From the NCBI GenBank assembly GCA_016186175.1, contig JACPMB010000004.1, forward strand, positions 1 to 56,750: 56,750 bases of DNA, given 5' to 3'. Below are positions 1-56,750 of this stretch, piece by piece. This DNA is from Candidatus Peregrinibacteria bacterium (GTDB lineage Bacteria; Patescibacteriota; Gracilibacteria; Peribacterales; Peribacteraceae). The notes beneath the pieces are model-generated. The model was not told where the DNA came from. It worked only from the letters and a program-made list of their open reading frames with translations, and did no database searches. How positions within the stretch are numbered: the stretch's first letter is position 1; each line of letters starts with the position of its first letter. The translations under genes and the position numbers were made by a program.

Positions 1-431
1 CGCTTCCTGCGCCTGCACCGTGTCGAACAAATCTCGCAGAGTCATAAATCTTGCGCCTTCTTTGGACAGTCGCGCGACATGCTGCTCGAGCGCGGCCAAC
101 ACTCCGTCCTGACCCACTTCGTAATGCAGGATGGGAAGCGCGTGATGTTCTGCACAATTTTCCGATCACTGCCTTCAGTGCAATACTATCCGATGCTGCT
201 GCAGGCACTATGAGAGATATCCAGCAAAGCCCGCTGAATCCAGATATGCTTTTGAAGACTGTCGAAGCTTCATCTGGCAACGGCAATAGCAATTACGAGG
301 GAGTTATTATTGCTTCCTACACAACGGAAAGGCACAGTGACGGCAGCGCGTGGTTGCATGCCTTGCCTCTGGCAGTTGCTTTGGCCGATGGAAAAGTGTT
401 GATGTTCTCTGAACGTCTCATTAAGCCTTAA
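1..431 (+). CDS. Partial hypothetical protein with a one-base frameshift
   Basis: The reading frame is open from the left edge in frame 1 and ends at a TGA at 213. Good coding-like sequence then continues in frame 3 to the stop at 429-431. The frames join naturally near 161-168 at a short T run: one extra T would give a continuous protein through residues FCTIFPITAFSAIL. No family is recognised. The segment ending LFSERLIKP stops 2 bases before the next gene, so both are probably in one operon. The true start lies left of the window. The frameshift may be an assembly error or a real decay event. Confidence 0.5.
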
Positions 432-433
432 CT

Positions 434-1105
434 ATGATTCATTTGTTGAAGAAACTAACCATTGGCTTACTGTTCATCATTGCACTCTTTGCGGGGTCAA
501 AATTGTTCTTACTGGGATGGTATGTATTCCGAGGGCACTACATCGGTTCTGAAGGTGTATCGGAATATATAGCAAGTAACAACCTTGATCCCCTTGAGTG
601 TAACAAGATTGAACTGAATCCATTCGACTTTGCATATCCCAGTCGTGGTTCAAGACGGAGCGGCTGCATTCATGGGGTGGCGATACTGCGTAAAGATCCT
701 GCAATATGCCAACTCCTGATGCCAAGTGAATACGGAATAGACTGTATCAAAAACACTTTGCCCCCCGTTGAGGGACCTGAAATCGGCATCAATTGCGAAG
801 ATCGTGATAATAAAATGTTTTGTTATTCCTCATATGATGCGTTGCTCGCACACAATCAAGATATCGTTATTGATTTTACAACTTGTGAAAAAATCACAGA
901 CATCAATAAAAGGGACTGGTGCTACATCGGAAGAGTGCGCACGATCCCGGACGAAAAGGACTGCGGCAATGTCGTGCTCAACCAGGATCACAAGGATTTC
1001 TGCATTTACGCGCTTGCCATGAAAACGAAAGATGCTGGCCTGTGCCAAAACATCCGGCACGAAACGCGACGTATGGCGTGCGAGATGCTGCTCACAGAAT
1101 ATTAG
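434..1105 (+). CDS. Membrane-anchored Cys-rich hypothetical protein
   Basis: This 223-residue protein has an N-terminal hydrophobic segment (about residues 8-30), then an exported-looking domain with many paired cysteines. The pattern C-x2-I ... C ... A-x4-D-x3-C-x2-(I/L) occurs at about 60-90 and again at 150-215, suggesting repeated small disulfide-bonded modules. No enzyme family is recognised. It begins 2 bases after the preceding gene. It is probably anchored in the membrane with the Cys-rich part outside; this is inferred from topology only. Confidence 0.65.
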   Translation: MIHLLKKLTIGLLFIIALFAGSKLFLLGWYVFRGHYIGSEGVSEYIASNNLDPLECNKIELNPFDFAYPSRGSRRSGCIHGVAILRKDPAICQLLMPSEYGIDCIKNTLPPVEGPEIGINCEDRDNKMFCYSSYDALLAHNQDIVIDFTTCEKITDINKRDWCYIGRVRTIPDEKDCGNVVLNQDHKDFCIYALAMKTKDAGLCQNIRHETRRMACEMLLTEY

Positions 1106-1144
1106 GCGACTGTCGGATCACGCCCTGTCCATCCGCTTCCTGTA

Positions 1145-1750
1145 TTGCCTTTCCTGCACGGCACGGGACCCTTCTCCGGATTGCCCGCAGTCCAAAATCT
1201 TTCCGGCGCCGGCTATTCCTGGGGCGGCGGCACGATGGCCCGAATCGTGGATACCCTGCGTCCGGCTGGCAAGACCACGCCCTACACCATCGATCTCGCA
1301 CTCGTAGACGCGGTCCAGTTGGGGTACGGTGGGAAGGTGATGCCCGTTACGGCACGCCCGAACGCCGACAGAGTCTTCAACCGCTACGAAACGGGTGGGC
1401 ACTCGACCATGGCCGAACTGCTCTCGGGCGCCTACGACGCATTGCAAAAGCCCGGCATCACCCTTCTTCCCGATGGGATCAAGTACGCTGTTTCGTTCAC
1501 GGAGTTTATCGTGTATCTGAAGAAGTCAGCGTACGACAAAGGTGAGCCGGCGAATGGGGGGCCGCTGAAAGGAATTGATCCTACGAGGGACAGCCAAAAA
1601 ATAGTTGAACTTTCCACTGATCCTGAAACCGGAAACCCCGTTGCGGCGCATCACGTCAATATTGACGATCAATGGACCAAAGAGCCTAATTCTCCAGATA
1701 CTGTAATTGATGCAGCATTCAATTACTTCATGAAGAGATTCGCTCAATAA
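1145..1750 (+). CDS. Hypothetical protein, possibly 5'-truncated
   Basis: The frame encodes about 201 residues from a TTG at 1145; an in-frame ATG lies at 1235. The same frame is open straight after the stop of the previous gene (1103-1105), and the intervening sequence also looks coding (Pro/Gly-rich). The real start is therefore uncertain and the gene may be the tail of a longer one. The protein is soluble-looking with no signal peptide. No family is recognised. The next gene starts 2 bases after its stop, suggesting an operon. Confidence 0.5.
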   Translation: MPFLHGTGPFSGLPAVQNLSGAGYSWGGGTMARIVDTLRPAGKTTPYTIDLALVDAVQLGYGGKVMPVTARPNADRVFNRYETGGHSTMAELLSGAYDALQKPGITLLPDGIKYAVSFTEFIVYLKKSAYDKGEPANGGPLKGIDPTRDSQKIVELSTDPETGNPVAAHHVNIDDQWTKEPNSPDTVIDAAFNYFMKRFAQ

Positions 1751-1752
1751 CA

Positions 1753-2499
1753 ATGAAGAAATTGATCATCTGTATTCTGGCAGTGTGTATCATCCTTATA
1801 GCATGGTACACGCTGCCGGAAGCGCTCGGATTATGGGCAGTATGGGATTCTCCGCAATACGTGGAACTGACAAAATCTCCGATGACCATAGTGAGAGACA
1901 TGCGAGTGAATGGCGCTTTGTGGAGCATGTCTGGTTCAGTTCAAACAACAACATTAGGCGCCAAACCACATCTTGGCGGCGTTGGAGGCTTCGGACTTCA
2001 GTGGTATAGCTCTGAAGGAAAATTCAAAAGAGCCGTTGGCTTCAACCTATTTTTCCCACCAGATACAAATCCGACGCTGGTGGCGAACTCTTTTTTTGTC
2101 AGTCAAGATGACTTGACAGTCTATGACTGGACACCAGAAGAAAAATACGGAACTAATCTTCAAATTGAAGATTGTGAAGTGGGTGGTCTGCCATATAAAA
2201 ATTATGACGAGTATCCGAAAGTACGATTGCTGTCTCTCGGGCCAGTGACCGTAAAACAAGAATACAAACATCTTACTTTCTCGGGATCATTCAAAATGCC
2301 AGAAGTGATACTCCCGCGAGACCCATACATGCTCTGCAAAGACGGGAAAATGATCCGCAATCCCGCCCCCCCAGCCACAGTCTCCATTGGTGGTGAGCGC
2401 CTCGACCGAGCCGCTCACCCTTCGACGAAGCGCGGCTGCTTGCCGTTCGAAGGCCCTGAGGGCCTCTCAGGCCCGAATGGGCAGCCGCGTCATGAATGA
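1753..2499 (+). CDS. Membrane-anchored hypothetical protein with a repeat-derived C-terminus
   Basis: A 248-residue protein with an N-terminal transmembrane or signal segment (about 3-20) followed by a probably extracytoplasmic beta-rich domain. Its last 34 or so residues, from about ERLDRAAHPST onward, are encoded by the palindromic repeat at 2420-2559, which has an inverted partner at 22615-22782. The tail is thus repeat-derived and the ancestral protein probably ended near VSIGG. Function is unknown. It is the last gene of the left-edge hypothetical cluster and converges on the TrmB-like gene. Confidence 0.6.
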   Translation: MKKLIICILAVCIILIAWYTLPEALGLWAVWDSPQYVELTKSPMTIVRDMRVNGALWSMSGSVQTTTLGAKPHLGGVGGFGLQWYSSEGKFKRAVGFNLFFPPDTNPTLVANSFFVSQDDLTVYDWTPEEKYGTNLQIEDCEVGGLPYKNYDEYPKVRLLSLGPVTVKQEYKHLTFSGSFKMPEVILPRDPYMLCKDGKMIRNPAPPATVSIGGERLDRAAHPSTKRGCLPFEGPEGLSGPNGQPRHE

Positions 2500-2559
2500 T
2501 GTTGTCCTTCAGGGGCGGGCTCAGGGTGAAGCGCGGCCCCTTGGGGCCGCGTGCTTCAC
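2420..2559. repeat. Palindromic repeat, copy A
   Basis: This copy matches the reverse complement of 22615-22782, with long identical blocks either side of hairpin segments that differ. It carries a GGCCCTGAGGGCC stem-loop near 2452-2464 and a strong hairpin at 2526-2559 (arms GTGAAGCGCGGCCCC and its near-complement, 2-nt bulge). It lies between convergent genes, covers the last bases of the TrmB-like gene and could act as a bidirectional terminator. Confidence 0.8.
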
Positions 2560-3551
2560 CGCATAAGCACGGCCGCCATCAAAATAAACAACGATGCTAT
2601 GCCAAGCAAAGCCGCAGTGAGTTTGCGGCCGTATCGCAACCCGCGCAATCCGGATCCGATCGCGGCTCTGATCGCGCCGCCGTGATGCACGAACACCGCA
2701 GAGGCGCGAGCCGGAAGCGCGGGTGCAGCGAACGACTGAATTTTCGATTCCGGCGCGCCTGGCCCGGTCGCGTTCTTTTGTCTTGCGGCGCTGCTGTTCC
2801 ACAGCGCGCCGAATGTCGCGCGTTCCATGCTTGCCAGTTCCGGAAATTTAAGCAGGCACGCGCGATTCTCGGCGTAATTGAAACATGCCAATGTGTCGCC
2901 GCAGACGATCTTCTCGAACTCGTACCGACATTCCTCCTCGCCGATCAGGACGGTCTTCCGGTATTCAAAGGCGTCGCGCGACTGGTAGCGGAGGCCGCGC
3001 TGCGTATCGTGCGCGATGACGTTGGAAAAGACTCCCCTCTTGCGCCGCATGCGCGGCCATTCCGCCATGAAGCAGCTGAGCGGATGATCTTCTGCGGGGA
3101 GGCACGCAGGCTCGTAGCAGAGCAGGGTATTGCCGCAGCCGAGGAGCTTGCGGTACGCCTGGGGAAAATTGGCCACGCCTTCGATGTGTTCGATCTCCGG
3201 GCGTTTTTTGTCCAGTTCCACCGTGCGGAGAAAAGACTCGAAGTTCCGCTGCCTCCTTGTCATAAGCTCAAGCTTGCGGCGGTCGTCCTCCTCCATCCAT
3301 CGGAGCACGGCATCGAGCGAGATCATCGCGTATTTGACGGCGTCGTTGATCACTTCCCTCTGCACGATTCCCTTCTGAATCAGCTTTCTGGTCGCCTGAT
3401 CCAGCACGCCGGTGCTCTTGGCGGTGCGGCCGGCCAGTTCGCGCAGGGTCATCGCGTCGTATTCGAGAAGGCGCCGGATGACCGCGATCTCGGTGGAGGA
3501 GAATCCTGATGCGAGCAGCGAAGCCTCGATTCCGGCAGGTATGGCTTTCAT
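2556..3551 (-). CDS. TrmB-family-like regulator with a C-terminal membrane anchor
   Basis: A 331-residue protein. Residues about 1-95 form a TrmB-type winged helix-turn-helix (TEIAVIRRLLEYDAMTLRELAGRT, then a wing). The middle part resembles the ligand or effector region of such regulators but is not specific. The C-terminus has a basic stretch followed by a hydrophobic segment (LTAALLGIASLFILMAAVL), so the regulator is probably tethered to the membrane. A perfect palindrome lies 24 bp upstream of the start and may be its own operator. The family assignment rests on the N-terminal domain; the inducer cannot be predicted. Confidence 0.65.
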   Translation of the reverse strand: MKAIPAGIEASLLASGFSSTEIAVIRRLLEYDAMTLRELAGRTAKSTGVLDQATRKLIQKGIVQREVINDAVKYAMISLDAVLRWMEEDDRRKLELMTRRQRNFESFLRTVELDKKRPEIEHIEGVANFPQAYRKLLGCGNTLLCYEPACLPAEDHPLSCFMAEWPRMRRKRGVFSNVIAHDTQRGLRYQSRDAFEYRKTVLIGEEECRYEFEKIVCGDTLACFNYAENRACLLKFPELASMERATFGALWNSSAARQKNATGPGAPESKIQSFAAPALPARASAVFVHHGGAIRAAIGSGLRGLRYGRKLTAALLGIASLFILMAAVLMR

Positions 3552-3575
3552 GACAAACCCGAAGGCTACAGAAGT

Positions 3576-3590
3576 TTTACTTAAAGTAAA
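3576..3590. promoter_or_regulatory. Operator-like palindrome upstream of the TrmB-like gene
   Basis: TTTACTT-A-AAGTAAA is a perfect 15-bp palindrome, 24 bp upstream of the minus-strand start at 3551. The position suits autoregulation by the HTH protein it precedes; binding is inferred. Confidence 0.45.
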
Positions 3591-3755
3591 TAGGACATTT
3601 TGGAATCAAACGTCAATCAGCTAGGCGCCGCGGCAACCCTGTCAATGGAGATTGTCCGGAGGTATGCATGAACTCCTTTGTAGCAAGCCATAAAACCTGT
3701 TCCGTCGGGGCATGGAACAACCCTAATCCCCTTTCCTCGCGACCGCACTGTATTG

Positions 3756-5549
3756 TCATTTAACAGTCACGGATTTTGCCAGGTTTCGCGGCATATCGGG
3801 GTTTTTACCCCTCTTCACCGCCAGGAAGTAAGCGAGCGCCTGTATCGGGATGATGTTGAGAATCGCCTGCGCCGTGCCGGCTTCCGGGACCTTGATCCAT
3901 TCATCGAATACCTCGAACTTCTGCGGACCGACGCCGATTATCATCGCCCCTCTTGCTTTCAATTCCTGCGCGTTGCTCAAAATGTCCTGCAGGGCTTCGT
4001 CGGCTCCGGTGAGCACGATGCATGGGCTCCCCTTTTCGATCAGCGCGATCGGCCCGTGCTTGAGCTCGCCGCCGGCGAATCCTTCCGCGTGAACGTAGCT
4101 CACCTCCTGTATTTTGATCGCGCTTTCAAGTGCCATGGGATAGTTCCAGCTTTTGCCGATTATGTAGAGATCGTCGTTTTCATGTATTTTTTCCGCGAGC
4201 TCCTCAAGGCGTTCCACGAACCGGGGATTCAGCATGTCGTTGATCGCGGACGCGCTCTCCAGAAGCAGGGTTTTGCCGTCTTTAAGACGTTCGGACAGCG
4301 CGTAGGCGATCAAAAGGAGCACGGCGAGCTGGCCGGTGAGCGCTTTTGTGGACGCCACCGCTCGCTCCGGACCCGCGTTGATCAGCAGCGTGTAATCCGC
4401 GTCGCGGTCAATCGTCGAACCCTCCACGTTCACTATCGCGAGCACTTTCGCGCCTTTGTCGCGCGCGACCCGCATCGCCTCCAGCACGTCCGCGGTTTCG
4501 CCGCTCTGGCTCACGACGATCAGCAGGCTGTCGGGCTTAAGGAAGTGGTGGAACATCTTGAACTCGCTCGCCGGCGCGAAGTTCACATGATGCTCGGCTA
4601 TTACGGAAAAGAAATATTCGGCAGCCATGCAGGCCTTGGCCGCCGTGCCGCATCCGACCAGGAACGTGCCTTTCGCGCGACGGATCGCTTCGGCGATGGT
4701 CCGTATCTCGCCTTCGTCCTGGTTAACGGCGCGCGCGACGCTCTCTTTCTGGTCCATGATCTCCTTAAGCATGAAGTGTTCGTAATCTCCTTTTTGCGCC
4801 TGTTCCAGACGGTACGTGATCTTGATCTCCCTTTTCGCGCGGCTTTCGCCGGTGCATATGTCCATGAACGATATCGAGCGTCCGTTGGTCGCGGCCATCT
4901 CGCCGTCGTCGAGATATTGGACGACGCGCGTGTGTTTTATAAAAGCGGGGATGTCGGATGCGATAAAATAACCGCTTGCCGCCGCATGCCCCGCGTTCCT
5001 TTCCACGCCTATGATCAGCGGGGAGCCGGTTCTCGCCGCCACCAGCATGTTTGATTTAGTGTGAAGCGCGAGAATCGCGTACCGTCCGTCGAAATTCATG
5101 CACGCGGATCGGACTGCCTCGGCGAAGTCCCCCGATTTTTTAAGCTCTTCTTCGATCAAATGCGGAATGACCTCGGTGTCGGTTTCCGAGAGGAACGTGT
5201 GCCCCTTCGCCTTCAGGTCGCGACGGAGTTCCAAATAATTCTCGACGATGCCGTTATGAACGACGGCGATGGATCCGTCCTCGCTTAAATGCGGGTGCGC
5301 GTTTCGCTGAGTGACGCCGCCGTGAGTCGCCCACCTGGTGTGCGCTACGCTCAGCGAGCATCTTCCCGAAAAATCCTCGCTTTTGATTTCCCCGATCGCC
5401 CCGATATTCTTTTCGATCAGCAGTTCGCCGCCGCATTTGGATGCAATGCCCCAGGAATCGTAGCCGCGGTATTCGAGGTTCTTAAGCCCTTCGATAGCTA
5501 TTACGCCCGCGTCGGTCCTCTTTCCGGCATATCCGAAAATTCCGCACAT
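3756..5549 (-). CDS. glmS: Glutamine--fructose-6-phosphate aminotransferase (isomerizing)
   Basis: Makes glucosamine-6-phosphate from fructose-6-phosphate and glutamine, the first step toward UDP-GlcNAc and peptidoglycan. The 597-residue length is normal. The mature N-terminus begins MCGIFGY with the catalytic Cys2, followed by the class II glutaminase domain (to about 230; the HNGIVEN motif is visible). Two SIS sugar-isomerase domains follow (about 290-420 and 460-590), with SQSGETADV and the C-terminal KSVTVK ending. The frame is open upstream of 5549 but Cys must follow the start Met, which fixes the start. TATCAT lies 6 nt before the ATG. It is divergent from rpsT. Confidence 0.96.
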   Translation of the reverse strand: MCGIFGYAGKRTDAGVIAIEGLKNLEYRGYDSWGIASKCGGELLIEKNIGAIGEIKSEDFSGRCSLSVAHTRWATHGGVTQRNAHPHLSEDGSIAVVHNGIVENYLELRRDLKAKGHTFLSETDTEVIPHLIEEELKKSGDFAEAVRSACMNFDGRYAILALHTKSNMLVAARTGSPLIIGVERNAGHAAASGYFIASDIPAFIKHTRVVQYLDDGEMAATNGRSISFMDICTGESRAKREIKITYRLEQAQKGDYEHFMLKEIMDQKESVARAVNQDEGEIRTIAEAIRRAKGTFLVGCGTAAKACMAAEYFFSVIAEHHVNFAPASEFKMFHHFLKPDSLLIVVSQSGETADVLEAMRVARDKGAKVLAIVNVEGSTIDRDADYTLLINAGPERAVASTKALTGQLAVLLLIAYALSERLKDGKTLLLESASAINDMLNPRFVERLEELAEKIHENDDLYIIGKSWNYPMALESAIKIQEVSYVHAEGFAGGELKHGPIALIEKGSPCIVLTGADEALQDILSNAQELKARGAMIIGVGPQKFEVFDEWIKVPEAGTAQAILNIIPIQALAYFLAVKRGKNPDMPRNLAKSVTVK

Positions 5550-5555
5550 GCGCGC

Positions 5556-5561
5556 ATGATA
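5556..5561 (-). promoter_or_regulatory. -10-like hexamer of glmS
   Basis: TATCAT on the minus strand, 6 nt before the ATG at 5549. No Shine-Dalgarno sequence is visible. Confidence 0.5.
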
Positions 5562-5612
5562 ATGCAAATGATGGAGCCGGGGAACCCCCTTTACATCGCA
5601 GGCGCCGCTCCC

Positions 5613-5618
5613 TAATCT
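5613..5618 (+). promoter_or_regulatory. -10-like hexamer of rpsT
   Basis: TAATCT, 7 nt before the GTG at 5626. It supports the choice of that GTG as the start. Confidence 0.5.
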
Positions 5619-5625
5619 GCCTGGC

Positions 5626-5886
5626 GTGCCGGTCACATCTTCCGCCATCAAAGCATCCCGCCAGAACGCAAGCCGCAGAGAGCGTCTGCGGCCGTACGGT
5701 ACAGGCATGAAAACGGCGATGCGGTCGCTGATTGATCTCGTGAAGGCGAATAAGATCGCAGAAGCCAAAAAGATGCTCCCTGCCGCGTACAAAGCGATAG
5801 ATACGGCCGCGAAAAAGAACATTATCCATCGGAATAACGCCGGCCGGAAAAAGTCGCTGCTCGCAAGGATGGTCGCCGGGGCTTAG
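5626..5886 (+). CDS. rpsT: 30S ribosomal protein S20
   Basis: The 86-residue basic protein has the S20 pattern: N-terminal MPVTSSAIKASRQNASRRER, a helical middle, and the conserved region AIDTAAKKNIIHRNNAGRKKSLLARMV. S20 binds the 5' domain of 16S rRNA. GTG is used as start; no better upstream start exists. ruvX begins 6 bases after its stop, so the two are probably co-transcribed. Confidence 0.93.
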   Translation: MPVTSSAIKASRQNASRRERLRPYGTGMKTAMRSLIDLVKANKIAEAKKMLPAAYKAIDTAAKKNIIHRNNAGRKKSLLARMVAGA

Positions 5887-5892
5887 CCGCGT

Positions 5893-6282
5893 ATGCGCTA
5901 CCTCGCTTTAGATATCGGCACGCGCCGAACCGGAGTCGCGTTCCTGGATACCGCCACAGGGATTCCTCTGCCTCTGGATACCGTGCATCACTCTACGGAT
6001 GATGAATTGACAGTAGCCGTCATGGAGATAATTCGCCTGCGAAATGTCGGAAAAGTGTTAATCGGACTGCCGCTTCTTCCGTCCGGAAAAGAAGGCTCCC
6101 AGGCCGCGGTGAGCAGGCGCGCAGGAAACCTGCTTTCATCGCATGGAATTGAAGTCGAGTACATGGACGAAAGGTACACTTCTCCGCGTCGCTTAGGCCA
6201 TAAATACGCCATTCCGGTCAAAAAATTCGATGGAGACGCCGCGGCTGCCTGCGCTTTGGCCAGCCTGAAACTCCACCATTGA
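5893..6282 (+). CDS. ruvX: YqgF/RuvX-family putative Holliday junction resolvase
   Basis: A 129-residue RNase H-fold protein. It shows the family's N-terminal YLALDIGTRRTGVAF with the first catalytic Asp, VGKVLIGLPLLPSGKEG in the middle, YMDERYTSP and a terminal DGDAAAACALASLKLHH with the last acidic residues. The family is implicated in pre-16S rRNA 5' processing and in Holliday junction cleavage; which applies here is not known. It lies 6 bp behind rpsT, in keeping with a role in ribosome maturation. Confidence 0.88.
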   Translation: MRYLALDIGTRRTGVAFLDTATGIPLPLDTVHHSTDDELTVAVMEIIRLRNVGKVLIGLPLLPSGKEGSQAAVSRRAGNLLSSHGIEVEYMDERYTSPRRLGHKYAIPVKKFDGDAAAACALASLKLHH

Positions 6283-6532
6283 CATTATTACAAAATGGAT
6301 TTACTTTATGTTATCCAGGTTCATTGAAATCATCCTTCGTGACAGTTGTTAGTCTGTTGGAATTTAAGACATGCTTAGTCGCTGCTGAAGTCGTTGAGGA
6401 GACTCGTGTTAGTCTGCCTTCACATTTCTGCTCCAGAATATGTCCGCGACATTGTCCATCGAAACCGCTCGCGGAACTTTTACTTCTGTCAATGTTCTGG
6501 TAAAACGAAGGTTGATTTTCCCCCGATAATCC

Positions 6533-7636
6533 ATGCCGACCGCAACCGCATCTTCGTCTCACGCTCAACAGGTATCAGGACCGACTCTCAGCATGAGTCT
6601 GCAAGATGCACTGGGAAGCCTTTTCATGGTTCTGACTGACAAGGAAATGACCGTGGTGAAAAAGCGCTTCGCTCTGCTCGGGCAGGGCAAGCAGACTCTG
6701 GAAAAAATCGGAAAGCAGTTCAAGGTGACCCGGGAAAGAATCAGGCAGATCGAAAACATTGCCTTAAGCAAGCTCAAGCGCACGGTGCGCACCACGCGTT
6801 TGGACGAAGTCAACGAGATGTCCAAAGGAATGCTGCGTCTCCATGGCGGACTGATGCGCGAGGACGAGCTCGTTTCGCAGGCGCTCAGGCGAATTCATGG
6901 CGCCAATGCCGTTGACGGTGCGGTGCTCAGGCTGTCGTTTTCCATTGACGCAGAAATGAGCAACGAGGCCAAGACGCCGACATTCGTGCCTCTGTGGCGC
7001 TTGGCGTCGCTTTCCGGCGACGATGTGTCGTTGATCGTGGAAAACATGGTGAAAATAATGAAAAAAAGGAAGACATGCATGAAGCAGGAGGAGATCGTGT
7101 CTGCGATACAGGCGCTTAATCTGTTCAAGGACCGCATCCCGTCCGCCGAGCTGATCGGCAGCTGTCTGCGCGTTGATGAGAGGCTCAAGGAAGTCGAGGA
7201 GGGATGGGGGCTGACCGAATGGCGTTTCGTGCGACCACGCTCAATACGAGACAAAGTGGAGATCATCCTCAAAAAGTCCGGCGAGCCGCTGCATTTTATG
7301 GAAATAGCCAATCGCATACGCGAGGCGCGCTTCGATCACAAGAACGTCACGGTGCAGGCTGTGCACAACGAGCTGATCAGGTATCCGCAGTTCGTGCTCG
7401 TAGGCCGCGGGTTATACGCGCTGCGCGAATGGGGATACGAGCCCGGCACTGTCGCTGACGTAATAGAGAAAATCCTCAAGAACAACGGGCCGCTCAGCAA
7501 GAAGGAGATAATCGCGGAAGTCGCAAAGCAGCGCACCGTCAAAATAGGCACCATCAGCCTTAATTTGCAGAAGATGCCGTATTTCGTCCGCGTCGGCCGC
7601 GCCGTCTATACGTTCGATGGGGCAAAGAAAGCATGA
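6533..7636 (+). CDS. Sigma-70 region 4 / HARE-HTH protein
   Basis: A 367-residue DNA-binding protein. Residues about 35-90 match sigma-70 region 4 (LTDKEMTVVKKRFAL ... LEKIGKQFKVTRERIRQIENIALSKLKR). Two C-terminal modules, about 232-295 and 300-362, look like HARE-HTH winged helices of the RNA polymerase delta subunit type (PLHFMEIANRIREA ... GRGLYALREWG and PLSKKEIIAEVAKQ ... GRAVYTF). Regions 2 and 3 of a true sigma factor are absent, so it is probably an RNA polymerase-associated regulator. It stands alone between ruvX and a coiled-coil gene. Confidence 0.8.
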   Translation: MPTATASSSHAQQVSGPTLSMSLQDALGSLFMVLTDKEMTVVKKRFALLGQGKQTLEKIGKQFKVTRERIRQIENIALSKLKRTVRTTRLDEVNEMSKGMLRLHGGLMREDELVSQALRRIHGANAVDGAVLRLSFSIDAEMSNEAKTPTFVPLWRLASLSGDDVSLIVENMVKIMKKRKTCMKQEEIVSAIQALNLFKDRIPSAELIGSCLRVDERLKEVEEGWGLTEWRFVRPRSIRDKVEIILKKSGEPLHFMEIANRIREARFDHKNVTVQAVHNELIRYPQFVLVGRGLYALREWGYEPGTVADVIEKILKNNGPLSKKEIIAEVAKQRTVKIGTISLNLQKMPYFVRVGRAVYTFDGAKKA

Positions 7637-7699
7637 GGTTGCGAAATGTAGAGATGTAAAAGCGAGCGATACCGTGCATTGTTTTTGTGATTCCTGCAT

Positions 7700-7984
7700 T
7701 CAGGCCGCTTCCAGCGCTGAAACTCTCTTTCCCAGTTCCTCCTGGTTCGTTATAAACGACGTGTGATTTTGATGAAGCTGAAATCGCAGTCCTTTTAATT
7801 CAGATGTGAACTTATTGAGCTGGAGGCTCACGCCATCTATCCTGTCGTTTAGTCTCTCATCTAATGTCGAGATATCCTCTTTGAGTTCTTTACGCACACT
7901 AGCTATCTCGTCTAAAAGTGTTTTCAATAACTCTTTGTTCGTCAGGTCCGGCACGCTGTCGTTATCACCGTATACGGCACTCAT
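7700..7984 (-). CDS. Small coiled-coil protein
   Basis: A 94-residue protein starting MSAVYGDNDSVPDL. Most of it (about 20-90) is a heptad-rich coiled coil (LLDEIASVRKELKEDISTLDERLNDRIDGVSLQLNKF) with no membrane segment. An upstream in-frame start at 8002 would add 6 residues. Function is unknown; such proteins often act as oligomerising or adaptor subunits. It is convergent with the sigma4-HARE gene and divergent from the lipoprotein gene. Confidence 0.6.
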   Translation of the reverse strand: MSAVYGDNDSVPDLTNKELLKTLLDEIASVRKELKEDISTLDERLNDRIDGVSLQLNKFTSELKGLRFQLHQNHTSFITNQEELGKRVSALEAA

Positions 7985-8026
7985 ATAATTCCGAGGATAC
8001 ACTTGAGGTGATTCAGGACAAGTTCA

Positions 8027-8046
8027 GTTCCACGGCCACATGGAAC
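8027..8046. promoter_or_regulatory. Palindrome 1 flanking the lipoprotein gene
   Basis: GTTCCACGGCCACATGGAAC has 6-bp perfect arms and lies 33 bp before the lipoprotein start. A close relative occurs at 9008-9027, just after the gene. Confidence 0.4.
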
Positions 8047-8065
8047 GTCCTCGGGACACTTCTGT

Positions 8066-8071
8066 TATTCT
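8066..8071 (+). promoter_or_regulatory. -10-like hexamer of the lipoprotein gene
   Basis: TATTCT, 8 nt before the ATG at 8080. Confidence 0.45.
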
Positions 8072-8079
8072 CTCTTCCT

Positions 8080-8976
8080 ATGCGGCGGATTTTCGCATTG
8101 CCACTGGTTGTTATCATCGGCGTTATTCTTGTTGCTGCGTGCGAGAAGCCGGACACTCCTCTCCCCGTAGGCATCCAGACCGTTCACGGATATCTCCAGC
8201 CTGTCCCATTCTCCCTCAAGCGCCGCGGCACGCACGCTCTTTACTCAGGTTCCGGCGGGGAGATGATGGCGTACGCGGAAGGCATAGTCGTCAATCTGCG
8301 CCAGATCGAAAGGCAAGATGTCGAGGTGGAAGGCGTCTTTGAAAAAAACATTGTCCGGGACGATCTTCCTGTATTCGTTGTTCAAAGGGTCCTGCACGCG
8401 GCAAACGAGCAGATGCGCCGGTGGACGATTCCTGCGCTGGGCCTTTCGGTCGCACTTCCAAAAAGCTGGAAGGGCGGCATCAAAGGCGGTTCCGCGATGT
8501 TCACGGCATCTGGGTCCTCGGTGCCAGTTTTGACAATCACCGTGCGCAAAGCCCCTCCAGCCGCGCCGGAGAATCCGCTTTACGGCCCGCTCGCGGCAGG
8601 CAACCCGGGCGAACTCATGACGGTTGGATCGCGGAAGGCGACGGCAGTTGTTTCCGTCGCGGACCAGACTTGGACGGCTCGCGTCGCTCCGGCTCCGTCC
8701 GGTAAATCCGAAACAATATTTTCGTTCGCGCTGCAATCATCGTTGAAAATTGAACTGCAACAGCCGCTCTTTCGGAACATTCTCAAAACTGTTGAATTCA
8801 ATTCGGCCGCTTTGCAAACATTACAGTCTGAATCATCGGTTTCGGGTGCGGCAGATTCACGTGCGTCGGGCGAAGGCGCCGCATGCGGCGGAGTGGCCGG
8901 AATTCTCTGTCCGAAAGGCCAATTCTGCAAAATAACGGATTCCATCGGCGAATCCGGCGTCTGCACGAAGCGATAG
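8080..8976 (+). CDS. Lipoprotein with a C-terminal Cys-rich module
   Basis: A 298-residue protein. The N-terminus MRRIFALPLVVIIGVILVAAC is a lipoprotein signal with a lipobox ending in Cys21. A 150-200 residue extracytoplasmic domain follows, containing IPALGLSVALPKSWKG. The C-terminus has a compact four-Cys motif (ACGGVAGILCPKGQFCK ... SGVC), a pattern seen at the ends of several secreted CPR proteins. No enzymatic function is recognised. The frame extends upstream to 7918, but the signal peptide fixes the start at 8080. It is flanked by two related 20-bp palindromes. Confidence 0.72.
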   Translation: MRRIFALPLVVIIGVILVAACEKPDTPLPVGIQTVHGYLQPVPFSLKRRGTHALYSGSGGEMMAYAEGIVVNLRQIERQDVEVEGVFEKNIVRDDLPVFVVQRVLHAANEQMRRWTIPALGLSVALPKSWKGGIKGGSAMFTASGSSVPVLTITVRKAPPAAPENPLYGPLAAGNPGELMTVGSRKATAVVSVADQTWTARVAPAPSGKSETIFSFALQSSLKIELQQPLFRNILKTVEFNSAALQTLQSESSVSGAADSRASGEGAACGGVAGILCPKGQFCKITDSIGESGVCTKR

Positions 8977-9007
8977 AGGCACTGTTTCGATGCGGCGGAA
9001 ATTGGGT

Positions 9008-9027
9008 GTTCCACGCCACTGTGGAAC
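9008..9027. promoter_or_regulatory. Palindrome 2 flanking the lipoprotein gene
   Basis: GTTCCACGCCACTGTGGAAC has 7-bp perfect arms and a 6-nt centre. It is closely related to the palindrome at 8027-8046 and lies 31 bp after the lipoprotein stop. It has no T run, so a terminator role is doubtful. Confidence 0.4.
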
Positions 9028-9034
9028 AGATCAT

Positions 9035-9052
9035 GGTGTACATACATACACC
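9035..9052. promoter_or_regulatory. Upstream operator-like palindrome of recA
   Basis: GGTGTAC-ATAC-ATACACC. Its inner 16 bp, GTGTAC-N4-(A/G)TACAC, match the layout of the second palindrome at 9119-9134. Confidence 0.5.
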
Positions 9053-9086
9053 GACAGAGTTTTCTAAAGTGCGCAAGATCAAAGTT

Positions 9087-9114
9087 TTGACGATGTTTTC
9101 AGAACAAGTATGAT
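9087..9114 (+). promoter_or_regulatory. recA promoter
   Basis: TTGACG, 16-nt spacer, then TATGAT: a good match to a housekeeping promoter. Initiation is expected near 9121, inside the palindrome that follows, which leaves a leader of about 70 nt. Confidence 0.65.
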
Positions 9115-9118
9115 TTTA

Positions 9119-9134
9119 GTGTACTTTTGTACAC
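9119..9134. promoter_or_regulatory. Candidate SOS-type operator of recA
   Basis: GTGTAC-TTTT-GTACAC is a perfect 16-bp inverted repeat covering the predicted transcription start of recA. A repressor bound here would block initiation. No LexA gene is in the window, so the repressor is unknown. Confidence 0.6.
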
Positions 9135-9192
9135 CCTTTAAAGCCAGCGATCCGTCCAGGAACGCTTTTCACTTCTATTTCCCCCTTCTAGT

Positions 9193-10353
9193 ATGCCGAA
9201 GTCATCTTCTTCCGCACCGGTTATGCACCGCGAAAACTCCGCACAGGCCACTCAAGCAAAGGCGATTTCAGCCAAAACGGCCATGTCAAAAGCACATTCT
9301 ATTTCGCCGGGCGCTGCCATAAGATCTCAAAAAGTGGCGCCTTTGCCGGGGAATGACCTCATAAAAGTCGCCCTTTTGGAGATTAGGAAGAAATATGGCG
9401 AGGGCTCGATTTTAAGGATGGGCGACACATCCAGCATGAATGTGGAGCGCTTCTCGTGCGGATCGCTGGGGCTCGACATCGCTCTTGGAGGCGGCATGCC
9501 AAAGGGCCGCATAGTGGAAATTTACGGACCGGAATCCTCCGGCAAAACCACACTCGCGCTCCACAGCGTCGCGCAGGTGCAGAAGAACGGCGGCCGGGCG
9601 GCGTTCATAGACGCGGAGCACGCCCTTGATCCCCATTACGCGAAAAAAATCGGCGTGGACATTGATGCGCTGCTCGTTTCGCAGCCGGATAGCGGAGAGC
9701 AGGCGCTCGAAATCACGGAGACTCTCGTGCGCTCCGGTGCGATTGACGTCGTCGTGATTGATTCCGTCGCGGCGCTCACTCCGCAGGCCGAAATTGACGG
9801 CGCAATGGGCGATGCTCACATGGGCCTTCAGGCCCGCTTGATGAGTCAGGCGCTCAGGAAATTGACGTCTGTGGTTGGCAAGACCAACTGCACCGTGATA
9901 TTCATCAATCAGCTCCGGATGAAGATCGGCGTGATGTTCGGCAATCCGGAAACGACCGCCGGCGGAAACGCACTCAAATTCTACTCGTCATTGCGGCTCG
10001 ACGTCCGGCGCATTGACAAGATAGTTCGTGCCGGCGGAAAGGAAGATGGCCCGGTCTCCTCCGCGGACGAGGTCATCGGCAGCCGCACGCGGGTGAAAGT
10101 CGTGAAAAACAAAGTCGCTCCGCCATTCCGGCAGGCGGAATTTGACGTGATTTACGCGTCAGGAATCAGTAAAGAAGGCGAAATTCTTGATTTGGGAGTC
10201 AAATACTGCATCCTCGAAAAATCAGGCGCATTCTTCCGTTTCGGAGAGGAGACGATCGGTCAGGGTCGCGAGCAGGCGCGCATCTTCCTTCTGCAAAATC
10301 CGAAAATCGCCGAAAAGATCGAGACAGCCATACGTGACGCGGCGGGAATGTGA
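9193..10353 (+). CDS. recA: Recombinase RecA
   Basis: ATP-dependent strand-exchange protein and SOS co-protease. The 386 residues include an unusual low-complexity Ser/Ala/Lys-rich N-terminal extension of about 50 residues before the normal core ([28 protein letters not shown]). Walker A is GPESSGKTT (about 113-121); Walker [11 protein letters not shown] and the L2 loop region [29 protein letters not shown] are present. An internal ATG at 9283 would remove 30 residues of the extension. It lies downstream of a promoter with two operator-like palindromes. Confidence 0.97.
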
Positions 10354-10469
10354 TCGTTTTCCGATATGCCTAGCGCAGAGCGGCAAACTGCCTGGAATGA
10401 AAGTGATTTGTAAGATCGTCTGCACAATCCATCATTTTGTTCGTGGGCCTTCGAAGCGGGTTTGGCGTG

Positions 10470-10559
10470 CTTTCCACATAATTTCCACATCGTATAAGCA
10501 GACCTTGTCAATATATGGCTGACAAAGCCAGCTTGTTTTCTTTTACTGTTTTTTCCACA
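10470..10559. promoter_or_regulatory. Three DnaA-box-like sites upstream of dnaB
   Basis: The 252-bp gap between recA and dnaB holds CTTTCCACA (10470-10478), ATTTCCACA (10481-10489) and TTTTCCACA (10551-10559). The last fits the TTWTNCACA consensus and the other two differ at one base. A/T-rich tracts and a TTGTCA-N9-TGACAA inverted repeat (10505-10525) lie between them. This could be a DnaA-controlled promoter or part of an origin; dnaA is not in the window. Confidence 0.35.
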
Positions 10560-10605
10560 GGCATACACTTCTTTCACGGCATGATTTTTTAATTTCTTTA
10601 TTCCG

Positions 10606-11985
10606 ATGCCAGCTGCAACCGCTTCCCCGGCCCGGCTTCTCGAAGGACAGCCCCATTCGGTCGAGGCCGAACGGACGGTGCTTGGCGCTCTGCTTCTTGA
10701 TCCCGAGGCCATCATCAAAGTCAGCGACCTTCTCAAGCCAGACGATTTCTACGATCCTACTCACAGGATGGTGTATCAGGCCGTATACGAGCTGTATCAG
10801 CAGCACGAGCCGATTGATTTCGTGACGGTAAGCGCAAAACTCAGCGGCAACAGCAAGGTCCAGGATATAGGCGGAAGCGCGTTTCTTGCGCAGCTCGCGT
10901 CGTCGGTGCCGACATCGTCGCACGTCTATCAGTACGGTCAGATCGTCAAAACCAAGGCGATTCACCGCCGCGTGATCGAGGCTGGCCAGCGCATAGCAGG
11001 TTTGGGGTACGAAGAGAACAAGCCGATCGCCGATCTGCTGGATGAAGTCGAAAAAACCATTTTTTCGATCACAAACACTTTTCTGAAGGACAAGTTCATA
11101 CACATTCGCGATGTCCTTGACGCGCGATACGAGAAGTTCTCCGAAATGCATGAATCCAAGGACGACAACATGGTGAAAGGCGTCCCGACCGGTTTCCACG
11201 CCCTTGACTTCAAGCTTTCCGGCCTGCAGCCGAGCGATCTGGTTGTAATCGCCGGCCGTCCCAGCATGGGAAAGACCGCTCTGGCGCTGAATATCGCCCA
11301 GAACGCCGCCATACGTTCAAACAAAACAGTCGGCATATTTTCGCTGGAAATGAGCAAAGAACAGCTGGTTGACCGCCTGTTCGCATCAATGCTCGGAGTT
11401 GACTCGTGGAAATTGCAGCGCGGCAAACTCGACGACAGCGATTTCCAGAATATGGGGCCAATCATGGACGCACTTAACAAGGCCAACATATTCATTGACG
11501 ATTCCGTCGCATCCTCCATGCCTGAGCTTCGCGCCAAAGCGCGCAGACTGCAGATGGAGCACGGTCTGGATCTTCTGATCATTGACTACCTCCAGCTCAT
11601 GAGCACGGGCAACGCGCACTACGCCGGCAACCGAGTTCAGGAGATATCCGAGATTTCCCGCTCCCTCAAGCAAATCGGACGCGAGCTTCACATTCCCATT
11701 CTCGCCCTTTCGCAACTTTCACGTGCGGTTGAAAGCCGGCCGGGGAACATTCCGCAACTCTCCGACCTCCGCGATTCCGGATCCATCGAACAGGATGCGG
11801 ATGTCGTTCTTATGATGTACCGCGAGGACTACTATGAGGAAGACAGCGACCGCCCCGGCATGACCGACCTCTACATTCGCAAGCACCGCAACGGGCCGAC
11901 CGGCAGGGTGGAGCTGCTTTTCAAGAAAGAGCAAACAAGGTTTTACGACGTGGACAAGGTTCATTCCGTCCCCGCAGCGGCGTGA
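10606..11985 (+). CDS. dnaB: Replicative DNA helicase DnaB
   Basis: Hexameric helicase of the replication fork. The 459-residue length is normal and there is no intein. The N-terminal domain (about 12-120, PHSVEAERTVLGALLLDPEAI) binds primase. The RecA-fold ATPase domain follows, with Walker A GRPSMGKTA (about 219-227), SLEMSKEQLVDRL, Walker B LLIIDYLQLM and SQLSRAVESR, ending DLYIRKHRNGPTGRVELLFKKEQTRF. Its stop overlaps possible starts of mraY. A DUF721/DciA-like candidate loader lies at 21892. Confidence 0.96.
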   Translation: MPAATASPARLLEGQPHSVEAERTVLGALLLDPEAIIKVSDLLKPDDFYDPTHRMVYQAVYELYQQHEPIDFVTVSAKLSGNSKVQDIGGSAFLAQLASSVPTSSHVYQYGQIVKTKAIHRRVIEAGQRIAGLGYEENKPIADLLDEVEKTIFSITNTFLKDKFIHIRDVLDARYEKFSEMHESKDDNMVKGVPTGFHALDFKLSGLQPSDLVVIAGRPSMGKTALALNIAQNAAIRSNKTVGIFSLEMSKEQLVDRLFASMLGVDSWKLQRGKLDDSDFQNMGPIMDALNKANIFIDDSVASSMPELRAKARRLQMEHGLDLLIIDYLQLMSTGNAHYAGNRVQEISEISRSLKQIGRELHIPILALSQLSRAVESRPGNIPQLSDLRDSGSIEQDADVVLMMYREDYYEEDSDRPGMTDLYIRKHRNGPTGRVELLFKKEQTRFYDVDKVHSVPAAA

Positions 11986-11992
11986 TGCATGA

Positions 11993-11998
11993 TAGTAT
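11993..11998 (+). promoter_or_regulatory. -10-like hexamer of mraY
   Basis: TAGTAT, 7 nt before the ATG at 12006. The surrounding 14 bases (GATAGTATGCCAGC) recur before the glycosyltransferase gene at 20762. Confidence 0.5.
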
Positions 11999-12005
11999 GC
12001 CAGCC

Positions 12006-13325
12006 ATGCCAGTCATTCCGCCGCGCCCCGACCTCCCGCTGCTGCTGATTCTGGGATACGCGTTTTTCGCTTTCGTACTCGGGCTGTTATTGACGCCGGG
12101 ATTCGTGTCGTTCCTCAGGCGCAACAAACTTGGAAAGCAGCTTAGGGTGGAAACCGTTGACGGGCGCGAAGCGTCGGTCTTCCGCAAGTACCACGAAAAG
12201 AAATTCGGGACCCCAACGATGGGCGGCGTGCTCGTGTGGGGCTCCATCGTTCTAACAATTGCGTTCTCCAGACTGCTCTCGTACTTCGGAATAGTGGAAA
12301 ACTCGCTGCTTCAGCGCGGCCAGGTTTATATACCGCTCTTCACTCTGCTCTCTCTTGGAGTTCTCGGCGCAATAGACGATTATCTCAATATAGTGGGCGC
12401 CAACGAGGAGCAATGGAGCAGGATACTCCCTAAGATCCGCGCCTGGTTCATTGGCGCGGTCATTCTTGTGATTGTGGTGCTCGGGGCGGCGTCGTTGTTC
12501 GGGTTCCTGGATTCCCTGCTCTCGATTCCGTTCGCGGGCAGACCGGATGCGGGCGTTATCGGCCTGAGCGCGCTGCTCCTGCTGCTTGCCGCGATATTGC
12601 TGTTGTTCGGCTTCAGCGGCGCAATGGTGGACGACGTATTGAGACGCCTGGTCATGCGGGAGGGAAAGAAAAGGGGTCTGGGAGTACTGCCCAAAATTAC
12701 GACGCTGCTAGCTCTAAGCTTTGTCGCGGCCGGCTGGTTTTATTTCAAAAACGGATACGACGGCGTGGCGATTCCGTTCGTCGGGACGATGTCAATCGGG
12801 TTGTGGTACGTTCCGTTTGCAATGTTCGTGATAATCGGAACGGCGAATGCGGTAAACGTCACGGACGGGCTTGACGGGCTTGCAGGAGGCCTGCTGGTGA
12901 TAGCTTTCGGTTCTTTTGGAGTGCTCTCCTTCATTCACGGATTGACCGTGCTCGCCGCGTTTTGCGCCGTGACTGCGGGTGCAATCGCTGCATTTCTGTG
13001 GCACAACGTGCCGCCAGCGCTCTTCTTTATGGGCGACACAGGAGCGCTGGCGCTGGGCGGCGCGCTCGCGGTTATATCGCTGATGACAGATCAAGTCGCT
13101 CTTTTGCCGCTGATCGGCTTCGTATTCGTCATAGAGATGCTCTCCGTAATAGTGCAACTCGCCAGCAAGAATCTGCGCGGCGGCAAAAAAATCTTCCGAG
13201 CTGCGCCGATTCATCATCACTTTGAGGCGCTGGAATGGGGAGAAAGCAAGGTTACAATGCGGTTGTGGATAATCGGCGGTTTTTGCGCGCTTCTTGGTGT
13301 CATCATCGGGATATATGCCGGATAG
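12006..13325 (+). CDS. mraY: Phospho-N-acetylmuramoyl-pentapeptide transferase MraY with a membrane insertion
   Basis: Makes lipid I from UDP-MurNAc-pentapeptide and undecaprenyl phosphate. Polytopic, with the family motifs GTPTMGG, GAIDDYLN, NVTDGLDGLAGG, FMGDTGALALGG and PIHHHFE. At 439 residues it is about 80 longer than E. coli MraY. The surplus lies between the DDY loop and GLGVLPK and contains extra hydrophobic segments plus a second Asp-Asp (AMVDDVLRR). The start at 12006 is chosen from the hexamer 7 nt upstream; GTG 11982, ATG 11985 and ATG 11997 are also in frame and would overlap dnaB or nearly so. Confidence 0.92.
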   Translation: MPVIPPRPDLPLLLILGYAFFAFVLGLLLTPGFVSFLRRNKLGKQLRVETVDGREASVFRKYHEKKFGTPTMGGVLVWGSIVLTIAFSRLLSYFGIVENSLLQRGQVYIPLFTLLSLGVLGAIDDYLNIVGANEEQWSRILPKIRAWFIGAVILVIVVLGAASLFGFLDSLLSIPFAGRPDAGVIGLSALLLLLAAILLLFGFSGAMVDDVLRRLVMREGKKRGLGVLPKITTLLALSFVAAGWFYFKNGYDGVAIPFVGTMSIGLWYVPFAMFVIIGTANAVNVTDGLDGLAGGLLVIAFGSFGVLSFIHGLTVLAAFCAVTAGAIAAFLWHNVPPALFFMGDTGALALGGALAVISLMTDQVALLPLIGFVFVIEMLSVIVQLASKNLRGGKKIFRAAPIHHHFEALEWGESKVTMRLWIIGGFCALLGVIIGIYAG

Positions 13326-13335
13326 ACGGGCGATG

Positions 13336-13352
13336 ATTTTGTTGATCAAAAT
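13336..13352. promoter_or_regulatory. Operator-like palindrome upstream of gap
   Basis: ATTTTG-TTGAT-CAAAAT, with 6-bp perfect arms, sits in the short mraY-gap gap 25 bp before the gap start. A regulator site is possible but unproven. Confidence 0.35.
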
Positions 13353-13376
13353 GACATATTCTGCGATTATCCGAAC

Positions 13377-14396
13377 ATGCTGAGGGTAGCAATTAACGGT
13401 TACGGACGCATCGGCCGCAACGTTCACCGGCAATTTGTTTGCGGATACTCAGATCAAGTGGAAGTCGTGGGAGTGAACGCCTCGTCCGCTGCGGAGATGC
13501 GCGCTTACCTGCTTCGTTACGATTCTCTGCACGGCAGGTTCGACGCAGATGTTCTCGTAGACGGCGATGATTTCACTGTCAACGGAAAGCGCGTCAAAGT
13601 GGTGCGCGAGCGCAATCCGGCAAAGTGCCCGTGGGCAGAGCTCAAGGTGGACGTAGTAGTGGAGGCCACCGGCCATTTTGACAGCAGGGAGGAAGCCAGC
13701 GGGCATCTCAAAGCCGGGGCTCGCAAGGTGATAGTAACTGCCCCGACGAAAGATGACATTCCAATGTTCGTGAAGGGCGTGAACGACGATCAAATCACGA
13801 AAGACATGGATGTGATCAGCAACGCCTCCTGCACGACCAATTGCATCGCCCCTGTGATTAAAGTGATGGATGCCGCGTTCGGCATCGAGTACCTGCTTGT
13901 CGGATCGGTGCACGCGTTCACGGCGACTCAGAATCTTCTCGATAACAAACCGCAGGAAGAAGGCGAATTGCGCCGCGCCCGCGCGGCGACTCTTTCGGTG
14001 ATTCCTACAAAAACAGGCGCCGTTAAGGCGTGCGCGAAAATATTTCCGCATTTGCAAGGAAAAATAGACGGCATGGCGTTCCGCGTGCCGGTTCCGACTG
14101 TCAGCTGCGCCTACATGGCGTTCATTCTAAAAAAATCCACGTCGGAAAAAGAAGTGATAGCCTCGCTGGAACATGCGGCCGGGCGACCGCCGGTCGGCAA
14201 TGTCCTCGGTGTTTCGCACGACCAGTGCGTATCAATAGATTTCCAGACTGATCCACGCTCATCCATAGTTGACGCGCCCTCGACCAAAGTAGTCGGTGGA
14301 AAGGCGCTGCAGCTACTGAGCTGGTACGACAACGAGTGGGGCTACGCAATGCGAGTGACGGAGATGACTCTCAGGCTGGGCAGTCTGCTGCGATGA
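13377..14396 (+). CDS. gap: Glyceraldehyde-3-phosphate dehydrogenase, copy 1
   Basis: A 339-residue type I GAPDH with N-terminal RVAINGYGRIGR, the catalytic SNASCTTNC motif (about 151-159) and C-terminal SWYDNEWGYAMRV. Where NAD-dependent enzymes have an Asp binding the adenosine ribose (NDL, as in copy 2), this one reads VGVNASS (residues 31-37). Loss of that Asp is typical of NADP-using GapB enzymes, so a biosynthetic role is inferred. fbp, another gluconeogenic gene, lies just downstream. Cofactor preference is a prediction. Confidence 0.94.
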   Translation: MLRVAINGYGRIGRNVHRQFVCGYSDQVEVVGVNASSAAEMRAYLLRYDSLHGRFDADVLVDGDDFTVNGKRVKVVRERNPAKCPWAELKVDVVVEATGHFDSREEASGHLKAGARKVIVTAPTKDDIPMFVKGVNDDQITKDMDVISNASCTTNCIAPVIKVMDAAFGIEYLLVGSVHAFTATQNLLDNKPQEEGELRRARAATLSVIPTKTGAVKACAKIFPHLQGKIDGMAFRVPVPTVSCAYMAFILKKSTSEKEVIASLEHAAGRPPVGNVLGVSHDQCVSIDFQTDPRSSIVDAPSTKVVGGKALQLLSWYDNEWGYAMRVTEMTLRLGSLLR

Positions 14397-14419
14397 TTTG
14401 CCGCATTGCACCGTATGTC

Positions 14420-14530
14420 GGCGAATAAATTCGCCGTGTTTTCCCCAGCCGTTCACCGCCGATTTGGTTCGGCGGAGCTCACCACAGGTAAATCGGCGGT
14501 TAACGGCTGCATTGAATGTGGAATTTATTC
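14420..14530. repeat. Nested inverted repeats between gap and fbp
   Basis: The gap-fbp gap contains GGCGAATAAATTCGCC (14420-14435). It also holds a long hairpin with arms AGCCGTT and CCGCCGATTT (14447-14453, 14456-14465) pairing with AAATCGGCGG and AACGGCT (14490-14499, 14502-14508). GAATTTATTC (14521-14530) is the complement of GAATAAATTC in the first palindrome. The set could form one large cruciform or RNA fold. Confidence 0.55.
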
Positions 14531-14592
14531 CGCGTGGCATGTTTGCATAATTTTTCAGGTTCCTTAACTAACTTGTGCTACTGTTATTACGT

Positions 14593-15537
14593 ATGCAAGC
14601 CGGTTACCAGTGCGCTAGCTCGCTCCGCCCCTCCCTAAATGAACATTTATTCAGCAAAGGAAAAATCGGCGACGAACTGCGTCATCTGATCCTCCATATC
14701 GCGCAGGCGGCCAAGTACGTCCACTCCGCGATCCGAACGACGGAAATGGGACTCACGGGAACCAGGAATCAATTCGGTGAGAAACAGTTAAAACTGGACT
14801 TGGTCTCCGACGACATAATCCAGCAGCACCTCTGCGAGAGCCGCCTGGTCCGGTCGTTCGTTTCCGAAGAGCACAAGGAGATCGTGGAGCTGGCTCACGA
14901 TGCGCCATATTCTGTCGTTTTCGACCCTCTAGACGGGTCATCGCTTGTAGACGTGAATTTTTCAATCGGCTCGATTTTCGGCATTTTCCGTGGCGGCTCC
15001 ATAGTAGGCAAAAAGCCGGAAGATCAAGTCGCAGCGCTCTATACGATCTACGGCCCGCGCACGCTGCTGGTGTATTGCACCTGCAACGGCGTTCACGAGT
15101 TCATCCTCAACGAAGTCGGCGAGTTCATTCTGCTGCGCGAGTTCCTTGGAATCGCCGATGGCGCCAAGAATTTCTCCCCTGGAAATCTCAATTCCATTCT
15201 CGACGACAAACCGTACCACGATGTCCTGCATGCGTGGCTCCATGAGGGCGTCAAGCTGAGGTATTCGGGATGCATGGTCGCCGACATTCATCACATCCTC
15301 AGCAAGGGTCAAGGCGTATTCGCTTACCCCGCGGGGTCAAGGTATCCGGACGGAAAGCTGCGTCTGGTCTTTGAATGTGGCCCATTTGCGTACATCGTCC
15401 ATCATGCAGGCGGCGCCGCATCCGACGGAAAGATCGCGATCATGGGCAAGGAGATCACGAGCATTGAGCAGACGACGCCGGTCATCATCGGATCGTGCAA
15501 GGAAGTGGAGCGCACATGCGCATTGCTCACACGCTGA
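14593..15537 (+). CDS. fbp: Class I fructose-1,6-bisphosphatase
   Basis: Hydrolyses fructose-1,6-bisphosphate to fructose-6-phosphate, the committed gluconeogenic step and the supply for glmS. The 314-residue protein has the metal-binding DPLDGSSLVDVNFSIGSIFGI motif (about 118-138), an upstream SEEHKEI acidic site, YSGCMVADIHHIL and a C-terminal GGAASDGK. A GTG at 14575 in the same frame would add six residues (LLLLR-rich). It lies downstream of gap copy 1, separated by structured DNA. Confidence 0.93.
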   Translation: MQAGYQCASSLRPSLNEHLFSKGKIGDELRHLILHIAQAAKYVHSAIRTTEMGLTGTRNQFGEKQLKLDLVSDDIIQQHLCESRLVRSFVSEEHKEIVELAHDAPYSVVFDPLDGSSLVDVNFSIGSIFGIFRGGSIVGKKPEDQVAALYTIYGPRTLLVYCTCNGVHEFILNEVGEFILLREFLGIADGAKNFSPGNLNSILDDKPYHDVLHAWLHEGVKLRYSGCMVADIHHILSKGQGVFAYPAGSRYPDGKLRLVFECGPFAYIVHHAGGAASDGKIAIMGKEITSIEQTTPVIIGSCKEVERTCALLTR

Positions 15538-15567
15538 TTTTTGCAGTTTGCATCGCGGAATAAGAAA

Positions 15568-15879
15568 TCAGTCCCAGTACGGTTCTTTCAACGCCACATC
15601 AATCACCTGCTCCAGAGTTTTCGTAGGTTCTTTTTTATGCGGCTTGCCGTCCACTTTGAAGGCGTTTTTCATGGCACGGTATGTGCCCCACGGATGATAC
15701 TTCCGCCACGAACGGCGTCGTTCGGCCCTTGGATCGGCCGGCGCCATGGAGACAAAGGGAAGCTGCTTTGGCGCTCCGCTATTGCTCCACTCAACCTTCC
15801 CCACAACCGCGTTAGTGTCCGGGTCCACGTAAACCAGATCTTCCGGCTGCCATTGGCTGGTGGATTGCGCATCTGTCAT
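15568..15879 (-). CDS. Small hypothetical protein
   Basis: A 103-residue soluble, charged and tryptophan-rich protein (WQPEDLVYVDPDTNAVVGKVEW; RRRSWRKYHPWGTYRAMKNAF). It has no signal peptide or membrane segment. No family is recognised. It converges on fbp and is 35 bp downstream of the membrane-protein gene on the same strand, so the two may be co-transcribed. Confidence 0.6.
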   Translation of the reverse strand: MTDAQSTSQWQPEDLVYVDPDTNAVVGKVEWSNSGAPKQLPFVSMAPADPRAERRRSWRKYHPWGTYRAMKNAFKVDGKPHKKEPTKTLEQVIDVALKEPYWD

Positions 15880-15914
15880 TAGATGTTACTTCGGCAGTAT
15901 GCCGGATAAAGAGA

Positions 15915-16490
15915 TCATGGGTACAGAGGATGCTCCTCCGGCGCCGGAGGAGGTGGCGGCGGCGGAGGCGGGGGCGCAAGAGTTTCCTTGCGGTCGGACG
16001 GAATTCCGTCTTCGGGGTGGTGGAATAATTCCTGCGCAGAAGAGCGCTTCTGCTCCAAAAAACGCAGGATTGCCTCAAAAAGAGTCACCAGATTTCCAAT
16101 GAGGCAGAAGTAGACGCCGAAACGCACTTCCATGCGCGGAAAATCGAATGATGCTTTCATAAGAACAGAAAGAGCTGCAATAACAAGCAGTGACGCCGAC
16201 GCCGAAAGCAGCAATCGCAGAGCCTCGCGGTGCCGCTTTCGTACGATAATCGGGCCGCCGGCCAAGGGCACAATCGTCAATGCGATTATCAGGAAATTGG
16301 ACAGAAAAACCGCCAGACCCAGAAACGAAGTGTAAAAGCCGAATCCCGTGTGAAAACGGTATTCTTCACCAAGCCACTCTCCGCTGAACCACGGCAGAAA
16401 CACGCTCGCAAGAGCAACGGCCGCACCGGCATTCAAAATGCGTTCCTCAATTTCCAGATTAATCAGGCTGCGCAGGATGCGCTGATGCAT
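15915..16490 (-). CDS. Four-helix membrane protein with a proline-rich tail
   Basis: A 191-residue protein with about four hydrophobic segments (roughly 20-40, 48-75, 92-112, 122-145). The cytoplasmic-looking tail contains a run of about ten prolines (PPPPPPPPPP) before EEHPLYP. No function is recognised. The frame extends upstream to 16616, but TATTCT 6 nt before the ATG at 16490 supports the shorter form. It is divergent from the glycosyltransferase gene. Confidence 0.65.
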   Translation of the reverse strand: MHQRILRSLINLEIEERILNAGAAVALASVFLPWFSGEWLGEEYRFHTGFGFYTSFLGLAVFLSNFLIIALTIVPLAGGPIIVRKRHREALRLLLSASASLLVIAALSVLMKASFDFPRMEVRFGVYFCLIGNLVTLFEAILRFLEQKRSSAQELFHHPEDGIPSDRKETLAPPPPPPPPPPAPEEHPLYP

Positions 16491-16496
16491 GCGGGC

Positions 16497-16502
16497 AGAA
16501 TA
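16497..16502 (-). promoter_or_regulatory. -10-like hexamer of the membrane-protein gene
   Basis: TATTCT on the minus strand, 6 nt before the ATG at 16490. Confidence 0.5.
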
Positions 16503-16530
16503 CCACAATGCGCGCGCCGCAGCTTCGCGA

Positions 16531-16536
16531 TAGGCT
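16531..16536 (+). promoter_or_regulatory. -10-like hexamer of the glycosyltransferase gene
   Basis: TAGGCT, 7 nt before the ATG at 16544. Confidence 0.4.
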
Positions 16537-16543
16537 GTGCCCG

Positions 16544-17608
16544 ATGGAGACTCCGTTGATAATTGACGTTCGCGCAGCGTGCCGGCCGAATCGCACCGGA
16601 AAGGGGCAGTGGACATTCGGACTGGTCGCCGAACTGTTAAGGAGAAGGATTCCGGTTACTCTGCTCACCGATTCCGTTGTCCGTCCAGAATGGAACGAAG
16701 CCCGGTGCAATGCAGTGAAAATACCAGGCACCGGTTTCCGATGGCACTGGAATGCGCTGCAGTGGCTTAAAAAACGTCCTGCGTCCATTTATGTCAGTCC
16801 GACCAGTTATGTAATTCCAGCGCTCGCTCCGTCGTCCATGCGCTGCATCGCCGTTGTTCACGACCTCATTGCATTCAGAAAAGAACCGCACGACCGAAAA
16901 GCGACGATGATCGAGCGATTGACGCTTCCGCGCATTGTTCGCGCCAGAAAACAGGTTTGTACGACCAGCGAGGCGACTAAACAAGACCTGCTGGCGCGGT
17001 ATCCGGAGTTTGATCCGGCGACGATCACGCCGATATTCGCCGGTCCGTCGCATTCAAATCCCGAACCGTGCAATCCGGACGGCAAAACGATTCTGTGCAT
17101 TGCGACGCTTTGCCCCAGAAAAAATCAGATGAGATTGATAGAAGCCTTTTCGCTCCTGCCGGCCGATCTGCGGCACGCGCATCGCCTGATCCTGGCCGGC
17201 GGTCGCGGATGGCGCGACGGGCGGATAATACATGCCGCCCGCAATACTCCTGGCGTCGAATGGCTGGACTACGTGGACGACGGTTTGTACAACAAGCTGC
17301 TCGAGACATGCGCCGTCTTCGCGCTCCCGTCTCTTTACGAAGGATTCGGAATGCAAATTCTGGACGCGCTGCAGCGCGGAATACCGGTTTTGACCAGCGA
17401 TAGGGGGAGCCTGCGGGAGCTTGCGGGGGGTGCGGCAATGATCGTAAACCCGGAAGACGCCGGTTCAATCTCGCGCGGGCTGGAAACACTGCTGCGCGAC
17501 GGGAGCATGCGCTCGGAACTCGCCGCAAAAGGCCGCCGGCGCGGCGCGCTGTATTCCTGGAGCAAAACTGCGGATCTCCTGCTATCGCACGCCGGAAACG
17601 TGAGTTAA
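16544..17608 (+). CDS. GT4-family glycosyltransferase
   Basis: A 354-residue GT-B fold enzyme of the group 1 (GT4) type. The N-terminal acceptor domain begins METPLIIDVRAACRPNRTGKGQW, with HDLIAFRK in the middle. The C-terminal nucleotide-sugar domain has ATLCPRKNQMRLIEAF and the EX7E-type motif SLYEGFGMQILDALQRGIPVLTSDRGSLREL. It probably adds a sugar to an envelope glycan or lipid; donor and acceptor are unknown. nadK follows 12 bp downstream. A GTG-type start at 16508 would add 12 residues. Confidence 0.87.
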   Translation: METPLIIDVRAACRPNRTGKGQWTFGLVAELLRRRIPVTLLTDSVVRPEWNEARCNAVKIPGTGFRWHWNALQWLKKRPASIYVSPTSYVIPALAPSSMRCIAVVHDLIAFRKEPHDRKATMIERLTLPRIVRARKQVCTTSEATKQDLLARYPEFDPATITPIFAGPSHSNPEPCNPDGKTILCIATLCPRKNQMRLIEAFSLLPADLRHAHRLILAGGRGWRDGRIIHAARNTPGVEWLDYVDDGLYNKLLETCAVFALPSLYEGFGMQILDALQRGIPVLTSDRGSLRELAGGAAMIVNPEDAGSISRGLETLLRDGSMRSELAAKGRRRGALYSWSKTADLLLSHAGNVS

Positions 17609-17620
17609 GCTTCATATCCA

Positions 17621-18508
17621 ATGATGCACTACCGGCGCATCGGCGTAACAGTTAAATCGGACATCCCGGCAAAAGACGCCATAGTCGCACATGTGATTCG
17701 AATTCTTCGCAAAACCGGCGCGGACATCCGCGTTGACCGCAAGCGTATTCGCGGTGTTCCGTCTGCAAAAGGATTGAAGACTTTACGTGGCACGGGAGAA
17801 ATCGATCTGCTGCTCATTCTTGGCGGCGACGGCACGATTCTCAGGACAATCCGCGAAATGGAATGTTTCTCAGTGCCCATACTTTCCATTAATCGGGGCA
17901 ATATCGGCTTTCTCGCCGAAATGAGCGTGGGAGAAGCATCGCGTCTCCTTCCCAAATTCCTTTGCGGAGAAGGCATTGTGGACGAGCGGAGAGCGCTTCG
18001 TGTAATCGCGCGCAGAGGAGCCGGAACCGTTACCGAAGGATTTGTTCTGAATGAGGCTGTGATCTCGCAGGGGACGATCGCCCGGCTTATTGATCTTAAG
18101 ACCACGGTCAACGGCGAGCCGCTCACAACCTTTCGGGCCGACGGCTTGATATTGGCGACGCCCACTGGCTCGACGGCTTACACGCTCGCCGCCGGAGGCC
18201 CGATCGTACATCCGCAAGTGCAAGCGACGATCCTGACGCCGATCAATTCTCACAGCTTCAGCCAGAAGCCGATCGTGATTCCCGGCGATCATCGAATAGA
18301 AGTCGAGGTGCTGGGACGCGGCGCGAAATTCGGCGACGTTGACGTCAGCATGACGCTCGACGGACAGGTTTACGCCGCGCTCCATCCCGGTGACAGAATT
18401 TTCGCCGCTGTCAGCGAGCACACTGTCAAATTTCTGCGGCGCAAAAAAGAGACATACTACGCGACATTGCGATCGAAATTAAAGTGGGGCGGGCGGCCCG
18501 AAGAATAA
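17621..18508 (+). CDS. nadK: NAD kinase
   Basis: Phosphorylates NAD to NADP. The 295-residue protein has the family signatures LLLILGGDGTILRTIREM (about 63-80), INRGNIGFLAEM, the NEAVI motif and the glycine-rich ATPTGSTAYTLAAGGPIVHP (about 178-197). It lies 12 bp after a glycosyltransferase gene and is probably co-transcribed. NADP supply would matter for a GapB-like GAPDH such as copy 1. Confidence 0.95.
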   Translation: MMHYRRIGVTVKSDIPAKDAIVAHVIRILRKTGADIRVDRKRIRGVPSAKGLKTLRGTGEIDLLLILGGDGTILRTIREMECFSVPILSINRGNIGFLAEMSVGEASRLLPKFLCGEGIVDERRALRVIARRGAGTVTEGFVLNEAVISQGTIARLIDLKTTVNGEPLTTFRADGLILATPTGSTAYTLAAGGPIVHPQVQATILTPINSHSFSQKPIVIPGDHRIEVEVLGRGAKFGDVDVSMTLDGQVYAALHPGDRIFAAVSEHTVKFLRRKKETYYATLRSKLKWGGRPEE

Positions 18509-18625
18509 TCAAGTTACGGATATACCGTGTGGTCAAATATCTTCGAATCTGATTTTTGTCCGTCGCGGGTGGAATGCTGCCTAGAACTGTAAGACGAGGA
18601 ACGCGCATGATGACAGAATATGGCT

Positions 18626-19876
18626 TCAGACATTTCTCACAATCATTTCCCCCCTCCTCTGCCCCGTGCCGATGAGCCGGACTGGAATTTGCGTCTCCTG
18701 CTCTATGAACGCAATGAAATCCTGAGCCCGTTCAGGCAGTTCTCCAAAATCCGTGGCGCCGACAGTCGAGGCCTGCCATCCGGGGAGCTTCTTCCAGCTG
18801 AGCGCGCCGGATCCGCCGGTCTCCATGAAGACGGGAATCTCGCTCTCCGCGTCAAGGACGTCCAGCTTGGTGATGTTCCAGCAGTCGAAGCCGTTGATGG
18901 TCGCACTGCGCCTCAAATTCGGTATGGAGAGCCATCCGCAACGACGCGGGCGGCCCGTGGTTGCGCCATATTCCCCTCCTCTCTCTCGCAGCCGTCCGGC
19001 CGCGGGTTCCGCCGCTTCAGTGATGAATTCCCCCTCACCTACGCGCGTGCAATACGCTTTGGCGACTCCGATGCACGAGGAAAGACGCCTAGGCGCCATG
19101 CCAAGGCCATGAATTGCGCCCGCCGCAGTTGTGGCGCTGCTCGTGACGTACGGGTACGTGCCGTGATCGAGGTCAAGCAGCGTGGCCTGCGCGCCTTCAA
19201 TCAGAATCCGGCTCTTTTTTGAATTAAGAAACTCCGCAATCTCATCCGCTCCCGCAATGCACCCCCGCAGCGAATCCGCCGCCTGCCGCAGCAGTTCCAA
19301 TTCGCCGTCCGCATCCGCGGAAACGCCGAACAGCGATCTTGCCATGTCCGCGATTGTCGCGATTTCCCTGCGCAATTCGGCTGCGGAGCGCGTCAGGCTC
19401 TCCATTCGGATACCGGCGCGCATCGCTTTGAACATGTATGCGGGTCCGATTCCGCGTTTAGTGGTGCCGATCTTTCCGGCGGTTTCGGCGCGTCGTTCCT
19501 CGAGCGCCGCGTCAATGTCCTTGTAGCAATCAAGCACGATGTGCGCGGCAGAGGAGATAGTCAGACGCGGAAGAATTTCGACGCCGGATTGCCCGAGTTC
19601 CGCAATCTCCTTAAGCAGCGTCGGCAGATGAATCACCATCCCCGCACCGAGGATGATCTTCTTGCCGGCGTGAAAGCTGCCGGACGGCAGCAGATGAAAG
19701 ACACGCTTCTTGCCGTCAAATATGATTGTGTGTCCTGCGTTCGCGCCTCCGGATGCCCGCGCGATCACGTCAAAATGCTCCGTGAGCGCGTCAACCGCCT
19801 TCCCCTTGCCCTCATCTCCCCACTGTGCGCCGATTACGGCGCATATCTGCCCGAGTGATGCTATGAACTCATTCAT
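18626..19876 (-). CDS. purA: Adenylosuccinate synthetase
   Basis: Converts IMP, aspartate and GTP to adenylosuccinate on the way to AMP. The 416-residue protein has the N-terminal GAQWGDEGKGKAVDAL P-loop and catalytic Asp (about 17-32), GANAGHTI, GTTKRGIGPAY, EGAQATLLDLDHGTYPYVTSS and TTGRPRRCGWL. TACCTT lies 6 nt before the ATG. Its first codons overlap the end of prmC by 8 bp on the same strand. Confidence 0.95.
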   Translation of the reverse strand: MNEFIASLGQICAVIGAQWGDEGKGKAVDALTEHFDVIARASGGANAGHTIIFDGKKRVFHLLPSGSFHAGKKIILGAGMVIHLPTLLKEIAELGQSGVEILPRLTISSAAHIVLDCYKDIDAALEERRAETAGKIGTTKRGIGPAYMFKAMRAGIRMESLTRSAAELRREIATIADMARSLFGVSADADGELELLRQAADSLRGCIAGADEIAEFLNSKKSRILIEGAQATLLDLDHGTYPYVTSSATTAAGAIHGLGMAPRRLSSCIGVAKAYCTRVGEGEFITEAAEPAAGRLRERGGEYGATTGRPRRCGWLSIPNLRRSATINGFDCWNITKLDVLDAESEIPVFMETGGSGALSWKKLPGWQASTVGATDFGELPERAQDFIAFIEQETQIPVRLIGTGQRRGEMIVRNV

Positions 19877-20744
19877 GGGTGCAAGGTAGCATCCGCTCCG
19901 GCTTTGGCATAGTTCCTTCCGTCTTCATGCGGACCTGCGACGTTCTGCGCGGGAGTTCCATCACAAATCCGGCGCACATGGGATGCGACTCCGCCTGACG
20001 TATGAAATCAGCTGCGATTTCATTCCCCTCCGGTCCGCCGAACAGAGCCAAATGCGGCTCGTATTCCCGGACATCCGCCATCAGCAAACGACCGTCCGGA
20101 ATATACGGCGGATTGCTGACGAGCAAGAACGGCTCCGCGAGATCACGAACTGGATCAAGCCCGCCCCCCTCTTTGAACGTGATGCGATCGAGAACGCCGT
20201 GGCGCTCCGCGTTCATCCTGGCGATTTCGAGAGCATCAGATGAAACATCCGTCGCAATTATCTTCATATCCGTCCGTTCCAACGCAAGCGTGACCGCTAT
20301 GCACCCGCTTCCCGTTCCCACATCAACTATCGTTGTGATTTTCCACTTTCCACTTTCAACTTTCCACTTTCCACTTTCCACTTTCAACTTCTTCGCAGTG
20401 ACGATGATCCCATCATCCACCTCGTCAAGCGCATCTTCGCTGTAGCTTAGGAATTGCAATGTGCGTCGTACAACGCCCTCTGTCGCCGGGCGCGGTATCA
20501 GCACCCTGCTGTCAACCGCGAATTCGCGACCGTAGAACTCCTGTTTTCCAATTATATACGCGACAGGCTCGTGCCTTCGCCTGCGTTCCGCGAACGCAGT
20601 GAACTTTTTCCATTCGATGGCCGAAAGCGGATGCATTCCGTGCGCCATAATCCATGCCCTGTCATTGTTCAGGCAATTGGCCAGCATAATTTCTGCATCC
20701 GAGGATGGAAGCCCCGTTCCGGCAAGTGCTTCTTCGACCGTCAT
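19869..20744 (-). CDS. prmC: Peptide chain release factor N5-glutamine methyltransferase PrmC with a repeat insertion
   Basis: Methylates the GGQ glutamine of release factors. The 291-residue protein has the N-terminal helical domain, the SAM-binding VDVGTGSGCIAVTLAL and catalytic NPPYIP. Between the domains (about residues 118-136) a tandem 7-bp-based repeat encodes KLKVESGKWKVESGKWKI. The usual HemK family C-terminus is replaced by a basic PRRTSQVRMKTEG tail. The short inter-domain insertion is probably tolerated as a linker. It is divergent from a glycosyltransferase gene across 17 bp. Confidence 0.88.
   Translation of the reverse strand: MTVEEALAGTGLPSSDAEIMLANCLNNDRAWIMAHGMHPLSAIEWKKFTAFAERRRRHEPVAYIIGKQEFYGREFAVDSRVLIPRPATEGVVRRTLQFLSYSEDALDEVDDGIIVTAKKLKVESGKWKVESGKWKITTIVDVGTGSGCIAVTLALERTDMKIIATDVSSDALEIARMNAERHGVLDRITFKEGGGLDPVRDLAEPFLLVSNPPYIPDGRLLMADVREYEPHLALFGGPEGNEIAADFIRQAESHPMCAGFVMELPRRTSQVRMKTEGTMPKPERMLPCTHE
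19883..19888 (-). promoter_or_regulatory. -10-like hexamer of purA
   Basis: TACCTT on the minus strand, 6 nt before the ATG at 19876, inside the 3' end of prmC. Confidence 0.4.
20340..20391. repeat. Tandem repeat inside prmC
   Basis: Units of CTTTCCA and CTTTCAA are repeated about seven times on the plus strand. On the coding (minus) strand they read as in-frame ESGKWKV units. Confidence 0.85.
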
Positions 20745-20749
20745 GACGA

Positions 20750-20755
20750 TAGTAT
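20750..20755 (+). promoter_or_regulatory. -10-like hexamer of the second glycosyltransferase gene
   Basis: TAGTAT, 6 nt before the GTG at 20762. The same bases read on the minus strand give TACTAT near the prmC start, so this may be a shared divergent promoter. Confidence 0.5.
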
Positions 20756-20761
20756 GCCAGC

Positions 20762-21829
20762 GTGCCCGTAATAGGGATCGACTGCCGGTTTGCGGCCACG
20801 AACTCTGGACTTGGCCGATATACGCGCGAGCTCGTGGCGCATCTTCTTATGCGCAACGATCCGGTCCATTACGCGCTGTTTGTGCGCTCTCCCGATAGCT
20901 GCTGGATACCGGCGGATGCATCCGCCTCTTATTCCCTGTACACCGCTCCGTTCCAGAATTATTCGCTTTCCGAACAGCTTATGTTCCCTTTGGTGCTCCG
21001 GCACTCAAAGAGCGATCTCCTCTTTTTCCCGCACTTCAACGTACCATTGTTATGCCCCATCCCATTCGCGACCACCATTCACGATCTAATACTACACCGC
21101 TATCCAAATCAGGCGTCCGCGCTCAGGCGCGCCTCATACCGCATGGCTATGCGGCACGCGGTGCGCAAGGCCAGGGCTCTTATAGCCGTCAGCAAATTCA
21201 CCGCCGGCGAACTGGCAAGAACATACGGGAATAATGCCCGCAAAAAAACTACCGTGATTCATAATGCAGTTTCAGACGAATTTTGCCGCAAGTCTGCCGC
21301 CGAATGCGGCGCTGTTTTAAAAAAATATGATCTGCGTAAGCCTTTTTTTCTTTATGTCGGCAATTGCAAGGAGCATAAGAATGTCCAGACTCTCATAAAC
21401 GCCTACGATTCTCTTAAGACCGAGGATACGGAGCTGGCATTGGTGACCGGAGGAAAGGAAGCCGGGAATCTTATACTCCGCGCGGGAGTGCGGATTTTGC
21501 GCGATGTTTCCGCATCTGATCTTCCGTGCCTGTATTATTTCGCCGTCGCATTCGCGACGGCGTCGCTCTACGAGGGCTTCGGTATGCCGGTCATGGAAGC
21601 GGCGGCCTCCGGGTGCCCGGTAATTGTCACCAACCGCGGATCGCTGCCAGAAATATCGCCGCCGGGATCCAGAATCGTTGAACCGACCATCGCAGCGATA
21701 GCTGAGGCCTTGCGCGATCCACCGCGTCCGCCAAATCCCGGAAAGATAAGAACCTGGGAAGAAGTGGCAAATCAGACGTTTGTCGTGCTGCGCAAGGCGC
21801 TTGATTACAAATTGCCAAATAGGAGCTGA
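20762..21829 (+). CDS. GT4-family glycosyltransferase
   Basis: A 355-residue GT-B enzyme. The N-terminal domain has GIDCRFAATNSGLGRYTRELVAHL, typical of mannosyl- and rhamnosyltransferase-like GT4 proteins, and TTIHDLILHRYP. The C-terminal domain has FFLYVGNCKEHKNVQTLINAY and SLYEGFGMPVMEAAASGCPVIVTNRGSLPEI. It probably works in cell-surface polysaccharide or glycolipid synthesis; substrates are unknown. It starts with GTG. Confidence 0.88.
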   Translation: MPVIGIDCRFAATNSGLGRYTRELVAHLLMRNDPVHYALFVRSPDSCWIPADASASYSLYTAPFQNYSLSEQLMFPLVLRHSKSDLLFFPHFNVPLLCPIPFATTIHDLILHRYPNQASALRRASYRMAMRHAVRKARALIAVSKFTAGELARTYGNNARKKTTVIHNAVSDEFCRKSAAECGAVLKKYDLRKPFFLYVGNCKEHKNVQTLINAYDSLKTEDTELALVTGGKEAGNLILRAGVRILRDVSASDLPCLYYFAVAFATASLYEGFGMPVMEAAASGCPVIVTNRGSLPEISPPGSRIVEPTIAAIAEALRDPPRPPNPGKIRTWEEVANQTFVVLRKALDYKLPNRS

Positions 21830-21891
21830 TTGCAAAAATTCATTTGGCATTAGTCCTTTCTTTGAGGACGATCATTGGTCATTATGTACGC

Positions 21892-22185
21892 ATGGATTCT
21901 TTGGCATCCATTCTCCCCGGTGTATTGCGCAAGCGCGGCATGCACGGCCATGCGGTGGCTGCGCTGGTCACGCTTAAGGCGACCGAGTGGCTGCGCGCCG
22001 CTCTGCCTGCTCTCGCCGATCAGTTCAAGATTGAGCGCGTCAGCGACGGCGTTTTGACGATCGCCGCTGTTCATTCCGTTGCTTCCCAGGAGTGTCTTCC
22101 TCTGTTGCCGGCATTGAAGGAATTTCTTAACAGGGAATGCGATGGAGCGAAAATAAGCGGCGTCAGGATGGTCAGAGCTAGATGA
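21892..22185 (+). CDS. DUF721 (DciA-like) protein
   Basis: A 97-residue protein with the DUF721 pattern: a basic N-terminal half (LASILPGVLRKRGMHGHAVAALVTLKATEWL), then a small KH-like domain (FKIERVSDGVLTIAAVHSVASQECLPLLPALKEFLN). DUF721 includes DciA, the loader of replicative helicase in bacteria lacking DnaC, so it may load the DnaB encoded at 10606. An upstream in-frame start at 21844 exists. The family match is moderate. Confidence 0.65.
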   Translation: MDSLASILPGVLRKRGMHGHAVAALVTLKATEWLRAALPALADQFKIERVSDGVLTIAAVHSVASQECLPLLPALKEFLNRECDGAKISGVRMVRAR

Positions 22186-22257
22186 ACATCCGGCTTTTAA
22201 ATCGCCGACTATCGCAGCTTGCGTGCGCCGTCTGCTTTCCATACACTCAGTTGCCTC

Positions 22258-22665
22258 ATGCTAGTCATCCGTCTGCAGAGAACCGGCCGCGAAAATCTCC
22301 CAACCTACCGTCTGGTGGTTGCGGAAAAGGCGCGACCGGTGAAGGGCAAATATGTCGAAATAGTCGGGCACTATCTGCCGGAAAGAAATCCGGTTGTTCT
22401 GGAAAAAAAGGACGAACGGATCAAGCATTGGATCAAAAACGGCGCGATGCCGAGCGATACAGTCGCCCGTCTTTTGAAGCGCGCCGGAATCGAAAATATG
22501 GACAAATTCATACGACCGTACACGAAACGAAAATCGAAGAAGAAACAGGCTGAAGCGCCACCGAACCATCCGAAACCGCTGCCAGTCGAAACGCCGAAGA
22601 CGGAAGGGGAAACCGTGAAGCACGCGGGGGCAAGCCCCAGCGCTTCACCCTGTCTTCGACTCTGA
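22258..22665 (+). CDS. rpsP: 30S ribosomal protein S16 with an extended C-terminus
   Basis: S16 assists 30S assembly. The core (residues about 1-85) reads MLVIRLQRTGRENLPTYRLVVAEKARPVKGKYVEIVGHYLP ... IKNGAMPSDTVARLLKRAG. The 135-residue length exceeds the usual 80-100. The last 50 or so residues are basic and Pro-rich, and the final HAGASPSASPCLRL is encoded by the palindromic repeat copy B. khpA lies about 190 bp downstream, recalling the common rpsP-khpA pairing. Confidence 0.93.
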   Translation: MLVIRLQRTGRENLPTYRLVVAEKARPVKGKYVEIVGHYLPERNPVVLEKKDERIKHWIKNGAMPSDTVARLLKRAGIENMDKFIRPYTKRKSKKKQAEAPPNHPKPLPVETPKTEGETVKHAGASPSASPCLRL

Positions 22666-22782
22666 GGGCTGAGCCCTCAGGCTCAGACTCGAAGAGAGCC
22701 CGCCCCTGAAGGACAACATCATTCATGACGCGGCTGCCCATTCGGGCCTGTTCGAACGGCAAGCAGCCGCGCTTCGTCGAAG
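22615..22782. repeat. Palindromic repeat, copy B (inverted relative to copy A)
   Basis: The reverse complement matches 2420-2559 in blocks. Its hairpin at 22615-22648 has the same outer arms as copy A but a different inner stem, still paired (compensatory change). It also carries an extra hairpin (22653-22666 with 22682-22695) that copy A lacks. It supplies the rpsP stop and may terminate transcription. Confidence 0.8.
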
Positions 22783-22846
22783 TGTGACGACAGCTAAGGA
22801 TTGATTTGAACAAGTTGCGTGACAACGGCCCGCTGCGGGATTAGAC

Positions 22847-22852
22847 TATAAT
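22847..22852 (+). promoter_or_regulatory. -10 hexamer of khpA
   Basis: TATAAT, a perfect consensus, only 4 nt before the ATG at 22857. Confidence 0.6.
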
Positions 22853-22856
22853 CGCG

Positions 22857-23141
22857 ATGACGGCGACGACCGCAATCCCAGGCTTGGATTTTCTTCAGTT
22901 TGTTCTAGAATCGCTGGTAGAGGACAGGGGCGAGCTGAAAATTGAAGGAAAGACAGACGATCTGGGCGTGTTGCTCACAGTGCGGGTAAGCGCCCGCGAC
23001 ATGGGCAAGCTGATCGGGAAAGGAGGCCAGACCGTCAAGGCGCTCCGCACGCTGGTTCGTGTGATTGGCGGAAATTCGTCACAGCGCATCAACATAAGAA
23101 TTCTCGAACCAGACTCATCTCCTTCCCCCATCACAGTATGA
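22857..23141 (+). CDS. khpA: KH-domain RNA-binding protein (KhpA/YlqC-like)
   Basis: A 94-residue protein with one KH domain. The GXXG loop is GKGG in DMGKLIGKGGQTVKALRTLVRVIG (about 50-73). KhpA proteins bind RNA and in Gram-positives work with KhpB in cell elongation and division control. Its stop overlaps the start of the next gene (ATGA at 23138), implying translational coupling. Confidence 0.85.
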   Translation: MTATTAIPGLDFLQFVLESLVEDRGELKIEGKTDDLGVLLTVRVSARDMGKLIGKGGQTVKALRTLVRVIGGNSSQRINIRILEPDSSPSPITV

Positions 23142-23458
23142 TACGCGATCTCCTGGAAAACGGTTCAATCGTGGACATAGTGGCAACTTTCATAGCACTG
23201 GCTCTGATCGCAGCATCCATCCTGTGTCTTGTATTCATCATAGTGGGCGGCATAACCTTCATCCTGTCGGCCGGCAACGAGGAAAAAATCAAGAAAGCCG
23301 TACATACGATCCGATTTGCGATAATAGGACTTTTCGTCACTTTCATCGCGTTTTTTGCGGTTTCCTGGATCAGCAAACTCCTCGATATTCCGTTTGAATT
23401 GAATTTCTCGACGATAGTATCTCTCATGCAGGAGATATTCTCCGCCATCAGCGGCTGA
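23138..23458 (+). CDS. Small two-helix membrane protein, TrbC/VirB2 pilin-like
   Basis: A 106-residue protein with two long hydrophobic helices (about 14-42 and 62-84) separated by a short charged loop (SAGNEEKIKKAVHTIR). This is the layout of TrbC/VirB2-type pilin-like proteins, which are frequent in CPR genomes. No conjugation or type IV secretion genes are nearby, so a pilus role is not established. It is coupled to khpA by a 4-bp overlap. Confidence 0.6.
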   Translation: MIRDLLENGSIVDIVATFIALALIAASILCLVFIIVGGITFILSAGNEEKIKKAVHTIRFAIIGLFVTFIAFFAVSWISKLLDIPFELNFSTIVSLMQEIFSAISG

Positions 23459-23492
23459 GCCTGCGGCCGTACGGATGTCCTTACGTTGCAGA

Positions 23493-24041
23493 TCACGGAA
23501 ACACGGAACGACCGCTTCGCACCGCCAGCTGAAGCAGCAGATCGTTCCGTATGAATTCTATCAGCTCGGCGTCGCCAGTCGGCGCCGTTAATTCCATCGC
23601 ATGTTTTAGATCCTGCGCGACGCACCAATGGCGATCGCCGTTCCAGATCGTGGGTTCGACCCACGTGTAGCCTTTGTATTTGCTTGTTCCGAAGCTTACG
23701 GGCTCGATTCGTCCCTGCGATTGCTCCAGAAATCTGCCGCCCCACGCTTTTAGAGCGCGAATGCGCACAAAACCATAGCCGCAGTGCTCGCGCGGCGTAA
23801 GCGACAGGCTCACGAAGCTTTTGTGCACCTTGTCCGCGTGTGCTCTTGCGAAGAACAGCGAGCCTGTTCCAGTTTTTACCTCCCAAGTTCCAGGCAGCCA
23901 CACCTGACGGTCAATGAAAACGCCGGTCGTGGACCTGAGCGACATCGCGCGGGTGGCGCCTATTGGACGCTTGCCGTAGGCAAATGTCGCAAAAGGCAAC
24001 AGGAAGGCAAACAGCGACACTGCGAGGAATATCTTGCGCAC
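23493..24041 (-). CDS. Secreted hypothetical protein
   Basis: A 182-residue protein with an N-terminal signal peptide (MRKIFLAVSLFAFLLPFATFAYG). The mature part is rich in aromatic residues (GYGFVRIRALKAWGGRFLEQ; YTWVEPTIWNGDRHWC) with two cysteines that could pair. No family is recognised. It starts with GTG, with TAGCTT 7 nt upstream. It lies between the pilin-like gene and tRNA-Val. Confidence 0.6.
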   Translation of the reverse strand: MRKIFLAVSLFAFLLPFATFAYGKRPIGATRAMSLRSTTGVFIDRQVWLPGTWEVKTGTGSLFFARAHADKVHKSFVSLSLTPREHCGYGFVRIRALKAWGGRFLEQSQGRIEPVSFGTSKYKGYTWVEPTIWNGDRHWCVAQDLKHAMELTAPTGDAELIEFIRNDLLLQLAVRSGRSVFP

Positions 24042-24048
24042 GACTAAG

Positions 24049-24054
24049 AAGCTA
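24049..24054 (-). promoter_or_regulatory. -10-like hexamer of the secreted-protein gene
   Basis: TAGCTT on the minus strand, 7 nt before the GTG at 24041. Confidence 0.4.
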
Positions 24055-24130
24055 CCAAGTATTTTGCATAATGCAAAAGAAGATGGATGCTAATGAGTGG
24101 CAAAGCCAAGAGTATTTTCCTGATATTGGC

Positions 24131-24316
24131 CATTCGCCTCGGCCATTGCCAAAAGGAAGAATGGCCGGAGGCCCGAAGGGCCGACGACCACCCTTCGACT
24201 CGCTTCGCTCGCTCAGGGTCATTCGCCTCGGCCCATTTCGCTGTAGGAAGAATGGCCGGAGGCCCGAAGGGCCGACGACCATGAGCGAGGCCCCGCAGGG
24301 CCGAGTCGAATGGTGG
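24131..24316. repeat. Repeat cluster ending in tRNA-Val
   Basis: A 37-bp sequence occurs twice in direct orientation (24154-24190 and 24245-24281), as part of a longer duplicated unit of about 60 bp beginning CATTCGCCTCGGCC. Between the copies is a palindromic CTTCGACTCGCTTCGCTCGC-type segment. The final part (GAGCGAGGCCCCGCAGGGCC, then GAGTCGAATGGTGG) overlaps the CCA end of tRNA-Val and recurs at tRNA-Phe. Confidence 0.8.
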
Positions 24317-24386
24317 GCGGTACAGGGATCGAACCTGTGACCTACCGGGTGTAAACCGGCCGCTCTTGCCACTGAGCTAACCGCCC
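24311..24386 (-). tRNA. tRNA-Val (anticodon TAC)
   Basis: 76 nt on the minus strand with a perfect 7-bp acceptor stem (GGGCGGT/ACCGCCC), D arm GCTC...GAGC, anticodon stem CCGG around TTTACAC, T arm ACAGG-TTCGATC-CCTGT and encoded CCA. The CCA end is shared with an adjoining repeat. Confidence 0.95.
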
Positions 24387-24474
24387 GACAACAATCATCA
24401 ATGACGAACAGTTAATCATCAAGGAGGTTTTTCAGATTGCTCATTTGCCGCTCCTTGGCTACACTCTCGATGTC

Positions 24475-24696
24475 ATGATCAGTGCCTTTCTCTGGATCGA
24501 GGTAATCATCGCGGTCCTCCTGTCGCTTTGCATTCTGATGCAACACAGGGTCTCCGGGCTAACTTCCACTTTCGGCGGCAGCGGGGCCGTGTATGTACAG
24601 CGCAGGGGCGCGGAAAAAGTGATTTACAAAGCGACCATTATCCTCTCCATTGCATTTTTCGGTATCGCGGTTCTGCTGTGGTACCTGCCTTCCTGA
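24475..24696 (+). CDS. secG: Preprotein translocase subunit SecG
   Basis: A 73-residue membrane protein of the SecYEG channel. It has two transmembrane helices (about 3-22 and 50-70) and the typical middle segment ILMQHRVSGLTSTFGGSGAVYVQRRGAEKVIYKAT. TACACT lies 9 nt before this ATG. The frame extends to a TTG at 24445, 17 bases after an AAGGAGGT. The next gene starts 17 bp after its stop. Confidence 0.88.
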   Translation: MISAFLWIEVIIAVLLSLCILMQHRVSGLTSTFGGSGAVYVQRRGAEKVIYKATIILSIAFFGIAVLLWYLPS

Positions 24697-24712
24697 ACCA
24701 CCCACGAAACTC

Positions 24713-26923
24713 ATGCGGCGCATCCTGCAGCTCCTCTCTGCAATGACTCGCTGGGAGAAGTTGGTCCTCACGTTTCTGATCGTAGTGCTGCTTTCCAGCA
24801 GCGCGGGCCTGGTTAGGCTTTTTTACCTCAAAAATTCGACGCTGGTTTCCGCCGAAGGCGGAACTTACATCGAAGGCACAGTCGGAGAACTGCTTCCGCT
24901 CAATCCATGGTTCATAGTGCGAAACGACGTAAATCGCGACATAGTTTCACTCGTATTCGCCGGTCTCCGGCGTTACAACACGCTTACGCGCGAAATCGAG
25001 AATGATCTTGCGACCATGGAGGTTTCTCGCGACTCAAAGATCTACACGGTGCGTCTCAAGGACAATATTTACTGGCACGACTCCACGGAAGAAAGGCCGC
25101 ATCTTGTTACCGCAGATGACATCCTGTTCACATTCAAAACTATCCAGGATCCGCAATTTCCCAACGAATTGCTGCGGCAGAATTTCAGAGGAGTCAGAAT
25201 AGACAAAGTTGATGACCGGACAGTCAGATTCACTTTGGACAAACCCTACAGCTACTTCCCCAGCAATTTGACACTCGGCCTCCTCCCTCAAGTTTCGTTC
25301 GACGGGATTCCGGCCTCAAATCTCGATCAGGCGTCGGACTTCGGCTTCTCGCCAGTGGGAGCCGGACCGTACAGGGTTAAGTCCGTCGTCCGCACCGATA
25401 TGAGCACCGAAGTAACGCTCGAACGGTTTCCGCGCGCGATTCCTCCGGTTCACAAGCTAGACGGCATAGTCTTCCGCATTTTCGCAGACTATTCGTCGCT
25501 CCTGCTGGACTTGAGGCATCTCGATGGCGTACGTCTCGTTCCGCGCAACGACGACGGCCAGCCGATCATTGCAAAACGCTTTACGACGCTAAAATATACC
25601 CTGCCGCAATACGTCGCGCTCTTCTTTAACCTGGATCGTCCTGCGCTCCAGGATGTCAAGCTGCGCATCGGTCTTCAGCAAGGCACGGATAAACGGGCGA
25701 TTGCGGACGCGATACATGAATCCCTGATAATTGATACTCCCCTGCTCGAGCTCGACGCGGGCGACTGGCACTACAAGTTCGATTCTGACGCTGCCCAAGG
25801 CGCGCTGCTCGCTTCGCGCTGGAATCTCCCCGAGCGCGTGCGGCTGCAGCGCGTGCTCGAGTTGGAGGACGCCAATGACGCCGGACTGATTCATCCGCCG
25901 CCGGTCGTTCTTTTTGAGGAAGGAGGATCGCTGACAATCACGGGCGCGTACGTTCCGGCGTTGCGCCTTGCGAGCGTGAACGGAGTCGCTCTGCGGCCGG
26001 GTCCTGCCGGTTCCGGATCATGGATGGTGCAGATGCCGTTTCTCAGCGGAACCGGCGCGCTGTTTTACGGAGACAATCTTGTGAAAGTGACGGACGGCAA
26101 AAAACGCATCCTCGATTCATTTTATGTGTTCGTCGCAAAAGACCACTCGGAGTTCGATCGCGCATACGGAGAGCGGCGGCTCGCGCGCCTCTACCGTGCG
26201 ACCAAAGACGGATCGCAGGAAGGCGATCAGAAAATCTCCATCGGCGATCTGGCGCTTGACGCCGGCATGCTGCGCATGCGGAATAAGGCTGATCCGGCGT
26301 CCGTGCGCGTCAACGAAAAAGGGGCTTCGCTGGAGTTGCGGCTGCTCACGAGTGACGCCCCGGAATCCTATCGCATAGTGGCAAACGAAATTGCGCGACA
26401 ATGGCTTTCGCTCGGCGCGCGCGTCAAAGTGGAAGTGGCTTCCTCGCCCCAGGAATTCCAGGACCGTCTGTTGCGCCGCGACTACGACATACTCCTCTTC
26501 GGCCAGTCGCTCCTGGATAATCTCGACAGTTATCCGTACTGGCACAGCAGTTCCATACAAAAACTAACGGGGCAGAATAAAGACCTTCGGCAGGACGCTT
26601 ACAATCTTTCACAATACGTTTCGTTCAAAGCCGACGCCGAACTTGAAACTATTCGCAGAACCACTGATGAGAAAGAGCGGCAAGCATCACTCAGTCATCT
26701 GCGGGAAATTCTAAAAACTGACGCTCCGGCCATTTTTCTTTATTCGCCGCAATACATCTTCGCCCATAACAAAGACATTTTCGGGATAGAGTTAGGCTCT
26801 CTGTCTCTCCACAGTGACCGCTTTTTGACGCTGCACAAATGGTATGTCAAACGCGAACGCGTATTCAAACCGGGTGTTTCGTGGGGCTCGTTCTTTCGAT
26901 GGCTTCCATCATTGTTGCAATGA
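24713..26923 (+). CDS. Membrane-anchored peptide-binding protein (SBP family 5) with an inserted domain
   Basis: A 736-residue protein. An N-terminal transmembrane helix (about 17-38) anchors it instead of a lipobox. The family 5 solute-binding fold begins EGTVGELLPLNPWFIVRNDVNRDIVSLVFAGL and continues with VRLKDNIYWHDS and GAGPYRV. Around residues 395-490 there is an Ig-like or IPT-like beta segment (PPVVLFEEGGSLTITGAYVPAL ... FYGDNLVKVTDGKKRILDSFYVFVAKD) before the second SBP lobe. No permease or ATPase genes are adjacent. It is probably coupled to secG transcription. Confidence 0.85.
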   Translation: MRRILQLLSAMTRWEKLVLTFLIVVLLSSSAGLVRLFYLKNSTLVSAEGGTYIEGTVGELLPLNPWFIVRNDVNRDIVSLVFAGLRRYNTLTREIENDLATMEVSRDSKIYTVRLKDNIYWHDSTEERPHLVTADDILFTFKTIQDPQFPNELLRQNFRGVRIDKVDDRTVRFTLDKPYSYFPSNLTLGLLPQVSFDGIPASNLDQASDFGFSPVGAGPYRVKSVVRTDMSTEVTLERFPRAIPPVHKLDGIVFRIFADYSSLLLDLRHLDGVRLVPRNDDGQPIIAKRFTTLKYTLPQYVALFFNLDRPALQDVKLRIGLQQGTDKRAIADAIHESLIIDTPLLELDAGDWHYKFDSDAAQGALLASRWNLPERVRLQRVLELEDANDAGLIHPPPVVLFEEGGSLTITGAYVPALRLASVNGVALRPGPAGSGSWMVQMPFLSGTGALFYGDNLVKVTDGKKRILDSFYVFVAKDHSEFDRAYGERRLARLYRATKDGSQEGDQKISIGDLALDAGMLRMRNKADPASVRVNEKGASLELRLLTSDAPESYRIVANEIARQWLSLGARVKVEVASSPQEFQDRLLRRDYDILLFGQSLLDNLDSYPYWHSSSIQKLTGQNKDLRQDAYNLSQYVSFKADAELETIRRTTDEKERQASLSHLREILKTDAPAIFLYSPQYIFAHNKDIFGIELGSLSLHSDRFLTLHKWYVKRERVFKPGVSWGSFFRWLPSLLQ

Positions 26924-27091
26924 AATACCGAAGACTATGAATGAGGAACAAATGCAAGCCAAACCCGCAAATATGCAGCGGCAGATTTCGAATATCTTAA
27001 ACGGAACGACGCAGGAGCATTGACGGCAAAAACGGCGGCGAGTAGACTTTTTCGGCTCTACCGAGCCTATGCGATACCTCCCACAGCGACG

Positions 27092-27580
27092 ATGGAACTC
27101 CTGCTACTGGAAGACATCAACGGCGTCGGCAAGCGCAACGACATCATCGTTGTAAAGGACGGCTTTGCTCTCAATCATCTGCTCCCCGGGAGAAAAGCGC
27201 TTGTAGCCACGCCAACGGTGCGCAAACGCTACGCCGAAGAGATCAAGCGCCGCGCGGAGGAAAAAGAACACGAACGCAAACTCCATCTCGAGGCGGCTGT
27301 CATGCTCGCGGGCAAGGTGGTGCATTTCGCGCGCAAGGCGACAAAGACCGGCAAGCTTTATGCGGCTATCACCGCGGAACAGGTATCTGCGGCACTTGTG
27401 GAAGAGCACAGCATCTCCGTTCCGCCCGATAAAATACATATTGGAGAAATCATCAAAACCCCCGGCAATTTCACGGTGCAGGTCAAGCTCGGCGGACAGA
27501 GTTTTCCGCTGCAAGTGAGCGTTGTTAAGGAGGAAACCGCTGCAAAGAAGCCTTCGGCCGGACCGCGTTCCAAGTCCTAA
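27092..27580 (+). CDS. rplI: 50S ribosomal protein L9
   Basis: A 162-residue L9. The N-terminal rRNA-binding domain is MELLLLEDINGVGKRNDIIVVKDGFALNHLLPGRKA; a long central helix and the C-terminal domain (FARKATKTGKLYAAITAEQVSAAL ... IKTPGNFTVQVKL) follow. The frame extends upstream to 27020, but alignment with L9 fixes Met at 27092. It is the chromosomal neighbour left of the integrated element; its 3' flank forms the left attachment half-site. Confidence 0.94.
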   Translation: MELLLLEDINGVGKRNDIIVVKDGFALNHLLPGRKALVATPTVRKRYAEEIKRRAEEKEHERKLHLEAAVMLAGKVVHFARKATKTGKLYAAITAEQVSAALVEEHSISVPPDKIHIGEIIKTPGNFTVQVKLGGQSFPLQVSVVKEETAAKKPSAGPRSKS

Positions 27581-27599
27581 TCTACTCAAACGGATTTTT

Positions 27600-27739
27600 A
27601 AAGTATTCATTCCGCGTGATTTCGCGTTTTGTTTGGTGGAGCGCTTTCGAAAAAATCCGAACTGATTTTCGCGTAAACTGGCGCGGCGGCTGAAAAACCT
27701 TCGGGCTTGGGCAGCCGCCGCGCCTGCCGGACATCGCAG
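27600..27739. other. Left attachment junction (attL-like) of the 4.5 kb element
   Basis: Chromosomal sequence (the rplI flank) runs into the core TTGGTGG at 27633-27639, followed by a 100-bp element arm (27640-27739). The arm recurs inverted at 30477-30576 with one mismatch. It includes a 13-bp perfect stem (GGCGCGGCGGCTG/CAGCCGCCGCGCC). The first 15-20 bases left of the core loosely resemble the other element arm (CGAAATC and GAATG shared). Confidence 0.75.
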
Positions 27740-27766
27740 GACGATTTCCAACTGTTCTTTTGCGGC
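27740..27766 (-). repeat. 27-bp recombinase-gene fragment next to the left arm
   Basis: On the minus strand this is an exact 27-bp copy of recombinase coding sequence 30786-30812 (codons for AAKEQLEIV). It begins at the very base after the arm repeat ends. Confidence 0.85.
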
Positions 27767-27825
27767 CGCTCCTTATTGAGAGCATGAGCGAAAGATTTTG
27801 GTGTTCAACATAGCAAGTATTCTGG

Positions 27826-27831
27826 TACCAT
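27826..27831 (+). promoter_or_regulatory. -10-like hexamer of the endonuclease gene
   Basis: TACCAT, 6 nt before the ATG at 27838. Confidence 0.45.
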
Positions 27832-27837
27832 TAGCGC

Positions 27838-29001
27838 ATGGCTTATCACTCTGTAGACAAGCTCCAGAAGACACTGGCGAGTAAAGTTTTTTCTCACACG
27901 AAAGATGCAAAAAAGGCATCTGGCAGGGCACTTGGCACATTGGTAGAAATCATTACTTACTACCTTTTAAAGACATGGGGTCTCAACAATTACATCTCAA
28001 TTGAGAGGGGGCTCGAAGAGTACGGGAATCCTGAAATTACGCACAATGTTGAGTACTCACTGCATCCAGTGATGAGTAGCGTAAATATCTCAATTTCAAA
28101 AAAAACAAAACCGATTTCGTCAAATATCGTAATGAAGGCTCTGGAGGATGCTGGTTACGACCTCACTGGTTTTGAGAGAAAGAATAATTATCTGCTCAAT
28201 AATGGGGTTCTGCGCAATGCTTGTACCTTTGCCACATCAACAAATTCCTTTTTGCTTTGCAGCGTTAAGGAAGAAAAGGGCAGAAACATTATCCTTGAAA
28301 TTTTTGAACAGGCTCGCAAGCCGTATGCGATGTTTGAATGTAAACGAGTTGGTGTTGAGGATGGGATGAAAAAGGGGCCGCAGACCATAGAGAAAGCAAA
28401 ACAGGGAGCCTATGTCGCAAAAACAGCATCCTCACTCCAAAAAATCAGGACTGAATCCGGTGAAAAATACGGCATCATTTATCGCAGCGATGGCTCATAC
28501 ATCGTTGAGCCATATGTAGATCTAATGGAGAAGATCATCAGCTCAAATGACAAAGAATTGTTGAGAAGGTTTATTCTCACTGTTGGTGTTGTTAGCAATC
28601 ATGGAAACTGGTTTACATCAGGCAATCAAAACAAGGAATTGAGGGTGCTTGCACAGTCATATGACTGGCTCCTCTTTTTAACCGATGACGGTTTAGCGGA
28701 ATTCATCGAGAACTTACTATTGAAGCCATCGAAAGAATACCAATTGATTCGTGATACATTTCTTTCAAGTTACAAAAATGGAAAGAGGAAAAACCAATTT
28801 ACAAAGGTTCAAATGAATATTGATGCGGATGCAATTCTGCTCACATATTTTAAAAAGAATCTCGGAAAAATTGAGGGTTGGTTTAATATCATTTCTCCTG
28901 AGGAGAAATCGATTGCTACCCTAAAAAAGGAGCTGCAGGAACTCAGAACAAAAGACTGGAAAGGCATATTTAATCTGCCCATTACAACCTTTAAGTCATG
29001 A
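27838..29001 (+). CDS. Type II restriction endonuclease-like protein
   Basis: A 387-residue protein. A PD-(D/E)XK-like nuclease centre is visible around residues 156-200: ILEIFEQARKPYAMFECKRVGVEDGMKKGPQTIEKAKQGAYVA, with the E-x-K of FECKR. The GPQTIEKAKQGAYVA segment resembles those after the catalytic motif in some type II enzymes. Its stop overlaps the methyltransferase start by 4 bp, the usual tight coupling of a restriction-modification pair. The recognition site is unknown. Codon use is AT-rich compared with the flanks. Confidence 0.7.
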   Translation: MAYHSVDKLQKTLASKVFSHTKDAKKASGRALGTLVEIITYYLLKTWGLNNYISIERGLEEYGNPEITHNVEYSLHPVMSSVNISISKKTKPISSNIVMKALEDAGYDLTGFERKNNYLLNNGVLRNACTFATSTNSFLLCSVKEEKGRNIILEIFEQARKPYAMFECKRVGVEDGMKKGPQTIEKAKQGAYVAKTASSLQKIRTESGEKYGIIYRSDGSYIVEPYVDLMEKIISSNDKELLRRFILTVGVVSNHGNWFTSGNQNKELRVLAQSYDWLLFLTDDGLAEFIENLLLKPSKEYQLIRDTFLSSYKNGKRKNQFTKVQMNIDADAILLTYFKKNLGKIEGWFNIISPEEKSIATLKKELQELRTKDWKGIFNLPITTFKS

Positions 29002-29582
29002 CTGCTGGCCGTGCCGTCAATACTCTGAGCCAAGACTGGTGTACTCCGAAAAAGTACGTTGATGCTGTGAAAAAAGTTTTTGGAGGAAAAATAGATTTGG
29101 ATCCGTGCTCTAACACGCATTCAATTGTAAATGCCGCAACCGAGTACATGCTACCGGAAAAGGATGGCCTAAGAGACAGCTGGGATTTCCCGACAATCTA
29201 CGTGAATCCTCCATATGGTTCAGATAGGGAAAGAGGAACGAGAATAAAAGACTGGCTTGCTCGCTGTGCATCTGCATATGAGGATCATGGCTCCCAAGTC
29301 TTGGCACTCGTCCCCGTTGCTGCAAATACATCACACTGGAAGAGTTTTGTATTTACCAAAGCACATGGCATTTGCTTCCTCTACGATACAAGACTGCGAT
29401 TTCTCGAAAATGGACAAGATTCTGGCAAGGGTGCGCCGATGGCTTGTGCAATGATTTATTGGGGAGGCGATTTCAAAAAGTTTTATGACGTTTTCATAAA
29501 CCATGGCGCAGTAATTGATATTTCTCATCTGAGAGGAGAGCGTATTGAAAAGGACAGGAAAAAAATCCCTATGTTTTCTTAG
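28998..29582 (+). CDS. Dam-like (phage-type) adenine-N6 DNA methyltransferase
   Basis: A 194-residue protein with the layout of phage N-6-adenine methyltransferases: N-terminal DWCTPKKYVDAVKKVFG, then IDLDPCSN, the catalytic NPPYGSD motif (about 71-77) and the late segment GKGAPMACAMIYWG. It is presumably the modification partner of the upstream endonuclease and starts inside its stop (ATGA). The short length is normal for this family. Confidence 0.82.
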   Translation: MTAGRAVNTLSQDWCTPKKYVDAVKKVFGGKIDLDPCSNTHSIVNAATEYMLPEKDGLRDSWDFPTIYVNPPYGSDRERGTRIKDWLARCASAYEDHGSQVLALVPVAANTSHWKSFVFTKAHGICFLYDTRLRFLENGQDSGKGAPMACAMIYWGGDFKKFYDVFINHGAVIDISHLRGERIEKDRKKIPMFS

Positions 29583-29634
29583 CAACTCCAACAGAGAGGA
29601 TTCATTGGATTTCATATGTGATTTTTATGGCAAT

Positions 29635-30381
29635 TTATCTATTTCCAGTCAGTAAGTGATATTCTTTGATGAGAGGATTGACCACTTGAAATACGATGAA
29701 CACCCAACCTATTAAAATGCCCAGAAAGACGTAGAGTTGTATTAACTTTGGTTTCACAGTTATGGTTGTGTCTTCAATAAAAACCTCATTCTCGTAAATA
29801 GAAGGATCTTCTAACGATGGCACAAGTAATTTATCCATTTTGAGTTGCTCAAAAAGTTCTTTGTCCATTTTTTCCTCGATCAAAAGAGGCATTAATCTCA
29901 GGCGCCCCTGTGCCCAATCAGGTATCTCCTCACATGCGCCTTGAAAAACTTCAAAACCTTTCCTCGAATCAGCCTCAATCCGTAGTTTTGAAGGTAATTT
30001 GTTATGTTCCTCTAATATGATCTCCTTCACGTCATTTTCAACATTCCTCCCGTTATCAATAGAAGTCCGCCGATCAAAACAGACTTTGTATTTTAACAAT
30101 GGGTTTAATTTACCAATAATTTCTCCGAAATTTCTCGTAAGATCTCTATCCGAATCAATATATTTTTGACCGACACAATCATCGCCATCGTAAACTCTCC
30201 CAACGGGAGCAACATTCTCATTGAGCCGGGAAGCAGTTACAAACAATCTTCCGCCACAGCGATGATCTACTACGTATCTTGTTCCTACATGCTGTGGAAC
30301 AAGAAAAAGATAAAAAAGTATTGGTGGTAAGAAATAAATTCCGAAGAACATTTTTGTACCCTTGTTTTCTATAGAACACAT
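29635..30381 (-). CDS. Two-helix membrane protein of unknown function
   Basis: A 248-residue protein with hydrophobic segments near both ends (about 11-29 and 216-238) enclosing a mainly polar domain with cysteine pairs (DHRCGG, DDCVGQ, YKVCFDRR, QGACEEI). This suggests an extracytoplasmic domain held by two helices. No family is recognised. It is cargo of the integrated element, in opposite orientation to the restriction-modification pair. TACAAT lies 6 nt before the ATG; an internal ATG at 30351 is an alternative. Confidence 0.6.
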   Translation of the reverse strand: MCSIENKGTKMFFGIYFLPPILFYLFLVPQHVGTRYVVDHRCGGRLFVTASRLNENVAPVGRVYDGDDCVGQKYIDSDRDLTRNFGEIIGKLNPLLKYKVCFDRRTSIDNGRNVENDVKEIILEEHNKLPSKLRIEADSRKGFEVFQGACEEIPDWAQGRLRLMPLLIEEKMDKELFEQLKMDKLLVPSLEDPSIYENEVFIEDTTITVKPKLIQLYVFLGILIGWVFIVFQVVNPLIKEYHLLTGNR

Positions 30382-30387
30382 GAATGC

Positions 30388-30393
30388 ATTGTA
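30388..30393 (-). promoter_or_regulatory. -10-like hexamer of the element membrane-protein gene
   Basis: TACAAT on the minus strand, 6 nt before the ATG at 30381. Confidence 0.5.
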
Positions 30394-30408
30394 CTTTATA
30401 GTAATCAG

Positions 30409-30427
30409 AAAAACCCGCCGCTGGCGG
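30409..30427 (-). terminator. Rho-independent terminator-like hairpin, leftward
   Basis: On the minus strand CCGCC-AGC-GGCGG is followed by GTTTTT. It would stop transcripts leaving the internal junction copy toward the membrane-protein gene. Confidence 0.5.
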
Positions 30428-30476
30428 AAACAAAGTTCGTTCCGATCGTTTTCAATCGGGCTCTTTTGCGGTTTTG
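30428..30476 (-). repeat. Two recombinase-gene fragments next to the internal arm copy
   Basis: On the minus strand, 30476-30457 is an exact 20-bp match to recombinase coding sequence 30830-30849. After 10 nt, 30446-30428 is an exact 19-bp match to 32034-32052. The first fragment abuts the arm repeat at 30477. Confidence 0.8.
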
Positions 30477-30655
30477 CTGCAATGTCCGGCAGGCGCGGCG
30501 GCTGCCCAAGCCCGAAGGTTTTTCAGCCGCCGCGCCAGTTTACGCGAAAATCAGTTCGGATTTTTTCGAAAGCGCTCCACCAATCACGAAATCCGCGCGA
30601 ATGCGCGAGCACGCGCCAGCCGATCGCGGCTTCCCACTGCACCGCGTTCCCTTCC
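30477..30655 (-). other. Internal complete junction copy (attP-like), inverted
   Basis: Read on the minus strand this is the recombinase 3'-end arm (79 bp including the core, identical to 32054-32132), core TTGGTGG (30583-30577), then the 100-bp arm seen at 27640-27739. It equals the junction expected for the circular element, but lies inside the element in reverse orientation, just upstream of the recombinase gene. Confidence 0.75.
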
Positions 30656-30658
30656 GTA

Positions 30659-30676
30659 CGCCAGCGGCGGGCTTTT
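30659..30676 (+). terminator. Terminator-like hairpin, rightward
   Basis: CGCC-AGC-GGCG followed by GGCTTTT on the plus strand, 16 bp before the recombinase start. With the hairpin at 30409-30427 it encloses the internal junction copy. The T run is short. Confidence 0.35.
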
Positions 30677-30680
30677 CTGG

Positions 30681-30686
30681 TACCCT
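30681..30686 (+). promoter_or_regulatory. -10-like hexamer of the recombinase gene
   Basis: TACCCT, 6 nt before the ATG at 30693, placed just after the terminator-like hairpin. Confidence 0.35.
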
Positions 30687-30692
30687 GCGACC

Positions 30693-32192
30693 ATGAAAGT
30701 CATTGCTTACTGCCGCAAATCCACAGAACAGGATGATCGCCAGATTCTCTCGATCGACGCGCAGCTTAAGGAGCTGCGCGATTATGCCGCAAAAGAACAG
30801 TTGGAAATCGTCGCCTCGCTCCGCGAGGCCAAAACCGCAAAAGAGCCCGGGCGAACCGAGTTCGCCAGAATGTTGGAAATTATCGAGAAAGGAGGAGCCG
30901 ATGGCATCCTCGCATGGCATCCCGACAGGCTCGCCAGGAATAGCGTGGATGGAGGACAGATCATGCATCTTCTGGACACTGGCAAGCTCAAAACGCTGAA
31001 ATTTCCCACGTTCTGGTTTGAGCCGACACCGCAGGGGAAATTCATGCTCTCCATCGCATTCGGCCAGTCCAAGTACTACGTGGACAACCTTGCCGAGAAC
31101 GTGAAGCGAGGCATGCGCGAGAAAGTGCGCCGAGGCGAGTGGACGTGGCCTGCTCCGCTTGGCTTTGTCAACAACCGAGAGAAGCGGAACATCGAGCCGG
31201 ACCCCGAGAAAGCGTCCATCGTTCGCAAGGCATTTGAACTCTATGCCACCGGTGTTCATACGCTTCTCTCACTCGGGAACGAACTCACTCGCCTCGGTTT
31301 ACGCACACGGAAAGGCAAGGTCTTGCCGGTGTCCAATGTCCAGAAGATGCTCAAGCACCATGCGTACTACGGTGTTATCAGCATGAACGGGGAGCTGTTC
31401 CCCGGCGCGTTCGAGCCAATCGTGAGCAAGAGACTGTTCGACGAGGCGCAGGAAGTCATGCACAGCAAAAGCAAGCCGAAACGCAGGAGGAAACATGATC
31501 TCCCGTTCACGGGCTTCTTGCACTGTGCGACTTGCACTTGCGCGATAACTGCGGAAATCCAGAAAGGCCATCACTACTACCGCTGTACGCACAAGCGCGG
31601 CCCCTGCGATCAGCGTAAATATGTGCGTGAGGAAGGGATGCTTGAGGAAGTGCGCAAAATCGTCGAACGAGTCTCACTGCCCGATGAGTGGGCGGACAAC
31701 ATGCTCAAAGAACTCGACAAAGAGGAAATCGAAGGACAGTCAGACCATCGGGCAACTGTTCAGCGCCTTGAAGATGAGCGGAAGGACATCGATCAGAAGC
31801 TCGATACTCTCCTCGATCTGCGGCTGGAAGGAGCGCTCGACACCGGAGAATATTTTGCGCGGAAGAACGTGCTGGTGGCTCGTAGGGTTTCGCTCAATCA
31901 GGACATCAAGGACGCTGAACAGAACGGCAGCAATTGGCTCGAACCCATGCGAGAGATGATTGTATGCAGTAAGGAAGCCAAGAAATTGCTCTCGACGGAA
32001 AATTACGCGGAATTTCCAACATTCCTGAAACGCATCGGAACGAACTTTGTTTTGGAAGGGAACGCGGTGCAGTGGGAAGCCGCGATCGGCTGGCGCGTGC
32101 TCGCGCATTCGCGCGGATTTCGTGATTGGTGGGCCAGGGTGGATTTGAACCACCGACCGCCGGTTTATAAGTCCGGAACTCTAACCAACTGA
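30693..32192 (+). CDS. Large serine recombinase
   Basis: A 499-residue site-specific recombinase of the resolvase-recombinase family common in CPR genomes. The catalytic domain has YCRKSTEQDDRQILSIDAQ (catalytic Ser about residue 9) and WHPDRLARN. A recombinase domain (about 150-260), a zinc-ribbon region (FLHCATCTCAITAE ... YYRCTHKRGPCDQ) and a coiled coil (about 355-420) follow. The last 20 codons are tRNA-Ile sequence read antisense, and the stop lies inside the tRNA gene. The frame is open to 30474, but Met at 30693 starts the conserved domain. It presumably integrated this element. Confidence 0.93.
   Translation: MKVIAYCRKSTEQDDRQILSIDAQLKELRDYAAKEQLEIVASLREAKTAKEPGRTEFARMLEIIEKGGADGILAWHPDRLARNSVDGGQIMHLLDTGKLKTLKFPTFWFEPTPQGKFMLSIAFGQSKYYVDNLAENVKRGMREKVRRGEWTWPAPLGFVNNREKRNIEPDPEKASIVRKAFELYATGVHTLLSLGNELTRLGLRTRKGKVLPVSNVQKMLKHHAYYGVISMNGELFPGAFEPIVSKRLFDEAQEVMHSKSKPKRRRKHDLPFTGFLHCATCTCAITAEIQKGHHYYRCTHKRGPCDQRKYVREEGMLEEVRKIVERVSLPDEWADNMLKELDKEEIEGQSDHRATVQRLEDERKDIDQKLDTLLDLRLEGALDTGEYFARKNVLVARRVSLNQDIKDAEQNGSNWLEPMREMIVCSKEAKKLLSTENYAEFPTFLKRIGTNFVLEGNAVQWEAAIGWRVLAHSRGFRDWWARVDLNHRPPVYKSGTLTN
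32054..32140. other. Right attachment junction (attR-like)
   Basis: The recombinase 3' end (32054-32125) meets the core TTGGTGG (32126-32132), which continues into tRNA-Ile. The first 79 bp recur inverted at 30577-30655. Confidence 0.75.
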
Positions 32193-32203
32193 GCTACTGG
32201 CCC
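32127..32203 (-). tRNA. tRNA-Ile (anticodon TAT)
   Basis: 77 nt on the minus strand with acceptor GGGCCAG/CTGGCCC, T arm GGTGG-TTCAAAT-CCACC and encoded CCA. The anticodon loop is CTTATAA, giving TAT for the AUA codon. The last pair of the anticodon stem is an A-A mismatch. It is the integration target of the serine-recombinase element and overlaps the recombinase reading frame. Confidence 0.9.
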
Positions 32204-32230
32204 GTACAAGATCAACGAGTGCAAAAGGAG

Positions 32231-32286
32231 CTAACCAACTGCTTGCCCACCGTAGCCCGGAGGCGAAGGTGGGAGCTACTGGCCCG
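32231..32286 (-). repeat. Duplicated tRNA-Ile 5' fragment split by a hairpin
   Basis: The 24 bases of the tRNA-Ile 5' end (CTAACCAACTG plus AGCTACTGGCCCG on the plus strand, 32181-32204) recur at 32231-32241 and 32274-32286. They are split by a 32-bp palindromic insert with CCCACC/GGTGGG arms. Confidence 0.75.
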
Positions 32287-32363
32287 CACAACTGATACGC
32301 ATTGGAGCAGGCGGCTTCATCGTATCACAGCGCCACGTCCGCTTCCCGTTCCGTTTTTCCTTA

Positions 32364-32369
32364 TATACT
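32364..32369 (+). promoter_or_regulatory. -10-like hexamer of the TMTC-like gene
   Basis: TATACT, 7 nt before the ATG at 32377. Confidence 0.5.
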
Positions 32370-32376
32370 CGTATGT

Positions 32377-33936
32377 ATGTTGCGGCGCCTTACGGCAAAT
32401 CATGTCTCAGTCGCGATAGTCCTGCTGACTCTTGCGGCCTTCGTGCCGAATGTCGGCAACGCGTTCGTGTCGCTCGATGACAACTATCTGATCTACGCGA
32501 ACCCCGCCGTGCAAAACGTTACGTGGAAAAACATAATTCATGTTTTCACCAGTTACGATCCGCAGCTATACATCCCCCTGACCTTCCTGAGCTGGCAGAT
32601 TAATGCCGCTCTGTTCGGAATGAATCCAGCCGCATTCCACCTGGTGAATCTGCTCCTGCATTGCGTCAACGCCGTTCTGGCGTTCCTGATTCTGCGCAGG
32701 CTTTCCGGCAGCCTCGTTGCCTCCGCGGTCGCCGCGACGCTGTTCGCTATACATCCGATCCAAACCGAGGCGGTGTTGTGGGCGGCCGGCCGCAAGGACC
32801 TCCTGTCCGGCATGTTTTTCCTGCTTTCCGTGCACGTTTATCTCCGGTATCGCGAGAACGATTCAGGCAGAACGCATGGATGGAGCGTCGCGCTCTTCGC
32901 ATTGGGGCTTCTTTCCAAAGTATCGGTTATCACGCTGCCAGCTTGGCTGCTCGCGATTGACTGGCTGCAAAAACGGCGGCTCGATGCGCGAATGTTCTCC
33001 GAGAAATTGCCGTACGTTCTTTTTGCGATAATTTTCGCTGTAATCGCGACAATCGGCAAAGCGCGGGTGCTGGGGTCTTCCGGTACGCTTCTGAATGCGC
33101 TCCTTCCTGCCAAGAGCGCCGTCTTCTATCTGCGGCAGTTTTTTTGGCCGTCCGGACTTTCCGTGATCTATCCGTATGCCGGCCGGCCGCATGATCTGAC
33201 GGCGGAATTCGCGTGGTCATTTGGGATAATCGCGGCATTGGCGGCGGCCGCGCTGTTCTGCTTACGCGGCAGGAACCGCATGATCTCTTTCGGCATAGGA
33301 ACATACTTCCTGCTTCTTGCTCCGAGTTTCACGACATTCTGGAAGAACGGTTTCCTCTATTTCGCTTCGGACCGCTACGTGTATCTGGCGTCAATCGGCT
33401 TTTTCGCGGTCATCGGACTGCTGGCAGCTCGCCTTAAGGATTCGATTGGCCGGAAATTGGCTGGCGCGGTTTTTCCAGTCCTTTGCGCCGCCGCCATCGC
33501 CGCATTGCTTCCCGCAACATGGGCGCAGGGAAAAGTCTGGAGCAGCGCCGAAGCTCTTTATCGCAACGTCCTGCGCACGTATCCCGATTCCGTGATGGCC
33601 CGGACGAATCTCGGGCTGGAGCTGCAGCTTGTCGGGAATCACGCCGAAGCGCGGGAGCATTACAAGCGCGCCATGGAGCTCGATCCGCATTCGGTTCATG
33701 CCTATTTCAATCTTGCCGCACTGGAGAACAAGGAAGGCAATCGCGCCGAGGCGGAGAAGCTCTACATTGCGATTGTGGATGCGTTCGGCCCGCAGCAAGT
33801 CGCGACAGCATCCGACATCAAGCCGTTCCTGTGGCTGATCAAGCGGCTCAATGAGCTTGGACGCATGCGCGATGCCGAACGCCTCTTCGAGAAACTCCAG
33901 ACGCTCGCCCCGCGACAGTTAGATGAAGTTAAATGA
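32377..33936 (+). CDS. Polytopic membrane protein with C-terminal TPRs (TMTC-like)
   Basis: A 519-residue protein. About ten to twelve transmembrane segments (to about 390) carry a GT-C-like lumenal first loop (NAFVSLDDNYLIYANPAVQNVTWKNI, with the acidic DD near residue 34) and the HPIQTEAVLWAAGRKDLLSGMFFLLSV motif seen in TMTC and related O-mannosyltransferase-like proteins. Two or three TPR units follow (about 395-500). It probably transfers a sugar from a lipid carrier to exported protein or polymer; this is by homology only. The start follows the hexamer 7 nt upstream. Confidence 0.78.
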   Translation: MLRRLTANHVSVAIVLLTLAAFVPNVGNAFVSLDDNYLIYANPAVQNVTWKNIIHVFTSYDPQLYIPLTFLSWQINAALFGMNPAAFHLVNLLLHCVNAVLAFLILRRLSGSLVASAVAATLFAIHPIQTEAVLWAAGRKDLLSGMFFLLSVHVYLRYRENDSGRTHGWSVALFALGLLSKVSVITLPAWLLAIDWLQKRRLDARMFSEKLPYVLFAIIFAVIATIGKARVLGSSGTLLNALLPAKSAVFYLRQFFWPSGLSVIYPYAGRPHDLTAEFAWSFGIIAALAAAALFCLRGRNRMISFGIGTYFLLLAPSFTTFWKNGFLYFASDRYVYLASIGFFAVIGLLAARLKDSIGRKLAGAVFPVLCAAAIAALLPATWAQGKVWSSAEALYRNVLRTYPDSVMARTNLGLELQLVGNHAEAREHYKRAMELDPHSVHAYFNLAALENKEGNRAEAEKLYIAIVDAFGPQQVATASDIKPFLWLIKRLNELGRMRDAERLFEKLQTLAPRQLDEVK

Positions 33937-33960
33937 CGCGTGTACCACGCGCGATGCAAA

Positions 33961-35307
33961 TTAATGTCTTCCACGCAAAAAATCCTTCGCCTCCTTTTTC
34001 GTCGTCACCGCTCCATTGATCTGCGCTTCGTGCAGCTGTTTGAGGATTTCCCCGACTTTTTCGCCCGGCCCAATCCCCAGTATTTCCATTACTTCACTGC
34101 CGGAAATAAGAGGCTTTTTGGGGCGCGGGTGCGCATCGAGAAATGCGTGATAATCTCTGATGATCCCGTCGTACAGATCGAAATTCGCCGGCGTGGTGCC
34201 CGCGATGTCGAGCCAGAAGAGCTGCAGCAGCTCGGAAAACCACGGATGGAAGTACCAGTGCGATTTTCTCTCACCTGGCATCTCCAAAAAGGTCATTGAC
34301 ATGTGATGCCGCACCAGCCAGTCAATTTTCTCGATCCTCCTGCGCGGGCATTGCAGCCTCTGCAGAGCTTTGGACGCCAGGTCGGCGGAAATCGTCGCGT
34401 GATGGTCAAAGCGTATCCGCTCCTTAAGGCTGAACGTTCTCACCTTGCCGCAATCGTGAAACAACGCCGCAATGCGCGTGTCCGCGGTGTCATCCTCGCG
34501 AAAGCTGCGGAGCACCTGCATCGTGTGGTCCCACACGTCCCCTTCCTTATGATAATCCGCAGGCTGCGGAACGCCCTTGCACTCGTGCAGTTCCGGCAGA
34601 TAACGATTAAGGACGCCGAGTTCCCATAGATCCTCAAACGCCCTGTCGGAGTTCGGCCCGGAGAGCATCTTTTCCGTTTCCTCAAGCAGTCTGCTTCCGG
34701 AAAGGACGCTTATCATATCCGCCTGCTCCCGCAGCGCCGAGTAAGTTTCCGGATGGTATTGTCCGCTCAGCCTTGCGCGGAAGCGCACGGCGCGCAATAT
34801 GCGCAGCGCGTCATGTTTTATCCGTACGGCCGGGTCGCCGATCAAGCGGATCAGTCTTTCTTTTAAATCCGCCTCCCCGCCGCACGGATCGAAAAATTCC
34901 AGACTGATCGGATGGAAGTACATGGCGTTCACCGTGAAGTCGCGGCGGCCGGCGTCCTGCCGGCGCGTTCCGAAGGCCACGGCCTCCGGATGGCGTCCAT
35001 CGCTCGCTTCGTCGTCTTCGCGGAATGTGGTGATTTCAAAAACGTCGTCGCCAAGAAGAACGCGAACTCCGCCGAATCTGCCCCCCTCCTCTTTCGAGCG
35101 CCTGAATAGCCTGCCAACCTGCTCCGGAAGCGCTTCGGTGGCGATGTCTATGTCCATTGGCACGCGCTCCTGGAGCATATCGCGCACGCATCCGCCAACC
35201 CACCAAGTGTCGAAGCCTGCTTCGGTGAGCTTCTCCACTATCTTGTAGGCTCGTTCTCCGTGAGAGGATGCCAGCGTGCGGGCGATGATGTCTTTGGACG
35301 GCGGCAC
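33961..35307 (-). CDS. cca: CCA tRNA nucleotidyltransferase with an HD domain
   Basis: Adds or repairs the 3'-terminal CCA of tRNAs. The 448-residue protein has the polymerase head (WWVGGCVRDMLQERVPMDIDIATEALPEQV, with the DxD pair), GRRDFTVNAMYFHP, the RIKHDALRILRAVRFRARL RNA-binding region, then an HD phosphohydrolase-like domain (DVWDHTMQVLRSF ... RIAALFHDCGKVRTF). All four tRNAs in the window already encode CCA, so repair may be its main job. It starts with GTG and is divergent from nfo with back-to-back hexamers. Confidence 0.93.
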   Translation of the reverse strand: MPPSKDIIARTLASSHGERAYKIVEKLTEAGFDTWWVGGCVRDMLQERVPMDIDIATEALPEQVGRLFRRSKEEGGRFGGVRVLLGDDVFEITTFREDDEASDGRHPEAVAFGTRRQDAGRRDFTVNAMYFHPISLEFFDPCGGEADLKERLIRLIGDPAVRIKHDALRILRAVRFRARLSGQYHPETYSALREQADMISVLSGSRLLEETEKMLSGPNSDRAFEDLWELGVLNRYLPELHECKGVPQPADYHKEGDVWDHTMQVLRSFREDDTADTRIAALFHDCGKVRTFSLKERIRFDHHATISADLASKALQRLQCPRRRIEKIDWLVRHHMSMTFLEMPGERKSHWYFHPWFSELLQLFWLDIAGTTPANFDLYDGIIRDYHAFLDAHPRPKKPLISGSEVMEILGIGPGEKVGEILKQLHEAQINGAVTTKKEAKDFLRGRH

Positions 35308-35313
35308 GCTAAA

Positions 35314-35319
35314 AGAATA
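35314..35319 (-). promoter_or_regulatory. -10-like hexamer of cca
   Basis: TATTCT on the minus strand, 6 nt before the GTG at 35307. It is only 3 bp from the oppositely directed TATACT of nfo. Confidence 0.5.
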
Positions 35320-35322
35320 CCG

Positions 35323-35328
35323 TATACT
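35323..35328 (+). promoter_or_regulatory. -10-like hexamer of nfo
   Basis: TATACT, 7 nt before the ATG at 35336. Confidence 0.5.
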
Positions 35329-35335
35329 TCACGCA

Positions 35336-36172
35336 ATGTCCGAACTCCGCTTCGCCGTTGCAGGCGTCCCACGTTCGACTCCAAAGCCCTGCGGCACGAT
35401 TGAGGGTTTAAGGCAGACAAGCGCGCTGGGTATCACGGCTATGGAGATCGAGTGGGTGCAAAACGTGCCAAAAAATCTGCAACACATAGAAGCGATTCGC
35501 GAAACGGCGGAAGCGCTCGGGATTTCCCTCACCATCCATGCGCCGTACTACATCAACCTCAACTCTTCCGATCCCGGAAAGCTAGCTGCAAGCAAGGAGC
35601 GCGTCATCTCCGCGCTGGCCATGGGCGAGGTCGCCGGCGCACGATCCGTCTGCGTGCACGCCGCGTTCAATCTCGGCCAGCCGCCTCAGAAAGTATTTGA
35701 CAATGTGCGGCGCTCTATGGAAGACATACTGAAGCAGAAGAAAAAGCTCTTCCCTCACGTCAACCTTGGGATCGAGACCATGGGAAAGCCAACGCAGTTC
35801 GGTACGCTGGAGGAGGTCCTGCAGATCAGCAGGGAGTTCGGTCAATATCCGGTCATTGATCCCGCGCATTTGCATGCACGATGCAACGGAGCGTTGAACT
35901 CGCCTGAGGAATGGAACGCAATGTTCGATTTGTACGAGAAGGAACTGGGCCGGAAGTCACTGAATGTCATGCATCTGCACTACTCGGGAATCGCTTACGG
36001 TCCGCGCGGAGAGAAACATCACCTCCCACTGCGCGAAAGCGACGCACGATGGCGGGACTTCGTGAAAGTACTAAGAGAGCGCGAGATCGGCGGCGTCTGC
36101 GTCTGCGAGTCGCCGCTTATGGAGGAGGACACGCTGCTGCTCATTAAGGCCTACGCCGGGAGCAACCATTAG
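35336..36172 (+). CDS. nfo: Endonuclease IV-like AP endonuclease (TIM barrel)
   Basis: A 278-residue AP endonuclease 2 superfamily protein that would cut DNA at abasic sites. Visible metal-ligand segments are LTIHAPYYINL (His about 71), VCVHAAFNLGQ (His), LGIETMGK (Glu about 146), VIDPAHLHAR (Asp and His), HLHYSGIAYG and the terminal CESPLMEED (Glu). The layout matches Nfo more closely than sugar isomerases of the same fold. The frame extends to 35276, but the hexamer and the domain start favour 35336. Confidence 0.85.
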   Translation: MSELRFAVAGVPRSTPKPCGTIEGLRQTSALGITAMEIEWVQNVPKNLQHIEAIRETAEALGISLTIHAPYYINLNSSDPGKLAASKERVISALAMGEVAGARSVCVHAAFNLGQPPQKVFDNVRRSMEDILKQKKKLFPHVNLGIETMGKPTQFGTLEEVLQISREFGQYPVIDPAHLHARCNGALNSPEEWNAMFDLYEKELGRKSLNVMHLHYSGIAYGPRGEKHHLPLRESDARWRDFVKVLREREIGGVCVCESPLMEEDTLLLIKAYAGSNH

Positions 36173-36248
36173 GCTCGCGGCGAGACATATCGAGACTGGC
36201 GCGGCAGCCGACAAATAGGCAGAATGGCGGCGACATTCCTCTTTTTCC

Positions 36249-37256
36249 ATGAACCTCGCCATAAACGGATTCGGACGCATCGGGCGGCAGGCCCTTCGCA
36301 TAATTATGACAAGCCACCCGGAAGTGAACGTCGTGCTTATCAACGATCTTACCGATGGCGAAACTCTGGCGCATTTGTTCGAGTTCGATTCCACATACCG
36401 CCATTTCGAATGTGGCGGAGCGTGTTTTAAGGACGGAATGTTGGCGACTGGCAAAGGAAAGATCAGGATCGCCGCGAGCAAGGACCCCTACACGCTTCCG
36501 CACAAGGAACTGAAAGTTGACGTGGTGCTGGAGTGCACCGGGCGGTTCACGAAGCGCGACGACGCGTCGCTGCATCTCAAAGCGGGCGCGAAGAAGGTGA
36601 TCATTTCGGCGCCGTGCAAGGACGGCGCCGACGGCACGTTCTGCATGGGAGTAAATCACGAGTCATACGATCCCAAAACGATGCATGTCGTTTCGAACGC
36701 GTCATGCACCACCAATTGCCTTGCGCCTATGGCGAAGGTTCTTGACGACGCCTTTGGAATCCAATGCGGCACGATGACGACGATTCACAGCTATACCAAC
36801 GACCAGAATCTGCTCGACCTGCCGCATAAGGATTTGCGCAGAGCCCGCGCGGCCGCTATGAACATGGTCCCCACCGGCACGGGAGCCGCCAAGGCGATCG
36901 GTCTGGTGATCCCCACTCTGAGCGGAAAGCTCAACGGAGTCGCAGTCCGGGTCCCGACTCCCACCGGCAGCATCACGGATTTGACTGTCGTGACGCAAAA
37001 GAAAACGACAGCCGAAGAGATCAATGCAGCTTTTGAAAAAGCGGCCAGCGGATCAATGAAAGGAATACTGGGCGTCGAAAAGCGGCCTCTTGTCCTGCAG
37101 GACTACGTCGGCGATGCAAGAAGCTGCATCATTGACTCGGCTTTGACCCAGGTCACTGGAGGTAATCTCGCGAAAGTTTTCGGATGGTACGACAACGAGT
37201 GGGGCTACAGCAATCGCTTGGTGGAACTCGCGACATTCGTCGCCAAGCGGCAGTGA
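36249..37256 (+). CDS. gap: Glyceraldehyde-3-phosphate dehydrogenase, copy 2 (NAD type)
   Basis: A 335-residue type I GAPDH with LAINGFGRIGRQALR, the catalytic SNASCTTNC and terminal GWYDNEWGYSNRLVELA. It keeps the Asp of the NDL motif (Asp33 in LINDLTD) that selects NAD over NADP, unlike copy 1. It also has the normal DPKTMHVVSNASCTTNCLAPMAKVLDDAFGIQ and TVDGPS-replacing TNDQNLLDLPHKDLRRARAAA regions. It is probably the glycolytic enzyme. It stands alone between nfo and dnaK. Confidence 0.95.
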   Translation: MNLAINGFGRIGRQALRIIMTSHPEVNVVLINDLTDGETLAHLFEFDSTYRHFECGGACFKDGMLATGKGKIRIAASKDPYTLPHKELKVDVVLECTGRFTKRDDASLHLKAGAKKVIISAPCKDGADGTFCMGVNHESYDPKTMHVVSNASCTTNCLAPMAKVLDDAFGIQCGTMTTIHSYTNDQNLLDLPHKDLRRARAAAMNMVPTGTGAAKAIGLVIPTLSGKLNGVAVRVPTPTGSITDLTVVTQKKTTAEEINAAFEKAASGSMKGILGVEKRPLVLQDYVGDARSCIIDSALTQVTGGNLAKVFGWYDNEWGYSNRLVELATFVAKRQ

Positions 37257-37294
37257 GTACATACTAAATCCTCGCACTGTAGAGGAGAAGTAGG

Positions 37295-39193
37295 TCACTG
37301 TTTCTCGTCTCTCTCCTCAACAACCTCAGCCTCCTTTACGTCGTCTTTGCTTTTCTGCGAGGCGTCACTCTTGTTCTGGTTTTTCGCTGCCGCGTCCTCG
37401 TAGATAATTTTGCCGATCTCCTGCGCCGCCGTTCCAAGCTCTTCTGTCGCATGTTTTAGCTCCTCCGCCGATGCGTCTTCTTTTTTCAGAAGATCCTTAA
37501 GGTCATTAATCTTCCCATTCACCTGCTTCTTCACATCATCCGAAATTTTCGCGTCATACTCGCGCATCTGCTTTTCTGTCGTGAAAATAAGGGAGTCCGC
37601 CTGGTTGCGCGCGTCCACCGCCTCGCGCTTCTTTTTGTCCTCGTCCGCGTGCAGCTCCGCGTCCTTTCGCATTTTTTCCACTTCGTCCTTGTTCAGGCCC
37701 GTGGAACCCTGGATCGTGATGTGCTGCTCTTTTCCTGTTCCTTTGTCCTTCGCGCGGACGCTAAGTATGCCGTTGGTATCCATGTCGAAGCTCACTTCGA
37801 TCTGCGGCATGCCGCGCGGAGCCGCCAGAATGCCGTCCAGTATAAAGCGCCCGAGCGACTTGTTGTCCTTCGCCATCTCGCGCTCTCCCTGAACCACGTG
37901 TATTTCCACCGAGGTTTGGCTGTCCGCGGCAGTCGAGAAAATCTGGGACTTGCTCGTCGGAATCTTGCTGTTGCGCTCGATCAGCTTGGTTGCCACTCCT
38001 CCAAGCGTTTCGATGCCCATGCTGAGGGGAGTAACGTCAATCAGCACGATGTCCTTGTGGATATCGCCGCCGAGGATGCCGGCCTGTATCGCTGCTCCAA
38101 CAGCAACCACTTCGTCGGGGTTCACCCCCTGATGGGGATCCTTTCCGAAGAGTTTTTTGACTTTATCAATAACCGCCGGCATACGCGTCATGCCGCCTAC
38201 GAGAACGACTTCGTCAATGTCCTTAATGGAAATTTTGGCGTCCGCCAGGGCGGCCTGGCACGGCTTCGATGTTTTCTCTATCAGGTGATTTACGAGCCCT
38301 TCGAGCTTCGCGCGGCTCAGCTTCATCGTCAGATGCTTGGGGCCAGACGCATCCGCGGTGATGAACGGAAGGCTGATTTCCGTTTCTGCGGCCGAGCTCA
38401 GTTCGATCTTCGCTTTTTCCGCCGCCTCCTTTAGCCGCTGCAGCGCTATCGTATCCTTTCCAAGATCAACCCCCTGATCCTTTTTGAACTCCTGCAATAT
38501 CCAATCAATGATTACCTGGTCGAAATCGTCGCCGCCCAGATGCGTGTCTCCATTCGTGGATACCACTTCAAAAACGCCGTCGCCGAGCTCCAGCACCGAG
38601 ACGTCGAATGTTCCCCCGCCAAGATCGTAGACTATGATTTTCTGGTTCTTGCCTTTATCCAGACCGTATGCCAGGGCAGCGGCCGTCGGTTCGTTTATGA
38701 TTCGCACGACCTCGAGCCCCGCGATCTGACCAGCCTCCTTGGTTGCCTGCCTCTGGGAATCATCGAAGTATGCCGGGACTGTGATCACCGCTTTGGTAAC
38801 CTCGGAGCCCAGGAATTTTTCGGCGTCGGCCTTGAGTTTTTGGAGGATCTTCGCGCTCACTTCCTGCGGAAGCATCAGCTTGCCGCCTATGGATATCGCC
38901 GCGCGCCCTTCGCCGCTCTCCTTTACCTCGAACGGCATTCCAGCCGCTTCCTGCTTTACTTCGCTGAGCCGCCTTCCAATAAAGCGCTTTGCGGAGAAAA
39001 CCGTGCGCTTTGGATTCGTCACAGCCTGGCGCTTTGCGGCGACCCCCACTAGGATCTCTGCGTCCTTAAAAGCCACGACGGACGGCGTGGTGCGATTGCC
39101 TTCCGCGTTCGGTATAACCGCGGGTTCTCCGCCCTCGATGACGGCCATGCAGGAATTCGTGGTGCCCAGATCAATTCCGATAATTTTAGACAT
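37295..39193 (-). CDS. dnaK: Molecular chaperone DnaK (Hsp70)
   Basis: The 632-residue length is normal. The ATPase domain begins [20 protein letters not shown], with [24 protein letters not shown] and [22 protein letters not shown]. The linker and substrate-binding domain carry [14 protein letters not shown] and [33 protein letters not shown]. The C-terminus is Asp/Lys/Glu-rich and ends VVEERDEKQ. grpE and dnaJ are not adjacent. Transcription is controlled from a CIRCE element directly upstream. Confidence 0.97.
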
Positions 39194-39202
39194 AGTTTAA
39201 GA

Positions 39203-40596
<1,394 letters not shown>

Positions 40597-40610
40597 CATC
40601 ACTTATAATC

Positions 40611-40683
40611 CCTCACCCCCAGCCCCTCTCCGTCGTCTCCGCCTTCGCTAAAGCTACGGCGGACAGGCACGGAGAGGGTGAGG
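40611..40683. repeat. Nested hairpin repeat after obgE
   Basis: Outer arms CCTCACCCCC...CTCTCCGT (40611-40633) and ACGGAGAGGGTGAGG (40669-40683) enclose a second palindrome with TCCGCC/GGCGGA arms (40638-40663). Both resemble widely scattered intergenic bacterial repeats. It lies between the convergent obgE and SR-protein genes and may act as a terminator. Confidence 0.7.
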
Positions 40684-40684
40684 T

Positions 40685-41782
40685 TCAACACCCGTAGGTT
40701 CTGTACTGCGTCTGGTGACACGAGCACCTGTATTCTCTGCCCGGCACGACTCCGAGGCAGTGCCCCGTCATGCATTCGCCGCCGTGCGCGCACAGTTCGC
40801 CGGCTTTCTTTTTGGAGGCAGCCGACGTCGCTCCCGATTGCGCCTGCCCGCAGAAATTGATCGGAGGCGCGTTGACGCCGCGCGGACGATCGTTGTCCGC
40901 GGCGCAGCGCGGCACCGGCAGCTGGTAAGTCGGCGGATTGCAGGGGTTGCTGCAAATGATAATCCCGTGCTCGTCGCAGCGTTCCGCGCGAGCGTACTGC
41001 GATTGCATTGCGATGGTGCAAAAGTGATCTGCCGCCTTGTACGCAGCGCAGGTTACGAGCTTCTTGTTGGATTTCGCGTAATCGCCGGGATTGGTCATCT
41101 GATAGAACTCGCAGATCACTTTTCCCGGGTGCTGACCGATCCGCGGGTCCTGACCTCCGGACGTGCTCCTGGGCAACGGAAGAGGCCCGTACTGGCCTCC
41201 CCTCGTCGGAGGAGTGTAGATGACACTCCGACGTGAAGAACTTGAAGACGAGGAAGAACGCCTGGATGAGCTTCGCCTGGAGGATGAGCTGCGTCTTGAA
41301 CTGCGCCTGCTAGACGACGACGAACGCCTGAGCTTGGGAGTCATACATTCCACGTACATTTCGCGGAAATGCCTTCCTACAGGCTGGTTGCAGGTCGAGG
41401 CCTCGTTGAGGTTGCACTTCGGACAGACTCCGCAGACGTTTTTCATGTTCGGGTTGCCGCAGACTCCGGTTTGCGGCGGCGCCCCGTCGCAAAAGAACTC
41501 GGCGCTGCTGCCGTCCAACAGCGACATTGCGCGCGAAGTCGGATGGAACCTGGCGCACACGGCGTTCGTCGCGATCGTGCCGTACTCCTTGCAGATTTTC
41601 CCCACGCTCGCGCAGACTTCGGCGCCCGTATCCATCCTGGGATCATTTCCGTCAACAATATAATAAATCCTGCCGTTCACGTTTACCGAATTGGGCGCCG
41701 CAGAACCGGTGGAACTGAACAGGAACATTCCTGACAGGATCAGAGCGACTGCGCTCAATGCTGCCAGCGATAATCTGGACAT
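40685..41782 (-). CDS. Secreted Cys-rich protein with a Ser/Arg-repeat linker
   Basis: A 365-residue protein. A signal peptide (about 1-28, ending STGSAA) is followed by a domain with about ten cysteines (ICKEYG ... CGNPNMKNVCGVCPKCNLNEASTCN). Then comes a linker made almost only of Ser and Arg (about 150-190), and a second Cys-rich domain ending in a compact module CAHGGECMTGHCLGVVPGREYRCSCH. Even cysteine spacing suggests disulfides outside the cell. Function is unknown. It converges on obgE. Confidence 0.72.
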   Translation of the reverse strand: MSRLSLAALSAVALILSGMFLFSSTGSAAPNSVNVNGRIYYIVDGNDPRMDTGAEVCASVGKICKEYGTIATNAVCARFHPTSRAMSLLDGSSAEFFCDGAPPQTGVCGNPNMKNVCGVCPKCNLNEASTCNQPVGRHFREMYVECMTPKLRRSSSSSRRSSRRSSSSRRSSSRRSSSSSSSSRRSVIYTPPTRGGQYGPLPLPRSTSGGQDPRIGQHPGKVICEFYQMTNPGDYAKSNKKLVTCAAYKAADHFCTIAMQSQYARAERCDEHGIIICSNPCNPPTYQLPVPRCAADNDRPRGVNAPPINFCGQAQSGATSAASKKKAGELCAHGGECMTGHCLGVVPGREYRCSCHQTQYRTYGC

Positions 41783-41957
41783 ACGGCGTCGGGGGAAAGT
41801 GAGTTAAACTGTACTCCTGCTTGCGGACACGCTCAAACGGAATTTTTTTTCATTGCGCTTTTCATAATCAGACATGGCGCCGTTTCTCGTCAAACATTTA
41901 TTGGCTTGACACAGCCATATTTCTTGGAGTGATGTCCACGAAGAAACAGCGCCGTGT

Positions 41958-42500
41958 CTAGTTTGCGGGATCCCCTTTATGCCGCGCCGAATCCTCTGTG
42001 AGTTTGCCGCCTGACATAGAAGAACTTAATCTGATGTCGTGATTTGTTACACCTAAATACTTATGCATGAGATGCGCCATTATGTGGCTTGTTATTCCAT
42101 CAGCGACGTTGAGGCTGATTCCTGCTAGTGCCTGTAAGGCAGTCACTTGCCTATCTGTCGTAATTTCCATGATTAAACGCGTTTGATCTCGAATTTGCAC
42201 ATCAATACCTTGGGGTGTCCGACTCTCCCCTGCCATAGCACTGCCTTCAATTTTAGAACTCAAATTATATTTCAATTCGACCGGAGAGGCACCAATATTT
42301 TTAAATATCTCTGGAAGAATTTCTTCAACAAGGACACGTTTGATCTCACGACGAATATTCGATTGATTCATTGCAAGTGCAGCAGCTATGTTTTTTCCAG
42401 TGAGAAATTCGACCAATTGCATCTTAATGCGAAGATCGATTGTGTGATTATTGGAGATGCCCTCACGCCATTGAAGATTTGCGTCATATTTGTACCTCAT
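41958..42500 (-). CDS. Hypothetical protein in the accessory island
   Basis: A 180-residue soluble protein with no signal peptide. The N-terminal half (IKMQLVEFLTGKNIAAALAMNQSNIRREIKRVLVEEILPEIF) could be helical and HTH-like. No family is recognised. Base composition is AT-richer than the core genome, suggesting acquisition. TAGAAT lies 6 nt before the ATG. It is divergent from the truncated pRiA4b gene. Confidence 0.55.
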   Translation of the reverse strand: MRYKYDANLQWREGISNNHTIDLRIKMQLVEFLTGKNIAAALAMNQSNIRREIKRVLVEEILPEIFKNIGASPVELKYNLSSKIEGSAMAGESRTPQGIDVQIRDQTRLIMEITTDRQVTALQALAGISLNVADGITSHIMAHLMHKYLGVTNHDIRLSSSMSGGKLTEDSARHKGDPAN

Positions 42501-42506
42501 GCCGCA

Positions 42507-42512
42507 ATTCTA
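42507..42512 (-). promoter_or_regulatory. -10-like hexamer of the 180-residue hypothetical gene
   Basis: TAGAAT on the minus strand, 6 nt before the ATG at 42500. Confidence 0.5.
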
Positions 42513-42555
42513 TCAGCAAGTCTCATATTGTGCAGCCAATATAACCCTATTGCAA

Positions 42556-42870
42556 ATGAATATGCGAACCCGTGATTACATCTATCAGCTTAAAATAACA
42601 CTGGACAACACAAGTCCTCCTGTCTGGCGTCGCGTACTCATTCCTGCCAATGCCACGTTTCGTGAGTTGCATGAAACAATGCAACTTTCTTTTGGTTGGT
42701 TGGATTCCCATCTGCATGATTTCCAAGTGAGAAAAAGCGGTGTAGTGCGGCCACATTCAATTACCGATCTGACCGCTCAAGACATTGAACCGTGGTGGGA
42801 TAACGATGAAAAGAGCGATGAAAGACGCGTGAAAGTATCTGGTTTTTTACACGCGGCAGGCGACCGATAG
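42556..42870 (+). pseudogene. Truncated pRiA4b ORF-3-like protein
   Basis: A 104-residue protein matching the start of the plasmid pRiA4b ORF-3 family: YIYQLKITLDNTSPPVWRRVLIPANATFRELHETMQLSFGWLDSHLHDFQV. Family members usually continue well beyond 150 residues; here the frame ends at FLHAAGDR. The rest is replaced by the BRO-family gene on the opposite strand, so the gene looks 3'-truncated. Function of the family is unknown. An in-frame start at 42490 also exists. Confidence 0.65.
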
Positions 42871-42881
42871 CAGAGTACAAC

Positions 42882-43706
42882 TTATCCATCTGATAGCGTT
42901 GGACCCTTCGGGTCGAACTTTTTCGAACTGATCGCCTTCTTCCCTGTTTTGCTTTCAATTTCTTTGCGGGCATTACCTGCGACCGTTCCGCCTTCGCGCG
43001 CGACCCGTCGGTTTTCATCCCACGTCTTCGGTTCTCGTTTCTGGGAAATCTCTGTCGTTGCCGTCTCTGCCAGCATGTTCAGAACAAGTTCAAGGTTCGT
43101 CATATTGTCTCTGAGATTTTCCTTTTTGAGCCCCTTGAGTTGCTTGTACTGCTTCGTCGTGATTCCCGCCCAAGCGAGGGTAATTTCATCCGTGAGCATC
43201 GCAAATTCAGTTCCCTGCTTCACACCGCGTTTCTCCCACTCGTCTGTGAGCAGTTTTCGCACCTCGATACTTTTCAGGCGCTGGTTAATCCAGTTATCGC
43301 TGTAGCCTTTCTTACGCAACGTGTTCAGCGCGCGTTTGATGCCGAGTTCTGGATCGTGCATCTCCTCGATGCGTTCATGACCGACCCTCGCAAGCCATAG
43401 CTTGAATGGCTCTGCGTTCGGTGATGGGACGGACTGGATTATGCGGAGCATGATCTCGGTGTTGGCACAGTCCGTGAGCCGCATTTTTCCGTCTGCTGCC
43501 CGCATTTTCAATGCGTGACATTTTGTCACGGTTTCACTTCCTTCCTTCTTTAACCGCTCTTTGAGCTTACGCCAGTAGGCGAGAGAATCCCTGCTTTCGC
43601 TCAACACCCCGACAACATCAGTGACGGAGAAGTACCATTGCTCCTCCTCCGCATCCCAGAGGCGGCGGATAGTCTTTCCTTCAAAGAGAGCGATTTTGGT
43701 AGACAT
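42882..43706 (-). CDS. BRO-N / prophage antirepressor-like protein
   Basis: A 274-residue protein of the BRO-family group found with mobile elements in many bacteria. The N-terminal Bro-N-like domain reads KIALFEGKTIRRLWDAEEEQWYFSVTDVVGVLSESRDSLAYWRKLKERLKKEGSE, continuing with IMLRIIQSVPSPNAEPFKLWLARVGHERIEEMHDPELGIKRA. The C-terminal part has WAGITTKQYKQLKGLKKENLRDNMTNLELVLNMLAE and a basic end. It probably binds DNA and regulates mobile-element genes. TACTCT lies 6 nt before the ATG. Confidence 0.85.
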   Translation of the reverse strand: MSTKIALFEGKTIRRLWDAEEEQWYFSVTDVVGVLSESRDSLAYWRKLKERLKKEGSETVTKCHALKMRAADGKMRLTDCANTEIMLRIIQSVPSPNAEPFKLWLARVGHERIEEMHDPELGIKRALNTLRKKGYSDNWINQRLKSIEVRKLLTDEWEKRGVKQGTEFAMLTDEITLAWAGITTKQYKQLKGLKKENLRDNMTNLELVLNMLAETATTEISQKREPKTWDENRRVAREGGTVAGNARKEIESKTGKKAISSKKFDPKGPTLSDG

Positions 43707-43712
43707 GTGTGC

Positions 43713-43718
43713 AGAGTA
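43713..43718 (-). promoter_or_regulatory. -10-like hexamer of the BRO-family gene
   Basis: TACTCT on the minus strand, 6 nt before the ATG at 43706. Confidence 0.45.
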
Positions 43719-43740
43719 TCATATTTTACATCTTCACCCC

Positions 43741-44055
43741 ATGACTTACATTAGTTCTGACATTGAGCTGTCTGAACCAATCTCGAACTTTTTCAGGTCT
43801 TCGATCCCGCTCTTCTTCCCAACGATGGGAAATCCTGCGCTCATGAAGGAACGCAAGCATGCCAATAAAGTGATCACGGCCTTGGCACGCAAGAATCTCA
43901 CCTTCGTCCATATGGTGTGGAAGAAGAAGATGGCATTCGATCTCGACATCTACCGCCAACGAAAACTGGCGACGGCAGCGGTGAGTGGTATCATTCCTTC
44001 ATCATCCGCATGTCCATCGTCGGCGGCTGACCTCGTGACCAACCTTGTCCGTTAG
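43741..44055 (+). CDS. Uncertain short hypothetical ORF
   Basis: A 104-residue frame (MTYISSDIELSEPISNFFRSS ... IYRQRKLATAAVSGI). The opposite strand over 43726-43990 also reads as plausible protein (ECHLLLPHHMDEGEILACQGRDHFIGMLAFLHERRISHRW), so the coding strand is not settled. No family is recognised. It probably represents debris of an acquired gene. Confidence 0.25.
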   Translation: MTYISSDIELSEPISNFFRSSIPLFFPTMGNPALMKERKHANKVITALARKNLTFVHMVWKKKMAFDLDIYRQRKLATAAVSGIIPSSSACPSSAADLVTNLVR

Positions 44056-44592
44056 GACATTGCGAAGTGTGAGGCAGCCGTCCTTTGATGAATAGGGCAC
44101 ATGTCCCCCTCGCAAGACGAGGAGAGGACGGATAGAAGCGTATCGAAGATCTTCGGCATCCGTGTGGTCGCCACTTCTCGACGGTTTCCGATAGGGAAAG
44201 GAGGCGAGAGGCGGCAACCGTCAGCTATGTCTCACTCGTCATATTCCTTCTTGATCTCCCGTGGAAAAACACCGTCAAGGGTATATTTCCTCAGACTGAG
44301 GCCACGATCATAGAAGTGTGGTGGAGCAGTAGGGATCAATTTCGAACTCGACAGACCTCGGAAAGTGGATCCACTTGAACGATCAGAAAAGCTTATCTGC
44401 TTGAGGAATTCCTTGGATTTTGTGAAAAATATTCTGAAAGCTACTCCAACGATGGAAAGTATTCTTACACTATGAAAGCTTGGGGGTCGTCAATGAGCTG
44501 TAGGGATCAATATTGAACTTTTCATGCGCTAAATCCCCCAAAAGGTGACAATAGCGAGGGCCAGTGTTTTGAAATCAGTTAAAAACAGCTCT
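44056..44592. other. Gene-poor stretch with possible gene debris
   Basis: No convincing intact gene is present. TAGGGATCAAT(T/A)T(C/T)GAAC occurs twice in direct orientation (about 44331 and 44503). Between them a short frame (about 44374-44517) reads AYLLEEFLGFCEKYSESYSNDGKYSYTMKAWGSS, which looks like a decayed coding fragment. Nothing else is recognised. Confidence 0.4.
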
Positions 44593-44790
44593 TTAGTACA
44601 AACGCGTTCCATCTTCGTCGATCTTTATCACATTTGGATCATCAAGTGGTTCTTGCTCCTGAATCTCCTTCATGAGGATCAGCAATCCTATGGCATTGGT
44701 GAAGTCAAAGTTTCGCCATTTCTCAGGAAGTTGCTTTCTAAAGTCGTCCATAGTATGCAGACCATAGAGCTCCTTAAAAAGAATGTTCAA
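44593..44790 (-). CDS. Small hypothetical ORF or gene remnant
   Basis: A 65-residue frame (MNILFKELYGLHTMDDFRKQLPEKWRNFDFTNAIGLLILMKEIQEQEPLDDPNVIKIDEDGTRLY). Amino-acid composition is protein-like, but no family is recognised. It could be the C-terminal piece of a longer lost gene. It lies downstream of the membrane-protein gene on the same strand. Confidence 0.35.
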   Translation of the reverse strand: MNILFKELYGLHTMDDFRKQLPEKWRNFDFTNAIGLLILMKEIQEQEPLDDPNVIKIDEDGTRLY

Positions 44791-44839
44791 GCGAAGACGC
44801 TTCTATGTCAGTAGATTGCAAGTCCTATGCTCAAATGAA

Positions 44840-45412
44840 TCATTTTTTCTTGCGCCGAAAAATTGCATCACTTTCAAGACGGGGATTCATCACGATCCAA
44901 CGATATATAGGGAAACTTAAAATAAGGGCATAGATGGTATTTATTATCGCACGCATAAATGTGTATGGCATTTGTTCCTTGAGTGCTGAAAGTATGGGTT
45001 GACCATATTGAAGAGGTCCGACGGGAACTCGATAAATAATGTCGAAGAGAATTGATCCGATGAATGCATAAAGAACATAACCAAGGATTTTTACTTTATT
45101 TTTCTTAAGTAATAATGCGGCCAAAGCAAGTACAACGGCATAAGCAAAACCTTGAACGAATATCCAGTTAGGAAGATCTGGTCTCCAAATAGCGAAGAAG
45201 GAGATACTGTAAATCAGGGTATATATAGCACTGCCAAGCACACCTAATTTTTCTGCGAAAGGCATGAGTATCGCGATCATTGGATGAGCATCGCCTAGCG
45301 GGAAACCGCCAATAAAAATGGAATACGGCTGTAACGGGACAAGAATGATTGCAAAGCAAATCAACCATCCCAGAATGCATTTTATCCACATCTGACGAAA
45401 AGTAGATAGCAT
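44840..45412 (-). CDS. Five- to six-helix membrane protein, possibly ECF S-component-like
   Basis: A 190-residue hydrophobic protein with about five or six membrane helices and a basic C-terminus (RRKKK). The small size, helix number and central GYVLYAFIGSILFDIIYRVPVGPLQYGQPI segment recall substrate-binding S components of energy-coupling-factor transporters, but the match is only structural. No ECF ATPases are nearby. Function is not assigned. Confidence 0.55.
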   Translation of the reverse strand: MLSTFRQMWIKCILGWLICFAIILVPLQPYSIFIGGFPLGDAHPMIAILMPFAEKLGVLGSAIYTLIYSISFFAIWRPDLPNWIFVQGFAYAVVLALAALLLKKNKVKILGYVLYAFIGSILFDIIYRVPVGPLQYGQPILSALKEQMPYTFMRAIINTIYALILSFPIYRWIVMNPRLESDAIFRRKKK

Positions 45413-45536
45413 GTGACAAGGGGTACTCGGTGTATCTATCGTATCTGTTTTCTTTTCAGAGAGCTAGTGTGGTGATTCTGAACGAATGTGCAATCCAGAA
45501 ATTTAAACAAGATTGATTTGAACCCATTGTGCAAAG

Positions 45537-45622
45537 TCGCACAAAGTGTGCGGACTCGTTCAAAGTGCATCAAAAAAGCCCCAGTTGCTCATTGTGAGCA
45601 AACTCGATCAAAGTGTGCAAAG
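45537..45622. repeat. Short CAAAGTG repeats upstream of tRNA-Ala
   Basis: CAAAGTG/CAAAGT words recur about five times, including the paired phrases ACTCGTTCAAAGTGCATCAA (45565-45584) and ACTCGATCAAAGTGTGCAAA (45602-45621). No gene is seen in 45413-45629. Confidence 0.5.
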
Positions 45623-45629
45623 TTGTCAT

Positions 45630-45705
45630 TGGTGGAGCTGAGGGGACTTAAACCCCTGACCTCTGCAATGCGAATGCAGCGCTCTATCAGCTGAGCTACA
45701 GCCCC
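45630..45705 (-). tRNA. tRNA-Ala (anticodon CGC)
   Basis: 76 nt on the minus strand with acceptor GGGGCTG/CAGCTCC (one G-T pair), D arm GCTC...GAGC, anticodon stem CTGCA/TGCAG around TTCGCAT, T arm AGGGG-TTTAAGT-CCCCT and encoded CCA. Reads GCG codons. Confidence 0.94.
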
Positions 45706-45743
45706 ACGAAACGATGGTAGCTCTCGCAATGAATCAGTTCAAC

Positions 45744-45920
45744 GACCCTTCGACTCCGCGCTGCGAGCGCTCCGCTCAGGGTCATTCGATCGCACCTGTG
45801 GTAAACGCACTCTAAACCAGTACGAAGAACCATGAGGAGCGTAGCGATCGAATGGTGAGCGAGGCCCCGCAGGGCCGAGTCGAATGGTGAGCGAGGCCCC
45901 GCAGGGCCGAGTCGAATGGT
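45744..45920. repeat. Repeat cluster ending in tRNA-Phe
   Basis: A palindromic CCCTTCGACTCCGC...GCTCAGGGTCA unit (45745-45784) is followed by a 32-bp unit in exact tandem (45849-45880, 45881-45912). A third partial unit merges into the tRNA-Phe CCA end. The same unit, minus the tandem copy, abuts tRNA-Val at 24283-24316. Confidence 0.85.
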
Positions 45921-45991
45921 GGCCCAGGCCAGAATCGAACTGGCGACGCCAGGCTCTTCAGGCCTGCGCTCTACCACTGAGCTACCGGGCC
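45917..45991 (-). tRNA. tRNA-Phe (anticodon GAA)
   Basis: 75 nt on the minus strand with acceptor GGCCCGG/CTGGGCC, D arm GCTC...GAGC, anticodon stem CAGGC/GCCTG around CTGAAGA, T arm GCCAG-TTCGATT-CTGGC and encoded CCA lying inside the adjoining repeat. Confidence 0.94.
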
Positions 45992-46060
45992 ACGGAAGCA
46001 ATACTATCAAATAATCATTGTCTTCCAAACAGACGTCCATTTCGCTGCGAATTCTGATGA

Positions 46061-47035
46061 TCATCTGAAAATCTGATACAGCTCCAGCGCGAGCAGCGTG
46101 AACCACCCGGCCTGGAGAGCGAATTCGAAAAAATACTGCTTGCTGATGCTGAAGTTCTGCGAAACGATTCCGTATATGTCTTCCAGCGAAAGAAGCTTCT
46201 CCCGAATGGCCTTGCGCCAGTCCTCCAGCCGCAGCTTTTTCGCTGCAAGCTCGTAAAGCCTGGCGGAGTACCAGTCTCCAATCAGCTTTACCTCGCGCAC
46301 TATCGCGTCGAATTCCATGATCGAGGAAGCGCGTATGCCGATCACTTCTTTGAACGCCCGGGTCACCTCGCCGCTCCAAAAAAGGAAACGCGTCATGGCT
46401 TTGGTTCGCATGAGATGCTCAAGACGCACAAGGCGGCTGTCCAGATCGCCATCGAGCATGCGGTATCTGAGCAACTGGAGATTCGCCAGCTCAAGCAATT
46501 CGAGCACGGCATCGGCCTCGCCGGTCGGCTCGAAAACGAAAGCGCCGTCCCAGTCAATTATCACCATATCCTGATCGCCGTATTTGAGCTGCGTCTGAAG
46601 CGTGTAAGCGATTTCCGATTCGTCCAAAGGAATTATTTCCGACTTCAAAAAACCTGCGATCGCGGCGCCTTTGCGCAGGAATTGCTCCGGCGGCCCTTCG
46701 TAGCCGCTTACGACCGCAAGCGCGTACTCCTCGCTCATCTCCAGTTTCGCGCGGTGTTTTTGAAGAGCCAGTTTGCATTCACCTATCATCGAATTGCGCA
46801 TGGCAAAGGCTTCCGCGGAAAACACATCCTCAACGTCGCAACTCACTTCCGCAAGAATTACATCCGGCGGATAACTTTTGACTGTCACGCTGCCTGCTCG
46901 CTCAATTATGCACTGCTTGGGCGCGGCCTCGCCGTAGTACTTTGGAGCGCTCTTCTGCGGCTTCACCACGACCGTCCGTTCCCTATTTTGGGCGGCGGGA
47001 CCTTCGGCCAGCACGAATGCGATAAGGCGCGACAT
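46061..47035 (-). CDS. Hypothetical protein with a C-terminal hydrophobic segment
   Basis: A 324-residue, mostly cytoplasmic-looking protein with a helical second half (LELLELANLQLLRYRMLDGDLDSRLVRLEHLMR; WYSARLYELAAKKLRLEDWRKAIREKLLSLEDIYGIVSQ) and a hydrophobic end (FFEFALQAGWFTLLALELYQIF) that may insert in the membrane. The phrase MVIIDWDGAFVFEP resembles domains found upstream of predicted membrane-bound helical bundles, but no family is assigned. TATACT lies 8 nt before the ATG. It is divergent from the VanW gene. Confidence 0.65.
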   Translation of the reverse strand: MSRLIAFVLAEGPAAQNRERTVVVKPQKSAPKYYGEAAPKQCIIERAGSVTVKSYPPDVILAEVSCDVEDVFSAEAFAMRNSMIGECKLALQKHRAKLEMSEEYALAVVSGYEGPPEQFLRKGAAIAGFLKSEIIPLDESEIAYTLQTQLKYGDQDMVIIDWDGAFVFEPTGEADAVLELLELANLQLLRYRMLDGDLDSRLVRLEHLMRTKAMTRFLFWSGEVTRAFKEVIGIRASSIMEFDAIVREVKLIGDWYSARLYELAAKKLRLEDWRKAIREKLLSLEDIYGIVSQNFSISKQYFFEFALQAGWFTLLALELYQIFR

Positions 47036-47043
47036 CGGCGTGC

Positions 47044-47049
47044 AGTATA
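47044..47049 (-). promoter_or_regulatory. -10-like hexamer of the 324-residue hypothetical gene
   Basis: TATACT on the minus strand, 8 nt before the ATG at 47035. Confidence 0.5.
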
Positions 47050-47068
47050 CTGGATTTCATTTAGATAC

Positions 47069-47096
47069 TTGATAAATTATATAAATATTGTATAAT
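47069..47096 (+). promoter_or_regulatory. Consensus-like promoter of the VanW gene
   Basis: TTGATA, 16-nt A/T-rich spacer, TATAAT. Initiation is expected near 47103, giving a leader of about 13 nt before the ATG at 47116. Confidence 0.75.
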
Positions 47097-47115
47097 ATGC
47101 ATAACACCAACACCC

Positions 47116-47664
47116 ATGCGCACCTACACGTTCCTTACATTGGCATTGGCCCTCTCGGCCGCCATCATTTCGTCCCAGGTTGCCTCTTCGCTTCAGGCAC
47201 GACTGATCCCGCCCGGTACGCCGTATCATGAAGCGGCACAGGAGCCGGCTGCGGAAACGCAACGCGTGGTCAGCCGGCTGATCGGCAGAATCGCCAGCCG
47301 CTACGGTTTCCAGCTGGGAGTTTCCGAAGCGTTGCGCGGAATCAAAGAACAACGTGAGCTGCTTGCGCGCAACGTGCAAGTGGAATTCAGCCCCGATGAC
47401 GGGAAAATTTTGGAACCGTGGCGTGCCGGCGCCGAGCGTTTCCTGCAAGTCGAAATTTCGCCTATGGGCATGCGCAGTTCCATTGATCAATCGCGCATCG
47501 CGGCTGAGACATCGAACGAGGACACCGTCGGAGTCATATTCCCAAAGGAAACCGTACTGCTCTCCACGTCGCGCGACGAAGACGGAATCTGGAGAGCGGA
47601 AACGTGGCGAAATCCGGATACGAATATGAAGATGATCCAGCGCAGAAAATCGCGGAAGCGCTGA
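47116..47664 (+). CDS. VanW-like protein, N-terminal part before the frameshift
   Basis: A 182-residue frame with a signal or anchor segment (LTLALALSAAIISSQVASSL), then an extracytoplasmic N-terminal domain. After WRAETW the frame drifts into a basic, non-conserved tail ending RRKSRKR. The continuation of the protein lies in another frame from about 47607. One extra A in the AAA run at 47609-47611 would read WRKSGYEYEDDPAQKI and fuse the two into one VanW protein of about 470 residues. Confidence 0.7.
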   Translation: MRTYTFLTLALALSAAIISSQVASSLQARLIPPGTPYHEAAQEPAAETQRVVSRLIGRIASRYGFQLGVSEALRGIKEQRELLARNVQVEFSPDDGKILEPWRAGAERFLQVEISPMGMRSSIDQSRIAAETSNEDTVGVIFPKETVLLSTSRDEDGIWRAETWRNPDTNMKMIQRRKSRKR

Positions 47665-48536
47665 AAAACGACACGGAAGAGACGATCGCCGTGCGCCTTA
47701 GAGCCGCGCCGGGACGCATCAACAACGAATCACTGGAGGAGCTCGGCGACCTTGTTCTGCTGGCAAGCGGCAGATCGGATTTCGCAGGGTCCGGAGAGGG
47801 TCGCAAAGCCAACATACGCAAGGGCCTGACCAAATACATTCACAACTCGATGGTGGAGCCCGGGCAGGAATTTTCCATCAACGCCATTCTCAAGCATGTC
47901 CCGATCAAGGAATGGGAGATGGCGCTCGGCATATTCGGCGGCGGCATTCTGCGGCCGGTCGCCGGCGGCGGGCTGTGCCAGGTCGCAACCACTTTGTACC
48001 GCGGCATACTGAATGCCGGATTCCCAGTCACGCAACGAAGCAATCACAGCCTGTTCGTGCATTATTACGAAAAGTACGGCGTCGGCATTGACTCGACTAT
48101 TTTCCCCGGCAGCGCTCCGGACCTGCGGTTCATAAACGACACGGCAAGCCCGCTTCTTATTCAGGCGTACGTGGAAGATGCGGAAGCGACCGTGAACATC
48201 TATGGCACTCCCGACGGCAGGACTGTCCGCATGACCGGCCCATACTTTGCCGAAAACGCGCCGGAGGAGTTCCGTGTGAACGGAAGGAAACTTTCGTCGC
48301 GCGAGATAGCGTGGGTGCGGGACGTGACGCGCTCCGATGGCATAGAGTCGCGGGACGTCGTGCTTTCGCGATATAAGACGATTCCGCGATCGGTGGTGCG
48401 GGAGCACGCACGCACTCTTGCTACGGTGCCGGCCAACGTGCGCGCCGCCGATCTTTTGCGAATGCACGCGGCCGCCGGGGAAAAGGAATCTGTGGCGCAG
48501 GAGCCCGCTCTTGATATGCATGCTCGCGTGCAATAA
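47604..48536 (+). CDS. VanW-family protein, C-terminal part after the frameshift
   Basis: Holds the VanW domain: VEPGQEFSINAILKHVP ... GIFGGGILRPVAGGGLCQVATTLYRGILNAGFPVTQRSNHSLFVHYYEKYGVGIDSTIFPGSAPDLRFINDTASPLLIQAY. VanW proteins are cell-surface proteins of unclear function found in vancomycin-resistance clusters and widely in CPR and Firmicutes. The region from about 47607 to the domain (EDDPAQKIAEALKNDTEETIAVRLRAAPG) is the missing continuation of the upstream frame. The GTG at 47604 is probably not a real start. Confidence 0.85.
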   Translation: MAKSGYEYEDDPAQKIAEALKNDTEETIAVRLRAAPGRINNESLEELGDLVLLASGRSDFAGSGEGRKANIRKGLTKYIHNSMVEPGQEFSINAILKHVPIKEWEMALGIFGGGILRPVAGGGLCQVATTLYRGILNAGFPVTQRSNHSLFVHYYEKYGVGIDSTIFPGSAPDLRFINDTASPLLIQAYVEDAEATVNIYGTPDGRTVRMTGPYFAENAPEEFRVNGRKLSSREIAWVRDVTRSDGIESRDVVLSRYKTIPRSVVREHARTLATVPANVRAADLLRMHAAAGEKESVAQEPALDMHARVQ

Positions 48537-48661
48537 TGCCTGAATACGCCATTCGAAAATAAAATTGGATTCAGTCAAATAGTATTTGCACCCTGAATGA
48601 AGCCGTGCGCTATCATGCGTCGGCACTTTTTTGTGCGCTCTTATCTCATTCCCTGCGTCCC

Positions 48662-49426
48662 ATGAATTCTCTATTGGATTCGCTTTCCAAACGCACGACA
48701 TGGTCCGGTTTTGTTCTCGGGCTCCTTGGAGGAGCCGCAGTTTCCTGTTTGCTGATAGGTCTCGTTCTGGGTTATTCCCTTGCCGGAGGCGCCCGAGGCG
48801 CAAGAGGCGTTGCAGTTGAAGTAAATAAGCCGTCCGATGCAGCGCCGCCGTCGCAGCCGGCTCCTGCCAAATCTGTTCCGCCCGTGACGGACGATGATCA
48901 CTTGCGCGGCGATCCGAATGCGAATATCACCGTCGTCGAATACTCGGATTTCGAATGTCCATTCTGCAAGAGACACGCGCCGACCATGGCGCAGGTGTTG
49001 GAAGCGTACAAAGGCAAGGTGAACGTTGTATACCGTCATTTCCCGCTTAGTTTCCACCAGAACGCGCAGAAGCTGGCTGAAGCCTCCGAATGTGCAGCGG
49101 AACTGGGCGGCAATGACGCCTTTTGGGAATATCATGATGAAATTTTCAATTCCACAGCCGCAAACGCCGCCAAAGCGACTCCTGAGCGATTTAAGGATGT
49201 CGCCAAAAAAATCGGAGTGAACGATTCAAAGTTCCAGAAATGCATTGACAGCGGCAAGCACGCCAAAAAAATCGCGGATCAGATGCAGGGTGGGATAGAA
49301 GCCGGCGTCCAGGGAACTCCCGGCAACTTCATCGTGAACAACGACACCGAGGAAACCAAAGAAGTCTCCGGCGCCGTTCCATTTGCATCCTTCCAATCGT
49401 CAATTGACGCCATGCTCGGAAAATGA
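48662..49426 (+). CDS. DsbA-like thiol oxidoreductase, membrane-anchored
   Basis: A 254-residue protein. The N-terminal transmembrane anchor (about 14-38) is followed by a Pro-rich spacer and a DsbA-type thioredoxin fold with catalytic CPFC in VVEYSDFECPFCKRHAPTM (about 94-112) and the cis-Pro segment VQGTPGNFIVNN. It would form disulfides in exported proteins such as the Cys-rich ones encoded in this window. Its stop overlaps the next start by 4 bp (ATGA at 49423). The frame opens at 48605; the anchor favours 48662. Confidence 0.9.
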   Translation: MNSLLDSLSKRTTWSGFVLGLLGGAAVSCLLIGLVLGYSLAGGARGARGVAVEVNKPSDAAPPSQPAPAKSVPPVTDDDHLRGDPNANITVVEYSDFECPFCKRHAPTMAQVLEAYKGKVNVVYRHFPLSFHQNAQKLAEASECAAELGGNDAFWEYHDEIFNSTAANAAKATPERFKDVAKKIGVNDSKFQKCIDSGKHAKKIADQMQGGIEAGVQGTPGNFIVNNDTEETKEVSGAVPFASFQSSIDAMLGK

Positions 49427-50448
49427 AGCGCTTTCTTTTTTCAATCGGCGCGTCGCTTTTAGCTGTCTTTGTGACAGCATGCATTGCGACGCCGCCGGCA
49501 TCCGCGCCAATCCAGCCGGTCGAGAGTCCGGCAGCTGCCGGCGGCGGAGAGCTCTCCTCTGCGAAGCGCAGCGCTTCCATAGAAGGTGTGTTGCAAAAAG
49601 CCGGTGTAGATATCTATATGCAGGGAACGCACCGTCTGCTTATGGACGACGGCACGTTTTTGCTGCTCCAAAGTTCCACCGTGCGTCTTGATGATTTTCT
49701 TGATTCCCGCGTGATCGTCACCGGCGGCGTGCAACCTGCCGTCGGGGCCGGCGGCATGATAATGAACGTGGAAATGCTCGTGCCGGCCGAATCCCTGCCC
49801 CCGGAGATATTGATCGAAGGCGCACAGTTCGGCAGGTCGTCATCCGCGTTTTCCAGCGCACATTCCGTGACTCAGGCCGACGACGCTGCCGCATCGTCCG
49901 TTGCTCCGATTTCAGCGCGGAGCTGGTCCTCATCGCCATACCTTTCGTCCGCGGCAGCCACACCGCCCACTGCGCCCTTTGTCCCTGCCGCTCCGATTGC
50001 TCCAGAAGCAGTCAGCAGCTCCTCTGCTTCAGCATCAAGCCTGGCGTCGTCTTCGGCTGATGCATCCGCAATCATCAAAACTATGGCGAAAGCCGCAGTG
50101 GGGCAGGAAACTTTTGCAGTCCAATACTGCAACGGCCATATCGGCTTCTGCGTTCCTCTGCACAAGTATTGGTTTTACAAATCATTCGGATCTGCTGTGT
50201 CTCCATACCTGTGGCATGTGGAAATTTCGAGCCGGCCGGTCGAGGAAGCCGGGCAGGGAGTGCTGGTTGTGAACCTCGTTTCTGGATCGCTGACCGGCCC
50301 CGAGGGAGCGGCCGTCGCGCAGGGCGATTTCGTCGTCGCTTCCCGCCAGTGGACCGGAGGCAGGCACTTTGAAATCTCGGGGCCGGCGGAGCTTAAAGCC
50401 GCAGTTGAATTTATGGCGAACGGCGTTGAAGTTTATTCCGTCGAATAA
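49423..50448 (+). CDS. Lipoprotein with a Ser/Ala/Pro-rich linker
   Basis: A 341-residue protein. The signal MKRFLFSIGASLLAVFVTAC ends in a lipobox Cys20. A small beta domain (about 50-125, VLQKAGVDIYMQGTHRLLMDDGTFLLLQSS) is followed by a linker rich in Ser, Ala and Pro (about 140-215). A C-terminal domain (about 220-341) has one close cysteine pair (YCNGHIGFCVP). No enzyme is recognised. It is translationally coupled to the DsbA-like gene, which could oxidise that pair. Confidence 0.72.
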   Translation: MKRFLFSIGASLLAVFVTACIATPPASAPIQPVESPAAAGGGELSSAKRSASIEGVLQKAGVDIYMQGTHRLLMDDGTFLLLQSSTVRLDDFLDSRVIVTGGVQPAVGAGGMIMNVEMLVPAESLPPEILIEGAQFGRSSSAFSSAHSVTQADDAAASSVAPISARSWSSSPYLSSAAATPPTAPFVPAAPIAPEAVSSSSASASSLASSSADASAIIKTMAKAAVGQETFAVQYCNGHIGFCVPLHKYWFYKSFGSAVSPYLWHVEISSRPVEEAGQGVLVVNLVSGSLTGPEGAAVAQGDFVVASRQWTGGRHFEISGPAELKAAVEFMANGVEVYSVE

Positions 50449-50751
50449 ATGCAGGAGAAGGACTACCACCCCTTGACCGAAACACTGCGCCTGTACGCCG
50501 GCTGGCTCGTCGCCTGCCTCTTCGCCATATATGCGGCCGGAAGCTATCAACATATAAGACAGCTTCCTTTCCGGATTTCAACGCTGGATGAATGGATTGC
50601 CTCGCCGGTGATCTTGCAAACCTCTCTGGCTGCGTTTCTGTTTCTTATGCTCGGCAGCGTTCATCAGGCAGCCGGAAAGGGGGTTTGGAAGGGAATAGGA
50701 CTGACGGCAATAGGCTTTGCTCTTCTTGTTGTTTTTCGTGCGAACGCGTAA
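50449..50751 (+). CDS. Small membrane protein with about three helices
   Basis: A 100-residue protein with hydrophobic segments at about 17-33, 52-68 and 78-97. It begins on the base after the lipoprotein stop, so it belongs to the DsbA-lipoprotein operon. No family is recognised. Confidence 0.62.
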   Translation: MQEKDYHPLTETLRLYAGWLVACLFAIYAAGSYQHIRQLPFRISTLDEWIASPVILQTSLAAFLFLMLGSVHQAAGKGVWKGIGLTAIGFALLVVFRANA

Positions 50752-50766
50752 TTGGGAATAATAGCG

Positions 50767-51426
50767 CTACAGTCCAAGCTGTTTCCGGATATCGTCCGCC
50801 TGCGCCTGTTCGACCTGCTTCGCGTCCTTTTGCACCATGAACGATTGCAAGTCTCTCCAGTCCTCCGAATGCTTATTTTCCAGTTTCATAAGCTGCAGCA
50901 GGTGCTTCGGCGAAAGCTCGCCGAACTTTCTTTTCTCGTCCTCGAGTATTTTCTGAAGCTCGTCAATCTGGAATTGCGACAGTTTCGGTATAGCCTGGAT
51001 TATTCTCCACTTTTCATCGCGCGTCAGCGAAATGCTGCCGCGCAGCAGCGTGAGAAATTTTTCGGAGTCAAATTTCGTTTCCGGATGCGCGGGAACGGCG
51101 ACCTTGTCGTTGGTGAGTTTCGCGGTTATCGAACCGAAGCGATAATCCTTCACTTCCTTAAGAATGCGTATGTCCTCGTCGTCATATCCTCTCGCTTTCA
51201 GATCGGCGTCCGAAGGCAAAGGGCCAATAGGAGGAGGAGGCGGACCGGAATCCTGCGGCGCGGCAGAGTCATCGCCTGCTCCCGCCCCGGTGCCGCCTGA
51301 CTTCATGGAAGCCGGAGGCGAAGGTGGGGCCGCAAAAACCTGGGTAGGGTCAAGGCCGCCGGCGGGCACGGGATCACCGGGACGCGGTGGCGGAGGGGTT
51401 CCTGTTGCTGGAGTCGGATCGGCCAT
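50767..51426 (-). CDS. Hypothetical protein with a Pro/Gly-rich N-terminus
   Basis: A 219-residue protein. Residues 1-70 are Pro/Gly/Ala-rich and probably disordered. The remainder is helical and charged (SLTRDEKWRIIQAIPKLSQFQIDELQKILEDEKRKFGELSPKHLLQLMKLENKHSEDW). There is no signal or membrane segment. No family is recognised. It lies downstream of recG on the same strand. Confidence 0.65.
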   Translation of the reverse strand: MADPTPATGTPPPPRPGDPVPAGGLDPTQVFAAPPSPPASMKSGGTGAGAGDDSAAPQDSGPPPPPIGPLPSDADLKARGYDDEDIRILKEVKDYRFGSITAKLTNDKVAVPAHPETKFDSEKFLTLLRGSISLTRDEKWRIIQAIPKLSQFQIDELQKILEDEKRKFGELSPKHLLQLMKLENKHSEDWRDLQSFMVQKDAKQVEQAQADDIRKQLGL

Positions 51427-51550
51427 AAAAAACCGGATTTACCTCGCCAGTCTAGCAGCGGAAAAGCTGATGGCAAATGTCCAAATATGGCAATTGCATC
51501 TCCTTAATTCCGCATTTGCAGCATTTTCGGCCTCCGTGACGCCTGATCAA

Positions 51551-53659
51551 TCATCCTGGAATCCGATCTCCGACTTCCATATCCAGCTCTTGCTCCGCCG
51601 CTCTCCTTGCCCGCGCAATCAGCTCCGGCTTTATCAGCTGACAGGATTCCGCGTCGGGAATCCCGCTTTGTCGAAGGCCAAAAAGCTCCCCCGGACCGCG
51701 CAACTTAAGGTCAATTTCCGCGAGCATGAACCCGGAATCGTGCTGTTCCATGGCTTTGAGCCTGAGTGAATGTGCCTGCTCGCGGGAGGTGGTGAAGAGA
51801 AAACAATGACTCTTATGGTCACCGCGCCCGACTCTTCCCCGTAATTGGTGAAGCTGTGCAAGACCGAAACGCTCCGCTCCCTCGATGCAGATTATCGTCG
51901 CATTAGGAACGTCAATTCCCACTTCGATGACGGACGTGCTGACCAGTATGTCGGATTGCCTGTCGCGGAAACTCTGCATGATCGCCTGCTTCTCACGCGA
52001 AGTGAGCCTTCCGTGGAGCATTGCGATTTTCCTGCGCGGAAATTCATCGCTCAGCCGCTTAGTCTCCGCCTGAACGTTCTTCACCTCGGCCGGCACGTAT
52101 GCTTCGTTCGATGTCCCGGCAGCCTCGATCAGCGGGCAAATGACAAACACCTGCCTCCCCTCCCCTATCTGATTATCAATGAACCGCTCGACTGTTCCGC
52201 GATCGTCCGGCGAGACGACTTTTGTATGAATCGGCTGCCGTCGCCCGGGCTTTTCCAGCAGCACCGAAAGGTCGTGATCGCCGTACGCGGTCAGAGCCAG
52301 CGTGCGCGGTATTGGAGTCGCGGTCATGGAAAGGAAGTGCGGGCTTCCTTTCTCCCGCAGTCTTTTTCGCTGCAGGACTCCGAACCTGTGTTGCTCGTCA
52401 ACTATCACCAGACGAAGGTCCCTGAAGGCGATCTTGTCTTCAATCAGCGCGTGCGTCCCAACTACGATATCCACTGTTCCGGACGCGAGTCCGACTCTGA
52501 TTGCGTCGGCTTCGGATTTTGACGTTGAACCAGTAAGGAGGGCGAGGCGTGGTAAGGGAAATGCCCGCAGAGGAGATCCGTCTGCGGCGGGTGTTGCAGA
52601 ATCATGTCTCTCCGCTTCGATGTGAACGTCGTCCTTTTGGAGGTATCCGTGCAAATTAAGCAATAACCGGGCGATTCCGGACGAATGTTGCCTCGCAAGA
52701 ACCTCAGTCGGAACCATCAGCGCGGTTTGCCCGTGATGCAGAAGCACGTTTGCCATCACTGCGACGGCGACAAGAGTTTTGCCCGAGCCTACGTCCCCTT
52801 CCAGAAGCCGCGACATCGGCACGTCTTTTTCCATGTCGCGCAAAATCTCGTAAATGGCGACCTTCTGGCTGTTCGTTGGAGTGAATTTGAGCGACCGGAA
52901 TAGAGCCCGAATCAATTCCACGTTCATCGGCGTGCACAGCCTTTGCTGCCTGGCCGCCTGCCATTCCCGCTTGCGCTCAAGGGCCGACCGCTGCAGGCAA
53001 TATATCTTCTCGAATGCCAGCCGCTCAGTCGCGCGCCCGACCGCGGCCGGATCGTCCGGAAAGTGCAGCGCGCGGATCGCGGCCGCTCTGCCCATCAGAT
53101 TCTCCTCTTTTATCACCGCGGCCGGCAGCGTCTCCCGAATGTGCGAAATGGCCGGCTTGAGCAGCGCCATCTTCTCGCGGAGCCACCTCGTGTTTATTCT
53201 GTCATGCTGCGGATATACCGGTACGAGCCGCCCCGAATGAATCAACGGCCTGCCGGTTTGTTTTTCAAAAACCGGACTCTGGAACTGTATTTTCCTGCCT
53301 TTCAGCGCGAGCCTGCCTGTAAGCACAACCTCGTCTCCGTCCGTTATCATGCGCTTGATGTGCGGCTGATTGAACCATACTGCCTCGGCGGTCGCGCCGT
53401 CTCTGTCCGTAAATCGCGCCGTCACGATTTGCCTTCCTCCCCGAATCCGCACGATTTTAGTTTGATCCACGACCCCGCGGATTGTCACCTTCTCTCCGAT
53501 CGCGGACGTCGCGACAGTCTGCATCCGGCTTAGATCCTCGTACGCGCGCGGAAGGTAAAGCAGCAAATCGCCGGCCGTGCGAATGTTCATCTGTTCCAGG
53601 GCCGCGACAAAGTCCTTTGTGGTGCGCAGAACCGCCGCAAGAGGCGTGGAAAGCTCCAT
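51551..53659 (-). CDS. recG: ATP-dependent DNA helicase RecG
   Basis: Branch-migration helicase for stalled forks and recombination intermediates. The 702-residue protein has the N-terminal wedge/OB domain (VTIRGVVDQTKIVRIRGGRQIVTARFTDRDGATAEAVWFNQPHIK) and SF2 motifs: LLEGDVGSGKTLVAV (I), LRLVIVDEQHRFGV (II, DEQH), LSMTATPIPRTLAL (III), VSTSVIEVGIDVPNATIICIEGAERFGLAQLHQLRGRVGRGDHKSHCFL (V-VI). The frame opens at 53779, but Met at 53659 begins the conserved protein. It is divergent from the 129-residue hypothetical gene. Confidence 0.96.
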   Translation of the reverse strand: MELSTPLAAVLRTTKDFVAALEQMNIRTAGDLLLYLPRAYEDLSRMQTVATSAIGEKVTIRGVVDQTKIVRIRGGRQIVTARFTDRDGATAEAVWFNQPHIKRMITDGDEVVLTGRLALKGRKIQFQSPVFEKQTGRPLIHSGRLVPVYPQHDRINTRWLREKMALLKPAISHIRETLPAAVIKEENLMGRAAAIRALHFPDDPAAVGRATERLAFEKIYCLQRSALERKREWQAARQQRLCTPMNVELIRALFRSLKFTPTNSQKVAIYEILRDMEKDVPMSRLLEGDVGSGKTLVAVAVMANVLLHHGQTALMVPTEVLARQHSSGIARLLLNLHGYLQKDDVHIEAERHDSATPAADGSPLRAFPLPRLALLTGSTSKSEADAIRVGLASGTVDIVVGTHALIEDKIAFRDLRLVIVDEQHRFGVLQRKRLREKGSPHFLSMTATPIPRTLALTAYGDHDLSVLLEKPGRRQPIHTKVVSPDDRGTVERFIDNQIGEGRQVFVICPLIEAAGTSNEAYVPAEVKNVQAETKRLSDEFPRRKIAMLHGRLTSREKQAIMQSFRDRQSDILVSTSVIEVGIDVPNATIICIEGAERFGLAQLHQLRGRVGRGDHKSHCFLFTTSREQAHSLRLKAMEQHDSGFMLAEIDLKLRGPGELFGLRQSGIPDAESCQLIKPELIARARRAAEQELDMEVGDRIPG

Positions 53660-53744
53660 ATTGCCATCCGGGCCGCGTCTGGAACGAATGAAGATTGTTG
53701 CGCAACCCGTCGCGACAAGTATAGAACGCGGGTAAAAAATGTGA

Positions 53745-53750
53745 TAGAAT
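53745..53750 (+). promoter_or_regulatory. -10-like hexamer of the 129-residue hypothetical gene
   Basis: TAGAAT, 7 nt before the ATG at 53758. Confidence 0.5.
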
Positions 53751-53757
53751 ACGTCCA

Positions 53758-54147
53758 ATGGCCGATTTCGCCGCCGCAATCAGGGAGCACGAAAATCTCT
53801 CCGAAGAGGCCCAGAAGAAGGCCGGTCAGGCGACAGGGTCCGACATGGACGAAAAGCACAAGCAATTCCTCGCGGATCTGATCGGCATGCTCGACAGAAA
53901 AGAAATGGATGCGTCCGTCCCCTCTTCGCTTCTTAAACAGGAGAACTACGCCAAACTCGGCGAAGAAGCGCGGGACTCCGTGGATTACGCGCTTCTTAAT
54001 CTGGCCGGCGAGCTGCGGCACATAGAATGGTACTTCCGCAGCAAGACGACTCCGAACGCCTCTCCGCAGCTCCAGACCATGATCGAGCATTTGTGGGACG
54101 TGAAGAGCAGATTGGAGGAAAAGCACGGAGACGTCCTTAAATTCTGA
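53758..54147 (+). CDS. Small helical hypothetical protein
   Basis: A 129-residue acidic, probably all-helical soluble protein (ADFAAAIREHENLSEEAQKKAG ... LNLAGELRHIEWYFRSKTTPNASPQLQTMIEHLWDVKSRLEEKHGD). No family is recognised. It is followed 28 bp later by a short conserved-looking ORF, possibly in the same transcript. Confidence 0.6.
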   Translation: MADFAAAIREHENLSEEAQKKAGQATGSDMDEKHKQFLADLIGMLDRKEMDASVPSSLLKQENYAKLGEEARDSVDYALLNLAGELRHIEWYFRSKTTPNASPQLQTMIEHLWDVKSRLEEKHGDVLKF

Positions 54148-54175
54148 ACACAAACATTCCATACCCCCGCACAGC

Positions 54176-54316
54176 ATGACAATACCAAGGTACGAACGGT
54201 CTCCCGAAAAAATAGCCGAACAGAGGGCGGAGATTCTGGATGGGTCATGGAAAAAGCAACGTGAGCTGTCACTGCAAATTCCAGAGAATTTCTTTGTGAA
54301 TCCGTATGTGAAGTAG
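54176..54316 (+). CDS. Very small hypothetical protein (46 residues)
   Basis: ATG at 54176 to TAG at 54314-54316 encodes a charged peptide beginning MTIPRYERSPEKIAEQRAEI and ending NFFVNPYVK. Composition and the clean fit in the gap between two genes suggest a real short gene. No family is recognised. Confidence 0.4.
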   Translation: MTIPRYERSPEKIAEQRAEILDGSWKKQRELSLQIPENFFVNPYVK

Positions 54317-54370
54317 CGGATCGCGCAGGCTCCATGCCGCAATCCTGATACCTCTGATACTCGCGGCCGT

Positions 54371-55342
54371 TTACTTCAAACTTGCGCTGTCAACCGCGTT
54401 CTTCGCCGGCTCGCTTATATGAATTGGGCCGGGCGAGACCCACTGGATGCGCGAATCGCCCCTCCACCACGTCATTTGCTTTTTCGCGTATTGCCGGGCC
54501 TTCGCGGAAATTCGATCGGCGAGCATGCGGCGGCCATCTTCCGTCAATCTCCATTTATCAATTATCTCCCTGTATCCGTGGCTCTTCATCCCGGGATCGC
54601 CGGAAGAATATCCTTTCTCCAGCAGTCCGCGGACTTCCCCGATCCATCCTTTGTTGAACAGCTCCGCCGTCCGTTCGCCGATGCGCCTGTGCAATTCCCC
54701 GCGCGGGCGCGCCATGCCCACCATAAATAAGTCATACGGAGGCGCAGACCGCCTCCGCGCTACGGAAGGTTTCATTCCGGTATTCTCATGAATCTCCATT
54801 GCGCGGATGACATACGGTTTGTTATTCGCGCTAAACGCCGACGCCGTTTCCGGGTCCAGCTTCATGAGTTTTTCGTGCAACGATTTCCCTTCGTCCACTT
54901 CGTATTCCTTTTCCAATTTTTCCCGCAAAGCCGGATCTGATGCTGCGGGAAACTCCAAGCCGTCCACGATCGCGCTCAGATAGAGCATGGAGCCGCCGAC
55001 AAGAATCGGCACGCGGCGGCGCCGGTGAATATCTTCGATCATTTTCACGGCCTCCTTTTTGTACCACGCCGCAGTCGTTTCCTCCTTTGGATCAAGGACG
55101 TCCAACATGTGATGCTGGACGCCGCGCGTTTCTTCAGCCGTTATCTTCGCCGTGCCTATATTCATGTATTTATAGAGCTGCCTCGAGTCGGCGTTGATGA
55201 TTTCCGCGTCACCGGCTGATATAGCAAGATCAATCGAGAAAGCCGTTTTGCCGCTTGCAGTCGGGCCGAGAATTACAATCAGCGGATGGCGCGCCGTCCT
55301 GATGAAATTCCGGAGCCGCTCCTGAAGATGTGAAGTTTGCAT
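54371..55342 (-). CDS. miaA: tRNA dimethylallyltransferase
   Basis: Transfers an isopentenyl group to A37 of tRNAs reading UNN codons. The protein is about 323 residues from the ATG at 55342; a GTG at 55345 could add one. It has the P-loop VILGPTASGKTAFSIDLA (about 22-39), DSRQLYKYMNIGTAK, the Cys-less VGGSMLYLSAIVDGL region and KSHGYREIIDKW plus RQYAKKQMTWWRG near the end. tRNA-Phe in the window has GAA with A37, a likely substrate. It is divergent from clpP. Confidence 0.94.
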   Translation of the reverse strand: MQTSHLQERLRNFIRTARHPLIVILGPTASGKTAFSIDLAISAGDAEIINADSRQLYKYMNIGTAKITAEETRGVQHHMLDVLDPKEETTAAWYKKEAVKMIEDIHRRRRVPILVGGSMLYLSAIVDGLEFPAASDPALREKLEKEYEVDEGKSLHEKLMKLDPETASAFSANNKPYVIRAMEIHENTGMKPSVARRRSAPPYDLFMVGMARPRGELHRRIGERTAELFNKGWIGEVRGLLEKGYSSGDPGMKSHGYREIIDKWRLTEDGRRMLADRISAKARQYAKKQMTWWRGDSRIQWVSPGPIHISEPAKNAVDSASLK

Positions 55343-55412
55343 CACTACCGTAAATTGCGTAAAAGCGCTAATATGTTCACGAAAAGGATATCTCCTAATA
55401 TTCTAATTACAC

Positions 55413-55418
55413 TACATT
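55413..55418 (+). promoter_or_regulatory. -10-like hexamer of clpP
   Basis: TACATT, 7 nt before the TTG at 55426 (13 nt before the ATG at 55432). Confidence 0.4.
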
Positions 55419-55425
55419 CCAGCCA

Positions 55426-56085
55426 TTGACCATGCATCCACTCACTCAAACCGCCGCCAAGCGAATTTCCCGCGGCGATCCCATCGGCAATTTCATAGTG
55501 CCAACAGTTATAGAAAAGACCCAGTTCGGCGAGCGCGTATACGACATTTATTCCAGATTGCTCGAGGAGCGCATCGTCTTCCTCGGCACCGCGATCAACG
55601 ACGACGTGGCGAACTCAGTAATCGCGCAGCTGCTCTTCCTGGAAAAAGAAGACCAGAAAAAGGACATACTGCTGTACGTCAACTCTCCGGGAGGACAGGT
55701 CACCTCGACTCTGGCAATGTACGACACCATGCAATACGTGCAGCCGGACATCTCGACTGTCTGCCTCGGCATGGCCGCTTCCGGCGGCGCGATCATTCTG
55801 ATGGGCGGCGCAAGCGGCAAGCGATTCGCGCTTCCTCACAGCGAGATCATGATCCACCAGCCGCTCGGCGGCACCGAAGGGCAGGCGACGGACATAGCAA
55901 TCCACGCAGAGCACATCATAAACACCAAGAACTTGCTCAACGAAATGATTGCGCTTCACACGGGGAAAAAGCTCGAGCAGGTGAAACTCGACACCGAGCG
56001 CGACAAGTTTATGAGCGCGAAAGAGGCGCTTGCGTACGGAATAATTGACAGGATCGTGACAAAGACGAAGCCGGCTGCCAAATAA
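55426..56085 (+). CDS. clpP: ATP-dependent Clp protease proteolytic subunit
   Basis: Serine protease that forms a double heptamer with a Clp ATPase. The 219-residue protein has [31 protein letters not shown], the catalytic Ser in [14 protein letters not shown] (about residue 118), the catalytic His in [12 protein letters not shown] and the Asp in the [20 protein letters not shown] region. The start may be TTG at 55426 (supported by the upstream hexamer) or ATG at 55432. The partner ATPase is not in the window. Confidence 0.95.
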
Positions 56086-56232
56086 GGCGACAAGGGAGGC
56101 AAATTCAGTACCGCACAAGGTTGCTCTGACAAACAGCAGCTTTTGTCATGGTGAGCTTGCCATGCAGTTGGTCCTGAGACATGTCGAAGGGAGTTGCGTC
56201 GAAGAGCGCGTTGAACGTATCAAGAGATGATG
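56086..56232. repeat. Degenerate dispersed repeat between clpP and rplU
   Basis: The convergent gap contains CATGGTGAGCTTGCCATG (56148-56165), a perfect 6-bp-arm hairpin, followed by GGTCCTGAGACATGTCGAAG. The second phrase resembles the widespread CTTCGAC...CTCAGGAC intergenic repeats. It could serve as a terminator for both genes. Confidence 0.45.
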
Positions 56233-56544
56233 CTAGGCCGTGATCTTCACCACTTCCACCTCCGTGTAATCCTGGCGGTGACCTTTCACGCGGCGGTAAC
56301 GCTTGCGGCGCTTGAACTTCTGGACGCGGACTTTGTCGTGCCTGCCGTGCCCGAGGATTTTCGCCTCAACGCAAGCTCCGACAACGAGAGGAGTTCCGAC
56401 TCTTACGTCGGCGCCGTCTGCGACCAGCAGAACGTTCCCGAACGCTACGTTCTGCCCCACTCCGGAAGCGATGAGCGGAACGCGGAGCCTGGCCCCCTTT
56501 TCCGCCATCTCCTGAAAGCCGGCGATTTCCACGATTGCGAACAT
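56233..56544 (-). CDS. rplU: 50S ribosomal protein L21
   Basis: The 103-residue protein has the L21 pattern: FAIVEIAGFQEMAEKGARLRVP, then VLLVADGADVRVGTPLVVGACVEAKILGHGRHDKVRVQKFKRRKRYRRVKGHRQDYTEVEVVKI. L21 binds 23S rRNA. Met at 56544 matches the family start; the frame extends ten residues further upstream. TACACT lies 8 nt before the ATG. rpmA, its usual partner, is not downstream; clpP converges instead. Confidence 0.94.
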   Translation of the reverse strand: MFAIVEIAGFQEMAEKGARLRVPLIASGVGQNVAFGNVLLVADGADVRVGTPLVVGACVEAKILGHGRHDKVRVQKFKRRKRYRRVKGHRQDYTEVEVVKITA

Positions 56545-56552
56545 GCGCGCAA

Positions 56553-56558
56553 AGTGTA
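56553..56558 (-). promoter_or_regulatory. -10-like hexamer of rplU
   Basis: TACACT on the minus strand, 8 nt before the ATG at 56544. Confidence 0.45.
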
Positions 56559-56659
56559 GGGAAGCCGCAAGCACGCGGCAAGGGCCGTGAATGCGTGCCC
56601 AAGCTTCAATCTGAACCTCGCCAGGAACATATGTCCCTTTCCCCTGGGTGAGGATGCAA

Positions 56660-56702
56660 GCCAGAACTGTGTTCTCCGCTACGCTCCGAACACAGTTCTG
56701 GC
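56660..56702. repeat. Perfect 15-bp inverted repeat near the right edge
   Basis: GCCAGAACTGTGTTC (56660-56674) and GAACACAGTTCTGGC (56688-56702) enclose a 13-nt loop. No T run follows. No gene is recognised between 56559 and the window end. Confidence 0.7.
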
Positions 56703-56750
56703 CACCGCGCCATCGACCTCACCTCGCGCCGAAGAGACGGGCAGAATGGA

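Follow-up and report, generated by a model that had tools for sequence, protein, structure and literature searches.

The stretch of 56,750 nt analysed here (the window) carries, between rplI and a tRNA-Ile(TAT) gene, a segment that raises two questions: what occupies positions 27633-32132, and how is it built to move? A first-pass annotation had proposed an element brought in by a large serine recombinase (LSR), with readable attL and attR junctions at the tRNA end. It is well supported that 27633-32132 is an integrated LSR element at the CCA end of tRNA-Ile(TAT). However, that account missed a conserved two-module design, a recombinase frame that crosses the attachment core and antisense pieces of the recombinase gene within the cargo (Table 1).

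Results

The three copies of TTGGTGG are weak evidence by themselves, as the window holds nine against 4.6 expected and 5 of 100 shuffles also reach nine, but the long arms decide against a chance origin of the repeats. On the cargo side, 27630-27739 and 30477-30586 form an inverted repeat of 110 nt (98% identical), and on the recombinase side 30577-30655 and 32054-32132 form one of 79 nt (100% identical); with cores located and arms of such identity, the annotated junctions proved real. On the minus strand the internal site has the order armB-core-armA, that is, a full attP and the sequence predicted for the circle junction. It had been recognised as a copy joining both arms through the core, which holds, but its inverted orientation relative to attL and attR had been overlooked. 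The inverted attP separates two modules: one holds the cargo and has inverted ends of 110 bp, the other holds the recombinase and has inverted ends of 79 bp. As read from the element sequence, two inverted attPs would arise on circularisation. Public records yielded no clear circle form: IMG/VR contributed four loci, partial or weak, and among the matches listed for PLSDB all were below 30% identity. No excision-factor gene was identified.

Table 1. Features of the element and its target, in window coordinates
Feature	Position	Strand	Remarks
armA, outer copy	27630-27739	+	T-loop-like zinc-ribbon motif TCCGAAC; conserved hairpin GCGGCGGCTG...CAGCCGCCGC; encodes C-terminal tail of circle-form recombinase (SAFEKIRTDFRVNWRGG*)
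attL core TTGGTGG	27633-27639	+	
Antisense copy of patch N (recombinase nt 94-120)	27740-27766	-	abuts armA
Cargo, 387-aa protein	27838-29001	+	invariant FECK motif
Cargo, Dam-type DNA N6-adenine methyltransferase	28998-29582	+	PF05869, 1.7e-17
Cargo, 248-aa hypothetical protein	29635-30381	-	membrane segments predicted by eye
Antisense copy of patch U (recombinase -33 to -13)	30406-30426	-	
Antisense copy of patch C (recombinase about 1334-1360)	30428-30454	-	24/27 identical
Antisense copy of patch N2 (recombinase 138-157)	30457-30476	-	abuts inner armA
armA, inner inverted copy	30477-30576	-	98% to outer copy
Internal inverted attP core (TTGGTGG)	30577-30583	-	
armB, inner inverted copy of recombinase 3' end	30584-30655	-	79-nt repeat including core, 100%
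Patch U, upstream of recombinase start	30659-30679	+	
Large serine recombinase	30693-32192	+	499 aa in integrated form, stop 32190-32192
Patch N in recombinase gene	30786-30812	+	
Hairpin GCCTCG-CTCCG-CGAGGC, 17 nt, between N and N2	30813-30829	+	covariation
Patch N2 in recombinase gene	30830-30849	+	
Patch C	32026-32053	+	adjoins armB on its 5' side; synonymous constraint highest in gene
armB, outer copy, recombinase 3' coding end	32054-32125	+	
attR core TTGGTGG	32126-32132	+	common to tRNA 3' end
tRNA-Ile(TAT), integration target	32127-32203	-	T-loop supplies attB zinc-ribbon motif

The annotated recombinase, the only one in the window element, matched Pfam Resolvase (5.7e-23), Recombinase (5.6e-14) and Zn_ribbon_recom (4.5e-6), as well as phrog_95 (7.9e-80), and so combines the catalytic resolvase, recombinase and zinc-ribbon domains of an LSR. 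In the integrated state its frame continues across the core and ends in tRNA antisense sequence. The codons for a C-terminal tail (..KIRTDF..) lie in armA, beyond the core, and are missing from the integrated gene; therefore, integration swaps the tail for tRNA antisense. This tail, KI[RI]TD[FL] or a close variant (..RTxF), followed the core in 21 of the 21 Peribacterial elements checked and also in most non-Peribacterial ones, with all four third bases occurring in its Thr codons. The 3' end lay at the tRNA in all tRNA-adjacent complete recombinases examined. We think it quite likely that the tail swap has functional meaning.

The right-hand core represents the last bases of the tRNA, since the gene occupies 32127-32203 on the minus strand, and the same core is common to attL, attR and the tRNA end. 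The first-pass annotation had predicted an empty site in which the rplI flank meets the tRNA, to be sought in relatives as rplI followed by a convergent tRNA-Ile(TAT). One genome of the same genus (G002) keeps the order 24650-type gene, rplI, convergent tRNA-Ile(TAT), 32302-type gene, with the element hallmarks absent and a tRNA end that reads CTATTTGGTGGGCC. However, an unrelated 1.3-kb spacer intervenes between rplI and the tRNA, and this locus is an unoccupied syntenic site rather than the base-exact empty copy foreseen. Across the recombinase family, the element core matches the six terminal bases of the target tRNA. The zinc-ribbon motif is the tRNA T-loop, and its distance from the core is exactly 5 bp shorter in attB than in attP. 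This offset (attP minus attB) was +5 in 47 of 56 scored elements, and in most or all of 6 further scored elements a second, equally scored motif was also at +5. The same shift has been described for LSRs, whose ZD motif lies 5 bp nearer the centre in attB (PMC3783163). The recombinase tree showed 43 anticodon changes versus 17 core-hexamer changes, so that the enzyme tracks the hexamer and not the tRNA identity. That this is an LSR element reading tRNA 3' ends we regard as nearly certain.

The cargo had been described as an AT-rich restriction-modification pair plus a membrane protein. Its composition is indeed distinct (39-41% G+C versus about 55% around), and the methyltransferase was confirmed by the Pfam match in Table 1 and by further matches to PADLOC oMTase and phrog_111 (4.7e-26), but the restriction half is suggested by a motif and a conserved pairing. 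The 387-aa protein had no family match in profile and database searches, and its single-sequence structure model (pLDDT 34) was unusable. Its invariant FECK motif is PD-(D/E)XK-like, and a distant code-25 genome pairs the same two genes, each about 55% identical; judged from these sequence features, it is probably the restriction endonuclease partner of the methyltransferase. The searches run with the 248-aa protein gave no convincing family match. Throughout the family the cargo is cassette-like, and the larger modules examined often carry restriction-modification genes. No replication gene was recognised in the cargo examined, which comprised the methyltransferase and the two unknown proteins of the window and a sample of other cargo.

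Of 80 relatives from the databases, mostly Patescibacteria and 47-90% identical, 71 carry the inverted copy, most of them at tRNA 3' ends, and the Peribacterial set, which is additional to these, carries it too. One locus (L185) was left out of the 71, since its inverted repeat is spurious owing to tRNA-Ala genes at both ends. The window element is an integrated member of a family of LSR elements with cassette cargo that is found across the Patescibacteria, of which family we found no description in the literature searched, subscription papers and preprints being excluded. Some relatives without a tRNA at the core have another attP-like arm following it (L165, L172 and L178). Cargo-only simple elements also exist (G005:C1 2779-4100).

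The inverted repeats, which take in the 3' end of the recombinase gene, are some 180-220 bp long; they are near 100% identical within recent elements while differing between elements. This is what a circle like 2-micron/Flp would produce if the recombinase or RecA flipped its halves at the inverted attPs, homogenising the repeats and possibly amplifying the molecule, with integration as one phase; moreover, attP x attP recombination within one molecule is known for some LSRs (PMC3783163). Nevertheless, such a circle is at odds with cargo in which no replication gene was recognised, free flipping predicts both orientations whereas in every tRNA-adjacent complete recombinase examined it is the 3' end that faces the tRNA, and the antisense patches described below are left unexplained. 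We consider this explanation improbable.

Four short pieces of the recombinase gene (N, N2, C and U) are repeated in antisense at fixed places of the cargo module. Across 63 elements, 199 exact matches of 16 nt or longer were antisense and 16 were sense, and 188 of the 199 fell at the four fixed positions; L185, which was included in the patch and hairpin sets, had no patch match. The identity of the patches to their own gene copy exceeded all 2000 permutations, indicating co-variation with the gene, and 53 variable patch columns matched in at least 85% of elements versus 26-86% expected. Synonymous codon identity was 0.76 in N, 0.65 in N2, 0.81 in C and 0.68 in armB versus 0.51 gene-wide. The hairpin had its six Watson-Crick pairs in 73 of 85 cases and its two free pairs covary. 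Taken as comparative sequence evidence, these data support a pairing constraint on patches and hairpin. An accident, whether an artefact of assembly or a pair of ordinary tandem elements whose middle site happened to be inverted, is hardly credible. Inversion at the U repeats would indeed give two plain tandem elements, and cargo-only elements are known, but independent assemblies show the identical layout and patch coordinates in some 60 elements, many of them within long contigs, and this recurrence across relatives refutes accident or artefact as a general explanation.

The arms homogenise (99.4% in recent elements) and the patches stay at 89-95% identity, whether the arms are fresh or decayed. 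That the patch copies are remade at each jump is ruled out, as patch identity does not follow arm identity and as the C copy retains the ancestral AAAACGATC where the recombinases have AAACGCATC (window element and G068). Control at the RNA level, in which the antisense patches and inner armB would silence the recombinase mRNA, for instance upon transcription entering from outside, is compatible with the antisense orientation of all patches and with U covering the recombinase promoter/leader. In addition, tRNA-driven minus-strand transcripts would cross the recombinase in antisense and reach many minus-strand cargo genes, and patch mismatches lean slightly to G.T pairs on the minus strand (58 versus 29 unique contexts). 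The hairpin, however, totals 489 Watson-Crick, 5 G.T and 5 A.C pairs, a 5 versus 5 distribution with no such lean and no wobble excess that would make RNA wobble the driver of patch conservation, and patches at the gene 3' end and at the far cargo end are odd for translational control. RNA control thus seems to us very unlikely.

The fact that the four patches are all antisense and of fixed lengths, the junction geometry, the covarying hairpin between N and N2 and the independence of patch conservation from arm decay would also fit single-strand integration. A single-stranded copy (acquired, e.g., via natural transformation) would fold, its inverted attPs would become a duplex site and integration would follow, in the manner of CTX phage and integrons; CTX phage is a precedent for integration of a single-stranded genome (PMC3089051). 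However, no single-stranded form was seen and, with a serine recombinase cleaving both strands, capped ends would remain on a folded substrate and need further processing. We regard this explanation as unlikely.

Discussion

The account that we favour on balance is that of a tRNA-reading LSR cassette element with a circle, a tail switch, a spare attP and a fold. The element would excise as a circle carrying two identical inverted attPs, in which the recombinase would be full length. Integration at the attP on the recombinase 3' side would replace the tail by tRNA antisense and leave the enzyme off or altered, and the spare inverted attP would retain a tail-coding copy beside the recombinase gene. 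The full-length enzyme could then return on excision, or if the recombinase module were inverted at its 79-bp repeats, although this flipped (on) state is perhaps short-lived or non-existent; recombination of attP x attP within one molecule has been reported for some LSRs (PMC3783163). We propose only tentatively that the inverted attP serves to restore or retain the tail. In a weaker part of the account, patches and hairpin may hold the single-stranded element in a defined fold, with a four-way junction (N/N2/armA/hairpin) and a three-way junction (U/C/armB), that would pair both inverted attPs into one duplex site; on whether such a fold is the reason for the patches our judgement is evenly balanced. 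It is conceivable, if rather doubtful, that these elements are a categorically new integrative class in which DNA or RNA is selected to fold single-stranded. The four antisense patches, the hairpin in the recombinase coding sequence and the two inverted attPs would then form a junction that builds the active attP, and only the circular form would yield a complete recombinase, since the codons for its last residues lie across the attachment core.

Little was found in the literature searched on how Patescibacteria, with their very small genomes, acquire and exchange genes. The family supplies them, phylum-wide and much as integrons do, with cassettes at tRNA ends, restriction-modification systems among them, and the T-loop plus a six-base end provides a simple route to many tRNA targets. 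In addition, a complete recombinase would depend on the circular state, and a strongly conserved pairing structure comes to light within a coding gene. Recombinases with a readable target code may be useful tools.

Large serine integrases of phages and ICEs (PHROG 95) share the Resolvase, Recombinase and Zn-ribbon domains and the 5-bp attP/attB motif difference (PMC3783163), whereas here the attB half-site is the tRNA T-loop, targets are set by a 6-nt acceptor end, the recombinase frame crosses the core and there is a second, inverted attP. The Dehalococcoides ssrA islands (DsiB), as far as the available text of PMC3146451 describes them, likewise have a CcrB-like LSR, a CCA-ending tRNA-like target (ssrA), an att site inside the recombinase gene and variable cargo, but they have a six-gene integration module, a second small recombinase, direct-repeat tandem arrays and one target gene, and that text does not describe an inverted attP or antisense patches; the present family has tRNA targets, and the window element a single recombinase. 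With SCC (CcrA/B/C) there is common cassette logic, restriction-modification cargo and weak CcrB, CcrA and CcrC matches, which fall below the curated NCBIfam cut-offs (85.6 versus 900 bits). SCC targets rlmH and not tRNA genes, and is not known to have an inverted internal attP. The yeast 2-micron-type circle also has two identical inverted recombination sites and a Flp gene abutting the repeat, but uses a tyrosine recombinase and is a replicating plasmid that does not integrate at tRNAs; autonomous replication functions of that kind were not recognised in the window cargo or in the sample of other cargo. If the proposed fold is real, CTX phage attP(+) and integron attC would share with it a duplex site made by pairing within one strand, and CTX phage attP reportedly forms by intrastrand pairing; those systems differ in using tyrosine recombinases and single-strand exchange. 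Finally, SSV-type archaeal integrases carry the att site within the integrase gene, which is disrupted on integration, but there the enzyme is a tyrosine recombinase and its gene is split in two, whereas here the tail is exchanged.

Two adjacent modules and a complete inner attP

The element at the CCA end of tRNA-Ile(TAT) carries three TTGGTGG cores, and the arms beside them form two long inverted repeats, one of 110 nt (98% identity) and one of 79 nt (100%), which define two adjacent modules, one with the cargo and the other with the large serine recombinase (LSR). Read on the minus strand, the middle site is armB-core-armA, where armA flanks the cargo module and armB is the 3' coding end of the recombinase. 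This is a complete attP, inverted with respect to attL and attR. The right-hand core is the final bases of the tRNA, and the recombinase presents the full set of LSR domains. The chromosomal sequence flanking attL is similar to armB (GATTTCG motif, about 16/20), though 5 bp further from the core, either as an earlier-arm remnant or by chance. The 5' end of the tRNA recurs 82 bp away (GAGCTACTGGCCCG) and may have been left behind by an earlier event.

Features of the element, its patches and related loci (window positions unless indicated)
Feature	Position	Remarks
Cores	27633; 30577 (minus); 32126	TTGGTGG
Cargo module	27633-30583	armA at each end
Recombinase module	30577-32132	armB at each end
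armB-like attL flank	27608-27632	
tRNA-Ile 5' end and duplicate	32191-32209; 32273-32291	
Possible second element	44319-45635	attL-like at 44319; TTGGTGG at 45629, tRNA-Ala(CGC) end
Patch N	recombinase gene, about 93-120	antisense copy abuts outer armA
Patch N2	recombinase gene, 138-157	antisense copy abuts inner armA
Patch C	recombinase gene, about 1335-1362	antisense copy after N2
Patch U	recombinase gene, about -42 to -16	antisense copy after N2
Cargo-only element	L048 (G005:C1), 2779-4100	degenerate tRNA-Tyr-like end
tRNA-Ala genes	L185, 8799-8872; 10521-10595	both sides of recombinase relative; anticodons differ

The first-pass annotation predicted an empty site in which rplI meets a convergent tRNA-Ile(TAT). 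In G002, a genome of the same genus, rplI, the convergent tRNA and the downstream gene are all retained and no element hallmarks were found at this site. The element-free synteny agrees with the prediction, but the spacer there is 1.3 kb of unrelated sequence. G001 and G003 retain only the tRNA and the downstream gene.

Relatives, derivatives and cargo

Searches for relatives disclosed full-length recombinases in many genomes, and the layout is common to same-family Peribacteria elements at tRNA-Lys, Gln, Tyr, Arg, Glu, Val, Pro, Ile and Ser; most of these have an inner copy of armB, 76-92 bp long. A scan with each species represented by a single genome yielded 298 relatives; the 80 kept were from Patescibacteria and a few MAGs labelled Omnitrophota, Marinimicrobia, Latescibacterota and Spirochaetia. 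Upstream of the gene, 71 of these 80 have the recombinase 3' end repeated in inverted orientation (72 before excluding L185, where the repeat stems from flanking tRNA genes on either side). Whenever a tRNA is near the recombinase 3' end, at least one such tRNA is encoded on the opposite strand and points its 3' end towards the core. All loci come from assemblies, mostly MAGs, and some found by the two search routes are one record (e.g. L141 and G070:C12). No description of the family was found in the open-access literature, against which alone its novelty was judged. Recombinases at 26-39% identity are often tRNA-adjacent too, but without the repeats, which makes the double attP look like a derived character of a single clade. 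At L165, L172 and L178, a different attP-like arm, not a tRNA, follows the recombinase 3' end; these are possible tandem arrays.

Simple derivatives, cargo-only (G005:C1) and mini (G011:C11), were found at tRNA-like ends, the former arranged as armB-U-ImmA-like peptidase-N-armA. At tRNA-Ala(CGC), the window possibly holds a second element of non-autonomous type, an A+T-rich stretch with a single 190-aa membrane-like ORF. Its attL-like end (TGGTGGAGC) has a TTCGAAC motif spaced as in attP, and its joined ends (..CHWWSSRDQFRT..) are similar to the tail of the predicted circle form.

In elements with delimited cargo, nearly all of the 128 cargo ORFs were mutually unrelated, and many Patescibacterial modules had one ORF within 0.6-1.3 kb. 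Restriction-modification genes were frequent in a sample drawn mainly from larger modules (NgoPII and C5-MTase; CfrBI with Mrr and MTase; type III; IIG; EcoRI-type MTase with GmrSD). The window's 387-aa FECK protein and Dam-type methyltransferase occur together again, with their order unchanged, in a distant code-25 genome, which supports a putative functional pair.

Recombinase tail and antisense patches

In the elements checked, an open recombinase frame traverses the core. When joined to armA, as at the inner site or in the predicted circle, it acquires a conserved tail (SAFEKIRTDFRVNWRGG* in the window element; KIRTDF, KIITDF, ELVRTHF or KIARTEF in others), while in the integrated gene it runs on into tRNA antisense. 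The amino acids of the tail are conserved while its codons vary synonymously (Thr with all four third bases), a pattern indicating selection on the protein, and thus the tail is probably expressed in some state. The inner attP retains a second tail-coding copy beside the recombinase gene. We infer that integration would silence or redirect the recombinase, and that a flip across the 79-bp repeats would restore it.

Almost all complete elements contain short stretches of their own recombinase gene copied in antisense, at up to four sites. Exact matches of at least 16 nt in 63 elements were 199 antisense vs 16 sense, with 188 of the 199 in the four patches. For N2, C and U, own-copy identity was above all 2000 permutations, and 53 variable patch columns (elements below 80% match left out) showed agreement in at least 85% of elements. 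Independently of the antisense copies, synonymous codon identity in the recombinase gene was 0.81 in C, 0.76 in N, 0.68 in armB and 0.65 in N2, vs 0.51 overall; it was also raised (0.77) at codons about 323-334, outside the patches. The stretch of the gene between N and N2 encodes a 17-nt hairpin; four of its pairs are dictated by the protein sequence, and its two free pairs are in near-perfect covariation (CG/TA and CG/GC/TA) without an excess of wobble pairs. Recent elements have near-identical arms and old ones have decayed arms, whereas patch identity averages 89-95% in both; hence, recombination seems to homogenise the arms, and selection on pairing to maintain the patches. The leading but unproven reading is a single-stranded element that would have two junctions connected by the attP duplex: a four-way one made of N, N2, armA and the hairpin, and a three-way one made of U, C and armB.

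tRNA targeting

The closest relatives of the window element (about 90% identical) target tRNA-Lys with an identical hexamer, and the recombinase tree has 43 anticodon changes vs only 17 changes of the six-base tRNA end. In 47 of 56 scored elements, the distance from the core to a T-loop-like heptamer is exactly 5 bp greater in armA than in the tRNA; a further six had a competing motif of equal score. Taken together, the shift and these changes indicate that the zinc ribbon probably reads the tRNA T-loop while the core hexamer determines which tRNAs qualify. As here, the LSR zinc-ribbon motif described by Rutherford et al. (PMC3783163) is shifted by 5 bp between attP and attB.
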